This document shows positions 1 through 64,000 of a stretch of DNA of 64,000 nucleotides, piece by piece. Origin of the DNA: Morchella semilibera (Eukaryota; Ascomycota; Pezizomycetes; Pezizales; Morchellaceae); assembly GCA_009192285.1 (NCBI GenBank), contig CM018607.1, forward strand, positions 1,611,736 through 1,675,735. The letters run 5' to 3'. How positions within the stretch are numbered: position 1 is the stretch's first letter; every line of letters starts with the position of its first letter. The translations under genes were made by a program, and so were the position numbers. Below the pieces are notes generated by a model. That model saw only the letters and a program-made list of their open reading frames with translations, was not told the origin of the DNA and did not search any database.

Positions 1-3000
1 TTAACTAGCTACTAGCTCGAAGGGTATATCTGGCCCGGTTTATCCATATAGGCTATCATTTGCAGATTGAATTAAATGCCTCCTGAGAAAACTGGCACAA
101 TTCTTGTTTGGGGCGGTAGACATGATTCTCCAAGAGAACCACTGGAATAGAAACTACGGTTGCCCCTGCAGGCCGTACAAGCAAGGTCTAAGATATAGGG
201 ATTTTGGGCCAATAATGAGCAGTCCCAACAACCTCTGGCTCGTGTTAATTTGAGCTACTCGCGGCAGGCAACAAGTACCCGAAAATGCAGCTGCACTGCA
301 CCGGTGTATTTCCCTCTTTAATCCAATGAGAATTGCATCTCAAGACTTGCATATTCGGGTGCCGCGAGTAGATGGTTGAATCGTTGCCGTAGTTTTCTGC
401 TAGCTAGCTCGATCTGTTTAAACGGTCCGATTGACCAAAGTACCTCTCAGAGCTTATATCACTAGCGGGTTTCACCTATAACATTTTCTTCAGGGCGAAG
501 AAGGTTGAGATCTCCGTCTGCTTGGTTGTGGGCTGTGCTTGCTATATACAGGCAGCAAAGCAACGGTAGCAGTATACAAGTTAGATGGAAATGTGGAGAA
601 GGGTAACGTTAATGTATGGGAAGTAATTTCAAGTCCACTCCAGACAAGCCCAGTTTCAACTCAGGGGCCAATCTACCTAGATATGACAGAACTGCCGCAA
701 CCAAGAAGAAAAGGCTCCTAAGTAATGTTTTATTATTTTATCTACCATGGTTCGATCAGACAAGCAAGCAAGGCAGGATATGGATTACTGAGGAAAAGAA
801 TCTGGGCGTGACGGGAGGCGGCCATAGCGGCGTATGCATGCATGCTGTTACTCTGCCAACCACCCCTTGCTTCCCCTCCCCCACTAGGTCACAAAACTGA
901 CGTCTGATTCCCGACAGTGTGGATCACAGTTTCCATAAACGCGGGCGTGCATGAGGCGGACCACCGCCATGCTGTGATTACCTAGGTACTTTGCCTCTGT
1001 ATCCACTTTAGGGGGAGGGAAATAAATTAACACCGTATGTTAGTTCCAGTTGTTATTATAGTTGGCTGATGTTATAGCTAGATATGTGGAAGGATAGCCC
1101 CCACTGCAAATGGGCTGGTTAGGTTTGGATGTAAGTATTACATATCCGGAATTATTTCGTTGATATTTTCAATTTGACCTATTCTTTCACACTCAGGGAG
1201 GTAATCTTAAATAAGGTACTTATTCGGTGAATGAAACGAAACGAAACGAAACGAACTCATGGTTAGGTAATTCGCCCCTGTGAAATTGCTGCTGATGATA
1301 GTGCTGATGGCAGATGTTTCTTCTTCTCAGGTAGCGGCGGTGGTGGTAATTGGAGATAAGTCTTTACTTGCTTTTTTTTTTATTGCGCAAATGATGATTT
1401 TCGGGCCGTAATTACACACCTTGAGGCTGGATAGCTGGAGGCTTGTTTGGTCCCCGAGCTATCAGACTGGATACCACCTATCATCCACGATGTGTATGAT
1501 GTCTCCCCCACCATAAGCCAAGAAATAGAGCGCATATTTTGGACCATTGGTTGATCTATGGATGATTGGGTGATACAGAGCAGAGCCCTCGACCTGATCC
1601 ATGTTAGATCTCCCGTTAATTCTCACACCTCTACGGTTTCGATTCATGGCCACAATGGGGTAAAGTTTCGAGAGAAAGAGATAATTATACATACCGTTCT
1701 AGCTAGTTAGCTAGGTTAGTTAGCGAGGCATTTCGAATTTCACGTGTAAGCAGGTCAGTCCCCGAAAACCTTGCCAACTCGCAACCGATATTAAACGCGC
1801 TCCAAATGAGGAGAGGGGGGACATCGTGAATCCGAATTAGGATCTGAAGTGTTGGCAAGTACTTATGTTAGAACAACGCGTTGTAATGGGGGGAGGTAGA
1901 CTGATCATTTCTTACATGCCAACATGACGGCGTAATTTTCTATCTGCGCTTTTTTTTTTTTTCTTTCACAAGGCACGCGGACGTTCTGCCCTCCTGTACC
2001 CCATACATACATACCTACATGCTTCTCGTATCATAATTCCATCCACTATTCGCTTGGATCTTGAGGTTGGGCGGGTTTCGCATTCATCCGAACTATAACT
2101 GGGTATGTGGATTTAAACGCCGACAATATGCAATATAATATGAGGGGGGTTGGACTCGAGTCTCCTTTACCATGGTATTTTCTAGATAGATCTGCGGAGT
2201 TTAGACCATAGACTCTCACTCATATTTCTTTGTCATGCCTCTCTGGTCGTCGGAAAAACGGGCGGATATAATTCCGGTCCTTGGGGTTCGAGTTGCGCCT
2301 TCAGTGGGCTGGAGTAGGGTAAAACCTTCCATTAAACCTGATTATGCCCTAAAATGCCGGTGGCAACATGTAAGCAGCTGGAATATTCTGCGCATGTGAG
2401 TTTTTACGGTGTGAGGATGTATGTACTGTAGGTAGAGAGTGTCTCGCTCCCAATCGATCCCAACCTACGTACATGTATGTTTGGTCGTGGTTGCTATGCA
2501 CTGCGCCCTCGTGGGAAACAGCAGTGGTAATGGTCAAACGGACCGGTTCCTTAACCGGTGGTTACTACCGACCGAATAAAAACTCAAACCGAAGTAATAA
2601 TCGGGTTGGTTTGATCGACCAATTATCTGCTTCGGCGGGGCGGAGATGCGATACCGATTCATCAGTGGCCGCACCCGTACCACAGCCACAGTGAGGTATG
2701 CATAAATTTGATCTCATCTTGATCACTCACCCGTTTATTTGCTTCTACTAGCGTAGGAGGGTCGCATAGCAGGGCCCAATCAGTGGGTTATCGTCAGATC
2801 TTGTCTTTTCGGTCGGAGGGGCCCGACACTGACAGATACTTATATCACGATGTCGTATTAACTGATCCCAGGCAGGTGTGCAAGTCAATTTTTCAAGGCT
2901 GGTAAAGGTAAAAGCTTATCGCGGGAAATGGCCGCATTGCGTGCATCTCGCGCACTCCAATTAATTAATATTGTATGTAGCTTTGTTTTTCCGACTGTCT

Positions 3001-6000
3001 TTAATTTCTTTTGAAAACCAGGGGACATGATAGATACCTGATCTCGGTATACACCAGCATGCTTTGTCTTTCCCCCTCCACCAGATTTTAGAAGAAAGAT
3101 CCTCCACGTGCTCGCCTGAGCCGGAGAGTACTGGTATTTATGCATGTTGAGCAGAGAGGGAGACGTACTATGTCCCCGTATCACATCTGACCAGCTCCAG
3201 AGCGTAGGTATTATTTCTATATATACATAGAATGGGTTTGAGACAACTCCCAAGCGTACGCCAAGAGACTGTATGATCTAGAATTAAGAAGGCTATAAAA
3301 AAAAATAGGCACCAACGCTTGCACGTTAATTCTCTCTCTCCACGGTTCCCGGAACACTACTTGGCATTAACCCTAAATTCCTTTTGAGACGGTGTGGTGG
3401 ACCGGTGGAGTATGCAAGGAACGAAGTTTAAGATAGTGCCATAAGGGCCAGCTCAAGAAACATTACGTGCCGTAAAGGCTGCAGATTATGCCATTGCTTC
3501 AGTTATCATTGACCATGGGCTGACGGCTTTCTTGGTACCATACATGAAGAAGATCTTAATAAATCTGAGATATATTGTTAGTAGCTAACTACATGTACTC
3601 ACCTGCTTACATAGGCCGCTTGATAACGGTAAAACTCGCCGTACCTAAGAAGTATGTAGCACGGGTGTTATCATATCAAATTAACAGAGATAAATATCAG
3701 TAATCAATTCTATGCCCTATATACAGTTTTGCTAGGTTATAAGGGGAAGTATGTTCCTGGAAGCTTGGAAGAAGCTTCGCACTGCGGTGTACCGCACATA
3801 CATACATGTATGCATATAGGTCAGATGAAGCTCATCAGATACCACCCGCTGAGATTCCGTATTATGTTAGGTAATGAATTGAAACCTCGATTATTTGGTG
3901 CGGGAGAAAAACAAGTCAGTCTGCGGGGTTCGCTTGGCTTGCCTTGTTGGCGTTTTGTGATATCTAGAGATTTTAGTTTTTGAGAATACACCCATGCCAT
4001 GCACGCCGAACCAAAACTCGGAAACACTTGGCCGGGGTTAATAATAATCTAGCGTTTTACAACGGTTACCCCGCTAAGAAATACAACCATGAATAGCCGT
4101 GGTTATGCTTTCCCACTGCAATTAAAATACCAAATGCCATCTAGTTACCGGCGATATTCTCGGTGCTCGGATTTGGGGTTTTGGCTCAATGATGAGTCCC
4201 GGAAACCTTATCTTCCGGTCTGCGGATACGTAATTATTCAATGGTGAAATCTACATATATCCAATAACTTGGGCTACAAGCTAGGGTAGGTAGGTGTTCC
4301 AAATAGTAGTGTAATAATATAATACTGGCGTTATATGATCGGAATACTCAGGTAATAATAAAATAAAAACTGGGTGTCGTGTCACTGAAGATCTTGTTTA
4401 ACCCACGCTATGACTTGAGATACCACATATATTTCCAATCCCAGGGCATCAATAACCTTAATTCCCAATTCTTACTAGGTTCGATATGACTTAGATTACC
4501 CTCCTCGACCAGTCATATTAACGGAACTCCCCCCGAGACAGAACCTGAGGGATTCCCCATTTATGCTGTATTACCCCCGCTAGCCAGAATGTTTAGAAGT
4601 TTGCAATGTTCGTGTGAGGACTACAGTACCGGTACCCACAGGCAGCACGTAAGGTCTAAGATGTTTTGATTTCAACATTTGAAAGATAAGAGCGATTGAT
4701 CGTTCCAGTTTATTTAGTTGTAAACCTCTTTAAATATCTATCTTGATGTGATTCTGCTAGATTAATTGTGTGCACTGGTCCAAGCTTTCTTTTCGGCTGG
4801 ATCATTTGTTGTGAAGAAGCTCAGGGGCTCGATGATCATCGTGTGTCCGGTTTAGGTGTTGGAACTGGGACACTACCGGGGCGCAATTGACTGCGCCGAC
4901 AGAAAAAAATCGTTCGAGGATGGATGGGTGTAAGGGGAAGCGGGATGTCCGATGCTGTGACCAACAAGCCCACTGTACCGGGTCAAAACCCTCCCGGCCG
5001 GGACACGAGCGGTGGAAGTGGGGGTTGGAATCGGTCAGCCGCGAGCATCTTGACGCTATGTGTGGGGGCAGACGCACTTTGGCCATGTAATAACTTCTTC
5101 AGGAGATCAGGAGAAACGGATAATCTTATTTGTGTGTATAATCTGGTCAGCATCACGACAAAACGCAGTGGCCGTATACTTATGTTCCGTTTGCACCTTT
5201 CGTGTGTTGCATTGCTGGCTTGACTCGGGGATTGGGTCGAGGCCGAAAAGGTGTTGGTACTATTTTAATTATCTGGGGTAAAGAAGGCTAGGAAGTCCGG
5301 GGGTTCGTCTGTAGGTTCATTAAGCTATTAATACAGCCTGAATCGCAAGAGGGATCGGGTTTTTACGCATTAATCCTGTGTGTTTAATGAAAGGGTCTGT
5401 CGTGGTCTTGCACTTGCGCACCTTGAACTGTTGGTTATGGTACACGTGCGCCATATTCGGTTGCAGGTACATACAGATACATGTATTCACCCTGTATGTA
5501 GGCATCGGCTTGGAAATATTTATTGGGTTTTAGTTGATCGTTGATAGAACAATGTTCTATTTGATCTGATTGGAGACCCAGTGAAGGGGATCATGGTAAG
5601 TTGTAGCGTGCTGTTCATGAAGCCATGATCGATCGTTGATTGCGTAGTTGTAGATCATGGGTTTCTTGTGTTTTCTTATCCAATCTAGTAAGTAGCATTG
5701 TGGCAATGTTTTTATTTGCTTTTTACTACGACTGTGGTGGATATTTTGTGATCTCTCTTTTGGGGGAGCCACAGCTGTCCCCGCAGCGTCTCTGGAACTC
5801 TTGCAGAATATTCTGTTGATCCCCGCCCTCGAAGCCTCGGTGTCTCATGCATCTGATTTTCCCATTCGTCAGCGCGGTGGACATGAAGCCACTCCCGAGA
5901 CAGCCTGGTGTCGTGCTCAATATGCATGCGGATAGACAAGACGTTGGCAACGGCTTTTTTTTTTTTTGCCCAGTTAGCACACTCCCCCTCAAGGGTTTTA

Positions 6001-7495
6001 AAGGTGTGGAGAGTTGTGCAGCACAGCGGCAGGGACCAAGGGTATTCCATGGCCAGAAGGTTGTGCATCCCTACCGAGCGGTGTTTGGGGATAACTGGGG
6101 GGGGGGAGTTTTTCCTCAAAATTTCAAATCTTGGCGGTGTTGATAATTTTTATGTAGAATTGATTGGACAAGGGGATGATGATGCCAAGGACATCACGAG
6201 CAGCAGCAGGGAACAGCCGCCGCTTGTCTCATCTGTCTTACAACCCCAGTCCACACTTCACCAGCAGCGGCAGCAGGAGCAGTAGCAGCAGGCAATCAAT
6301 CAATCAAGCCTGAACTGTGTGTACCTGTGGACAAGCACTGCTCACTCTCTCACCCTCGATTTTACCCCCTGGTCACGCTAGAGTAAGTTGAAGAGCCTCG
6401 GCGATGTCGATCTAAGATGGAGGACGGTGCCGGCCATTGGAAAACGTATGTTACAACATCAGTTAAGTTCCTTTCGCCGCCGGCGATCATGCTGTTTCTT
6501 ACCGATTAAGCTGGCAAATTATTTTAGTTGCACCCCTCAAGGTATAATAATAATATGTTTGTAATTCTATAAGTATAGGTTATAAATATTAGGATCTAGG
6601 CATGTATCTTTTGTAGGTGTCCTTGTGTCGCCGCCGCCGGCGCATGCTTGTCGCTTTGTCCACGGCGGGTCAAAATAAATCCGGGGGGTAAAAAATTAGG
6701 ACCCACACACAGCACTTTGTGACTAAAGACGTACATGCTCCTAATATGTACTCGCTGTGTGTCCCACAGTGATCTCGTCCTTCGGCGAAACTCTGCACTC
6801 TCTTCACGCTTAGGACCCTACATAGTACCTAGCTTTCCGTCTAACTACTACCTCCTCCACCTTGCGCCTGACAGGCCTATTTTCTCTTCTCGTCTTTCCT
6901 TTCCCTGGTAACTTCTCATAGTAGTGTGGTGGTTCTCACTCCACACCCTCATCCTCATCCTCCTTCTACTCCTACTCCCACTTGTCTTTTACTCCCCCCC
7001 CCCCTCCCCCTCATCCTCTTCCCAAATTTACATATAGATCTATTGCCCGTCTCTTGCCGCTCTTTTGTTTCCACTTCTATCCCTATTTGATCGGGTTCTA
7101 TATTGATCCCCCCCCCATTCATCTTGTCTATACATTTCTATCAATCTCGTCATCTATAACTCAATCGCCACTGCACAAACAATCTCAAACGCCAATCAAA
7201 TTTCCCCTCGTCCATTTTAAAAACAAAAGCTGAGAAAGACGTGCAAGTCGAGCTATGGGCTGCTGATACCCTCACTTGAACCATCCCATATTCAAATCCT
7301 GCCTGTAATTTACTTCACTCCAGCCAATTACGTCCCCACCCTTTTAAAAGCCAAGGATTCTCTTATTTCTTGATTACGGTCGTCCTTGCCATTCGCCCCC
7401 ACAAGGAAATATATATAAAGACCTCCCACAAAACAGGAATCAGCCACAAATAACCTCCTCGATCTATTCCTTATTTCAATAACACATTTTTCAAA
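1..7495. other. Gene-poor stretch upstream of the transcription factor
   Basis: No coding region here could be tied to a protein family. Open frames are short and often overlap on both strands. The stretch holds a (GAAAC)n microsatellite at 1233-1256, several T-runs, and TACATGTA palindromes at 2470, 3590, 3803 and 5478. A CAG/AGC-rich patch lies around 6200-6290. From about 6830 to 7495 the + strand becomes strongly pyrimidine-rich (CT tracts), as expected for a long promoter and 5' leader of the gene starting at 7496. Confidence 0.6.
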
Positions 7496-10486
7496 ATGTC
7501 AACTGCAATGCTTTCTCAACCCACAGCTGTCTCCATCCCCCCGTCACTCGCCAGTCCTACCTCTCCCACCAAGAAGCGCCGCCGCAGAGCTCCAGCCACT
7601 GGTGCTGCAGAGGATTGCTTCACTTGCAGAGCAAACGGTATCAAATGTGACCGTCGTCGGCCCTACTGTGGCCCATGTCTCGAAGTTGGAAGTGATTGTA
7701 GAGGCTATAGGACCCAACTCACTTGGGGTGTTGGTGTTGCCAGCCGTGGGAAGCTTCGAGGATTACATTTGCCTATTGTGAATCTTGCTGTTGACAGCAA
7801 GAACACTCAAAAGGTTGTCAAAAAGAAGTCTGAGGATAAATCGACAGATGGAAACGGCGCAAAGCCGAAGAAGTCAAAGGCTTCCGAAAGCAATGCATAT
7901 GATTACGACAGCCAGCGTAATACTGGTGTGGGAAAACTAAGCATTATCACCAGTTACGATTTTGTCAATATGGAAGTTCCATCGAGTTCTAGCTCCAGAG
8001 CCAGTTCTGCTCTTTCTGCCAGCACTGCTGGGACAAGCCCAGCTCTATCCGCAATCTCTCAGTCTAGCATCCCGTCTCAGCGATTAAGCCAAGCACGGAA
8101 ATCGCCTAACCCTCCCTCGTACTCCCCGTATTCTTCAAATCATCAGCAGCAGTATCACTCGCACATTTCACCTCAACAGCAGCAGTACCAGGCACCAATT
8201 CAACACTACCACAAGTCACCATACTCGCATGTTTCACTTCCTCCACACCAAACAACCAGCTCACTACTCTTGTCCCCAATGTCTGAATATGAGCCTAGTT
8301 TCCCCTCTTCACAGCACTACCCCATGTCTTCCGCGCCAGCCACTGCTCCTTTGTATGACATGGTGACTGGTGTTTCAAGCTCTACTTACCACCCCACAAG
8401 TTCAATGACCGTCACTTCATCTAGCGTGTCTTATGCCCCTATGACCGCGCCAATCATGCAAACATCCTCCCGGATGATGGGTGGTGATCATATACATCAA
8501 AATCACAACCAACACCCCCACCACAACGGATCGTGGAATGGCGTTAGCGGAGTGGGCAATCTTCATCAACAACATGTACAAGCGGGAACAGGTAACCTGT
8601 CAGACTTGTTGTACGATGACGATATGCTTGGTACGTTCTAAAACGTTTTTGTGTCTTGTGATTTTCTTTTTTTACTGTTTTATTAAACTCAAGCGAAGAG
8701 TACACTTCCCCCTCCATTTTTACATACCCCTCCCCCCCATCTCTACTAAATCCCCCTAATTGTTGCTAACAAGGTGGTTTTTTGTCCTTTAGTGGCTCGT
8801 GGTCCCGAATCCTCTTACTCCTCTACTTCATTTCAAAACCCGAATTCCCCAACCCCAACAAACCAATCTCTTCCAACTTCTATTTCTCCTATGTCGATAC
8901 AATTTCCTCCCCCCGAGCTAGCAAATATTTCCCCCAAATTCCGTTTCCTTATCGAATATTATGACAAAATAGTCTGCGCCTCAATAGTTGTCTTCGACGG
9001 CCCTGGTAACCCATATAGACAACAAATCATCCCAATGGCATTCAAGAACGAAGCTCTCATGGAGGCGGTTTATGCACTTTCCACCAGCCATCTAGACTCA
9101 AAAAAGAAGGGTATACTCTCGCTCGAAAGGAAATCTTCTGCAGATTCTCCAAAAAGCAATTCTTCCGTGCACTCCCATTCACCTTCGTCCCCGGTGTCTC
9201 CGGGGCATCAACCCTTCCCTGATTCTCATCGGGGGTTACATTTACTATCTACAGTTGCTCCTGTGGTAAAGGAGAAGTCCTCAACTGCACTCAGCCATAA
9301 GAATAATTCCATCCATCTTCTCAATGCGCAACTTACTATTCCTGAGCTAGCAAAGTCAGACTCGGCGATGGCCACGCTTTTGATATTATTGTTTTATCAC
9401 ATTAGTGAAACAGGCATCGGACAGTTCAAAACACATCTTGCGGGAGTCAAAAAGTTGATGGGAATGAGATGTGTTGGAAAGGAGACTGGTATATGGGGCT
9501 GGATGGAGACTGTGTTTACGTGGCTTGACAACATGAGTGCTTCAATCAATAACAGAGAGGCACAATTAAGAGGCGGATACCTTGATATGATTTTTTCATC
9601 GAGCGATGACTGGGACCTGGAGAGTTTAACGGGATGTGATAGGGAACTGTTTATGCGACTGGCTGGATTAGGAAGAATCAACGTGTTGAGTCAGATGCCA
9701 ACAACTGCTAGTGGTAGCCTTGAGAGAAATATGGAAGAGGATGATGGAGTCACAGAGCCTTTTAGAGATGAGAATGATGGGAGAGATGAGTTCTGGTTGG
9801 CCTGGAACGCTATAAAGAGAGATCTTCGGCGATGGAGACCCACAGCTACCTATGCAGCCACACCCTCTCGCCATTTACCGGTTGGAACCAATACCCCAGG
9901 ACCTTTGAACGTACCAATTCCTTCTCCTACTTCATCTACTTACTCAATATCCCCTTCACCACCACTATCGACTGGAAGCCCTAAACGGAAGTCTTCTAAG
10001 GCCCATGAAGCTGTCGAGATCAATCATTGGCTGCACGCGTCCAATGTCTACCGCTACGCAGCCATTCTGTATGTCGACCGACTTGCCTATCCACACCTAC
10101 CTTCGTCGCATTCCATATTTCAGAACACGGTCAGAGAAGTTTTGGACCATGTCAATTGCATCCCTAACTCTGGGCTTAGTCACAGACTCCTTTGGCCACT
10201 TTTTGTCACTGGGACAGAGTGCGTTGTGGATGCTCATAGAAATATGATCCGAGAACGGTGTATAGGGATGCAACGTGAATGTGGTTTCTTCAACAAAGTT
10301 TCTAGTCTTGACGTGTTGGAGAAAATCTGGCGCGAAGATATCATTGAGGAGGACCAGGGTCATATGGGCGACGGAATGTTTGCTGGAGCCAAGAGAATGG
10401 GGAATATCAGCCCGAGTGTTGGAGGGAGAGGTTTGAGGTGGAGGAAGGTCACAGGTCACGAGGACGTCGAGTATTTGATGGTATAA
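7496..10486 (+). CDS. Zn2Cys6 transcription factor with fungal-specific regulatory domain
   Basis: Nuclear DNA-binding regulator; target genes unknown. Two exons, 7496-8630 and 8793-10486, joined by a 162-nt intron (donor GTACGT, acceptor TTTAG), give 942 residues in frame. The ATG at 7496 is preceded by TCAAA, a good fungal start context. A Zn2Cys6 cluster lies at residues 41-68 (Cys 41, 44, 51, 58, 61, 68; it begins CFTCRANGIKC), preceded by a basic stretch KKRRRR. Residues about 115-370 are low-complexity, rich in Ser, Pro, His and Gln. From about residue 428 the sequence resembles the Fungal_trans_2 (DUF3468) family, beginning FRFLIEYYDKIVC. An ATG at 8774 opens the second frame but lies inside the intron, so it is not the start. 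The leader is very pyrimidine-rich, so long 5' UTR control is possible. Family call firm; orthologue not identified. Confidence 0.92.
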
Positions 10487-12357
10487 AAAAGGAAAAAGAA
10501 TTGCGCACGCAAAAATGGCATAGCGGGGTTTTCTAAGGTTTATACATCTAATGTTTCATAATGGTTTGGAGTACATCGGTCACTGGCTTCTTTTTGGTTT
10601 GGCTTTTTGGTTATGATTTACGTTTTTTCCCTCCTCTCCTTTCCTCTCCTCTCCTTTCCTTCCTTTCCTTTTCTTTTCTTTCCTTTTCTTTCCTTTGTTT
10701 TTCTTTTCTTTCTTTCTTTTTTTATTCAGACAGTTTACCTGCAGCGCAGTATCAAGGGAACGGGGTGAAAAAAAAAGGTGGTTGCTAGCATATGTTCAAT
10801 CCTTTCCCCTTTGTTTCGTCATTGGTTGGTCGGGGTAAAAATCTAGGTATCGACACTTTTCTTCTCTTATTGGGTCCAGGTTTTCTTTTCTCAGCTCTAC
10901 GTCCTTTCTTTTTTTTTTTCTTTTAATTTCTAAAAAGCGCGTGGACAAAAGGAGGGAGTTTCTTTTTGGTTTGTAATTTACTGTATATAGCCTTTCCCTG
11001 TATGTTTCGGATATCTGCGTGCTTGCATCTGGGAACGTGGGAGAGAGAGAGGGTCGATAGGTAGGGGGGGTGTGGGCAAAACAACAAAAAAAAAAAAAAA
11101 AAAAAAACGTGGGTTACAGGCCAAAAGGTTAAATAAAAGTCTTCTCAGATATATTCCAGATTAGCTATAAGTGCACTAGCATCGCAGCAAGGCTGTCAAA
11201 TCAACTGTGGGAGACATCAGATCGGACGGAATTGATTACATGCTAGCTGCTCAGTCGCACATATCTCACTCGGTCCATCTCGGTATGCAAGGCTACGGAT
11301 CTCGTGCCTGAGTACCTTAGACCTCATATACGACCTCTCCCCCGCAACCATGGCCACCTCTTCGCAGATTACCTACCTACTCCCCCTACTCCCTCGTCAT
11401 CTACGCAAGCTGCTCTCCATATAGTGCTGCTCCTACATAAGTACATACAGGCTACAGCTTAGACCGTATTTCCAAAAATATGTACCGGACAGATGTCCAT
11501 GAAAAAATTTAAATTGCGAAAAAATAACTACATAATTTATTAGCACATATCTATCTAGTCCCCCCTCCACACACATTCTGGGAGGGTCCAGCGAGCGGGG
11601 GGTCCCATCCATCCATTGCAAATCTCGCAAATCAAGTCACGACGTAAGACATGGTAGGCGGTAGGATACCATGTATACTAATACATGCCGCCACCACCAC
11701 ACGTGCGTTATATGCGTACATAGCTAACAGTCAAACCTAGGCAAATTCCGTTCAAGTACGGTACATACACACGTATAGTAGTTAATGTCACAGATGAATA
11801 CACACACGTGTTCGCCCTACTCTAATAAAAAAAAAAAAAAAAAAGACATTGTAGATTCCCCGAGTTGGATTAGCTACTGTTAGGAAATTATTAGTTGTTT
11901 ACCGATTCGAGATTCCCGTGTCTTGGACGACAAATTCTCGGAACTGACAATTGTAAGTTGACTTCACACAAGCCGCACCTTATTCGTTGCTTAGTTGATC
12001 TCCCGTCGCACGTGCTCAGGATACATACAACCCTTCGCCAAATATCCCTCGCTGAGTAACGGCCAAGAATCGAATCCTCCCTCCTCCACAGCGAAAAAAA
12101 AAAAAGTGAAAATCCAAAGAGAGAACGTGCAAAAAGGGCTTTCGCCAAGTGCTGAATGGCTCGCTTGGCGGTAGGTATGGCACCACTATTTATTGCAAGA
12201 GATTTCGTTCTTTTGCACCCCTCCTCCCCCTTCTTCTTTCTCTTCTCTCCCCAGGAGTTATTCGGACACGTTGGAGGGCCCGGAAATTTAGATACTTAGA
12301 TAGAATTTTGAAACGCACATTTATCACCGAGTGAAGCCAAAAACAAAAAAACAAAAG
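10487..12357. other. Intergenic, homopolymer-rich
   Basis: No gene seen. The stretch holds a homopyrimidine tract at 10623-10696, a 22-nt A-run at 11086-11107, another A-run near 11826-11844, and the likely 3' UTR of the transcription factor. The last 300 bases are the probable leader of the chromate transporter. Confidence 0.6.
10623..10725 (+). repeat. Homopyrimidine tract
   Basis: Positions 10623-10696 are uninterrupted C/T (74 nt, mainly TTCC and CTCC units). After a single G the tract continues as T/C to 10725. It lies about 140 bases after the transcription factor stop codon, probably in or just after its 3' UTR. Such tracts can form triplex DNA, but no function is shown. Confidence 0.8.
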
Positions 12358-14349
12358 ATGTCTGCACCGTCGCTCTCATCAACCACCAATCAAAGGCGTA
12401 AGCCTCTGTTGAGTAGGCTTGCTGAAGTGGTCAGGACAATGTGGGATCTGGGGTTCACCTCATTTGGAGGACCTCCTGTCCACTTCCAAATTGTAAGTCT
12501 TTTTCGAGTGCTGCTGACGGGGAATTAAAACGAAAGGCGGGGCGGTTAACACCTCAATACAGTACCACAAACGATTTGTCGACGGTTACAAGTGGATCGA
12601 TGAACAAACGGTATGATTCCCTCAGGGGCACCCAATCTCGCTAACCTCAGAACCGAGTGATATTTGGATTCGGACGCTAACCGCTGCATCAATCGAAACA
12701 GTACCAGGAATTGTTTGCCATTTGTCAGGCCCTTCCGGGTCCTGCCAGTACCAAGTTCGGGTTCTGCATAACTCTAATTCATTCTGGGTTCATACCCGCG
12801 CTTTTAGCGTTTTTGTTGTTCAGGTTTGTACTAACCTTTATCCTTCCCTATCAGGTGGTTGATTGATTGATTACTTACTTGGATGTTTACATAACCATAG
12901 TTTACCGGGAGTATTCGGAATGTTTGCTCTCTCGCTCGGCGTGTCGAAAATGGATGAAATCCTCCCAAGACCAGTTTATGCACTACTTTGTGGCTTGAAT
13001 TCAGCCACCGTAGGGATTATCGCTCTAGCTGCTGTCCAATTGAGCCAACGTGCTATTACTGATAAGGTCTCCCGAGCACTTTTGTTCTTAGCTGCTGCAG
13101 CAGGAATGCTGTATAACGCACTATGGTATTTCCCACTCTTGATGTCCATCGCTGGTATTTTCACAATGTCGTATGATGGCGGCTTTGGACCTAAAGCTCT
13201 AGTTTATACGAAGAACCTTTTCAAGAGGATACGCCATAGACAAAGTAACAGCAACAGACCTGTTGAGGAGGGGCTTAGTGACGGGGCATGGGCTTCCTCG
13301 GCCATCAAGGAACCAACTGCTGCCCACCGAAGAGCCAGTGCTGCACCATCCGTGAATGAGGAGCTAGTATCGCAGGTCCCCGAAAGTCAAGCCAATGAGG
13401 TGAACGAAGTGGTCGAGGAAGCGGCTGCTACCACCGCAGCCAACCGGAACAAGGTTTTCTCAATGCCGCTTGCTATTTCGATAGTGGTCGGATTCTTCAT
13501 CTCATTTATCGTGATTTTGGTCTTGAGAGCGGAATTAAAAAGTCGGCCGATTGGATTGTCTCTGTTTGCGAACTTGTATCTGGCTGGAACAGTAAGTAAC
13601 TCCGTGTCCTCATGCATAGCTCAATCGCAAATTAATTTTTCTAGATTATCTTCGGTGGAGGACCTGTCGTTATTCCATTGCTTAGACAGTGAGTAAAATT
13701 GTGCTTGTAAAATTTCTTTGAGATAATCCTAATCGGCGAACCACAGGTACATCGTTGACGAAGGATGGGTGTCCGCTCGTGATTTCCTTCTCGGTTTGGC
13801 AATTATTCAGGCATTCCCAGGGCCAAACTTCAATTGTAAGTCAAGTAGCCCCATATCCTAGTTCCCTACCGCTAATATTGAGGCTAACTTAAAATAGTTG
13901 CCGTCTACCTCGGTTCCCTTACAGCACTTAACTCGGGCTCCTTGCCATCAGCTATCGGGGCTCTCCTTGCCTTCATTGCTATATTCTCCCCAGGGATGTT
14001 GCTCGTCTCAGCAACCCTTACACTCTGGAACGAACTCCGTAGCCGGCCTTGGGTCGCATCTATTCTCAGAGGCCTGAATGCTGCTGCGGTAGGGTTGATC
14101 TATACCGCTGTCTATAGGCTCTGGGAGATGGGTTATGTTGACGAGAACCATTCAAATGGATCGTCATTGGGGAGAGACCCTTGGTGGGTCGTTATCACGG
14201 CAACCTCCTTTGTGGGAACCGCTTGGTTCGGGTTTCCTGCACCATTTTCGATTGTCCTTGGGGCTGCAATGGGACTTATTTGGTTTGTAGTCGTGAATGC
14301 GGGCCAGAGTGGAGCTGAGTTGTTGGGAACTGCGATGATGGAGCTTTGA
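12358..14349 (+). CDS. Chromate transporter, two-domain CHR family
   Basis: Membrane anion transporter of the CHR/ChrA superfamily, which effluxes chromate in bacteria; fungal members may move chromate or sulfate across a membrane. Seven exons: 12358-12492, 12563-12610, 12702-12823, 12901-13591, 13645-13688, 13747-13835, 13898-14349. They sum to 1581 nt, 526 residues. Two homologous halves are visible. The first has FTSFGGPPVHFQI and ALPGPASTKFGFC; the second has IIFGGGPVVIPLL and AFPGPNFNFAVYLG. Both are typical CHR signatures with many hydrophobic helices, and a hydrophilic linker of about 80 residues separates the halves. The start is the ATG at 12358; the frame is open slightly upstream but has no earlier ATG. 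The exon 3-4 junction gives LLFSLPG, where many relatives have a Trp before SLPG, so that junction is the least certain. Confidence 0.93.
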
Positions 14350-17300
14350 TGTTCTAGGACGTTCAAGTGACGCAATGTAATATGAGGGTGGTTGGATTGA
14401 CTTTTGATCGTGTGATGGAAACTTGGGGCTGGTGGGGGTTGAGTTTAGCTGTCCTATTGACATATAATATACCTAAAAGCAAATATTTCTCTCCTTCTTA
14501 GAGTTTAGTGCCCGCACCAATCGTGCCCAGGTGCCTGATTATGTATTAGTCCCTCGAGTGATAATCTATGCAATGAACAATATCACATTAGCTACAGTTC
14601 CAGAGTGAGTTTTAAGTGCATATCACAGAAAATCCTCACTCGTATGATGTAGCAGAATACATGCAACCCTCTTCGGCCATAATTCAGGGCCCCTACCGGG
14701 AGGTGGGGGTCTTAAGCGTCCAACGGCTTATTAGGGGTTCCACTTTTGTCAATATTACTTAAAAGGGGGAGCGAAATCGAGGCCGATGAAGATCCGGTCA
14801 TCCCCTTCCACCCTTAAACGAGGGCCCTTGTAGAAAAGTAGGAACAGGAACATTTCGAAACCCATGCAACTGTAGTGGCAGGGTCGGTCGGTCAATGCGT
14901 ACCGAACGAAACATGACAGCTGCAGGTTGACACTGATTGGACCCTGCCTCGGCAACGTCAGAAGTTTTTGTTTTTCGATCAGGTAGCTAGGGTTTCTGGA
15001 TCACGGATCGGGGGGGGAGGGAAGGTGAGGGGAGGGAAGGGAAGGGAAGGGAAGGGCGAAAGTATGCACATACATGTATATCCTACTCTACAGTACATGT
15101 AGTTACATACTCGCTTGCCGGTAGCGTCGTCCAGGGGGGGTTGAGCCAATAATCGTTTCCCAAGATTTGGGAGCAAGGATTTCCTCAGTATTGAACACTA
15201 AAAATAAATTTATTTGGAAGAGAAGCAGGGGAACGTACGATGTATGGATGGAAGAAAAAGTCGTCGCGTGGTAGGACAGGTGGAAATGACTAATTACAAT
15301 ATACTTGATGCCCTATCTAGCGGGCCGGGATGCACATGGCGTTCGTTATCCTTCTTTTGTTTCTTTTTGGGGGACTACCTGAGGGCGTGGGGTACTGCGA
15401 CTTGGCTGTCTATTGATGGATACTCACTTCGGCGATTAGATGCACGGGCTTTTTTTTTTTTTTTCTTTCTGGTTTCATCAGGATTGCGGGTTATTGGAGA
15501 GTAATCTGGAGTGTCAAGACTCGAGAGGCCGATCTGGAGCCTGTTTTGAAATGAGACTTTTGAGACTTGCATAGCATAATAATGACATGTTAGCTTTCAT
15601 GCTACACACATGGCTAGAACTGGGCCCTAATCTAGATTCATAGAGCTTCCAATTAATAGCTCGTAAGTCCTATCTTTCGGACCACTCCAACTCTGGGAGG
15701 GTCCTGACCAAACGTCGCCTGATGGCTGTGGATACATATATGGTCGGGCCAGTCAGAACCACGAAATAAAACGGCCCTTATATATGGGTCTGTGGGAGCA
15801 GAAGTTTTAACCCCAAAAGGCGCTAGTATCGCCACCAGAATATCTACATGCATATAAGCAATTGACATTGAAAGGTTGATCTTCCAATAGACCCCTTTCA
15901 TGGCCCGAGCTGCATGTTCGTACGATTGGTCCACTAGTCTCAAGTTCCATGAACTGGCTAGCTTTCGAAGCGGATTGTGTGAGTCGTTAAAAAAAAAACT
16001 CTGCTTGCAAGCGGCGGGAGATCGAGGGGGAGAACCCCCCACACAAAGAGACGGGGGGCGTTAAGAGAATATTCCCCGAGACATATATCTGACGTTGATA
16101 CGAACGAAGATTAATCATTAAACAGAGAGAAATTAGTTAGTATTAAACAACTTACATAGCTATATAATACTCAAAACCCTCCAACCCTATAAGCGCGCAG
16201 AGAGTAGATCTAGATCTATGCTTATTACCTCATGACAGAATGAAACCTTGGGTTGATTCATCGAGACAGTTAGGCACCCTACATACTTTGTTCGGTTGTA
16301 TACCAGAGTGGCGCGATAAATATCTCAAGAGGTATTTCTATAGTTCCAAAATAGTACTCAATGGCCAGCGAGACTCCATCTAACGGAAATGGCTGGTAAA
16401 CCGCTCGAACCCAACACCACGGTACTTTGTTCCGCGATTACTGTGGACTGGTCCACCTTTTGATAATATAGGAAGCGAAATCAAACGTCAGTTATAAGTC
16501 GATTTTTCTTGGGGTGTTCTCCTTAGAATAATCATAGATATGATGCAATAGAAAGAAAAATAGACCTAGTCTACGAACTGCATACAGCCCGTGGGTCAAT
16601 AGTATATAGATTTGCAATTTAGGGCGTTACTAAATTGCGATAGTGGAATGATTCCTTATAGTTCTGAATCTTATATTCATTAGCCACGGTTCAGTACTGT
16701 CTGCGGGGTACAGCCGCTACATTAGCAAAATCATGCCATGTTCCAATCTAGGGATTAATTGCAAGTAGATTTAAAACCCTGAGTATTCAAAGCCCGTCAG
16801 AGAGAAGAAATAACTGCTGTACGAGCCAGTAGGAGAAGCGGGGGAAGACAAAACAAATATTATCAAATGGCGCAATGACTAAAATATTCACTCAGGTCCG
16901 TATCTTTCCCCAGAATTTGGCTCAGCCACCCATCAGTGCCAAAAGGAAGCACTCCAACAGCCGACCGCCTACCATAATTTACAGCTACAGCAAATGCATC
17001 TTTTCCGTGCTGGCCCTTAGCGGAGCCGCCAACTCCTAATGATACGATAGTTCTAACTATAGATAGCTCTGGTCTCTAGCTGGTAACCTTATGAAACCGA
17101 AGCGTTGAATTTAAATGAATCCAAATTCTAATATCTGCTAACCCTATCAACCACCAACAAATCCAAAGCAAGGAGATCGTGAAAACTTGCCAGATTGTGG
17201 CACCTCCTCTCTTATTATGGACATCGATTTCGGCGCCGTGGTGAAAAGAATTTTGGCGACTGTCGCCCCATTAACTTGTGCAGTGTAATGAAGCGGGTGT

Positions 17301-17479
17301 GCTCGAACTGAAATTCTAGCACTATATACATCTAATGAAAGGTTTTAAAATCAGTTCATGTTCTATCTTCATCGCGAAGTTTATAATTTATAACTAGGGT
17401 GGTAAGCCTATTTAGCCCTCTTGATAGGTATCGGTACCAGTATCGAGAGGTTGAAGCTTAGCAGCTTCTTTATCCCCTA
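14350..17479. other. Intergenic, AT-rich
   Basis: No supported gene. A purine tract with GGGAA units lies at 15010-15055, and TACATGTA palindromes at 15071 and 15094 lie 23 bases apart. The 129-codon open frame on the - strand at 15653-16042 has no recognisable motif. From about 16080 onward the DNA is AT-rich with frequent stops in every frame, like decayed sequence. Confidence 0.5.
15010..15055 (+). repeat. Purine tract (GGGAA)n
   Basis: An uninterrupted G/A run except for one T at about 15025, ending in five near-perfect GGGAA units. The repeated GGG triplets on this strand could in principle form a G-quadruplex. It lies between genes. Confidence 0.75.
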
Positions 17480-17980
17480 GCTCTATATCTAGACTCGCAT
17501 GTGCATTAATAGCTTGCATAATTATACCACTGCTCTCCCAAGATTGGGGACGACCCCCGGGACGAGCCTTTCGATATGAGTTACATTATAAAATTGGGTA
17601 TAATTTTTGCGGCCTACAGCACTGAAATCAGAACCTTTCTCCAATAGCTTCCTCATCAGTCCTCCATTCCGTAGCTGCTTGATGGGAAACGGTTGTCTTG
17701 TGGAGGCCTTAACCTAATATACAGCTGCAGCTATTTGGGTTCGCTTCGTAGTCCAGAAGCATCACCCTCATACCACCTCTCGAAAGCTGGAGTGGGCTCG
17801 GAAGATTATCTTATCCCCGGTAATCGTGTCAGCACCGGGCTCTAACAAACCATTGGCTGGGGACTGATTACTCTTGGGTCACGATTGGGAGAGCGATTTA
17901 TACCCCAGAATGTCGATGCGGCCGATTTGATGCCTCTCGTAAGAGGGCGGGCCGTTCCCACCCTCCAGGGCCTACCACTT
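17480..17980 (-). pseudogene. Decayed ankyrin-repeat gene fragment
   Basis: Read on the - strand, the segment gives ankyrin-like pieces broken by stops and frame changes. GLLEPGADTITGDK is followed by FREVV (about 17775-17860). Lower down, KLLEKGSDFSAVGRKNYT lies at about 17590-17645, followed by a PNLG-like piece near 17545. The two G-[AS]-D motifs (17828-17836 and 17627-17635) are 201 bases apart, close to two 33-residue ankyrin repeats (198 bases). There is no open frame of useful length, so this is a relic of an ankyrin-repeat protein, not an active gene. It is not an obvious copy of the nearby GDE1 ankyrin region, whose motifs differ. The call rests on motif spacing alone. Confidence 0.42.
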
Positions 17981-19913
17981 CTTCCCCGTTCCCAATTGGC
18001 AGCCTCGCCAGCCCAGGTACGAGGCGTACTGGAGAGCCAAAACTCGGCCTAGCTTGTTCAACATGTCATTCCATCCTTTCGGGGGCGTTCAAGCACACGG
18101 TTCGTTTCCTTGCGCTGGAGGCGGGAGAAACCCACCACTGCCGTACTTGTACGAGGGTAGCCATGATCATGGCTTGCATGACACGATTTGTTTGGCCCAA
18201 GCTAGATGGACCCACTTTACATATTCGAGGAGGTGGTCTATATATGGCCAGGGGGAATGTTGAAGAAGTGTGGTTAATTATATGATATGGGGGTCATGTA
18301 TTGCTACCGAATCTCAATGGTCGTGTGAGGTTCGTGGACCTATGTATGTATGTATATAATATACATGGGGAGCATATGAGGTTTCGTTAATTTCGAGTGT
18401 TTTTGTGAGGCAGGATTGCGGTACCTATACGATTTAATATATATGCCAGTTTATCCCCTGGGCTGGTGAGACTCGCGGAATCCAGGACTTCCTGTTCGGG
18501 CTGTGGCAAAGTCACTGAGCCCGTCACTTTCTGTGGGTGTTTGCCAGAGATTGTTGGCGTTTGTTAGCAAAAAGTAGGACAATTATTACTGAAATAGGAA
18601 GTCCTGGATTCTGCAAGTTTCAACAGACTAGGGGATAATCCAAAATTCTAACCAGAAAAGCAAATGGGAATATAGGAGCAAATAGGAAGACAATATTTGA
18701 TCATCACAAATTATCACTCGCATAGGGAGATACATACATGTTGTACTTATGGGAAACAAGGTGTGAGTTTATTAATTAATTAGTTTATTCATTAACAAGA
18801 TATAAGTCAAAGCAATAATATTACTGGGTGTTAAGTCTGGTAGGTATATATATCTGATATCGATAGTTATATATGTAAGTATATCTGGTACTTTGTCGAT
18901 ACTCCGCGGTCGACACCAAGCCCCAAACCAATCTGCGGGGAAATGAGCCAACACTAGCTTAGCCCCATGTTATATTTTCCTGCAAGCTTGAGTGTGTTAG
19001 AACAGAAGATACCAGCTGACCTGCTTAGTCCCATTGGAAACCGAACATCCCCCATGTCGCCCTGTCTCTATCAAGCTACAAACATATATACAACGGCCTC
19101 GCCATCATCTGGTGCCTGGGATTAACAAACCGGCCTTGTTATTACCGTAGAGAACTACACCTAGCTTCTAACACTATGGCGCGTAGAACTCTTTAAAAGC
19201 CTTTATCCAGGTATACACGTGCGTTAATCAGGTCCTGAGAAATTTTGTGAGCCCGTTGCTACCAAGGATTCTCAGAACTTAATTAATACGTGGGTATAGA
19301 TAATATTTTAATATAACGGATATTATAACCCCGGCCTAAACATGGATAAAAATTCTAGGCTCGCGCGAAGACCAAAAGTCAACACTTGTATTGCCCACTA
19401 AGCTTATATAGGCAACCCTGTATTTATAGCCTCACAGGCGGCCTCTCTTTCTCCGGTAATTAATTATCGCTTGACGAAGTAGCTCTGATTGTCAAAGTTT
19501 CCAGCATCATACCATGGGTGGAAGAATGGGCCAACCCTATAATAAAACTTCCTAGGAGAGTGAGATGAACCAACCAACCAATCAAGCTTTGGGGGAGTGT
19601 CAATCGAGTGAGAGGCTGTGATTGCACTCCTTATGGTGTGAGTTTCCCGCCACTGCAGCAATATTAGTCATCTCATAAGCTGCCATACAATGTTGCCATC
19701 CCCCACTATGGTAATTAGGCAATTGTCTTTTTCAGGGTCACTTATTCACAATTTAACATAACCATCTGGAATTCATTTAAAGAACAATTAAGGCTATATG
19801 CCCATAAAGCAAACGAAAAGAAAACAAACAAAAGAGCCCGTTGTAAGGAAATGTCTAAAAATAACAGATTCTGTACAATACAACTGGTGTTATACCGGTG
19901 TAGAAAACACCAA
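17981..19913. other. Intergenic containing the TIR element
   Basis: Apart from the element at 18453-18636 no gene or other structured feature was seen. The sequence is AT-rich with scattered TATATG and TACATA words. The final part is the 3' flank of the GDE1-like gene, which is transcribed toward it. Confidence 0.5.
18453..18636. mobile_element. MITE-like element with ~41-bp terminal inverted repeats
   Basis: The left arm runs from 18453 (TCCCCTGGGCTGG...) to 18493, and the right arm from 18596 to 18636. The inner 16 bases of each arm (18478-18493 and 18596-18611) are perfect reverse complements, GAATCCAGGACTTCCT. Over the full arms I count six mismatches. The element is flanked on both sides by TA, as expected for a Tc1/mariner-type target duplication. 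The interior of about 100 bp codes for nothing. All six arm differences show A or T in the right arm (read as reverse complement), in line with C-to-T type decay. Family assignment is inferred only from the TA flanks. Confidence 0.75.
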
Positions 19914-22900
19914 TTAAATAACATTGGCAGAAGGGATGGCTAGTCCTGCTGGAACATCCTCCGTCTTGTTCGCTTTTGTCTCAGTTGGGAGGGCATAGCC
20001 TGTACGAGCACCCGCGGCAGTAAGACCCTTGCGAATGGCAAGGACACTGTCGACAATGACAGCGTCAATGCCTTGGTCTACCTGAACTTTTACGTTTTCC
20101 GGATCGTTGTTCAAGACCCCATAAGTAATACAGACTAACCCAGATTCCCTTACAACTCTGTGGATAAAGCGTGATATATTAGTAAGGGCTGCACCGGGAC
20201 AATGAAGAAGGAGGACAAACTTGATCAAACGTGGACAAAGAACAAATGGCTCGGCTACGGATACAATCCCCAGCAAATTCCAATTGCTTGCAAATCTAAT
20301 TGCCTCCTGAACACTAGAGGCTCTTATATCCGCCGTGGGATGAGAGCCAGCATCAGTAAGGAATAAGATGGGGATAGATGGCTTCAGAGCTGTTAGTAAT
20401 TACAAAAGCTATATCATGAGATTTCAGGTGAAATACCTGCTTGAATGAGAGCAACAAGCATATATCTGGATTGAAACTTGAGAAAATAATGTCCCGTCCC
20501 TTGCCATTATCATAAACAACCTTGAGAACTATCGGGAATGTCAGTGAATTAATCCACCAGGATAAGAGTCACAGAAACTCACTTGTGTCAACCCAGTAGT
20601 TCATCTCAATTGCAAAGCTGTCCATCTCATGTTCCTCAACTTCTTGAAGCATAGGGTACTCTATATTACCACTCAGATTAGTAATCGTATATAATATTTA
20701 TTGTAAGGCTCAGACAACGTACTAAGTTCAATATTGAACCCAACGCTTTGCGGTAATTTCTTAAAAGTCTCCTCGAGAGTTGTAAATGGTGACTGAATAC
20801 TGCTGCCTCTAACATTGGCCTTGAAACCATTCTTGATAAACCCCCTCGTGTGCTTCATGCGGCCATGATGAGACTCAACATGGTGGTCATCATGCTCGTG
20901 CAAGGACATGGAGCGAGCCCTACGGAGACCCTGAGCCGACACTTTTTGGCTTTCGGGAACAGTGTCAGGGGTATTTCCGCTGTCCCAGGGGCGGGTAGGA
21001 GAGCCTGTTTTTCGGGGACGTGGGTTCTGATGTTCACTGATTGACATGAACTAAACTCGGAGTCTTAGTAAGCCTCTTAACATACGAGGGATCGTTTGAA
21101 ATACCTGGTCTAGTGTCATTGTGTGTACAGGAGCATCAATTCCTGTTTCTGCAACAAGAAAGTCATGATAAATGACGGGTACGTGGTCCTTCGTGAGTTG
21201 CACATCTGAAAAACAACAATTAGTATATTAAAACGATCACATTAATTCTTGCAGGTCATACCAAACTGTGAATCATGTTAGCATAGCTTCAGCAGGAAAA
21301 TGCAGGAGAAACCCACCTCTACATACTCAGCCCCCAGATTGGCAGCAGCAATAAAAGACTATGGAATTGATTAGTTTAGTTACATCCTGCTCAACATTTG
21401 ACTGCGTGTTAAACATACCAGCAGAGTGTTCTCGCCTAGCTGAAGCGACTTTCTGGTAGTCGTGTTTTTTCCAAGACCTTCACAAGCATTAATTGAATGT
21501 ATCTTTAATGAAAACACTAAAGTATTACTAACCTCGATGTCCAATAACTCTAGTCGGTGCTAAGCTTTTCCAATAAGTCTGCTTTTTGGTGACTTCCATA
21601 TTCGGGTGCTCGAACGGAGTAACAACCCGGAATTCAAAGTTGACACAACCTATGATCTCTAGACTGTTCACGGCAAGAATCGGAACTTGGATATCGCCTT
21701 GCAAAGCGACCCTACTCCTCCCCAAACCTGGCTTGATTGAGCTTAGGAGAGCAACGGCACGGCCTATGATTTTATCGCTGGAGCCTGCATATGTGGGTAC
21801 GAGATCAAACATAAGCTTAACCTTACTAGCGTCTTTAGTCTCAAAGCAGATTGGGTCGTCGGAAACAGCATTGGAGTGAACAGGTAGGTCAATGATCGAT
21901 GGCTCGCCGGTCGCATTTTGAGCCGAGACAACGAGCGAAAGTGCAGTATCCAACTGAGTTGAATGCGCCTCAGACAGTGGGATTTTGTCTAACTTTACTG
22001 CAGACATATTCTTTCGAGTATCCGTGCTTCCTAGAGTAACCAAAATCATGGTTTCTCCTTTCTTCAGGTAACGATGTCCAAAGCTCTTGACTGGCTGCGC
22101 AAGTGGTGCTACAGTTTTCCCTGGAGACGCGCTAAGTGGTACCATCTTTTCCAGGCTTGATGGTGGGGAGGGTGTGATAGAATCGGCTGGTGCTTCTGGT
22201 ACAGAAACATGTTTTGCCAATATCCTAGTTATATCAAGGTGACCTCTAAGGGCTGCGTGTTCTGCTGCTGTCCACCCAGATAAATCGATCTTATCCAACT
22301 CACATCCCGCTTCCAGCAAAGTCTCGACAATTTGAGTTTTCCCTTCTACTGCTGAAACAAACAACGGCGTCCAGCCATAGGTTTTTTCGGCAAGCTCAAA
22401 ATCTGCCTGCTGAGTATCATTCCCCTCTAACAAAGCTTTAGCACACCCAACATGGCCCAGTCTTGCAGCATGATGCAACGCAGTCTCTCCATTATCATCC
22501 TGGTAATTGATATCAACGCCAGCTTCGACCAAAAGTTTGACGATAATAGTGGCATTGGCCTTCGTCGCTAAGGCCAAGACTGCAGATGACTTTGAAACGG
22601 TTTTTCTGGCTGACACGATTTTATCGTCGCTACCCAGGCCGCCATCCCAACTTTCGGCTTGTAGCAAAAGTTTCGTGGTCTTAGGATGTGCTCCCATGAC
22701 GGCTAAATGCAATGGCGCAAGCCCATCCGAGTCCTGCCAATTTGGTGAATCGATCCCGTCTGAAACATCAAATTGTCCCCACTGCCGCATGTACTTGATG
22801 ACGACTTGGCAGATTACCACAAACCCATATTGTGCAGCGTAATGAAGTGCCAGTCGACCATAAGAGTCCCGAGCCGCCAGAGCAGGCCGTTGATGGGGAC

Positions 22901-24267
22901 GAAGCTTGCTTAGCAGGTGCTCCAATGTTTTTACAGAACTATCATGGGCAGATAGCTTCAAGGTTCCGTCAACCTCGGTTGTATTCAAAGATGAAGGAGG
23001 CAACGAAATTGGAGATTCTGCTGGGGTAATAAAGAGCGGGAGGTTTGAAGGTGTCTGGAGTAGGGTTGACTCTGGCCTTGGGGTATCTAGCAAGGACAAG
23101 TCTGTTGATGACTCAATAAGAGATTTATTTCTCCCAATAGAGATAACCAAACGATGAATAATGTTCCTTTCGTTGATATCATCATCTTCATGCAATGTTT
23201 CAATGCGCCCCAAGAGCAAGTCGATGCATGCCAAAGCCTTATTGGTGATTGAACGTTGTAGAAGTATGAGCAACAGCTTCTGTGTAACGTACTCGCCGAT
23301 AAGGGCATCCGATAGGCTGGTCGAATTGTCTTCACGAATACAAAGATCGACCTTATCTGCTATTCCATCCGGGGCTCCTGGAGCCGTACCCGATGCAAAG
23401 CGGCGTAATGTAGGCCGGGTAGAAGAATCAACATCGTTCTCAACGCCATCCGTCCCGCCAACTTTGGAAAGCCAAGTATTGACAGTTTGCATGGCCGCAA
23501 TAACCTCTGTTGCCGAAGCAAACGGCTTGAGGTTAACCTTTGAATCGAGGTACCGTTTTTGGGCACAGACATTCGTCTTTTTATCCACCCTATTAGAATA
23601 TTAATGAGATTCTTTCACAGCGGGATATCGTGGTCATACTTTTTCAAAATCTTGATAAACCCCCTTCTATTAACCTCTGTATATTAAGAGGTGTAAGTAC
23701 GCAGCTTTTATAGGAGGGCGTAACTTTATTATAAGACTTACCACCATACCACTGTAGCTTCCGAAGCCCACTCCTCAACTCAAGGAGAGCGCCCAGAAGC
23801 TCAGACATCTCATCGCTGTCCATACCAAAGCCGTCTGGAGCTGACTCCCCAGAATCTTCACTCTTCACACTACCGTTCTCGGAATTAGCCCAATCGAAGT
23901 GTTCGCCATAACGCCCTTGCAATAATTTGAGTCGTCGCTGAGACTCAGCAAAACGCTTGTTGAAGAAAGAATCGACAGTCTCGAGATTACGGTCAAGCTC
24001 AAAAAAGAATGCTAGTTTTGAGTTGTCAGTGACCGAATAGCTCCCGGAATACGAAAATGAGCAAGCTTACGAGTTAAATCGGTTTCTCCAGGGACACGCG
24101 GATCAGAAGTGACAGATTTAATATGTTTTTTGAGACCCTTGTAATCGATGTAACTTGAAGACCACTCTGGAACCTGGTTCCTGGGTAAACTAATGAATGC
24201 CATAAAAGTAAGCGGACAGTTGATCCTGGCAGTTCGGGGGGATGACGTACGATTTACCAAACTTCAT
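19914..24267 (-). CDS. GDE1: SPX-ankyrin-GDPD glycerophosphodiester phosphodiesterase
   Basis: Hydrolyses glycerophosphocholine-type diesters to glycerol-3-phosphate and alcohol; the SPX domain is a sensor of phosphate status (inositol pyrophosphates). Fourteen exons, in - strand order: 24267-24251, 24189-24071, 24011-23742, 23676-23640, 23589-21533, 21477-21419, 21358-21317, 21265-21262, 21205-21105, 21050-20723, 20660-20583, 20528-20437, 20381-20221, 20157-19914. All phases agree and sum to 3609 nt, 1202 residues, close to yeast Gde1 (1223). The SPX domain starts MKFGKSLPRNQVPEWSSSYI, with FFFELDRNLETVDSFF behind it. Ankyrin repeats cover about 285-610. A linker domain follows, then GDPD from GHRG (831-834), with the metal-ligand motif EFDVQLTKD (867-875) and YHD (881-883). 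The exon encoding F868 and the first base of D869 is only 4 nt. Intron 13 (63 nt) is free of stops and in frame, but splicing restores LIKVVRESG. Confidence 0.95.
21262..21265 (-). other. GDE1: Four-nucleotide micro-exon of GDE1
   Basis: On the - strand the sequence is ...GATTCACAG, then TTTG, then GTATGACC..., with a branch-like GCTAAC 16 bases before the exon. The preceding exon ends GTA GAG and the next starts ATGTGCAACTC. Only inclusion of TTTG gives V-E-F-D-V-Q-L, the conserved GDPD metal-binding stretch, and keeps the reading frame. The flanking introns are 51 and 56 nt. Confidence 0.9.
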
Positions 24268-27200
24268 CGCGGTGGAATTCAGAGCTTTGGTTTTTTTAAA
24301 GCGCACAAAAGAAATGGAGGAATGGAACAATTATGAGGGATGAGATGTAGATGAGACGTTTGGGATGTGATGGAATTGGGGAGGTTATCTTGTTCCTCCG
24401 GAAGGATGTTGCGCCTCTTTCAAGAAAATTCGAGTGAGCTTTAAGTAAGCTAGCTTGTCGACAAACCGAACTAGATCGTGTCGAAGCTAAAATCTCCGGT
24501 TGGTCAGCTATCTTTCTATAGTACAACGCGTCAATGCAAGGAAACAACTGGGAGGGGGGATCACCTCAAAGTTTCAACTCAATTCCTTTCCTAGTAACAC
24601 CCTTTCTTTTCCGGCTACGGGAAAATTAGGAAGAGTTCACACTTTGGTCTCAATAACAGGAATCTCGAGAGTTTGGTGGGTGGAAATCTCTGAGTTACTG
24701 AACCCGGGGTCGAGGGGCACAATGCTCATTAAAAGCCCCCGCATAGTATTTATTGGACATTAGTAGCTTATAGCTTTCTTTCTTTTTCCTGGCGGCGAAT
24801 GCAGTTGTCACAGACGCGCCTTTCCTAATTAAATTAAGCTCGGGCCACATTTCAAATTTTAGGCTCTTGGCGGGCAATCCACACAAAAACCGGTAAAAAG
24901 TATTTGGTTTCTATATGAGATGCAGCAGCGCTCCTCAAGATACAAACCCTAACCCTTGATGGCTCCATCTCAATACCGTTCTGACCATGATGAACATCTA
25001 CTTGCATAGATGATACACCCTCCCCACTGGACAAGATAACACGACCCGGAACTGGCCAGTACTGGTCCTTGTCTTCGTCTCGGTAGATTCACGATTAGAA
25101 CCGGCAGAAAAACCGGAACACTTAGTAATCAACCTAAAATCCACAATAGGTATATCACCGTATATGCATCTCTAAATTTCGAGTTGTACCTTCTATCTCT
25201 TGTTAATCTAGACCGAAGCACCTCTGACATTGGTAGACGGTCAATGAAGAATGCCGAGGTGGTGTGCTCAAAAGCAGCCTATCAACAGAGAGCTCGGATC
25301 CGGTGCGGCAGAATGCAGTGATGCTTGTTCAAGGACCCTGATCTAACCAATTACCCTCAAAACACCAACACCTGACTCAAAAGAAATCTCACGATAGTTG
25401 GGTAGTTGCTTCAAGCTTGCCCCTTCCTTGCGCTATGTACCTTGTGATATTCAGCCACCACCGGACTAGCTACATTTCGTCCGGTGTTCAATTTTTCTAG
25501 AGCTTTATCCCTTGGTCTTGTGACCTATTCAGCTTGTGGCCATAGGATTCCGTAGGGCATCCGAAGCGAAGTGGCCCATACGAAACCTAGGTATGCGGGG
25601 TGCATACAACGTTGAATGTCTTTGCCATCTAGATTCTAACTGCTGACACGAAACAATCACTCTACTACGTCTAACACAAACACACGGACTCTAGGAGCAA
25701 CCTGGTTATACCTACATAGATACGTAAAGGAGAATCTTGAGATTACCTATGCGGAAGGATCATCGTGGGTGGTGACCCTGGTGGGCTTTGCTTTGTTCAA
25801 TGTCGCCTAATCAGCCAAAGAACTCTTCGAGGCAAAACTTGTGCTAAAACTTGTGCATTATGAGCAATCACAACGCGTAACAAACTCAGTTGGCCGGTGC
25901 AAAATTTGTTTACCATGAACAAGTAGGTACATTTGCTCTGGATGTCTTGAGGTAAGGGTTGGCTGAATACATATTTAACCCCACACTATTTCGTTAGATG
26001 AACCCACCAAACTTTCTTTTTGCTCGATGATGCTTTCAAATCAAGGCTGCATACCAGAATCGAGCATTCGGTATTACGCAAAGCACGGCCCCGAAACAAT
26101 TCCTCACCACTAGATCATATACCTAGATCAAAGCAAAAGCAAAACGGCGCGCGCAGAAATCCCGATCCATACCGAAAATTACACAAGCCACAGACAGAGG
26201 TATAAGCAACCTTATATTGACCGCGCATCGGCAACACCTCAATGCGCTAATATATCTTAACATCAATCGCGTACTCAATTTTCAAGTCTAGTTGGATTGA
26301 GTTCAATTGCATATCTCGCGGTGTTTATATCCTATGTGAAATACCATATTTATGTAAGGGGCTGCTTATACACCTAAGGGTACGCTCGGGACCGGAATTT
26401 TTTTATACCTTTACAATGGGGTTCCTTAACCCTTAATAATTATAGCGAGCTTTACTTACTAAGATGTACGTACTTGTACCGTTGCATTGGAATGCTGGGG
26501 GGCTTAATTTTAGCTATATTTACATCTACAGCTACAACAACCGGGTGCCTGCATTAACGTTTCTAGGCTCGAAATTCAGGGGAAAGGAATAGGTCGCCAG
26601 AACCAGAACGTCGAGCCTTCTGGATCATGAAGAGTCATTGTTTTATGGTATCGGGAATTTGCTTATATTTTCAGACACAACCTACAATATAAACAATAAA
26701 CGCTTAAGAAATCCATATGAGCCACAACGATTCCATGAGCCTGGACAAAGATTCCATATGAGAGGCGCCTCTTACAACTGGTTTGGACGACACCATGTTA
26801 GACCGACGTCAAGACGGCATTTGCAACGTCTTGTGCGACAAGAGTCATGTTCAAGTCGATGCTGTACTGTTGGTGCGTGATGGTGAAACGTAGCAAGTAA
26901 AAACACTGAACTCTACCCATAGCACTGGTATTGTCAACCGTGTGGACACATTATATACCTTCCATACATGTATATATATATACTCTGTCCGTTCTCATCT
27001 GTGACAGTCTCGAAATGGGCGAGGAAAGATCATTGGCCCGGGTACTAGATCGTAACTATAGGTCGCGTATCCCATAAGCTGTTACTTAAATACTAAAGCC
27101 CCTACCCAAAAGTTTTCGTGAAACCCATACAAATCTACCTAGCAACAGGTTTCCCACTAAAATATTGTTACACCTTAACCACCTCTTTTTACCAATTCGA

Positions 27201-28447
27201 AAATGTGCAAGGGGCTTCTCCCAAGGGTCAAAATATTTTACCCCTGTTCATCGTTATAATTGTGTTGTTGGTTCTACACTTTGAACCTGGGTCCACCTAG
27301 TTTGGGTGGTAATCGAAAACTTTTGGGTGGGAGGGACTTTACCAACATAACACCAGCGCGTAGGCCACAGAGTTAGGGCTTGGCAAAGTTGGCAGCTTCA
27401 ACAGTATGGGATACTACAGCTATAGGCTCACGAGAAGAGCACAGGCGGTGTGAGAACCTTGACGTCTATAAAGACCGAATACCCCTTAGTCCTCTTAACA
27501 CATCCGTTGTCTCTCGGATCCCGCCATTCAATATTTGATGAAAGGTTCCGTCGGCCACTGGAACACAGAAGTTGCGGCATGCCTCACAGCACTAATATAC
27601 TCGGAACAATAACTAAGTACATATGACCCTCTGTAACAGGTGTCCGAACGACGGGCCTAATCAACGAATGGTTCACTGTAGTGTTGTGTGCGTCATAAGC
27701 CCTCAGTCCACGACTAGCATATTAATTATGCGCCCTGCCGTAGCTTTAGGCAGAACACAGCAGCTACACCAAAGCTTGGCTTACCAGGGGATTCATATAC
27801 CAAACCCCTAGGACGGTAGCAAAGGCATCCTTGGACACCTTTTACCCAAGGGCCTATAGCCATCTATAGTCGGCATGTAGAACTCCTTTTGGTGCCTAGA
27901 TACTTCGGGATTCTGTGCCCTTTGGTGTGTGCGCCAGTACATGCTGGATGTGCGGGTACATACCAGGCCCGAATCCACAGATTCTGCTGTCCCGAATTGG
28001 CTTCTGTATTCGCCATCGTTGGCATCTACCCTGGGACATTCCACAAGGCTACTCAGAATGAGACTACACGTGCGTCCCCCAGCCGGAGGGCTCAGGGACA
28101 GTCTACTCCTAGCTGCTCTACACATATGTACACTAGGGAGTCCAGTGCACAAGAGTCTACAAGAACCTAACAAAATACCACCACCGAAACAAGTGTTCAC
28201 AGCACCCCCCTCCGTGGCAATTGGATTACACGTCTTGGGGCGAAAGGCCACCGCCATACGAGGCGTTATCATAAGAATGGGCGCTTTCTTCACAAGCTAT
28301 CACTCGGCGCGCGAAGGTGGTTGGGACAATGGATGGATCTGGAGGGTGAGAAAGAAAAAAAAAAGATGAATCTATTGCATCTTTATTGTGCCTATCAACT
28401 AACCGTGTGTAAAGCCCCATTTTGCGCCCGAGAGAAAGAACGGCCGT
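24268..28447. other. Intergenic, no supported gene
   Basis: About 4.2 kb. The first few hundred bases are the promoter of the GDE1-like gene. No tRNA or coding exon was recognised. Between about 27560 and 28320 base composition is more even, and open frames lie on both strands: - strand 27808-28293 (161 codons) and + strand 27929-28369 (146 codons). Neither matches a family I know. They could be remnants of a mobile element, but nothing in them proves it. A TACATGTA palindrome is at 26965. Confidence 0.5.
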
Positions 28448-29460
28448 CTAGGCAGCCGCAGAACCATTGACTGGTCTCGACATTAGATCCTCGTCAAGTC
28501 GTTGCAGAAGATACTCGATCTCGATCTCCTTTGTTTGGGGGATGACCTAGTAGAAGGGGGATGTAATTAGCACCATTGGCCTCCTGGGGTTGGAAGGGGA
28601 AGAAAAGCTTACATAGTCCTTGTACATTGCCACAACGGCCTCTACATTAATCTTTGGTGCCGCGCCCCCCTTGATCCCCTCCTTCTCCGCCATTGGATCC
28701 GTCCCGTATGTCCTCGCCTTCAGCTCCAACCTCTTGAGCACCTGCTTCTCCACCGCCGTGTTCGTGATTGCTCTCTCCAGCCCCGCCACATCCCTCTCCC
28801 TAATCATCCTCGAGTACCTCTCCGGGTCCTCCCTAAACTTTGCCTCCGCGACAAACTTTCCAAAGTGGATCCTCCTGCTCAGGGCCTGCAGGCACGCCAC
28901 ATCGCTCACGGCCGTGCTCCCATAGTTCTCCCTGGTCTCGCCGTGGTCGTCTGCGGCGGTGGTGGAGCAGGCGGCCGGCAGGATGTGGTTGATGTAGGAC
29001 TCCTTGAGCTTCTGGTTGCCGTTGACGGTGTTTGGGTGCAGCAGCACGGGCCACTTGAGCGGCGCGAGGATGGGCTCGGGGAGGTCGGAGGGGAAGAAGG
29101 CGTACTCGTCGGGCGCCTGGTAGCGGCGCACCTGGGCGTGGATGCGCTCCTGCTGGTGCAGGATCCAGTCGAGGAAGCTGCCGGTGTGGTTGGGGATGTG
29201 GATGGCGCCGGGGGTGTAGATTGTGGGGTTGAGGGGGAATTGTACGCGCTCGATCAGGTGGAAGATTATTGTGTCTTCGAGACGGCTGTTGCGCTGGCGG
29301 GTGGGGGTTAGCAATTGGGTTATATGTGATAGTAGGGCGGGGGGGGGTAGGGGGCGGGGCGGGAAGAGGGTAGGGGGCGGGGGGTGAACATTAGCTGGTA
29401 GCGGATGTTGTTGAGGTCGAGGGCGGAGGAGGCGTCGAGGAGGTCAATAGAGCCGTCCAT
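28448..29460 (-). CDS. ARO7: Chorismate mutase (AroQ, fungal allosteric type)
   Basis: Converts chorismate to prephenate at the branch toward phenylalanine and tyrosine. Three exons: 29460-29390, 29285-28613 and 28546-28448, total 843 nt, 280 residues (yeast Aro7 has 256). Splicing of intron 1 (donor GTTCAC, acceptor CAACAG) restores NNIRYQLIRLEDTIIFHLIE. The longest open frame begins inside intron 1 and must not be taken as the start. Further family blocks are SRRIHFGKFVAEAKF and VIPQTKEIEIEYLLQRL, where Thr253 and Glu257 match yeast Thr242 and Glu246 of the active site. Yeast Aro7 is activated by Trp and inhibited by Tyr; the same is likely here. It is divergent from DBR1, with about 920 bp between the two starts. 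An insertion of Ala/Thr/Asp residues before HGETRENYGS makes it longer than yeast. Confidence 0.96.
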
Positions 29461-30378
29461 GGTTCGTGTGGATTTGGGATTTGGAGGGGGAGGGAAGGGT
29501 TTTTTTGTGAAGGATGGGTAGAGTAGATAGAGTAGTAGTAAACAGAGTAGAGCAGAGCAGAGTAGCTGTGTGTGGGGTTGGTTCTTTTCTACATGTTTTT
29601 CTTTGTCTCACCCGGACGCTGAAGTGTCTTTGACCCCTGCATGCGGTCGGTCGATTAGTCAGGCCCGACTCTACTCTATGGAATGCTACCTACATGTAAG
29701 TACTCGGAACAGAGGGTGAAGGTACATGTATCCACCTGATGGATAAATACATATCCTACAATAGCTACTTACTTACATGTAAAGTAAAGAGGTCTGTGGT
29801 AGATACTCAAAAGCCTTACTCACTGATTATTCTCGGCTGCATACCACGAGAGGAGGCATCGGTGCCGGTGTGTGGATTGGTGGTAATGTAAGAAGACATC
29901 ATGAATAGTAAACACCATTGCACTCTACTCAACACAGTCTGGAATGGGTGCATACATTCATTCACTCCGGTACAGACATTCACTCCTTGCAGACAGAGTA
30001 CTACCTCTGCTATACCGAATGCCAATAAAGCCACAAAGCTGCAGGTTTTGGTGATCCGAATTTCAATTTCACATAGAAAATGGTGGGATTTTATCTGCTG
30101 TACCGAATAATCTGCTGTATCGTAGACAGAACCTCAAGATCTGTTAGAAGAGTTACTTACATGTCAAAATTAACTAATCGTCATTATTCATAAAATCACC
30201 CCCACCGTTACACCAGGGCCAGGGTTCTGCAGATCCAAGCATTGAGGCTCTTCTTTTCTTATCGTTGTCTGCCTGCATTATCACATCTTGGACCTCACCC
30301 TCCTCCTCCCAGACAGACAGACAATTGAAACACCACCATCACCACTACTACTACTACCAAAGACACGCAGTAATTGCA
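29461..30378. other. Divergent intergenic region between ARO7 and DBR1
   Basis: Shared upstream region of two divergent genes. Between 29691 and 29781 lies an imperfect inverted repeat whose ends are both TACATGTAAGTA (read from each end), with a third TACATGTA at 29723. No gene seen. Confidence 0.6.
29691..29781. repeat. Inverted repeat ending in TACATGTA
   Basis: The left arm is TACATGTAAGTA at 29691-29702; the right arm is its reverse complement at 29770-29781. The total span of 91 bp is similar to the 96-bp hairpin at 39417-39512, which also begins and ends with TACATGTA. Confidence 0.55.
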
Positions 30379-32355
30379 ATGGCCAGCCCCCTCCGCATTG
30401 CTGTCGAGGGCTGCGTATGTTCTTCCCCCCTCTCTTACCACCCCCCCCTCTCCCATACTACCCATACTAACACCCTCCCAGGGCCACGGAACCCTCAACG
30501 CCATCTACGACTCCATAGCCAAAGTCTGCACCGCCAACAAATGGCCCGGCGTCGACCTCCTCATCATCGGCGGCGACTTCCAAGCCGTCCGCAACATGCA
30601 AGACCTCAACATCATGTCCTGCCCCCAAAAATACCGGGCCCTCGGCGACTTCCACGAGTACTACTCGGGCGCCAAGCGCGCCCCCTACCTGACGCTCTTT
30701 GTCGGCGGCAACCACGAGGCCAGCAGCCACCTCTGGGAGCTCTACTACGGCGGGTGGGCAGCACCAAACATCTACTACCTGGGCGCGTCCTCGATCATCA
30801 ACTTCCGGGGACTGAGGATCGGTGGCTTGAGCGGGATATATAACGCGGCGCACTACGGCATGCCGCACTACGAGAGACTGCCCTATAGGGACAAGGATGT
30901 GAAGAGCGCGTACCATGTCAGGGCGTACGATGTGTTTAAGCTGCACCAGGCGCGCGAGCCCGTGGACGTGATGGTCTCGCACGACTGGCCGCAGGGTATC
31001 GAGCTGTGTGGGGATGTGGATGGGTTGCTGCGGAAGAAGCCGTTCTTCCGCGCGGATATTGATAGGGGTGAGCTGGGGTCGCCGCCGGCCAGGAGCCTCC
31101 TCTATAAGCTTAGGCCGCGCTACTGGTTCAGTGCGCACCTGCACATCAAGTTTGCGGCGATCGTGGACCATGAGGCTGGCGATGGCGGGGGTGTGAGGCG
31201 GGTCCAGCAGACGGAGGGCGTGCAGAGGATGGAGGTTAAGAACCCGGAGGAGCTGGATATAGCCTTGGATGAGGGTGAGGGGCCGGCGCCGGCGCCGGCG
31301 GAGAACCCGGAGGAGCTGGAATTGGACCTGGATGAGGAGGATGGTGGCGTGTCGGTCCCGCCGAAGAACTCGGACGAGATCGAGCTCGACCTTGACGAGG
31401 AGCCCGCTAACCTTCCGCCCGCTGCGGCTGCAGCGGTCTCTAACGCCGACGAGATCGACCTTGACCTTGATGACGAGGGGCCCGCTAACCCCCCCCCGCC
31501 TGCTGCGACCGCTGCAGTCTCTAGCGCCGACGAGATCAACCTTGACCTTGATGACGAGGGGCCCACTAACCCTCCACCTGCTGCGGCCACTGCAGTCTCC
31601 AATGCTGACGAGATCGACCTTGACCTCGACGACGATGCGCCCGCGCCCACAGCCGTCAAGACCGAAGTCCCCCTATCACCACCACCACCACCCCCGAGGC
31701 CAAAGCCACAGCACCCGCTCGTCAGAACCGCTACACCCGCTTCCTCGCCCTCGACAAGTGCCTCCCGCGCCGCGAGTTCCTCCAGATCCTCTCCATCACT
31801 CCTACCGCCCCCGCGCTCACCACCAGCACGCCCACCGGCCTCTCCTACGACCCCGAATGGCTCGCAATCACGCGCGCGCTCAACCCCTACCTCCACAACC
31901 CCGCGTCGCACCCCTACACCGCGTTCCAGGACCCCGCGAAGCAGGCGGCCATCGCAGAGGACATTGCGCGGCAGCGCGCATGGGTCGACGAGAACATTGT
32001 GCAGAAGGGCAGGCTGGGCGTGCCGGACAACTTTGTGAGGGTTGCGCCGAAGCACGAGGAGGTGCCGCAGGCGCAGTGGGGCAGGGGTCCGCAAGAGTGG
32101 ATGAGTCCGCAGACGGGCGCGTTCTGTGAGATGGTGGGGATTGCGGATGGGACCGTGGAGGAGCCGGCGGAGAAGGAGAGGAGGTTGAAGGCGGCGGGGG
32201 GGAGGGGCGGCGGTGGGGGTAGTGGTGGGTGGAGGGGGAATAGAGGTGGTGGTGGTGGGGGTGGGAATAGAGGTGGGAGAGGGGGAGAGGGGGGAGAGGG
32301 GGCAGAGGGAGGGGATAGAGGGATGTGTAGAAATCCTGACCCCCTCATCACTTGA
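30379..32355 (+). CDS. DBR1: Intron lariat debranching enzyme Dbr1
   Basis: Cuts the 2'-5' branch of excised intron lariats in the nucleus. Exon 1 is 30379-30414; a 67-nt intron follows; the main exon starts at 30482. Metallophosphoesterase residues are all present: VEGCGHG (Cys12, His14), GGDFQAVRN (Asp44), VGGNHEAS (Asn89, His90), SHDWP (His179) and FSAHLHIKF (His231, His233). Residues 266-403 hold six acidic repeats of the type N-x-[DE]-E-[IL]-x-LDLD, an expansion of an NPDEI-type motif. The C-terminal Dbr1 domain (FLALDKCLPRREFLQIL, then MSPQTGAFCEMVGI) is in another frame and ends in a Gly/Arg-rich tail. Either a 44-nt intron 31655-31698 (GTCAAG...CGAG) joins them to 622 residues, or one C is missing from a run near 31669-31673. 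The intron is shorter than any other here. Confidence 0.93.
31241..31654 (+). repeat. Six acidic tandem repeats within DBR1
   Basis: Six degenerate units of about 20-27 codons encode cores NPEELDIAL, NPEELELDLDEE, NSDEIELDLDEE, NADEIDLDLDDE, SADEINLDLDDE and NADEIDLDLDDD, separated by Pro/Ala linkers. The last three units are nearly identical at the DNA level, suggesting recent slippage or duplication. Confidence 0.85.
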
Positions 32356-32892
32356 AAAGATGTCATTTGTATATAGTAATTTCTTTACCGTCCCCGTCCG
32401 CTGAGAATGCACATTGTATATATATAACACGTGAAGCAGAATAGCAATCTCATATTGATCACAAGCACAGCAGCCTCTCCCCCTCCTCAGAAACAAGACC
32501 AAGAACCCAATTCCTTCCATGAGTACAGATGAAAGGTAAAAACACCAACACGCACCTGCAACCCCTTATACGGCCGGTACGTAACACTGTGCGCACCGAT
32601 CGGACCGGATCATGCACTATCACCCGACACATAGCCACAGCCCCCCTCCCCCCCCAAAAAAAAGACGTAGGCCGTCCGTTCTGTCGCATGCAGTCAGCCC
32701 GGACCGGTTACAGGACGGATCCCCCCCTTTTTTTCTCTCCGGGACGGGGCGAGTGATACTTTGTGATCTGGCTGTCGGTGCCGGGGGTGCATGCTGCCCT
32801 TGCTTTAACTATAACTACATATTCTGGTCTGGTGCTAATGTGGAGATTTACTTTTATTTTTCTCTATCTACATGCCATCCCGACAGCCCCCA
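32356..32892. other. Convergent intergenic region
   Basis: Lies between the 3' ends of DBR1 and the unrecognised - strand gene. It has C-runs and a poly-A/T patch around 32640-32740 and no gene. Open frames running through it are extensions of shadow frames from the GC-rich neighbours. Confidence 0.5.
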
Positions 32893-34505
32893 TCAAACCA
32901 ACCTCCTACCCGCAAAGCGCCACAACGCAGCAAGAACGCCCGTCCCCACCATCCGCGGGCGGAGACCCACCCCCGTATGCAAGGGCCTCACCTGCAGCGG
33001 CGGCGGCGGCGTCATGAACGCCCCCATCCTCCTAACCCTCACGCCGCCGCCGGCACCGAGCCTCGGAAACGCCCTCCCCAGCCCCAGCAGCCCGAGCACG
33101 CCGGCCCTGGCGCCCCTCCCGTCCGCGGCCGCCTGGCCCCTGCGCGCCCTCACCAGCGCGCCCAGCACGGCCAGCACGTCGCCGGGCGTCCCGCGGGTCA
33201 CGGACCAGCGCTCCTGCTGCGCGCGCCGGCTCCTCCCCCTCCTCCGCGGCGCCGCCGCCGCCGGCCGCCGCAGCTTGTTTGTGCGGTTGACGCGCACGAA
33301 TGGGCGTCCGCGGATGCGGCGCGCGACGGCGCGCCGCCGCGTGGTGAACTTTGTGATTCGTGGGCGGGGGCGGTAGGGCGGTGCGCGGGTGCGGTGGATG
33401 CGTGGCTTGGGGGCGTAGGGGCGTACCAGGACGCGGTGGGCGAGGCTTGCGGGCCGCTTTTGGTCGGGGTGGCGGTGGATCCGGAGGTGTTGGGGGGGAG
33501 GAGGGGTGGGGGTGGGGGGGGGACGATGATGGTGGGGGGTGCGGTGGTGATGGTGGCGTGGACGGACTTTCCGGAGCGGCGGCGGAGACTGTGTTCGTGG
33601 GTTGTGCCGGGGAGGGAGTCGACCTCGTCGTCGGTGAGGAAGAGGCGGCGCACTTGCGGGGTGCTGAAGGCGTGCCAGATGCGCTTTATTTTGAAGCGTT
33701 TCTTGGGTGCGGTGGTGGTCTCGGGGGTGGTGGCGTCGGGCCCGGGGGTAATGATTGCGGGGGCGGGTTCTGGGGCCGGCTCCGGTACGGGGCCTGTCAC
33801 CCCCGGCTTGGGCTCCGGGGTCTTTGCCAGTCTCGAGACCCAAGTTATGGGCTCCACCTGAGCCAATCCATGCGGGCGTGCCACCTCCGGAACCCTCTTG
33901 AGGCTCCGATTCCTCCTCCGCTCCATATACAACCTCTTCTGCGTCGCCGGATACGCACTGAGGACGGCGCCGGCCCCCTCCCCCACCGCGGACGGCGCAT
34001 GTATCACACACAGATACATTCCCCTCGCCGCCCCGCCATCCCCAAGCACAAGCTCATACCACCTGGACCTCTGGTCCGCAAACACCTGGCGGCCACCCGC
34101 CACGTGCCAGCGCACAAGCTCACACACCTGCGCCTCGTCCACGCCGCACGCAGCACCAAAGTTTGCGCCGTGCCGCCGCAGGATGTGGCGCAGCCCCCAA
34201 TACACCGTTCCCAGCTGCAGCTGCAGGCCCGCTGCCTGCCACAGGCGCAGCGAGGGACACAGCCCGCGCGCGTGCGCGTGCGCGGTGTTGTAGCGCCGGG
34301 CGAGCGCCCACAGGAGGGGCTCGTCGGCCGTGGTGCGCCCGCGGACGCGGCGCGGCGGGGCGCGCGCACGGGTGCGGGTGCGCTTCTTTCGGAGGAGGGT
34401 CAGGGCTGCTTCGGCGGCGATGGTGGTCCATTCGTGGGTGTGGCGGGCGCGGGCGAGGGCGAGGGCGAGGGCTTGACGCCGGGTGGTGTTTGTCGGGGGG
34501 GGCAT
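32893..34505 (-). CDS. Unrecognised Arg/Pro-rich protein
   Basis: Family not recognised. The frame from ATG 34505 runs to 33198 (435 codons). Residues about 65-190 look globular (RRYNTAHAHARGLCPSLRLW, then VYWGLRHILRRHGANFGAAC and QVCELVRWHVAGGRQVF). A Pro-rich linker follows, then a basic block APKKRFKIKRIWHAFS and LFLTDDEVDSLPG. Below about 33500 this frame degenerates to Pro/Ala/Ser. The neighbouring frame then looks real: RITKFTTRRRAVARRIRGRP, then RFVRVNRTNK-like and GDVLAVLGALVRARRG, ending at a stop at 32893. Either a frame break near the long C-run at about 33510-33520 (one base missing would join them to about 537 residues) or an unseen intron explains this. The basic patches suggest a nuclear or nucleic-acid-binding protein, but that is a guess. 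Very high GC also makes long shadow frames on the other strand. Confidence 0.6.
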
Positions 34506-34761
34506 TGCGGCGGGAGGCGGTCGGGGGGGTTTAATTGTTTATGGTGGGCGGTGGTTTTGTTTGTAGTCATGTATTGAGGTTTAATTGAGTGGTTGAGTAT
34601 TTTTATGTTGACACGATCATCACCCCCTCCCCACCACCCGCAGAGCCGCACAGGGGTATTTGTACTCGACCGGTCTACGACTCCTCCTCTCCGGCACACA
34701 CAACACTCTCTCCCCACAGTCCATCCAATCCATCCAATCCAATCAATCCAAACACCAAGCA

Positions 34762-35217
34762 ATGGCCCTCGCAGCCTACCGCCACCTCCTCCGCGCAGCC
34801 CGCACCGCCTTCGAAGGTCCGCCCCTCTCCCTCCTCCCCCCGCTTCTCTCTTCTAACACACACACAGGCGACACACACACGCTAGCAGCAGCGCACGCCG
34901 AGGCGCGCCGCGGCTTCGAGGGCAACCGTGCACTCCTGCCCGGCAGCGACAAGACACACGCGCTCATCCGCGGCGCCGAGGAGGTGGCCGCGGTGCTGCG
35001 CAGGAACGTCGTCCAGGGCCGGCTGGGCTCTGACGGCCGGTATAGTATGTCTTCTCTTCCCCTTCCTGGGAGGTGCGGAGGGATGGTGGGCTAACAGGTG
35101 GTAGAGCTGAGGATTCATGAGGAGATCGAGAGGGGCGATAATGATAGTGTTAGGTCGGCCCGGGGGACGCAGGGTCCGGGGCCGGGGATGGGGGGGAAGG
35201 GGTGTTGTTCGGCGTAG
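34762..35217 (+). CDS. MZM1: Mitochondrial LYR-family complex III assembly factor Mzm1
   Basis: Matrix chaperone that stabilises the Rieske iron-sulfur protein before its insertion into complex III. Exons 34762-34816, 34868-35044 and 35105-35217 sum to 345 nt, 114 residues (yeast Mzm1 has 123). The LYR-type N-terminus is ALAAYRHLLRAARTAFEG. The conserved block EVAAVLRRNVVQGRL is followed by KLRIHEEIERGDND, which matches the family's RRNLVQG and IHKDTELGDN regions. Intron 1 is 51 nt and ends in a CA-rich stretch with ACACAG; intron 2 is 60 nt. The start is the first ATG in good context. It lies between two genes on the opposite strand: 256 bp from the start of the unrecognised gene (divergent) and 320 bp from the end of SLT11 (convergent). 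Confidence 0.93.
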
Positions 35218-35537
35218 AGGCGGGAGGGGGTGCTTGTGCATGTTGGGGGTCGGGGGTGGGTTTTTCATGTAGCTAACAACCTTTTTTTTTTGACTTTCTT
35301 GCAGTTCTATATATATATATATATATATATTTCATTCTGGCTTTTTCTTTCCTCTACAAACTATTGCAGCTACTATTGTACACATCCAATTCGATTCAAT
35401 TACCCACCTGCTATGAAAAAAGTGAAAAAAAAGTGAAAAAAGACACAAAAGAAACGCCCACACACATGTATCCACCCCCGCCCACTCCACAAACCAGCAC
35501 AACAACAAGAAGAGACGAAAAAAAAGAAAAAACACTA
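35218..35537. other. Convergent intergenic region with (TA)12
   Basis: Between the 3' ends of MZM1 and SLT11. It contains a (TA)12 microsatellite at 35308-35331 and A-rich tracts. No gene. Confidence 0.7.
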
Positions 35538-36812
35538 CTACCCCGCCACCTGGCTAGGATACATCCTATCCTCACTCCCGGGCGGCGGCGCAACCACCAA
35601 CCCCTCGAACCCATCCCCCTGCGCCCTGTCGCCCTCCTCCTCCTCCTGCGCCTCCTGCGCCTCCTGCTGGTGCTGCTGGTGCTGCTGCTGACCCGCCGGC
35701 CCGCCCGCCGTCGCTGCCGCCTGGGAGCGGTCCAGGTTCCCCAGTGGCCTTGTGCGGCCCCACTGGACGCGCAGGGGGCACCCGGAAATGACGGCCTTGC
35801 CCTGGCACGAGACGGCGGCGGCTTCGGCGCCCGAGCGCGTCTGGAAGTTTACGAAGGCGCAGCGGGAGCGGTGGACGCATACTATGGACTTGAGGGGGCC
35901 GAAGGCGGTGAAGAAGGTGCGGATGTGGTGTTCTGCGAGGTCGTCCTCTACTCTGTTTTGTTTGTTAGATACCAACCAACGGGACCAATGCAAATGAGGG
36001 GGCGACTTACCCAGTGAGGAACAGCGACGTGATGGTCTGATCGTCCGGCGGGATGACATCCTGCGGCCCCGGCGGCAACTGCCCCACGCCCGGGAACCTG
36101 GCGCCCCTCCCTCTACCGCCGCCTCCGCCGCCGCCGCCCCGTCCCCTCCCAGCGCCTCTACCCCTCTCTCCAGACCCCGACCCTCCCTATCCCTAGTTCT
36201 CACGGGCCCTACACCACCACTCCCGGAGCCCTCGCCCGGCCCAGAGCTTTCACCGCCGCCACCGCCGCCACCGCCACGCTTGCGCCGGTAGTATGGCTCG
36301 CTCCCCGCCAGCTTCTTGAGCAGGTCGCGGGCAGCCGCGTCCGTCTTGTCGTACTCCTCCGGCACCTGTCCGTCGACGAGGGAGCCCTCGTGGTTCTGCG
36401 CATAGTACTCCTTGTTGATGCCGGAGCTGGGGCCCTGCGCGACGAGCTTGAGTGCCGCGTCGCGCACGGCGATGGGCAGGCCGAAGGAGAGGTCGAGCAT
36501 GCAGCACTGGCAGCAGTTCTTGAGGCGCGCACAGGTCAAGCAGATCTAACGTCGTCAGGTCAGTCAAGCTAGCTGAGAAGGGGAGGGGGGGGGACAGACA
36601 TTTGTCTTTTTGAAGCGCGAGGTGCGGTCGGCGGCCCAGCGGAAGACGGTGAAGGGGCGCGTGCAGATCTTGCATTCGAGGCCGCGGTCCTCCTTGATCA
36701 TCTGGATGAAGGGGTTGTCGGTGGCGGAGAGGCAGTCGTTGCAGACTGCCGGGAAGTCGGTCACCTCTGCCCCGGAGCGGTTTATGTCGGATTTGGGGCC
36801 GGCGGGAGGCAT
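35538..36812 (-). CDS. SLT11: Pre-mRNA splicing factor Slt11/Ecm2 (RBM22 family)
   Basis: Spliceosome component that helps shape the U2/U6 active site. Exon 1 is 36812-36600, exon 2 is 36545-36011, and the last exon is 35952-35538; introns of 54 and 58 nt. The N-terminal zinc-binding region has Cys24, 27, 47, 50, 73, 76, 82, 83, 85 and 86 (CNDC, CKIC, CLTC, CCQCC). An RRM follows, with RNP2 LFLTGV and RNP1 RCAFVNF, then a Gln/Glu-rich tail. The CCCH finger found after PYYRR in human RBM22 is absent and replaced by a Gly run and VGPVRTRD. Between that and RGARFPGVGQLPPGPQD the frame changes by one base, near 36175-36185 in a G-rich stretch. One missing G, or a 47-nt intron with donor GTAGGG, would reconcile it; the total phase requires one of these. 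Confidence 0.94.
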
Positions 36813-39800
36813 TGCGTGTTAGTTTGTTGGAGGATGATGTGTGTGTGTGTGTGGTGTGTGTGATGGAGAGCTTGAGGTGAGTTGTGAGTTGTTGTGAAGA
36901 TGTGAAAGTGAGAAGTTGGCGTTAGTAAGCGTCGCCAAGACTTTATGACAGAGTAATACTCGAATTAATAAACACTTATGATTCTACTTTGCAGATGTCA
37001 GTTATTATTAATTATTGTATCTGCAGGTTTACCCCTAGCTATAGTCTTGTGGTATTCACTTGGAGCGGTGCCCACCAGGAAGGAGAAAGTCAGTTGAGTG
37101 CAGTGTTGCCTGTACGTGTATTAGCATTAATCACATATATCCAAATATCTAAGATTATATATAACCCACAAGGCCGGCTGTGATCCTCTCAGAAGTCTGG
37201 TCCAGAACGAGTGATAGGCCGTGATTCCCCGTGAGGTAATTCGAGATAGACACGAGCACGTGACCCCCCAACGAGTCCAAGACCAACAGATTGGCCTATT
37301 ACGGGTACGGAGTCGAGGCACCGGCGGTCTGTTTACATACGCTATATACCGAACCGCCCAGAGCACGGCACTGCAGCGCCACTACAAAAGTCCAGCCCCG
37401 GGGGTGGCGAACCGCTGCCACCGCCCGCCTTGAAGTTAGGTAGCCATAGGGTCGAGTGACGGATTGTGATGTTCTTCAGATCCGCTTCCCCTATTATGGG
37501 TTGAAGCCCAAATCCCTCCTCCTGGCATCTTCTCTGCCCAGCACCTGACCAGGGCCATTGGTACACGGGCTCCCTCGCATACAAAGATGCCTCTCTCCCC
37601 CCCCTCCTCCTTGGCCTGCCCCCGCGGCTGCTCGGCGTGGGTGCATGGCCCTTGTGGGAATTCGCGCTCTGGCTGACGGTACCGTTGCACGTTGCGTATG
37701 GAAGCCTAGCCTTCATCCGATAGTAGCATCCCGAAATGAGAACGAGAGCAGGTCCCTGGATTCATGTGAGCCTTTGGTGGAGGGTTATTAGTTCGGGAGG
37801 GAGGCCTCGTGTCTCGTGCTGGTTGATGTTGTGTTGCTCCTATGCCTCTGAGCAGCACCCCACCGCGGGTGTTTTGTGCCTACCCTCGAAACTCACACTA
37901 GCGGAAAGGGCGCGGTGCTATGGACGTGGACTGCGGAGAGCGCGGTCCCAATATACGAAAGGCTAGAAGGGTAGAATATACATAACGCTCATAGTGGCCG
38001 AGCCCCCCGTAACCCGCAGGCTCTCAAGCTCGCAGCTAATTCTTACAAATTCGAATAGTGGGCCTCGATCTTGCGTTGTTTCTTATCGGTTGTTCCAGGT
38101 TGATTGTCGGGGTGACATTGCGTTTGAAACTATCAGGATTACCAGTTGGCTGGTTCCAAGTGATTTATACTTTAGAGGCCATCGAGAACACATGTTTTTC
38201 CCCTGTCACCATAAGTTTGCGTTTGACGGGGCTATTCAACAACCCACCCATGGGATCAGCAAACGAGGCCCTTTCGATGCCAACTTAATTTGCTTGATAA
38301 ACCAATGCAATCACAAAGTTATTAAGGCCCTGGAGTAACACTGAGCGGGGGTGCGCATGCGGGCACACATCCTCTTTGTGCGTTTGAGTGCACTCGAGTG
38401 ATATATCATGATTACACATCTCTCCATGCCGAGTACAAAACTTATGCTTTAGTATATCACCCGCCGCTAACACATCAGTTACAGACAACCTTGACCTTCC
38501 CCCGCGACCCACAAACCGGCGGGACCCAAAGGCATGTCAAGGTGTCCCCTTCTAAGCGTGAGTTTCTTTTCTAGATCTGGATCCGAGTCACCGGCCTCTG
38601 ACCCTGGCACATGTGCTCTTGACGTGACATTAACATGATCCCCACCAGAGCCGAGGTGCACTTGTACATTACAGATGGGGCCAATCAATCCAGGGGAAAA
38701 CACGAAAGAGCTTAGAATGGCCCAGGAAATCAAAATATAATATTACGTTACGAAGACTCACATATATTTGCATCTTATTCCGGATCCCTTCTCAATGAGG
38801 CTCCGCCCGGCCGAGCTGGCTGGCTGCACATTCACAACCGATATCCGAAAATAGCCAACCAGTGCAGTGGAGAGTGTTGGGCCCGTTGTTATCCAAATAT
38901 TAGTATAATTATGATGCTGATAACCGACTGGGTGAGCCGAGATGATGATGATGATGTTGTTGTTGATGGCCAGCTGAGCTTGAGGCTACATGTGCAGACA
39001 TAGGCCGAGTAAGTGCATGTAATTTCCGAGCTTCTGCCTAACGTTACCAAACATGCCCCGAGATTGGAGCCGGCTCAACGGGTCCAACGTTACGGAGTGT
39101 AAAAAAAAAAGGGCACAAGAGACACTACATGCTTGATATACACTACATATAACTAACTCTGGTAACGTAATCCGTTTGTGCTGAAATATTATTGTCTCTT
39201 TCGGCCACACGCGCAACGTCGTCGACTAATATTAAATTAGGGTTACAGGAAATTTAAACGCTTACATCATATCATACCTACCGTATTGACTTGAGTCAAG
39301 TCACCCGTATTAATCAGATTACACTCGTTACACAAGACGTCAAAGTTGCCCTCTTGGGCAGAGATGTCTCGAAATCAGCTAAATACTTGACTCCTTACTT
39401 ACATAACCTAAGCAACTACATGTACTTGGGGTGAAATTAAGTATTGTCCCAACCGCCCTGGCAACCATGCTATCGCGAGAGACAATACTTAATTTCACCG
39501 CAAGTACATGTATCGCCCCCCCCAACGTCGTCTCGTCTTGGGCAACAAGGCGGTAGCCCCAATCTACGGAGGAAAAGTGCATTTCATAATATTAAATTAG
39601 GAAGCACTCCCTGAAATCTAAATCAGAGTATCACACTCCCGGACCGGCAGCGAATGATATCTGATGATTTGATCTAACTGCATATCGCAGCCTGGCCCAA
39701 AATTGCACATACATACACATTGCACTCCACCACCGCAGATTCGAGTCCTTCAACCTCAAACTCCGATCAACATACATGTACCTACTCTGGAGAAGCATGG

Positions 39801-42800
39801 TTCTGCAAGGAGAAAAACTTGAGGCTACATATGTGAATATAGATACCGCGAAGAGAATTGTCTCGCTGACACCGTGAGTATCTACCTAGGTACATATATC
39901 CAACAGCGTACCTACCCCCACCCCCCAGCGCGAGAAGAAACAAGGCAATTATGCAACTACATAACTACATACATACCTGCATTGCGTCCTCAATCAACCT
40001 TGATCACTTTCTAGAAAGTGGTTCGAGGTCATGATGTAATCTGGCAGGTGAATTGCTGCACCCGGTACGCCTTCCATTAGCTCCCGCCGGCGTCCTTATC
40101 CTCTCTACTGTTCTCTAGGCTCTGAAGAAATGAAATTCAGGGCTCACGCGCAGAGTATATGTATATTATGCTTCATTTCATTGGAGGCTTAATTATGGGC
40201 TCGCGCCGATGTTGTATCAGTTGATTGGATACATACATATATGTGGTAATCTAATCTAGGCAGTCCGTGTGTATGATCCGCCGCATACAAACTCGGAGAC
40301 ATATCTTCAGCATGTACTGAAATAGAGTATGTAAAGCACAGCTGATAAGGACCAGAGGACAATGCTATTTATAATACCGCGCCTACTCAAAGACAAAGCT
40401 ACTGTAAGTCTCCAATCACTACTACCACGATCTTGGTTAGCTTGATTAACGAGGTTCATATCATATTTTCTGTTTACGAGTTAAAATGCTGATTACGTAT
40501 GGTATATAGTAGATCGTAACCGCTGAAAAGCATTACACTTATGCACTCTACCCTAAATGTACTTACAGATATACTGCTCAAGCTAGAAATCGGGTCAGAT
40601 ACATTACGCCCCCAAAACTGACCCCCACGGTTCACAAGGAGGTCCATCCATATGTCCAAAATATGTACCTACACCAAGTTACCAAGGCACCCCCCCTCCC
40701 CCCAGCCTAGGAAAGTGTCAAGCAGTAGAGAACTACGGTAATTCAAGCTGTCATAGCTCCTCCACACTGGAGATGTGGCTTCAGGGAAACTAGCGATTGG
40801 GAGATCCCTGATACACCCGGTCCCGTGGTAACAAGCCAGAATTACAATTCTCGACTTATGTAGTGACACGTCCCCTCCTAATTCCCCCGCTAGAGCAGAA
40901 ACCGGTCTCAGAATGAATCTCTGGCCTTTCTCTTCATTTTTTTGTACCTGCTTGCAAAATACTCCCACCCCCTAACCCCCCTGCATAAGGGATAGTCTAC
41001 TTCAGATTTATGCAAGAATAGGCATTGGCTGGGTATGTTAGATCCAGAGGAAGTATTCTCACTGGGCTGATATATAAGACCCCGGTAGTTGAAGGAATAC
41101 CTGCAAGAGCCCGTCCGTGCGCAATGTATGTATACATATGTGGGGGAGCTTATCGATACGCGCGCACCCCGGATCTCCAGTGAAAAAAACGTGGGGGGAA
41201 TGGTGCATGGGGTAAAAATATGTGGGGCAAGGGCGGCTGTTCCAGATTCGCAATTGAATGGATTTGACTGATTTAATTTTGTTGAGTCGTGCAATGTCCA
41301 TGTCTTACAGAAACCTGGTGCACGCCGTACTACCCGTAGGAAGTACCCCCAGCGCAAGCAGCATGTCAGCCGGCGCTTATGTGAGAGAAAGAACCACCAA
41401 GACGACGACCTTACCGCCTATTGAGTAGGGTACGCCGCACCGTCGACTCCGCGTGCAAATATTCCTATTCCAGCGTCCTAGGACCTCCCGACCTCTTTGA
41501 GCAAAACTCCACTCGATGGGCCCCGTACTCTCTGTGCCATGACTGCAACTGCACAGGGCAGAATATGCCCTCTTGTGAATGACCGAAGATCCTCCTCTTC
41601 TCAGGAGAATTAATTCGGTGAGGTGCATTGCCGCGCCGGACCGTTCGACGATGTCCCGCAATGCACCCCCAAACCAGTGGAGACGAGCCACGGTTCCTGA
41701 CCTTTTCCCTTTCCCCCGAGGGTGCCAGTTGGCACGCTGCCCCTTGCCGTGCCGTTTGAAAGAGTGGGCTATCTCGTTTCGGTCTGCCTTTCAGCAATTG
41801 GCCCCCACTGACGGGGGAGTGAATGGCTTTTTTTTTTCTCTTTGCATGTTGGTTACCTACCTCCGCATAGGTCGTTGAAGCGCAAATCCCAATGGTTAGC
41901 CAACCGCAACTGGTTGCCGGTTATCAACGGGGTGGCCTAGAGTGGGCGGATGTTACTCTAGGCAGATAGCCCTATACATACATGAATCCAGGTTAGTTTG
42001 ACGACTACTGAGCGACGATGATTGGTATCGTGTTGACATGTTTCAGTTCTGGGAGCTAGCTAGGATCCATGGAATGAACGTGGTCATATCTAGAGATTCT
42101 TGGCAGGAATGTCTTATGTTGTTATTGTTGTAGATCCTCTAAGACTCAGGAGATTGAGGAATGGGGGGGGGGGAGGTTTGCAATTGAGATTGTTGATGTG
42201 CGAAGCCTCTCGAGCTTCCACGACGCAGGTTCTGGGATTAATTGTTCTCTGGGGCTTCTATTGTACTGCGCACAATTAAGTACTGCGGAAGCTGTATCAC
42301 GACTTTAAGCTTCGTGGGCGATGCTGTATTGATGCTCATTGTAACAGTGACAGCTCCCGAGAACCCGGTACCAGAGTCAATGTCTGTCTGAAGTTGAATG
42401 GAGGTTCCCGAGCTAGTGAGTAGAGTATGTACTCCTGAATACAATTTTAGATGTAAAGTATACCGGGGGGGTATTATAGTCTGTTTACCCTCCTCATCCA
42501 CCATGTCGGCCCGTGCCGTGGGGAGCTTGGGAGTCTAGACCTGAGGCCGGACAGGCAAAGCGTACCCGTAGTCTGGTAATTAAGCGGTTATATAGGCACA
42601 CACTACCGGGAAATATCAGACTGAATAAAACCCATAAACTGCACTTGTATATCCCGAGAGAAAGAGCATCCTGCCCGACATGATTGCACAGCATATTCTC
42701 CCATATCTCGGCTTCGGCTATTATAGGAGCACAAAAACTGATAGTTCTATCTAATAGTTGTGTCTGAAATCATCGCGATGCCTCTCTCCGGCTCATGATC

Positions 42801-43412
42801 CTGTGTACTACCATCACCACCCACCACCACCACTACGAACACACACCTCTCACCACCACCTCAATGGCATGACAGCCCATGAGAATTAATTGTTTAATCA
42901 TTTATTTATCTCAATTCCCCCCGTCTGTCGTGCACATCACTCATTCTCCCCCCTCTCACCGATGACCGATTCAGTGCCTGAACCTATCACACCTGAAGGT
43001 GTTAAAAAAAACCTTGCTTGCAATTGCAACTGACAACCACATCCCCACCTCCTCCTCTCAACCTCTCGATCCCGTCCGATCACCAAAGCAATAACCCTGC
43101 TCCTGGAGGTATTATCCTCCATCATCTTCGAAAATCAAGGTCACACCTTTTTTTTTTGTAATGTGCGGGTCACAGATGCATGTCCATGCCTAACCGTTTG
43201 GGTCTGGACCGAGTTGACCGTTGCACAAATAAACAAAATTCCCATCCAACCATCCCATGGGGAAAAAGACCGCATTATTGAGAATTGGTGATCCCAAGGT
43301 ACATTACAGGTGATAGCTACTGCATAATGACGCGCGCGGCTGAAAAAAAGTTGGAAGCTAGAGAGAGAGAGATTCTGGAACATCACCATCACCATGATCT
43401 CTAGAGCTGTCT
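36813..43412. other. Gene-poor stretch, 6.6 kb
   Basis: No gene could be assigned. A GT microsatellite follows the SLT11 start (36838-36865). Open frames around 37340-38340, 40670-41360 and 41380-41800 overlap on both strands without recognisable motifs. The - strand frame 42238-42504 (88 codons) reads more like protein than its surroundings, with alternating hydrophobic residues, but has no family match. A strong 96-bp hairpin is at 39417-39512 and another TACATGTA at 39773. Confidence 0.5.
39417..39512. repeat. Near-perfect 96-bp hairpin (32-bp arms)
   Basis: The left arm is 39417-39448, starting TACATGTACTTG; the right arm is 39481-39512. They are reverse complements with a single mismatch (position 12 from the left end region, G versus C). 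The loop is 32 nt. The DNA or its transcript would fold into a stable hairpin. It is intergenic, with no coding potential. It could be a minimal TIR element, a small-RNA precursor or a replication-slippage product. Confidence 0.85.
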
Positions 43413-43974
43413 TTAATTCCCATCGCTCGCCTTGATGAGAATATCGTCGGCACCCAGCCCCTCCGGCTCACCCATGTTTGCAATTTGCTGCAAACTTTCT
43501 TCTTCTGCTTCTTCATGGTCTTCTTGATCTTGATCTGTTACTCTGCCCTGCTTCTGTTCTGTGGGGTTGAACTGTGATGTTGCTAAAATTAGGGCTTTAT
43601 GTAACTCATCCCCCCTTCCCGGCGCTTGCGATTAGATTGCTTACTGAAACATCCGCCCATCCCATCCATCCATCCCTCCATCCCTCCATCCATCGCCGCC
43701 GCGCCGTTTTCTTTCTTTCTTTTTTTCCCCCCCCTTCTCTTGCGTCATGTCAGTCAGTCAGCAAGGCCGCCGAAAGGGCGAAAAAACAATTTTAGAGTTT
43801 TTGCGCAAAGCCTCGTCAGGAACCACCACACCGTTGAGCAAGAAAAAATTCGCAGCCTCAATCTTCGTCAGACCATATGCATAAGCTTCTACGCCCTGGT
43901 TAACGAACTTTAGGGCATAACGGTGCGGTAGGGCACATATGGGCAGCTTGTGGTCCGTCCACCTCGTTTCGACG
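43413..43974 (-). CDS. Two exons of an unrecognised protein, N-terminus not found
   Basis: On the - strand 43974-43788 reads without stops as VETRWTDHKLPICALPHR, continuing through FVNQGVEAYAYGLTKIEAAN and FFLLNGVVVPDEALRKNSK. The last exon 43571-43413 reads FNPTEQKQGRVTDQ, then an acidic Glu/Asp stretch, then NMGEPEGLGADDILIKASD and the stop. A 216-nt intron (donor GTTTTT after ATT, acceptor CATCACAG) joins them in phase. Both read as ordinary globular or acidic protein rather than chance frames. The upstream exon must end with two extra bases, before the acceptor TACTACAG at 43975. A candidate region is the frame 44488-44207 (starts MLLYVLDEQLQKSHKS), but I cannot join it securely. It may be an intact gene with unseen 5' exons or a 5'-truncated remnant. 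Family not recognised. Confidence 0.55.
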
Positions 43975-44922
43975 CTGTAGTAATATGATTACGAAGGAGG
44001 AGGAGGAGGAGGAGGAGGAGTCCATCTATAGCTACTAATGTGTGTAGCTAGGCTTCCTAGGCTGTACCCACATAGCCCTGAACTTAACTGGGCTACTACT
44101 ACTAGCTCCCGCCGCGCGACGCCACCGCCGCCGCCGATGGCTGACACCACGAGGAAACGGGAGCTGGGATGTTTCGTTTCGTTTCGTTTCACAATAGCAT
44201 GGACGACTAATTTGATGGCTGGCGAGACACGGCAGATGTAGGCTCTAGATTTTTGCTTGGATTTTTTTCGCTTTCATGTGATGGAGTAGCTGCCAGGGGG
44301 AGGAGGAGGTAAGTTGAATCTCGACTTGTGGGTGTTGTGGTATCAAGAAAGAAAAAAAAAAAAAGAACCAACACTCTTGGAGGAGTAGCACACTCCATCT
44401 CCAGGGTTTCCCAACATTGTCTAAGTGGAGTAGAACAGGGAGATTTGTGACTCTTCTGAAGCTGCTCGTCGAGCACATAGAGTAACATCTACATCATACT
44501 TTTTTTTTTTTTTACATGCCATACCCTACCTACATACTCGGTGCCAATTCCTGCAGGAATGTTATGTACGCACATCCCCGTAATCCCCGTCCCACCATAG
44601 TACAAGGTCCAGAAAGGTCCCAATATTTTTTTTTATTCCCTCGTCGCTCAAAGATTAAGACACCCAACAAAAAAAAAAAGAGAGAGTGAGAGAGAAATAG
44701 AGAAGAGAAGAGAGAAAGCTAAGGGGTTCGAATGGAACCGGGTAACAAACATGACATGTATTGGCGCCACAAGCTAGCTACATGTAGCTTTTTGGAAAGA
44801 TAAGAGGTGGCCCTGTCAAGTATATATTTTCGGGTGACTTGAGGGTTTCGCGTGCTTTATCATGAGTTTATAATTTAGCCATGGTCCGCCCGGTTGCTCG
44901 CTCGCGTGCGGGCCGAACAAGG

Positions 44923-44953
<31 letters not shown>

Positions 44954-47900
44954 ACCTGATTGCCTGGCGCCGAGGTCTACTCACGTTTCTTGACGCCCGC
45001 GAACTCGCACAGGAGAGCGGCGGATGAGTACGTGACCAGCATTGCTACTTCTTCCAGAAGGGTCCCAATTGGTCATTGAACCCCCCCCCCCCACTCCGCG
45101 ACTAAACTCTGACTGCATAAAAAATGCGGTTAGACCAACTAAAACCCCTCTTTCCGCAAAGGTTGTAAAACCTCATTTTCCCCCCCTCCTCTATCTCTGA
45201 GTCCGTCTCACAGATGTGTGTAAATTTTTTTTTCTCTCTATGGGAAAACTTAGTGGCTTGTCGGGGGGAACAAGTTTGTTCCCTACGGGGCCCTGGCCCG
45301 ACGGGGAGAGGGGGGGGGGTGGTGAGACAGGAAAATGAAAATCCTCCCTCAGCGCGCGCGCGCGCCGGCCGTCTGGTTGGGATTGGGGGGGGAAGACCTG
45401 AAAAAAAAAAAAAAAAAAAAAAACCTCAACCTCAGGATCGGCGGCGGATCCGGAAGGGAACGTTTACGCTCAGGAACTGAACCGGACTCAGCTCTTCTTT
45501 TTTTTTTTCGCCATTATTTTAATTTCATTATTATGATCACGGGTTTGAAATCGCCTTACTTACTGGCAGCAGCGAGCATAGCTAATATGTGGACGTATGG
45601 ACTGCGAGGTAGGTACGTGGAGGTAATTATGTAGACTCCGACTCGCAGTGTATACGACGGACTCGATACGCAATTTTTTTTCCCCCCCCTTGAAGCCGCA
45701 AAAATACGCGGGCTGAGCAGCAGCGCAGCAGAACTACATGTATCTGTTCTACATTGAAATTTTGATGTAGGTTGTTATGTCTATATGTAGGTCTTACTAC
45801 TTGCCTACATGATAGAGTACATGATGAATAATTACGGGCAGAGTGAGTACCCCTAGGCACGACCGGTACCCTCCTCAGGTCTCGCAATTAAATTGTCTCT
45901 CCGTGACGAGACGAAACATATTCCCACTCGTCCTCCGTCCGGTGGGAAACAACCTCCCTCCCTCCCTGCGCCTAAGCTGCCTGCATAAAGCACAAGAGAG
46001 AAAAAAGAATAAAAAAATAAGGTGGTTAGATATCAAAGCCACCCACCCCTATGACCCTACCCCCAATTGAAAGGTTCCCTCGCATCGCAATTCCCCAAGG
46101 CCCGTCATAATACCGCACAATTGGTCTGGTATCCAATCCAATATCGAACACTCCGGCACGTGCCTGCACTGCCGCTGTGCAGAACAGAAGAAGAGTACTT
46201 TGCAGAATTGTGGTGAGGTGGGGCGGGGGGGGCGGGGGGGTGGGAGTGTGAGAGAGTGTGAGAGAGTGTGAGGAGAATGGAGGGGTAAGTACATACATAA
46301 CTAGAGGAGAAACCGACCCTAACCCACCGACCGAGTGAGCGCGCGCGCCTGCTACGATCATGGTCTTGCTTGATGTATGTAGCTATGTACATATATACCA
46401 GCTAGAGCATCTACCTATTTATGTAGCTCCACAAGCTGGAGAGGGGTAAAATATATGGGAATTTGGAGCATCGCCGCAGGTAGCGAGGCGAAACAGATCT
46501 AGAGGAGAGATCTCTCTCTATAGATGTTCGAACGTCCACACACACACTCTCTCCCTTTCTTTCTCTCTCCGTCCCCGCATTGGATCATATCATGTCATGG
46601 ATTTGAAGCAAGACTTGAGAACGTGACCCTCTAATCTTAATACCTATGTACCTGTTCTACCGCCACAATATTTAATCAACCAACATAACAGACCTTGAAG
46701 CGAGGGCGGGGCTAGCTAACGTCGTCTAGTAGCTTTCTACCAATATATGTACTAACGTCGTGCTAATACTCTAGAACTAATAATTGATGCAAACCCCCCT
46801 CCTGTGACGCAATGTAAGGGCTCCACGTTTGCATTTCCATTTCACATTTCCTTGTAATTTGTAGCTATATTTTATTTTTATGAGGGAGGGGGGGGGGCTC
46901 TCTATCTGCATCTAAGGGGGATGGTTGGTTCTTGCGGGGGGGAGGCGGGGTCTACTCTATGTACCTACCATTAACCTACATACACAACGCAAGCTATGAG
47001 GCTCCCCAACACTGTCAATGATTGGCAGCAGGGACGATCTTTAGTCTACAAAGGTGAAAGAAAAAAAAAGAAAGAAAGAAAAAAGCACTTAACATATTAT
47101 CGCGAATATTGAAAGGTCTGCAGGGAAAATGGAATGGAAAGTAAAAGGGACCTCTAGTTCCGGCCATCATGAACGCGCGCGCGCAGGATAGACTTTGAGG
47201 GGTACGAATGTCGGACGGAGAGATCGCCGCATATCAGCGCTGGGTGGTTTGTTCGTTAACCGAAACCTACGATGCTTCACATTGATTTTCGGGTCAATCA
47301 ATCATCGGCCTGGCCATACAGCAAGCAAGCAGCATACGGCATATCTATCGGTCCTTTACAGCAATTAATACTTTCCGGTTTGCTCTACCATGTAAGAATA
47401 AAGCAGCACAGATGGGAAAGATAAAGATCACCGGCCAGCGAATGGTTTTTTATTTTTTTTTTATTTTTTTTTATTTTTCCATAGCAGCAGACAGGTAAAA
47501 GAAATAAAAACAAAATCAGTAAACTCTTCTCAAAAACATGAATCCATTACTTGCACGCACGGCTTTTTTTTCTGTTAAAATTTTTTCTGTGAAAATCAAA
47601 AAAACATCTGTTACAATAAATCCTTCAATGTATTAATTAGACCCTGGCCGATCAACCCAACCCCGCCCTCAAGACGTCAAAGGTTACCAAGCCCACAAAA
47701 CAAGACACCCGCCAACCACGCGATCTAGGAGATTCAAACAAAGATGAAGCAGGGATTTGGTGTTCGGTGTGCTGACGATGACGATGAACGATGATGTGTG
47801 CATGCATGCAGGAAGGTCTCCATGAGGAGGGGTAGAAGAATGAGGGGAGAATGGACTGAGCGAACTTGCAAAATAAAACAAAAGAGAATCGTATTATGAC

Positions 47901-48679
47901 AAAAGAAATAAAGCGTATAACCAGTCACAATATTCTAACAAGCCTGTCAGAACTTTGAACGTCCGAAAATAATCCTCCTCCGTACCCCGCGATAATTCAC
48001 TCATCTCGCCACTGGAGTACGGTTGACCATCTCGGACTCCCCCCAAAAAACAAGCAACAAAACTACAAGTGGTATCTTCGCGAATAAAAACCATAAAGAA
48101 AAAAGGAAAAAAAAAAGAAAACTAATCCCCTCCCCGAAAAAACCAACCAATATATAATAAACCCTAAAGTTTCAAAGCATGCCAGAAGAATCAAGGACCC
48201 CCTTGTATGCAAATAACTTTTCCAGAAAGAAACAGTAGAAAGAAAATGAAAACCAACAGGACCAAAAAATATTCCCAGTGAAGAAAAGAACCCAATAACT
48301 TTTCCCAATACATAAAAGATAAAAAAAAAACCCCGTCACGAAAATAAAAGTTCCCCGCCCACCAACCCACCCGTGTAAGTAGGAAACTAAAAATACAGCC
48401 GATTGCTTTTGTGGAAATGCTCCCAGCCCATGAAAACCGAAACGGAAGGAACTTACATAAACCAAAATAATGATTAAAACATGAGAAGGGTGTTGACAAA
48501 AGATAATATCAAAAAGAATAGGGTATCGAAGGTGGGTATTAAAAAAAAGAAAATTGAATAAGGAGAAGATAACGCCTCAAATATCTAAATATTTAACAAA
48601 CCGATCCAAAACTTTTTTTTTGTTCAATTCCAATGAAAAGAAAAGAACGCCATGCAAACTTTTGGTTATTGATTTCCAC
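43975..48679. other. Intergenic, microsatellite-rich
   Basis: Contains (GGA)n at 43994-44020, (GTTTC)4 at 44171-44190, (GCCT)n at 44921-44954, a C-run near 45081-45092, alternating GC near 45351-45366, a 23-nt A-run at 45401-45423 and T-rich (TTTTTTTTA)n near 47449-47478. TACATGTA occurs at 44779 and 45735. Frames on the - strand at 48063-48500 are low-complexity Phe-rich reads of an A/T-rich 3' flank. Apart from the possible 5' exon near 44207-44488, no gene was seen. Confidence 0.5.
44921..44954 (+). repeat. (GCCT)n microsatellite
   Basis: About eight GCCT units in a row, followed by ACCTGATTGCCTG as decayed units. Non-coding. Confidence 0.85.
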
Positions 48680-50062
48680 CTAAGCGTTGGGGCTTCGCAG
48701 GATATCCTCGCAGTTAACCTCGAATCTCTGGCACCATGTAGCCATGCCCCTCATGAGTCTCTCGGTCCTCTCCCACTCCTTCTCGCCGTTGAACATCGCA
48801 TCAACGAACTCAGCTCCAGACCTCTTTCCCATCTGGACAGCTGGCTTATCTTGAGGACCTGGCGAAGCAACACCTCGCGCGCCCCTCCACATGTACTCCT
48901 CGCAATTCTTCAACAAAGACTTCAACTTCTGCCAAAGCCTTTCTCCACTCTCCATGAAGTCGTCCAAGATCTCCCTGTTCTCTGGTGCCTTGATGTATCC
49001 AAAGAACTCCCTAGCACGCTTCAACTTGGAGCTTAGCTCAATAAGAAGCTCCCATAATCCACCAGCTGTCTTCGTGGCGTCGTGGGTCTTTCCATGGTGA
49101 TACTTGGTCCAGTTGAAGATCCACTCTCCCAGGGAGTTGGCATCAAATACTGATCCCAAAAGGATGATTGGTCGTTCCTCTGGGTCCCAGTTTTTCAAAG
49201 AGTAATCTGGAGGAATACCCTGTTCCGCAGCCTTACGTCTAACCGCCTCGGCGTCGGTATTGATTGGCTCAGTCTGAGATCGACTGAACTTGGGCTTCGA
49301 TTGCTGTGGCGGGGAGCGTGGGGTGGGTTCGCCGGCTTGCCAAGTCGACTGACGCCTGGTGGTCCTTGACCTCCTACCATCCGAATCGCGGGTGGGGGGA
49401 GGTGATTGAGGGCCAGGAGTGTATGATTGGGGAAACTGTGAATGGGAAGGGTAAGAGTCAGCGACGGGCCTGGAGGAAGAGGAGGTATTATAATAATAGT
49501 AGGAGGAGGATCGCGGACGCCGGCGTGATTTGCTCGATCGTGTGCGATGACGACTGGAACTACTACGACGATAATCTTCTGAGGGAAGGGAGAAGGGACT
49601 CACGTATTCGGCTTGTTGAGCCGTGAAGCCCGGTACGTAAGAGTAGATGTTCGGCATTGTACCATTGCTAGAGTGGTGGGCATGTGCCGATGGTGGTGGG
49701 GTGTGGAGAGGAGTCGGGTTCATGTATGCGGCCGACCTGTGGCCCGCACCTGGACGAGGAGAGGATGTGCTTGTGTGGTACTGGTCATGGGGGAATTCGC
49801 TATGTTCATGACCGCTCCTTCTGGAAGAAGAAGGACGTTTGTGGTGAATATACTCCGCCGAAGCTCCTCCACTAAAATCTTGAGTCCTACGCCTCGAGGC
49901 ACTCGGGGTTCTTGGAGATGGAGCAGGAGTGGGGATAGAGGCGCCGAAGCCGCCTTCATAGAAGTTCGCGCGGGGAGGCATTCCACCTGGTGGCGGGCTT
50001 GAGTAGCCGCCGTATCCTGGAGGATAGAATGGACTAGAGTAGGCGGGATGCTCGAATTGCAT
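48680..50062 (-). CDS. Conserved Pezizomycotina protein, often labelled vegetative cell wall protein gp1
   Basis: Single-exon gene, 460 residues, function unknown. The first 260 residues are disordered, rich in Ser, Pro, Tyr and Arg (MQFEHPAYSSPFYPPGYGG at the start, then several RRS/SRR clusters). The C-terminal part, about residues 270-460, is the conserved domain: GIPPDYSLKNWDPEERPIIL, then LGSVFDANSLGEWIFNWTKY, then ILDDFMESGERLWQKL, SGAEFVDAMFNGEKEWERTE and FEVNCEDILR. I recognise this block from many filamentous ascomycete proteins with the above, misleading, automatic name; it has no signal peptide and no cell-wall feature here. The start is the first ATG, with no introns needed. The 5' flank of some 400 bp has T-runs. 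The neighbours are empty DNA on both sides. Confidence 0.88.
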   Translation of the reverse strand: MQFEHPAYSSPFYPPGYGGYSSPPPGGMPPRANFYEGGFGASIPTPAPSPRTPSASRRRTQDFSGGASAEYIHHKRPSSSRRSGHEHSEFPHDQYHTSTSSPRPGAGHRSAAYMNPTPLHTPPPSAHAHHSSNGTMPNIYSYVPGFTAQQAEYVSPFSLPSEDYRRSSSSRHRTRSSKSRRRPRSSSYYYYNTSSSSRPVADSYPSHSQFPQSYTPGPQSPPPTRDSDGRRSRTTRRQSTWQAGEPTPRSPPQQSKPKFSRSQTEPINTDAEAVRRKAAEQGIPPDYSLKNWDPEERPIILLGSVFDANSLGEWIFNWTKYHHGKTHDATKTAGGLWELLIELSSKLKRAREFFGYIKAPENREILDDFMESGERLWQKLKSLLKNCEEYMWRGARGVASPGPQDKPAVQMGKRSGAEFVDAMFNGEKEWERTERLMRGMATWCQRFEVNCEDILRSPNA

Positions 50063-53000
50063 TATGTGAATGTGTGTTGTTTAGTGGTAATAGTAGTATA
50101 CGTTTCGATTTTATTGATCAAAACGTAGAGAGATAGGTAGTTACGATAAGTCTGTTATTCGTAACTCTAGCATGTAAGTATGAGAGGAGGGGGAAATAAG
50201 GTTGTGATGGGTAAATATGGCTAAGATGCTTTTTTTTTTTTTTGCTGGGAAAAGACGACAAGCGAAATTTCTCTAGATGTAGTAAGAATCAATCCTTCGA
50301 GAAGAAGTGCTAACTGTCACTCAGAGGTGAACCTAGGGATGCACAATGATAAGGAATGGGGGGATCTCGAGAAGAGTAGAAGTAGGAAGTGGAAGTGAAA
50401 GAGAGAAGAGGCGTGGATGCAAGCGGGGGTTGTATGTTATTATACCTTCGATATTCACCCACACCACCGTAAAATTCCCTAAAACCAACCATAGACAGGA
50501 TGCTCTCTCTCGCTCACTTACTGACACAGCATCACACCAAGAAAGTGTGCAGCATCCCCTACATCCCCGTTCACTATATCCACCACACACACACAAGCGA
50601 CGACCGAGGGCATATGTGTGACTCTACCAGAGAAATTTCGCGCGAGTCAGGTTATCCCTACCAATATCCACCCCCCCCCTCTCCCCCCCCCAAATAACTT
50701 ACTTAGGTCCACACCAACCATTAGGTCCCACCAACCAGTCTCTTCTTCACCAGAACAAGGAACACGGTTGCATAGAGAATGCGAGTGCGACTTGCGACCG
50801 TGCGTGTCAAGAGGCTATGCACAAGGTCAAGGACGTTGCGACCTGTAGTTACGCCGTCTTTCGCAAGGAAGAAAGGAAGGTGAGAACCAAACCTCTGTCG
50901 CCAGTGGAGCCTTCCAAATAACCATCACTTAGGTACATGTACTTTATGCAACGGCGCACACAGCAGGGCAGCATCAAGAAAGAAACTCGTTTACGCAGGC
51001 GCATTCACACATAATGAGTGCAACGTGCCACCCCCGAAAAAATAAAACAAAAAAAAATACATACTCATCTCTTCTCCTTCGCTGAGCATCTCCCCTGGAA
51101 TTCGGAACTGCGCAACCGTTTCTGCCCTTTATTTTTCCTTTAAAACGAAACCTATGGTACATTGAAATGCGGATTTATCAAAGTTTCTCCCCCGACAGCG
51201 GTACGGTATGGATGAGGCAAGGGGGATTGATTGAGGAGTGGTGCAAGGAATAAAAAAGAAAATAATAAATAAAAAAAAAAAAACCGAAGGCGTTGTATGG
51301 CGCACTCAACCAAGTTCAATGTCCAGTTACTACCGTCCGGATTACAAGGCCAAGCGAGGTCTCAGGCCAAGAAAAGTTCGCCATCATGAACTAGGTTTGT
51401 TTGTCAGCTTCGTTCGTCGCTTTACTAGCTACATGATGTACCTACATATACGTACATAAGATGCAGCACGTCTCATACTATTGTTCAGCACTGAACAGTA
51501 CCAACTGTAGCTTTCCAGCTCTCTCCAGCTCCTTCTCCAGGTCTCTTCTCGGCGATACGCGTCTGTATCTATCCAACTAACCCCCTCCCCCAACTTAAGG
51601 CTCTCACTTTCAACTCAGAGCTGGAGATAGACGGGAACCAACTCCATCATCCCCCCAACTTCAAACAAGTGGCCGGGATATTGAGAAATGAACTAATTTT
51701 AAATAGGTGAAAAAATTTATCTAAACAGGGGGTTGATCAACTCCCCCCTTTGGTGCCCTAGTACTCTTTCACTTTGTCCTGGAAACAAGGAGCGACGGTG
51801 ACACAGCTCCCGCCATGGCAATTGGCCGTCGCAGAAACAAAAGGGAGATTCCGTGCGCTGAAAAATATTAACGAGGCCCACCGGTCCTGCCCCTTTTCCA
51901 GAGGTTCGGGTCCGGAAATTTGAGACTCGTTCTCAACAAAGTTTACAGAAGTTGAAACCGACTTCCCCCGAAAGTTACCTCGTTTATCAATTGATGAGTA
52001 AAGTAAAGTAACTTGTGTCTTCAGTTCTCTACTAGATACAGATAAATGATTGCAACTCAACCAATCCTAGACAGCAGTAATCTGGAAAAAGGGAATAGTG
52101 TTCCTTGTGAGCCGGACCCACCGCAAAATACAGGTCCTGTTTGATATGTTTAATTTTTCACCACCACCACCACCACCACCAGTGTTCCACCACCACCACC
52201 ACCCGGCGCTTTAACAGCCGCCGAAGAGTGATGTGACCCGATATACAGATCTTCAGGGCAGTATCCCAGCTCTCTCTAGCAGAGGAGAACACTCTCGAGC
52301 AGAGTAAATAATAATCTTTTTGCGCTTCATCCCCTTCAGATTCTTCTACACACCCTCATCGCAATATTTTATCTTCCATCCATCCCTCCATTACTACTAA
52401 AGTAAAAAGGTGGAAAAAATTTCTTTCCTACTATTATTGTTGCATCACCAACTTGAGTGATTTTTGTTTCGAGAGTGTGTTCCATTTTTGTGATCATCGC
52501 GATTCATCCTGGGCCCAAGGATGGGGGTTGTTTTACACTACCTCCCTTTTTACCTTTTACAAGATTGGTGCGAGAAAAAAAAAAATCCGCTTTGATCGCC
52601 TCTGTTCGGTAGAGGTAGGAGTTTTTTGAAAATCTCGGTATTTACTTTTTCTTTCTTTGTCTTGATTCCTTTCTTGCCAACCCACTTTTGTTTGGAGCCG
52701 ATCGGTACATGATACAGGATGTACGGCGCCGCGCAGCCGGTCGCTCGGCCTAACAATCTAACAATCGGGGTGGGCGCGCGCGAGCGCCGGTGCGAAATGC
52801 AGCAAGACGTAGGTGTACCGCCGAACAATGGGAATCTGTTCACAATGACGCTGTCTGCATTGTCTTGTGCAAGGCGGTACTGTACGGGGGGAGTACCTAT
52901 CATGTAGGTAAACTGGGAGTTGAGCTGTCGCCCGGCTTGCCTTTTCGAAATGGTGATCCTTATTTGACAGTTTTTCTCCTCTGTCCCATCTGTGGCTAGC

Positions 53001-56000
53001 GACGCACGATTCTCCTTCCCCCTCCCCATTTGATTGATGGCTGCCGCTGCGCTGCTGCCGCGGATATGTACGATATGGGTGGTGGAGGTTTTAAATATTT
53101 ACTTACATACGATACGCCGCTGGAGTGTGAGGGTGCCAATTGGTGATTGGGCTGGCCGTGGTGGTAAAAGAAGTCTGTCAGAAGATATGGAGGTGGGATA
53201 TCAACTCTGGCTGGATCCGGAGGGTTACCAGCTTTGAGATACCGCGCGGGGAGACTGCAAGCGAAATGCGGTAGTGCATGCCCATGGTGGTGGGTAGGTG
53301 ATTGATGGGATGTTGGGGAAGAAGGAGTAGAGTATGGGGGAGAAGGGAGTAAGTGATGATGATGCTGTTGAGTGAACTGTGTGTGAAACTGCGTGTGAGT
53401 GATCGTGAACACCCAGATAGGTAGGATGTGCAACCACAAAACAAACCCTTCCCTCACTTCCCTCCAACGCCCTTCACACCCCTGCCATCACGCCGATAAC
53501 ACAATGGGTAGTGCCCACAGACATACGGACTGTGCGTATCATTGAGACCTGTTCCATCCCCGAGTGATATCTCCTGCATACATACATACTCTACTCTACC
53601 ACCTACATACACTCTATCGTGCCCTTGACACCAGATTTGAAAGCAAAAAGCTGAGGCCACCTACTCGGCCTCCATCGTCCACCTTAGCCAGTCCCATCCG
53701 CAAAGCGACCGCACCGCCCGTGACCAGAATGTTCTCGAACAAGTCACCAGCTAAGGTCCGTGATCTTAACCTCTCCTCTACCACATACCTACTAGTACAT
53801 ACTCTAAAGTAGGTACTTCCTCAGCCTTGTTGTTGTTGGGGGAAAATACCTAATCTACCTACTGCATATACATCCTACCTGCATGAATCAGCATGATAGA
53901 GCCATGTACCTGCTCTACGTCGCTGTACCTACGAGTCTAGGTAACTCACAGTCCTGCCCTATGGGAATCGCTACCAGAAACGGCGGCAAGCTCCACCCCC
54001 CATGCAGAGCAAAACTGATGATGTATGATGTCGTTAGCTACATAGCAAATAAACGCCGCCGATTCGATTCAAAACCCTCCTCTTTCTTCCACAGCCACGC
54101 CCGAAATAGTCATCTTCTCTACCAGTGCATTCTGGAGACTACTACTTCCCACTACATGCTTCTAAATAGCTAATCCAACACATATCCCGTCGTATCTTAC
54201 TATTGACATTTCAAAGCCTCCTCTAGTTCTCCTCAGCACGTAGGAATTTAAAATATCCACACACTCACACATACACACCACACACACACATACCGGTAGA
54301 GTACCACCACTACTTTTCATACGTGTTGCCTACGGTGCGTTGTCCATCTGTCCAGTCGAACGAGCGCCGCCGCGCCCAGGGTTGGTTTCAATAAAATCAA
54401 TCAATCAAAACCCAGCAGTCTGGTTCACGGTGAGGGAGCGAAAAAAAATTCAGAAAAAGAAAAAGAGGGGTGAAGCGAGAAGAGTTCCGCTTCGCTATTG
54501 GTCCGGTCACAGAACAAGTACCCTGGGAAAACACCCTCGCTGCAGTTGCCAGTCACCGCGAGAGCAAAGAAAAGCAGCAGAGAGAAAGCCCTGGTATGCA
54601 CTATGCTGACGTGTTTAAACCCGCAAATCAGGGCTCTCTGTCCCTCTAAAAAAAACTTCCTTAGATATATTGGTCGTGTGGTCACGAAGTTCGCGAAACT
54701 CCAAATTCAACTGTTGTATTAGCCAATCATCCAGATGTGCTGATGACTCATAAGCGTCTCCTGGGGGCTTTTCACGTGATAAAAGCTTATCTTGCTGACT
54801 GGCTGGTTAAGCGAATGACGCGCCGCCGCCTCTCGTTACCCGGACGCCTCAGGGACTCACTAATAAACGGTGCTCAGCGCCCACCGATCATGCTTTTGAC
54901 GTTTGCTATTCTTCCCTCACACCCTCACCCACACACTCACATGCAACAACCGAACCGAGTTCTCACTCACTCGAACGCGAGTGAACGCGTTCGCTCGTCC
55001 GTTGGCATGTGAAGAGATTCGGGGGATCTAGGGAACGGGCGAATGGAAACGAAGATAGGGAATAAAAGAGCAGAAGAAGTTGGAGGAGGAGGGCAGTGTT
55101 TTTTTTTTACGACTCTGCCTTTTTTTCCTTTTGCCTGCAGGCGAAAATGAGTCAATATATCCGGGAAAACCAGGGAACATATGGCCAGCGATTAAGCGAC
55201 GCGCAAGTCCAATTCTACTTGGCTGGCCGACAAACCAGAAAGTTCGGCAGTCCAATATATCGTCGATCCAGAAATTATCTCTTCCATGCTCGCCCCTGAC
55301 TAACTATCAAACTACCCTACATGTGTGTGCCTAACTAACCAACTCACTCACTCACTCACTCACTAGGTAAGCTGCCCACTCCCTAGCTCTAGTCACTCAG
55401 CCTTGCACCCTACATGCCCATCTCACCCACCTCATCTCATACCCGGCCCGCCCATTCGCCCGCCCCATTTCTAGAACAGGACAGAACAAGACACTCCCTT
55501 CCCACCCCCTCGCCGCCGCGCCGCGCCGCGCACCCAACCCAACTGACGGGCCTGAGCACCGGCCCCGTCCGTCCTGTTTCATCCCAACGAAAACCTCCGC
55601 CCCAGACTCAACTACCCAAGCAAGCCAGTGAGTGCCTCGAGTGCGCACCGTTTGGGGTATCTATAAAATGACGTCGGTGTTGCCACCATTTCAGGGGCAG
55701 CACTTTACGAGTAGATATGTAGGGCTAGACCAGGCCAGGGCTAGACCAGGACCGATACCATACCATACCATATAATATAACTCCATAGTAGATGCCAGGC
55801 AGCTAGCTGGAGGCAGGTCCGGGAGTTGAAGTGAACAGGGATGCTCCCATGTCAGTCAGTCAATCAGTCAGACACATCCCGACCATGTGATTGTGTGTCG
55901 CGTGCTCACGAGGGAGTGGGCGATACTCCCCTATCTATACTCAACCTCTGATTGTGCGGTGCGGTCGGACCTTGACTGACTCGCTTGCATCGTGAGTACC

Positions 56001-58503
56001 TTCTGTCATGAGTGAGGATCTTTCACTCCGCCTGAAAGGTAGGGGGAGACAGGGTTTTACGTGGGCATCGCAAAGCAGGCAATGTGATTGGGTGGACCTG
56101 CAGTAATGCGTACGTGCGTGTGTGTCGGGAATAACTTGTAAGGGGTAGGCAGACAGGTAGGTGTAGCAGTAGTTAGTAGCAATATTTAGTAGCAGTAGTA
56201 GTATTAGTGTAGGGCGGTGTTTGAGAGGTTGGCGATAGCCACAAAGATACGAGAGTGAGTGAGTGAGTGAGAGAGAGAGGGAGAGAGAGAGAGAGAGGGA
56301 GAGAATGGGTGACATCTGCCAGGTACAGTACCCTACAGTTACGATCACAAGCCAGTCTTTTGCTCTACGTTTAGCATTGACAAGATTCCCAGTATCTCCC
56401 CTGTAGACATATTCCATAAACAAACAAAACCTGCACGTAATCCCACGATACGATTCGATACGATACGACACGGTAAATGTTTCAACCGCCACTCAACTCG
56501 ACTCGACTCGAGTAAAGCAATTCCAAATCTGCTACACTGCCAACCAGTCAGGCAGTCTACTACACCCACCTACCTACTTACCTACCTACACCTAACTACA
56601 CCTACCGTTCCAACCAACCAGCCATCCATCCATCCAGGGAAGGATGGACATAACAATAGAGTCATAGTCAACTCCGGCGCCCAAAGCTCCCCTTTTTTTT
56701 CTCCCCACCCCTCCGCTCCGGAGCAGGCCACCACAGTAGGGAACGTCGACATGTGGGGCTCGACCTATACTTAACTTAATTGATATTATAATTGTTATTA
56801 TTACTATAGGTATGATCAATATCTCCCTCCCCCCTCCCCCTCCCCCTTTTCGGGTCTTCGCTTACCGACCGACTGAAGTATGTACTAGTAACCAGGTGCC
56901 CGGGCCGGCCATGGACGCGGGGAGAACGGGGGCGAGGGCGAGAGAGGCGTGTCCTGTCCTCGGGCCCCCTCCACCCCCCATCATCATCGCCCTCATCACA
57001 ATCATCACCCTCATCGCTCTACTCTACATATGTGTGGCTGACTGGCCGTGCGCGGGCTAGCTCTAGCTCTAGCTAGCCACTACTATGTACTACTAGAGTA
57101 TGTCATGAGATCGCACTCGTTTGGTTGTTGTTACCAAATCTCTCTCTCTCGCACTCAATTGCGTGCCTGCCTGCGCCTACCCCTTGGGCATCGCGGTATT
57201 GGGCACGTGTTGGGGGAGGTTGGCCAGTCTCAGTCACGTTCTTTTTTTTCTTTCGGATGGATGGATGGATGTAGTAGTCTTCTAGAGTTTGGTAGCTTCT
57301 TTGTCGGTGGGGGGCCCGGGGGGGGGGGAGTTTTTCTTCTCTTAACTGGGCATCTCCGGCGTTAACGGCGTTGACAGTTAATGTTGATGTTGATGATGCT
57401 GGCGGTTGGTGATGATGCGATATTGCAGCGATGGACGCTGTCCCAGCCAACCACAGCCTACCAGCCAACCAGATAGTAAGGGTTAGGGTATGATTGGGGG
57501 GGGGTGTTCCACAGTGCAGGATTCGGTAACTGCAGAGAAGGATTCCTTCCTGTGACAGATGGAACATAACACTTCCCCCCGGGCCAAAGAGTCCAAGCGC
57601 ACAATTGGGCAGATGACTTTGACTTGACCGTAAGTATGTAGCCTACATGTAGCTAAAACTACATAGATCTGTTTGAAAGCGTCCCTCCCTCCCAAAACTG
57701 TCTGTCTGTCTGGCTTTCCTTCTGTCAACTGGCTGGCTTTCTAGTTTAACGGTCTCTTGTCCGGACGGAACCGGAAAGCTCGGGATGACCCCCTAATTGT
57801 GCAGTGCACGCGAACCCCACATATTTTATTATCACCATCATCCATCATACTGATAGCGAGCAACAACCAACAACAATCACAACAACCACAGCAGCGAGAG
57901 CAATTCTGGTGGTGGTGGTGCCTACTCTAATGTTGCTAGGTCCAGGTAGGTAGGTTATGGTTGTTATTGTTATTATTATTATTACATGATACCTATTTAT
58001 ATATGCGATGTGCGTGGGTGGGTGTACTGGGGTGGGGGGGTAGCGTGCCGAAACGTCAAGCATAATAATCAGCGCTTCCGGAGTCGGGCCGTCCGTCTCC
58101 TAGCAACCGTTGCCGTAGCAATTCCTGCGGGGGTGTTTTTTTTTAAAAAAAAGATCGCTTCCTCTCCTTCCAGGAAATTCGGGATCGCCAGTGATAGCTA
58201 GTAGCTACATAGCCTTAGGGCGTCCTTCTCCTAGGGCTAGAACGTGAGGGGGGATGATGATGCAGCCCAGCCCAGCTCATCATATCTCCCGGCCGGGTCT
58301 TCGGTCTGTCGGCGGCGGTGAGGAATGTATGCAACCTGCAAAACCTAAAAGAGAGAGGGAGGTTAGAACCTTGATGGAGCACATATCTACATACATGCTT
58401 CTTTTTTACGTTGGGTTCATTCACTCTGCATGGTGAGGAGGAGGAGGAACTGCCGTCGGGGTATCATCGTGAAAAAGAAAAACAACAGCGAGATCCTCCT
58501 ACA
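50063..58503. other. Gene-poor stretch, 8.4 kb
   Basis: No gene supported. Contents include (CCA)n at 52159-52181 and 52187-52203, (GA)n at 56251-56300, CTCA repeats near 55343-55365, CTAC/CCAT repeats near 56560-56640 and TACATGTA at 50934 and 57644. The 153-codon frame on the - strand at 52996-53457 is His/Pro/Ser-rich and probably chance. Confidence 0.5.
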
Positions 58504-58673
58504 TACCGCAAAATCTCGAGTAACTCGGGGAGTTGCCAAGGCAGTTTGCTAAACTATCTTAGGCTTAGATTCTACTCTAGAGGGCTTAATCCCCTCTGAT
58601 CACTTCCTTTGGAGGTGGTGATCTTCAGCTTTTTGCCTTGGCAACCCCCCGAGTTGCTCGAGATTTTGCGGTA
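58504..58673. mobile_element. MITE-like element with 40-bp terminal inverted repeats
   Basis: The left arm is 58504-58543, starting TACCGCAAAATCTCGAG; the right arm is 58634-58673. They are reverse complements with only two mismatches in 40. Both ends carry TA, so the element proper is probably 58506-58671 (166 bp) in a TA target duplication, as in Tc1/mariner-like families. The 90-bp interior is non-coding. It is not the same family as the element at 18453-18636: the arms share no clear sequence. The low arm divergence suggests a rather young copy. Confidence 0.8.
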
Positions 58674-60780
58674 CTCTACCATCCAACCCGGGGTGATTGA
58701 CCGCTGCGATACTGTAGGGCCGTCCAACTTTAGAATAGAGGAGTAACGACCCCTCCCCTCCTCGCTCCCCCTCGCTCCTCGCTCCTCCTCGCTCCTCCAC
58801 CCCCGCGGCCGCGGCCACGGGAGATATTTTAATCGGGTCGGATCGGTTTGCCTGCTTTGTGGGGAACTGGGCCATCATGATCTGCTGGAGGGGTGTGTGT
58901 GTGTTCGTGGAAACGGGCCGGCCGTTTCTGTGCGTGTGTTATTTCTTCCGGCTAGTCGGTCAAACAGGACGGGAACAGAACAGATTGCTGTTTCGGATTG
59001 GACTATGTTCTGTAATAGATTCAATGAAAACCCGTAATTAGTAAACAATTGGCAATTATATAATATAAAGAGTAAAAAAAAATCGGCATCCATAATCTCA
59101 AATTTCCCTTCCTAGTTATGCTTATTCATGCCTAGCTATTGATTAATTGTATGTAATAGCTTCATACTCCCTAGAAAACTAGTTTGCTCTAGGTATATTG
59201 GACTCCAGCTCCAGGTCTCTAACAACCGGCGACCACTTCCCCACTAGCGTAGAGTAGATGTTCTACTCTGCGGTAAAGAACCGTATCCGGTCCAAGCAAA
59301 TTCTCCGCAGCTAGAGTGGTAGTTATCTATCGAGAGTGCTCTGGCGATTGTTCCAGAATCCAAACCAAAGCGAGCTAACAACCAGGATCTAGTTATTGCA
59401 GTTATTGACGGGCAAGTTAGAATAATGTACCGGCGCTTGGCCGCCCCCAACCCAATATCAATCAACACCCACGGGATCAAGCCACATCGCCATCGGGGCA
59501 TGCGAATACGTTAAGCCCGCCCGCCCCGTTGAGATTAGCACTTGGTTTCACCGTTTTTTCCAATCCAATATACATAGGGCCACCTTGCGGCTCAATTATC
59601 ATTGGCAAAATATATGTATGTATGGGCCAGGGTATTGTATTGGGTCGGTTTCATGTGTTCACCGGGGGGTGTAGAGTACTAGGCCTACTCTACAGTCTAT
59701 GTAAATGAACCAGCCAGCTGGACAAGTGGGACATGTGAGTTGTCAGGTACATTGGTAGATTGAAGTGGCATTCGTAGGTAAGTAGCTGGTTTCATGATTC
59801 GGGAACCCGAGTGACGTGGTGTGAACCAGGGGATCGGGAGGAAGGCTGTGTTTATATATAGTTCTTGAAACTCGATGCTGAGTATAACTGAGTATAGACT
59901 ACGCACCTTTATGATACTCCATCCATATACTGGCGGAGAAGAGAAACAGTCACTTTACTTTTCAAGATCTACCCATGTAGCTGTCTCAACGATCGAGGCG
60001 GCTAGGTATGTCTGGAGGAGGCGGCGAGAAAGTGATTAGCGCTTCATTCTGATCTGCCACAGGCCCCCATTGTAAGGTAGGCTGCGTTGTAGATGTGTCT
60101 CAAGCTCCTCCTGGCTGCAGTTCGTATATACCTTTGTTCTTCAGCCTGATTTGGCCTTCGGCATTTAGAGCATGTATGTACACATGCTGATCTTATCCTG
60201 ACCTAGTTAGTGAGATATGTATAAAACTTATCCTCCCTAAAACAAGTGCCAGCTATCTTCGTTGGCGTCCTAGTAGGTAGCAGTTTCTCGAAGGTCGAGT
60301 GATATACCATGAGTATTTACAAATTTTAAAGTGGTGACCTGGCATTAACATCGCCTTGCGCATTATTTTGGGACCAACAGGGTCAGACTCTACGGGGAAG
60401 AGCCCCCTCCTCCCCGGGGGGGGGGGGGGGGTACATCCCTAGAGTATGCAGCGGTGAAGGGAGTTTCCGCTGGTTGCAAGGTGTATAGTGCGTAGCACTT
60501 TTGTACGGTAAGAATAAGCTCTTACGGCAAATAATATATTATTGCCAGCAAGATAGGTAAGGTCTCGTGATTAGAGGACTTGATTTGGTTTTGTGCTGCT
60601 GCACACAGTCAGCAAGAACAGGGGAGGGGAAACGGAATAACAAGCTTACTAACTAACCTTGACTATAATGTGATTCCAAAATTGAAACCCCTGTATCTTT
60701 GCCCGTGTTGACAGCTAAGCAATTGATCTATCTGGGGATGACATATGCATGGGGTGATTGATAGGTGTAGCTCAATTAAG

Positions 60781-60836
60781 GCGAACCGACTGAGGCGAAC
60801 CGACTGAGGCGAACCGACTGAGGCGAACCGACTGAT
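60781..60836 (+). repeat. 14-bp tandem repeat, four copies
   Basis: The unit GCGAACCGACTGAG is repeated four times from 60781, the last copy ending GCGAACCGACTGAT. The first three are identical. Non-coding context. Confidence 0.9.
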
Positions 60837-61698
60837 ACTTGAAGATAGCAGGGCCTCAACTAAGATAAGAAAACCACAGACCCCAATTGCGTGAATTTTT
60901 TGGTGCATTTCTTTAGAATAGCATCCTTCCATGGAGTGAGCGATATAGATGTCGTGTCAGCCTTAGTGAGTTGAGCTTGCACCGAGATTGATATATAGCG
61001 GCATATATGGATAGCAATATGCTTCAATGTACTATCCGCCATAAGTCGGGTCCTACGTTCTATAGTGTTTGTTAGACTTTGGGGTGCATGTCAATTTGCG
61101 TGTTACAGACTTACAACATACAACTTGGTGGAGAGATTTCGTTCGAGGTAGATACAGGTGTACCGAGTTGTGGGGGTACCCGCCTATATTTGAGTGTACT
61201 AGTATCGATGGAAATTGAGCTGCTGCGGGTGAATAACTGGCGTTGGAGGTGATGTGTTCAGGTACACCGGGTATATCAGTAGATAGGTGATAAGGTAGGA
61301 TTAGATGCAGTTGATGTTTGGTTAGTGGAGCTACATGTATCTACGGTGAAGGGCCCGCTAACTGTGGTTGGTGGGTATAATATCAGTGAGATCCATAGGT
61401 GTTAAAATGGATAAGGAAAAAGTAAGTGGCGCTAGCGGAAGTACTCTAAACACACGCATGCACACCCACACAACCCGGTAGAAATATCTTTTACTCCCTG
61501 GCGATCAAACCATCGGGTGATTTATTATGAAGCCAAACAATTTCTCGCACACAAGAGATAAGTAATACAAATCAAAAGCTAAATCAGTAGATAAGAGATA
61601 AGTTCGCGGGTCCGGCCATGGGTCATAGCAGGAATAGAGTGATAACGGATCTTTACTAAAAGCCAGCTACTAGAAGGTCGAGGTACTTGATCTGGGTC

Positions 61699-62037
61699 TC
61701 AATTCACAGCTCTCGTTAGAAAAATATGTGACTCCATCTTGTAGTTTGACTCTTGTTTTACTTCAAGTAAATATCCGATCTTGGTAGCTGCGGTACTGGA
61801 AGGGTCCAAGCAGGATGAACCAGTGGTCGTGATATTTGATAACTCGCTTCGATGGATCTGAGGTCCAAAGAAATTTACATCGGCGCGGTAATCGGTTAAC
61901 CAGATCTCACATCCAAATATGTGCATGTCATACAGATCGAGACTCGAAAAAAAATGCTCATTGCAGAGGTGGGGGATTAACTTCACTTGATCGATCTTTC
62001 CTACACAACCATCTATCTTATATTTAAACACGCACAT
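61699..62037 (-). CDS. Possible small gene, unrecognised
   Basis: An intronless frame of 112 residues starts MCVFKYKIDGCVGKIDQ and includes MHIFGCEIWLTDYRADVNFF and KIGYLLEVKQESNYKMESHI. Composition is balanced and without low complexity, and it is divergent from the CZIB gene with 235 bp between starts, which would suit a bidirectional promoter. No signal peptide, membrane segment or family motif is seen. A chance frame of this length is quite possible in 64 kb. Confidence 0.28.
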   Translation of the reverse strand: MCVFKYKIDGCVGKIDQVKLIPHLCNEHFFSSLDLYDMHIFGCEIWLTDYRADVNFFGPQIHRSELSNITTTGSSCLDPSSTAATKIGYLLEVKQESNYKMESHIFLTRAVN

Positions 62038-62272
62038 TTCATTATTTTAAATCCTACCAACCTAAATTCCCACTACCTACATGTAAGTTCCCACATAATT
62101 TGAACCAGGCCGCTCGGGCATTAAACCATCCGTACACGAGTGAGCACCCATGACCGACATCACGTGCCCACACCACCTTACCCGGCCCATTCCCCGCACG
62201 ACCCGTAGCTGCCTCCCCCCCCCCCCACATTGCGACGCCCAATACCTAGGCCTGCTTCAAGTAATCCACAAG

Positions 62273-62989
62273 ATGCTAGTCCTTACCCTGACTGCAGACC
62301 TCTCCGGGTAGCTACCTCTCCCTGCCGGAAAAATTGTTACTGACGAGCATATTGGTAGAGTCACAAACCTTCGTCCAGATGATACGGAGGAGGACCCATT
62401 CTACTACATGCTGAAGGTGCAATGTACGTCGTGCCGCGAGACCCATCAAAAGGTGGTCGGAATTAGTAGATTTGTAAGTTATGGGCTTGAGATAACGTGG
62501 GGAGTGGGAGCGCTGGCTGATATGTTGTCGGAAATATAGGAGGAAAGGGAGATGTCCAACGGCCGCGGCGAGTCCAACTTTGTCTGGAAGTGTAAGAATT
62601 GCACTGTAAGCTCCTAATCTCCCACCTACTCACTAGAATGCGGATAAATTTTAACACTACTTACAGCGCGAGTCTTCTGCCAGTAAGCTAGCCTAGCTCG
62701 CCCCTCTCCTATGTGTGGGATACTAACTACGCTATGCATAGTGATCCGCGGAGCCCCTAAACCATACACACAGTGCTCTCCACCAAAGAAGCAGAACATC
62801 CTCGAGTTCGAGTGCCGCGGCTGCGAGTTTGTTGCATTCAGCGCGGAGGGGAATTGGTTGGCAGAGGGGATCGAGTCGGGCACGAAGTTTGAGGATATCC
62901 AAATCACCGATGAGTGGTATGAATATGATGAGAAGGCCGGTGAGGAGGTCACAATTAAGGATATTAAGTGGGAGATTAGACGCGCTTAG
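62273..62989 (+). CDS. CXXC zinc-binding protein (CZIB/UPF0587, human C1orf123 family)
   Basis: Small cytosolic zinc-binding protein of poorly known function; yeast homologue YCR090C. Five exons: 62273-62307, 62359-62473, 62540-62605, 62667-62682 and 62742-62989, with introns of 51, 66, 61 and 59 nt. They sum to 480 nt, 159 residues, matching the family length of about 160. Zinc ligands are Cys34/Cys37 (CTSC) and Cys68/Cys71 (CKNC). Other family blocks are NLRPDDTEEDPFYY, GESNFVWKCKNC, ILEFECRGCEFVAF and LAEGIESGTKFEDI. Exon 4 is only 16 nt and ends inside the Met78 codon. The longest open frame shows only the last exon, so a simple ORF search would miss the gene. A CACGTG hexamer is at 62161. 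Confidence 0.94.
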
Positions 62990-64000
62990 ATCACTAGACC
63001 CCGTCTATTTTCTTTCTTACTTACTTTTTAGTTTACACTTTTATTTGGCGTTTAAATGGATGGGTGATATGCTGCACTGGCTTTGAGGAGTAATGACAAG
63101 GAGGTACCAGGAATTGCTTTACGGACGGGTAGAAGTTCGAACTTTGAGTCATACGGTTCGATTGAACAGTATAGTAGGGGATGAGTGGTCATCAGATGGT
63201 ATTGCTACATGGTCTGTATGGCTGTTTAGACAAGTGGAAATAACTCTTCGGTTGGTAGCGCTGCTGCTAACAATACCATCTCTACACGAACCTGTTGGCT
63301 CCCCGGCTCCACCAATCCCCTTTTTGTTCGTCGTAGCACACCGGACGAGTGACAGCATGTGATGCCCCTTAGCAATGATACAAGCAATTGAGGGCAGACC
63401 AGAGGACTAGGGGAGAAGTATGAATGTGTGCAAGGAGATCGATTTACTCAGTTGTTTGAGTTAGGGGATCATTGTGCATCTAGTGGAGACGGATAGCCCA
63501 CGGAAATACCTTCTTGCCGCCCTTCTCTTTCTCAACAGTAGAACATCATAATATATCACTCGATCCATCCAGTTCTAGAAAGAATAATTCTCTTTTAGGT
63601 ATATCTACCGCAACATATACAAAGCAGCCAACCAGCTACTCTGATCAACTAACATACATGCGTCGCTACAATATCTACAGTTAACCACCGAAATATCGGG
63701 AGCGAGAACCTTTAGCGACTAAAAAAAACGGGAAATATACCCACTAGCCCTAAATACCGCAGACATAAAACAAGGCAATGAAAAAAAAAGGTGATAATTA
63801 TTAGAAGATATTTACCCTAACCCAACCCACATGCAAAACCCAAACGCACATGACTGCAAATGGGCTCCCATTCGTATTAAGAAAAAAGAGAGAAGGGTAA
63901 TAATTCCACACTTACTTCCTTATAATCTTTAGCAACGGCTCAATATGGGCCCTCCTGCTCAATCCCACTCTAAACTTAACAGGTACCTTATTAATTGGGC
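62990..64000. other. 3' flank of CZIB gene, no gene seen
   Basis: AT-rich DNA with A-runs near 63721 and 63780. Short overlapping frames near 63093-63362 on both strands have no motif. Nothing recognisable continues off the window end. Confidence 0.5.

Follow-up and report, generated by a model that had tools for sequence, protein, structure and literature searches.

How is the coding sequence of a conserved fungal enzyme joined across 111 bases that interrupt its metal-binding site, and do those bases hold an exon of four nucleotides? The question arises in a 64,000-nucleotide window of the Morchella semilibera genome (the whole stretch of DNA analyzed here, with positions counted from its first letter), where a GDE1-type gene runs on the minus strand from start to stop codon at 19914..24267. 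Removal of 13 GT-AG introns from 24267 down to 19914 leaves 14 exons and a reading frame of 1202 residues. This spliced model exceeds the Pfam cut-offs for SPX, ankyrin, GDE1-type C2 (C2_GDE1) and GDPD, all within one predicted protein, and the GDPD match (187.8 bits) is a single stretch over residues 832-1160 that takes in positions 1-242 of the 244 in the profile. Judged by its predicted product, the gene is probably GDE1, the glycerophosphodiesterase of fungal phosphate metabolism. Scans of prokaryote genome contigs and viral contigs, which are non-fungal collections, gave no relatives, as expected for a fungal gene. In the model, intron 12 (20382-20436, minus strand) has to end at the more distant of two candidate acceptors, an AAG; a CAG that comes 8 nt before it would lead to a stop.

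Several other genes share the window. An open frame at 35544-36545 (minus strand) matches the STL11 N-terminal and RRM families, and probably encodes a splicing-related protein near GDE1, while zinc-cluster and Fungal_trans_2 domains in two adjoining open frames at 7454-10480 (plus strand) probably mark a transcription factor with an intron between the frames. Further matches are to the chorismate mutase type II family (28553-29443, minus strand), the calcineurin-like phosphoesterase family (30374-32032, plus strand) and the chromate transporter family (12863-13690, plus strand). The host assembly comprises 56.8 Mb in 23 contigs, and a 701-base query from the GDE1 junction region matched only itself there, with no second copy. 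Three contig pairs (C9/C10, C12/C13 and C21/C22) carry many kinase and helicase matches at nearly equal place and score, suggestive of two haplotypes or of contig duplication; the junction region is found once. A 5.8S rRNA-like match elsewhere in the genome (G000:C19:2699587-2699758; 39.5 bits, under the family cut-off of 42) was the only one reported, with 39 of 1209 candidates scored.

Between exons 7 and 9, the 111 bases very probably consist of two ordinary short introns around a constitutively included 4-nt exon, TTTG. Exon 7 (42 nt, 21317..21358, like all parts of the gene on the minus strand) ends GTA GAG, encoding V866 and E867, the latter a predicted metal ligand. Intron 7 (51 nt, 21266..21316) reads GTGGGT...CACAG, with a branch-point-like CTAAC at 12 nt from its CAG acceptor, and is followed by micro-exon 8 (21262..21265), which would supply the Phe868 codon and one base, the first, of the Asp869 codon. 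Intron 8 (56 nt, 21206..21261) reads GTATGA...TTCAG, with a branch-point-like CTAAT 14 nt from its acceptor CAG; its donor hexamer is also used by intron 4. Exon 9 (101 nt, 21105..21205) begins AT GTG CAA, completing D869 before V870 and Q871, and carries H882. The locus presents a predicted internal exon of a few nucleotides between GT-AG introns with complete signals, the intron 7 donor being weak by matrix and strong by U1 energy. With TTTG included, the predicted spliced junction is GTAGAGTTTGATGTGCAA, and the spliced sequence that would distinguish the micro-exon from the 107-nt intron discussed below is GAGTTTGATGTG. The micro-exon holds up at the level of sequence, and it is most likely constitutive. 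A preliminary description had placed TTTG at 21262-21265 with flanking introns of 51 nt and 56 nt, and had given it, within an EFDVQ motif, the codon of Phe868 and the base that starts Asp869; these coordinates and lengths are correct, as is the E867-F868-D869 numbering in the spliced model.

The active site of fission-yeast Gde1 includes H810, R811, E845, D847, H860, E968 and K970, with metal contacts from E845, D847 and E968 (PMC8749416). In the predicted protein, H832, R833, E867, D869 and H882 are spaced as H810, R811, E845, D847 and H860 are in S. pombe (35, 2 and 15 residues), and E1010 and K1012, in NIELK, correspond to E968 and K970, although the distance from E867 to E1010 is 143 residues against 123, or 20 longer. 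All seven catalytic residues are found in the spliced model when set against the published S. pombe numbering, and this intact complement is what sets the predicted GDE1 apart from Pho81. The Pfam GDPD match and the E867/D869 spacing shared with fission-yeast Gde1 also bear out the earlier placement of the micro-exon within the GDPD active site. F868 is absent from the listed ligands of the fission-yeast enzyme, and the TTTG exon matters because it keeps the frame and starts the D869 codon. Between the E and the D, four aligned PDB relatives have L in three cases and F in one, so the site tolerates change and an EVDVQ enzyme would probably work too. The GDPD domain taken by itself scores 192.6 bits with F at residue 868 and 190.9 with V (F +1.7).

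A Pho81-like paralogue (L008, G000:C20:2953500-2959500) offers a marker for the length of this region. Its single open frame of 765 aa (2465-4759, minus strand) carries ankyrin, C2-like and degenerate GDPD-like parts, and we would call it Pho81-like from these parts together with the account in PMC7587432. The paralogue has R, L and Y where GDE1 has E867, F868 and D869, and is without an intron at the place of the micro-exon. Its alignment with GDE1 has a gap of about 20 residues upstream, but the block over GDE1 residues 857-906 is ungapped (EYVRLYIQLTRDCVPVLY against EYVEFDVQLTKDHVPVIY), and hence one residue belongs between the positions of E867 and D869. EFD and EVD both fit this marker.

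Apart from introns 7 and 8, the gene's 11 introns measure 50-65 nt (mean 58.0, SD 4.7), a length that introns 7 and 8 match; both have CAG acceptors, and the scan that found branch-point-like elements in them found such elements in 9 of the 11 others. By a small matrix built from the 11 other introns of this gene only, the intron 7 donor GTGGGT scores 2.97 bits, under all 11 other donors (5.9-8.8). The same donor forms the strongest U1 duplex of 15 donor sites, at -9.7 kcal/mol with 6 Watson-Crick and 2 G-U pairs of 9, in a calculation that used the U1 5' end and a duplex energy not tied to splice register. Ten nucleotides upstream, within codons E864-Y865-V866, lies a decoy donor-like GTATGT (21321..21326) that the preliminary description did not consider. 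At 8.8 bits it has the best hexamer score of the gene, above that of the intron 7 donor, and could cause mis-splicing; none of the enumerated paths from this donor at 21326 kept both the frame and E-x-D-x-Q.

Signals of this kind could in principle fall together by chance, and two counts bear on how often they do. With signal definitions set post hoc, we shuffled the central 76 of the 111 inserted nucleotides 100,000 times; in 34 shuffles an in-phase unit reappeared whose donor equalled or bettered GTATGA, a count rising to 126 at the looser GTGGGT threshold and to 440 when any GT was accepted. A scan of 488,000 strand-bases, made up of the window plus 18 other 10-kb stretches, with signal definitions chosen after seeing the sequence, found 265 single intron-like units, and only four double units with a spacer of 1-12 nt, at three places. 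Two of these four are the GDE1 site itself, once via the decoy donor, and of the three places it is the only one with a 4-nt spacer. The others have spacers of 8 nt (L012, 5796-5909, plus strand) and 7 nt (L018, 523-660, plus strand), with a frame open across the unit of at most 82 and 65 aa, respectively. Either could be chance, transposon sequence or a micro-exon; if they are real, then the chance rate is lower still. The TTTG two-intron unit thus exceeds chance expectation, with a low rate of chance recurrence. As for its origin, we considered and rejected intron duplication, since 69.6% of 2000 shuffles matched or exceeded the similarity between introns 7 and 8.

To weigh other ways of joining exon 7 to exon 9, we listed all GT-AG excisions 40 nt or longer, alone or with a second excision, nested ones included. 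Of the 1520 one- or two-step paths, 74 of them single introns, exactly one yields EFDVQ, namely the pair 21316-21266 and 21261-21206. The full exon 9, the frame and E-x-D-x-Q are otherwise kept by one path, a single 107-nt intron (21206..21312) with the donor GTTTCT, and three more products are this intron plus a second excision that shortens exon 9. The preliminary description had not considered the donor at 21312, which would dispense with a micro-exon and give a full-length enzyme reading Y-V-E-V-D-V-Q across the predicted junction GTAGAGGTGGATGTGCAA. We consider this unlikely, but it has real merits: no other single intron among the 74 keeps the frame and E-x-D-x-Q, the GDPD match of its product still reaches 190.9 bits, its donor scores 2.73 bits on the small matrix, nearly the 2.97 of GTGGGT, and its U1 energy of -3.8 kcal/mol is stronger than that of the donors of introns 1, 10 and 13. 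Its 4 Watson-Crick pairs of 9 in register are the fewest of the 15 sites, although with 2 G-U pairs its total of 6 exceeds that of introns 1 and 4 (5 of 9). Donor scores therefore hardly separate the micro-exon from the 107-nt intron, and the case rests on intron length and internal signals. The single intron is long beside the 50-65 nt of the gene's 11 other introns, and it would make a coincidence of the branch-point-like element, acceptor and donor that lie inside it (34 of 100,000 shuffles, or 440 with any GT). It is mainly this length, together with complete internal splice signals left otherwise unexplained, that tells against it; V868 also scores 1.7 bits below F in the GDPD profile. 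Wider donor statistics had little to add. An enrichment test on 239,400 bases yielded nothing usable, and our own gene finder, run on 250,001 bases, returned only 35 introns, without a clear consensus. In the enrichment test GTTTCT was seen 3 times against 11.3 expected, a deficit to which we give no weight because GTGGGT (8 against 7.3) and GTTTGT (10 against 10.3) showed no excess either. Far more improbable is a stwintron, in which the 111 bases would be nested introns, for instance a [D1,2] arrangement with an internal intron at 21316-21266 and an external donor G|TTTGG. Removal of intron 7 does join a G to TTTGG and so creates a possible new donor (GTTTGG, 2.84 bits), but the product of this example is out of frame, and no enumerated two-step path, nested ones included, gives EFDVQ except the two adjacent introns. 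Nested introns with productive sequential removal, as a stwintron would have, were not found among the paths, and stwintrons are a different thing from a micro-exon flanked by two introns (PMC6616335).

A further possibility accepts the two-intron structure and adds regulation to it. The preliminary description proposed that inclusion of TTTG could act as an on/off switch for the enzyme. In this special case of the micro-exon reading, skipping under some condition, for example a change in phosphate, would shut the enzyme down, and a protein of SPX, ankyrin and C2 parts would be left. Leaving out TTTG shifts the frame, as had been claimed, and the SPX and ankyrin parts are untouched; in the spliced model C2 is spared as well. 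The computed product, read across the predicted junction GTAGAGATGTGCAA, has 896 aa, with a foreign 29-residue tail after E867 and a stop at codon 897, a TGA at 21116..21118 in exon 9. Keeping intron 7 or intron 8 likewise gives an early stop. In the skipped message, five exon junctions lie downstream of the stop, and four of these come after exon 10, which is 328 nt long. RNAs with a stop upstream of exon junctions are usually substrates of nonsense-mediated decay, so the skipped message would more likely be degraded than give rise to a stable second, truncated protein. Precedent offers the switch some encouragement, in that GDE1 is tied to phosphate supply (PMC8749416) and inclusion of the 20-nt micro-exon of Trichoderma Xlr2 is reported to depend on glucose (PMC11121469). 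On the other side, inositol-pyrophosphate toxicity in fission yeast was relieved alike by deletion of Gde1, by truncation of its catalytic domain and by the E845A-D847A change (PMC8749416), so that this toxicity assay revealed no activity of its own for Gde1 without the catalytic site. Our sequence analysis found nothing pointing to regulation, and any frameshifting exon would look alike. The switch is thus unsupported, and we regard it as very improbable. Slightly less probable again is that phosphate-regulated skipping escapes decay, so that GDE1 has a second product, an SPX-ankyrin-C2 protein that lacks catalytic activity and resembles the regulator Pho81; if this were true, one gene would serve for both an enzyme and a signaling protein.

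Short fungal introns are recognized across the intron itself, by intron definition, and a TTTG exon would therefore need no exon-defining machinery. For the constitutive 4-nt exon that we favor, introns 7 and 8 would each be recognized as a unit across themselves. They would probably be taken out in turn, since four bases leave no room for U1 at the second donor next to the factors bound at the first acceptor. With TTTG included, the frame would be restored through E867-F868-D869 and the GDPD active site would be complete, while skipping, retention of either intron or use of the decoy donor would produce premature stops or frameshifts, most likely feeding nonsense-mediated decay.

The value of this case is moderate, and lies chiefly in annotation and splicing mechanics. 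TTTG falls at the metal site of an enzyme that is conserved, and an annotation pipeline overlooking this exon would declare the gene defective, insert one spurious intron or shorten the catalytic domain. The exon also provides a clean natural case of how the splicing machinery handles two splice sites four bases apart. Most likely, the GDE1 exon adds a new case to the fungal micro-exons already known. A non-exhaustive literature search on fungal micro-exons and smallest exons had no GDE1 title among the matches listed, and a text search for EFDVQL gave a single match, unrelated by its title and the start of its abstract. Exons of 2-5 bp are cited for Arabidopsis, Drosophila and humans (PMC12940212), and four nucleotides is very short even beside the published fungal examples of 1 nt (PMC12940212), 6 bp (PMC1184071) and 20 nt (PMC11121469). 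Fission-yeast Gde1 is a close counterpart in protein, an SPX-ankyrin-glycerophosphodiesterase with equal catalytic spacing around E-x-D, and the main text describing it mentions no micro-exon and does not use the word "intron" (PMC8749416). P450 genes of Phanerochaete chrysosporium combine very short exons with frequent small introns (45-55 bp), as here, though their shortest reported exon is 6 bp rather than 4 (PMC1184071). The 20-nt switch-like micro-exon of Trichoderma virens Xlr2 resembles that of GDE1 in being fungal, not divisible by three and within a functional domain (PMC11121469). Also close in kind is the 1-nt exon of the Fusarium P450 CYP621A, which is likewise ultra-short, restores phase inside a conserved motif, was missed by most gene models, and was similarly argued for with an intronless relative as length marker (PMC12940212). 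These last two cases differ from ours in their evidence: condition-dependent inclusion is reported for Xlr2 (PMC11121469), and the CYP621A exon is documented in 20 orthologues and 18 RNA reads (PMC12940212), whereas the 4-nt exon of GDE1 is read from the DNA of one gene, with a paralogue that is intronless at the site.
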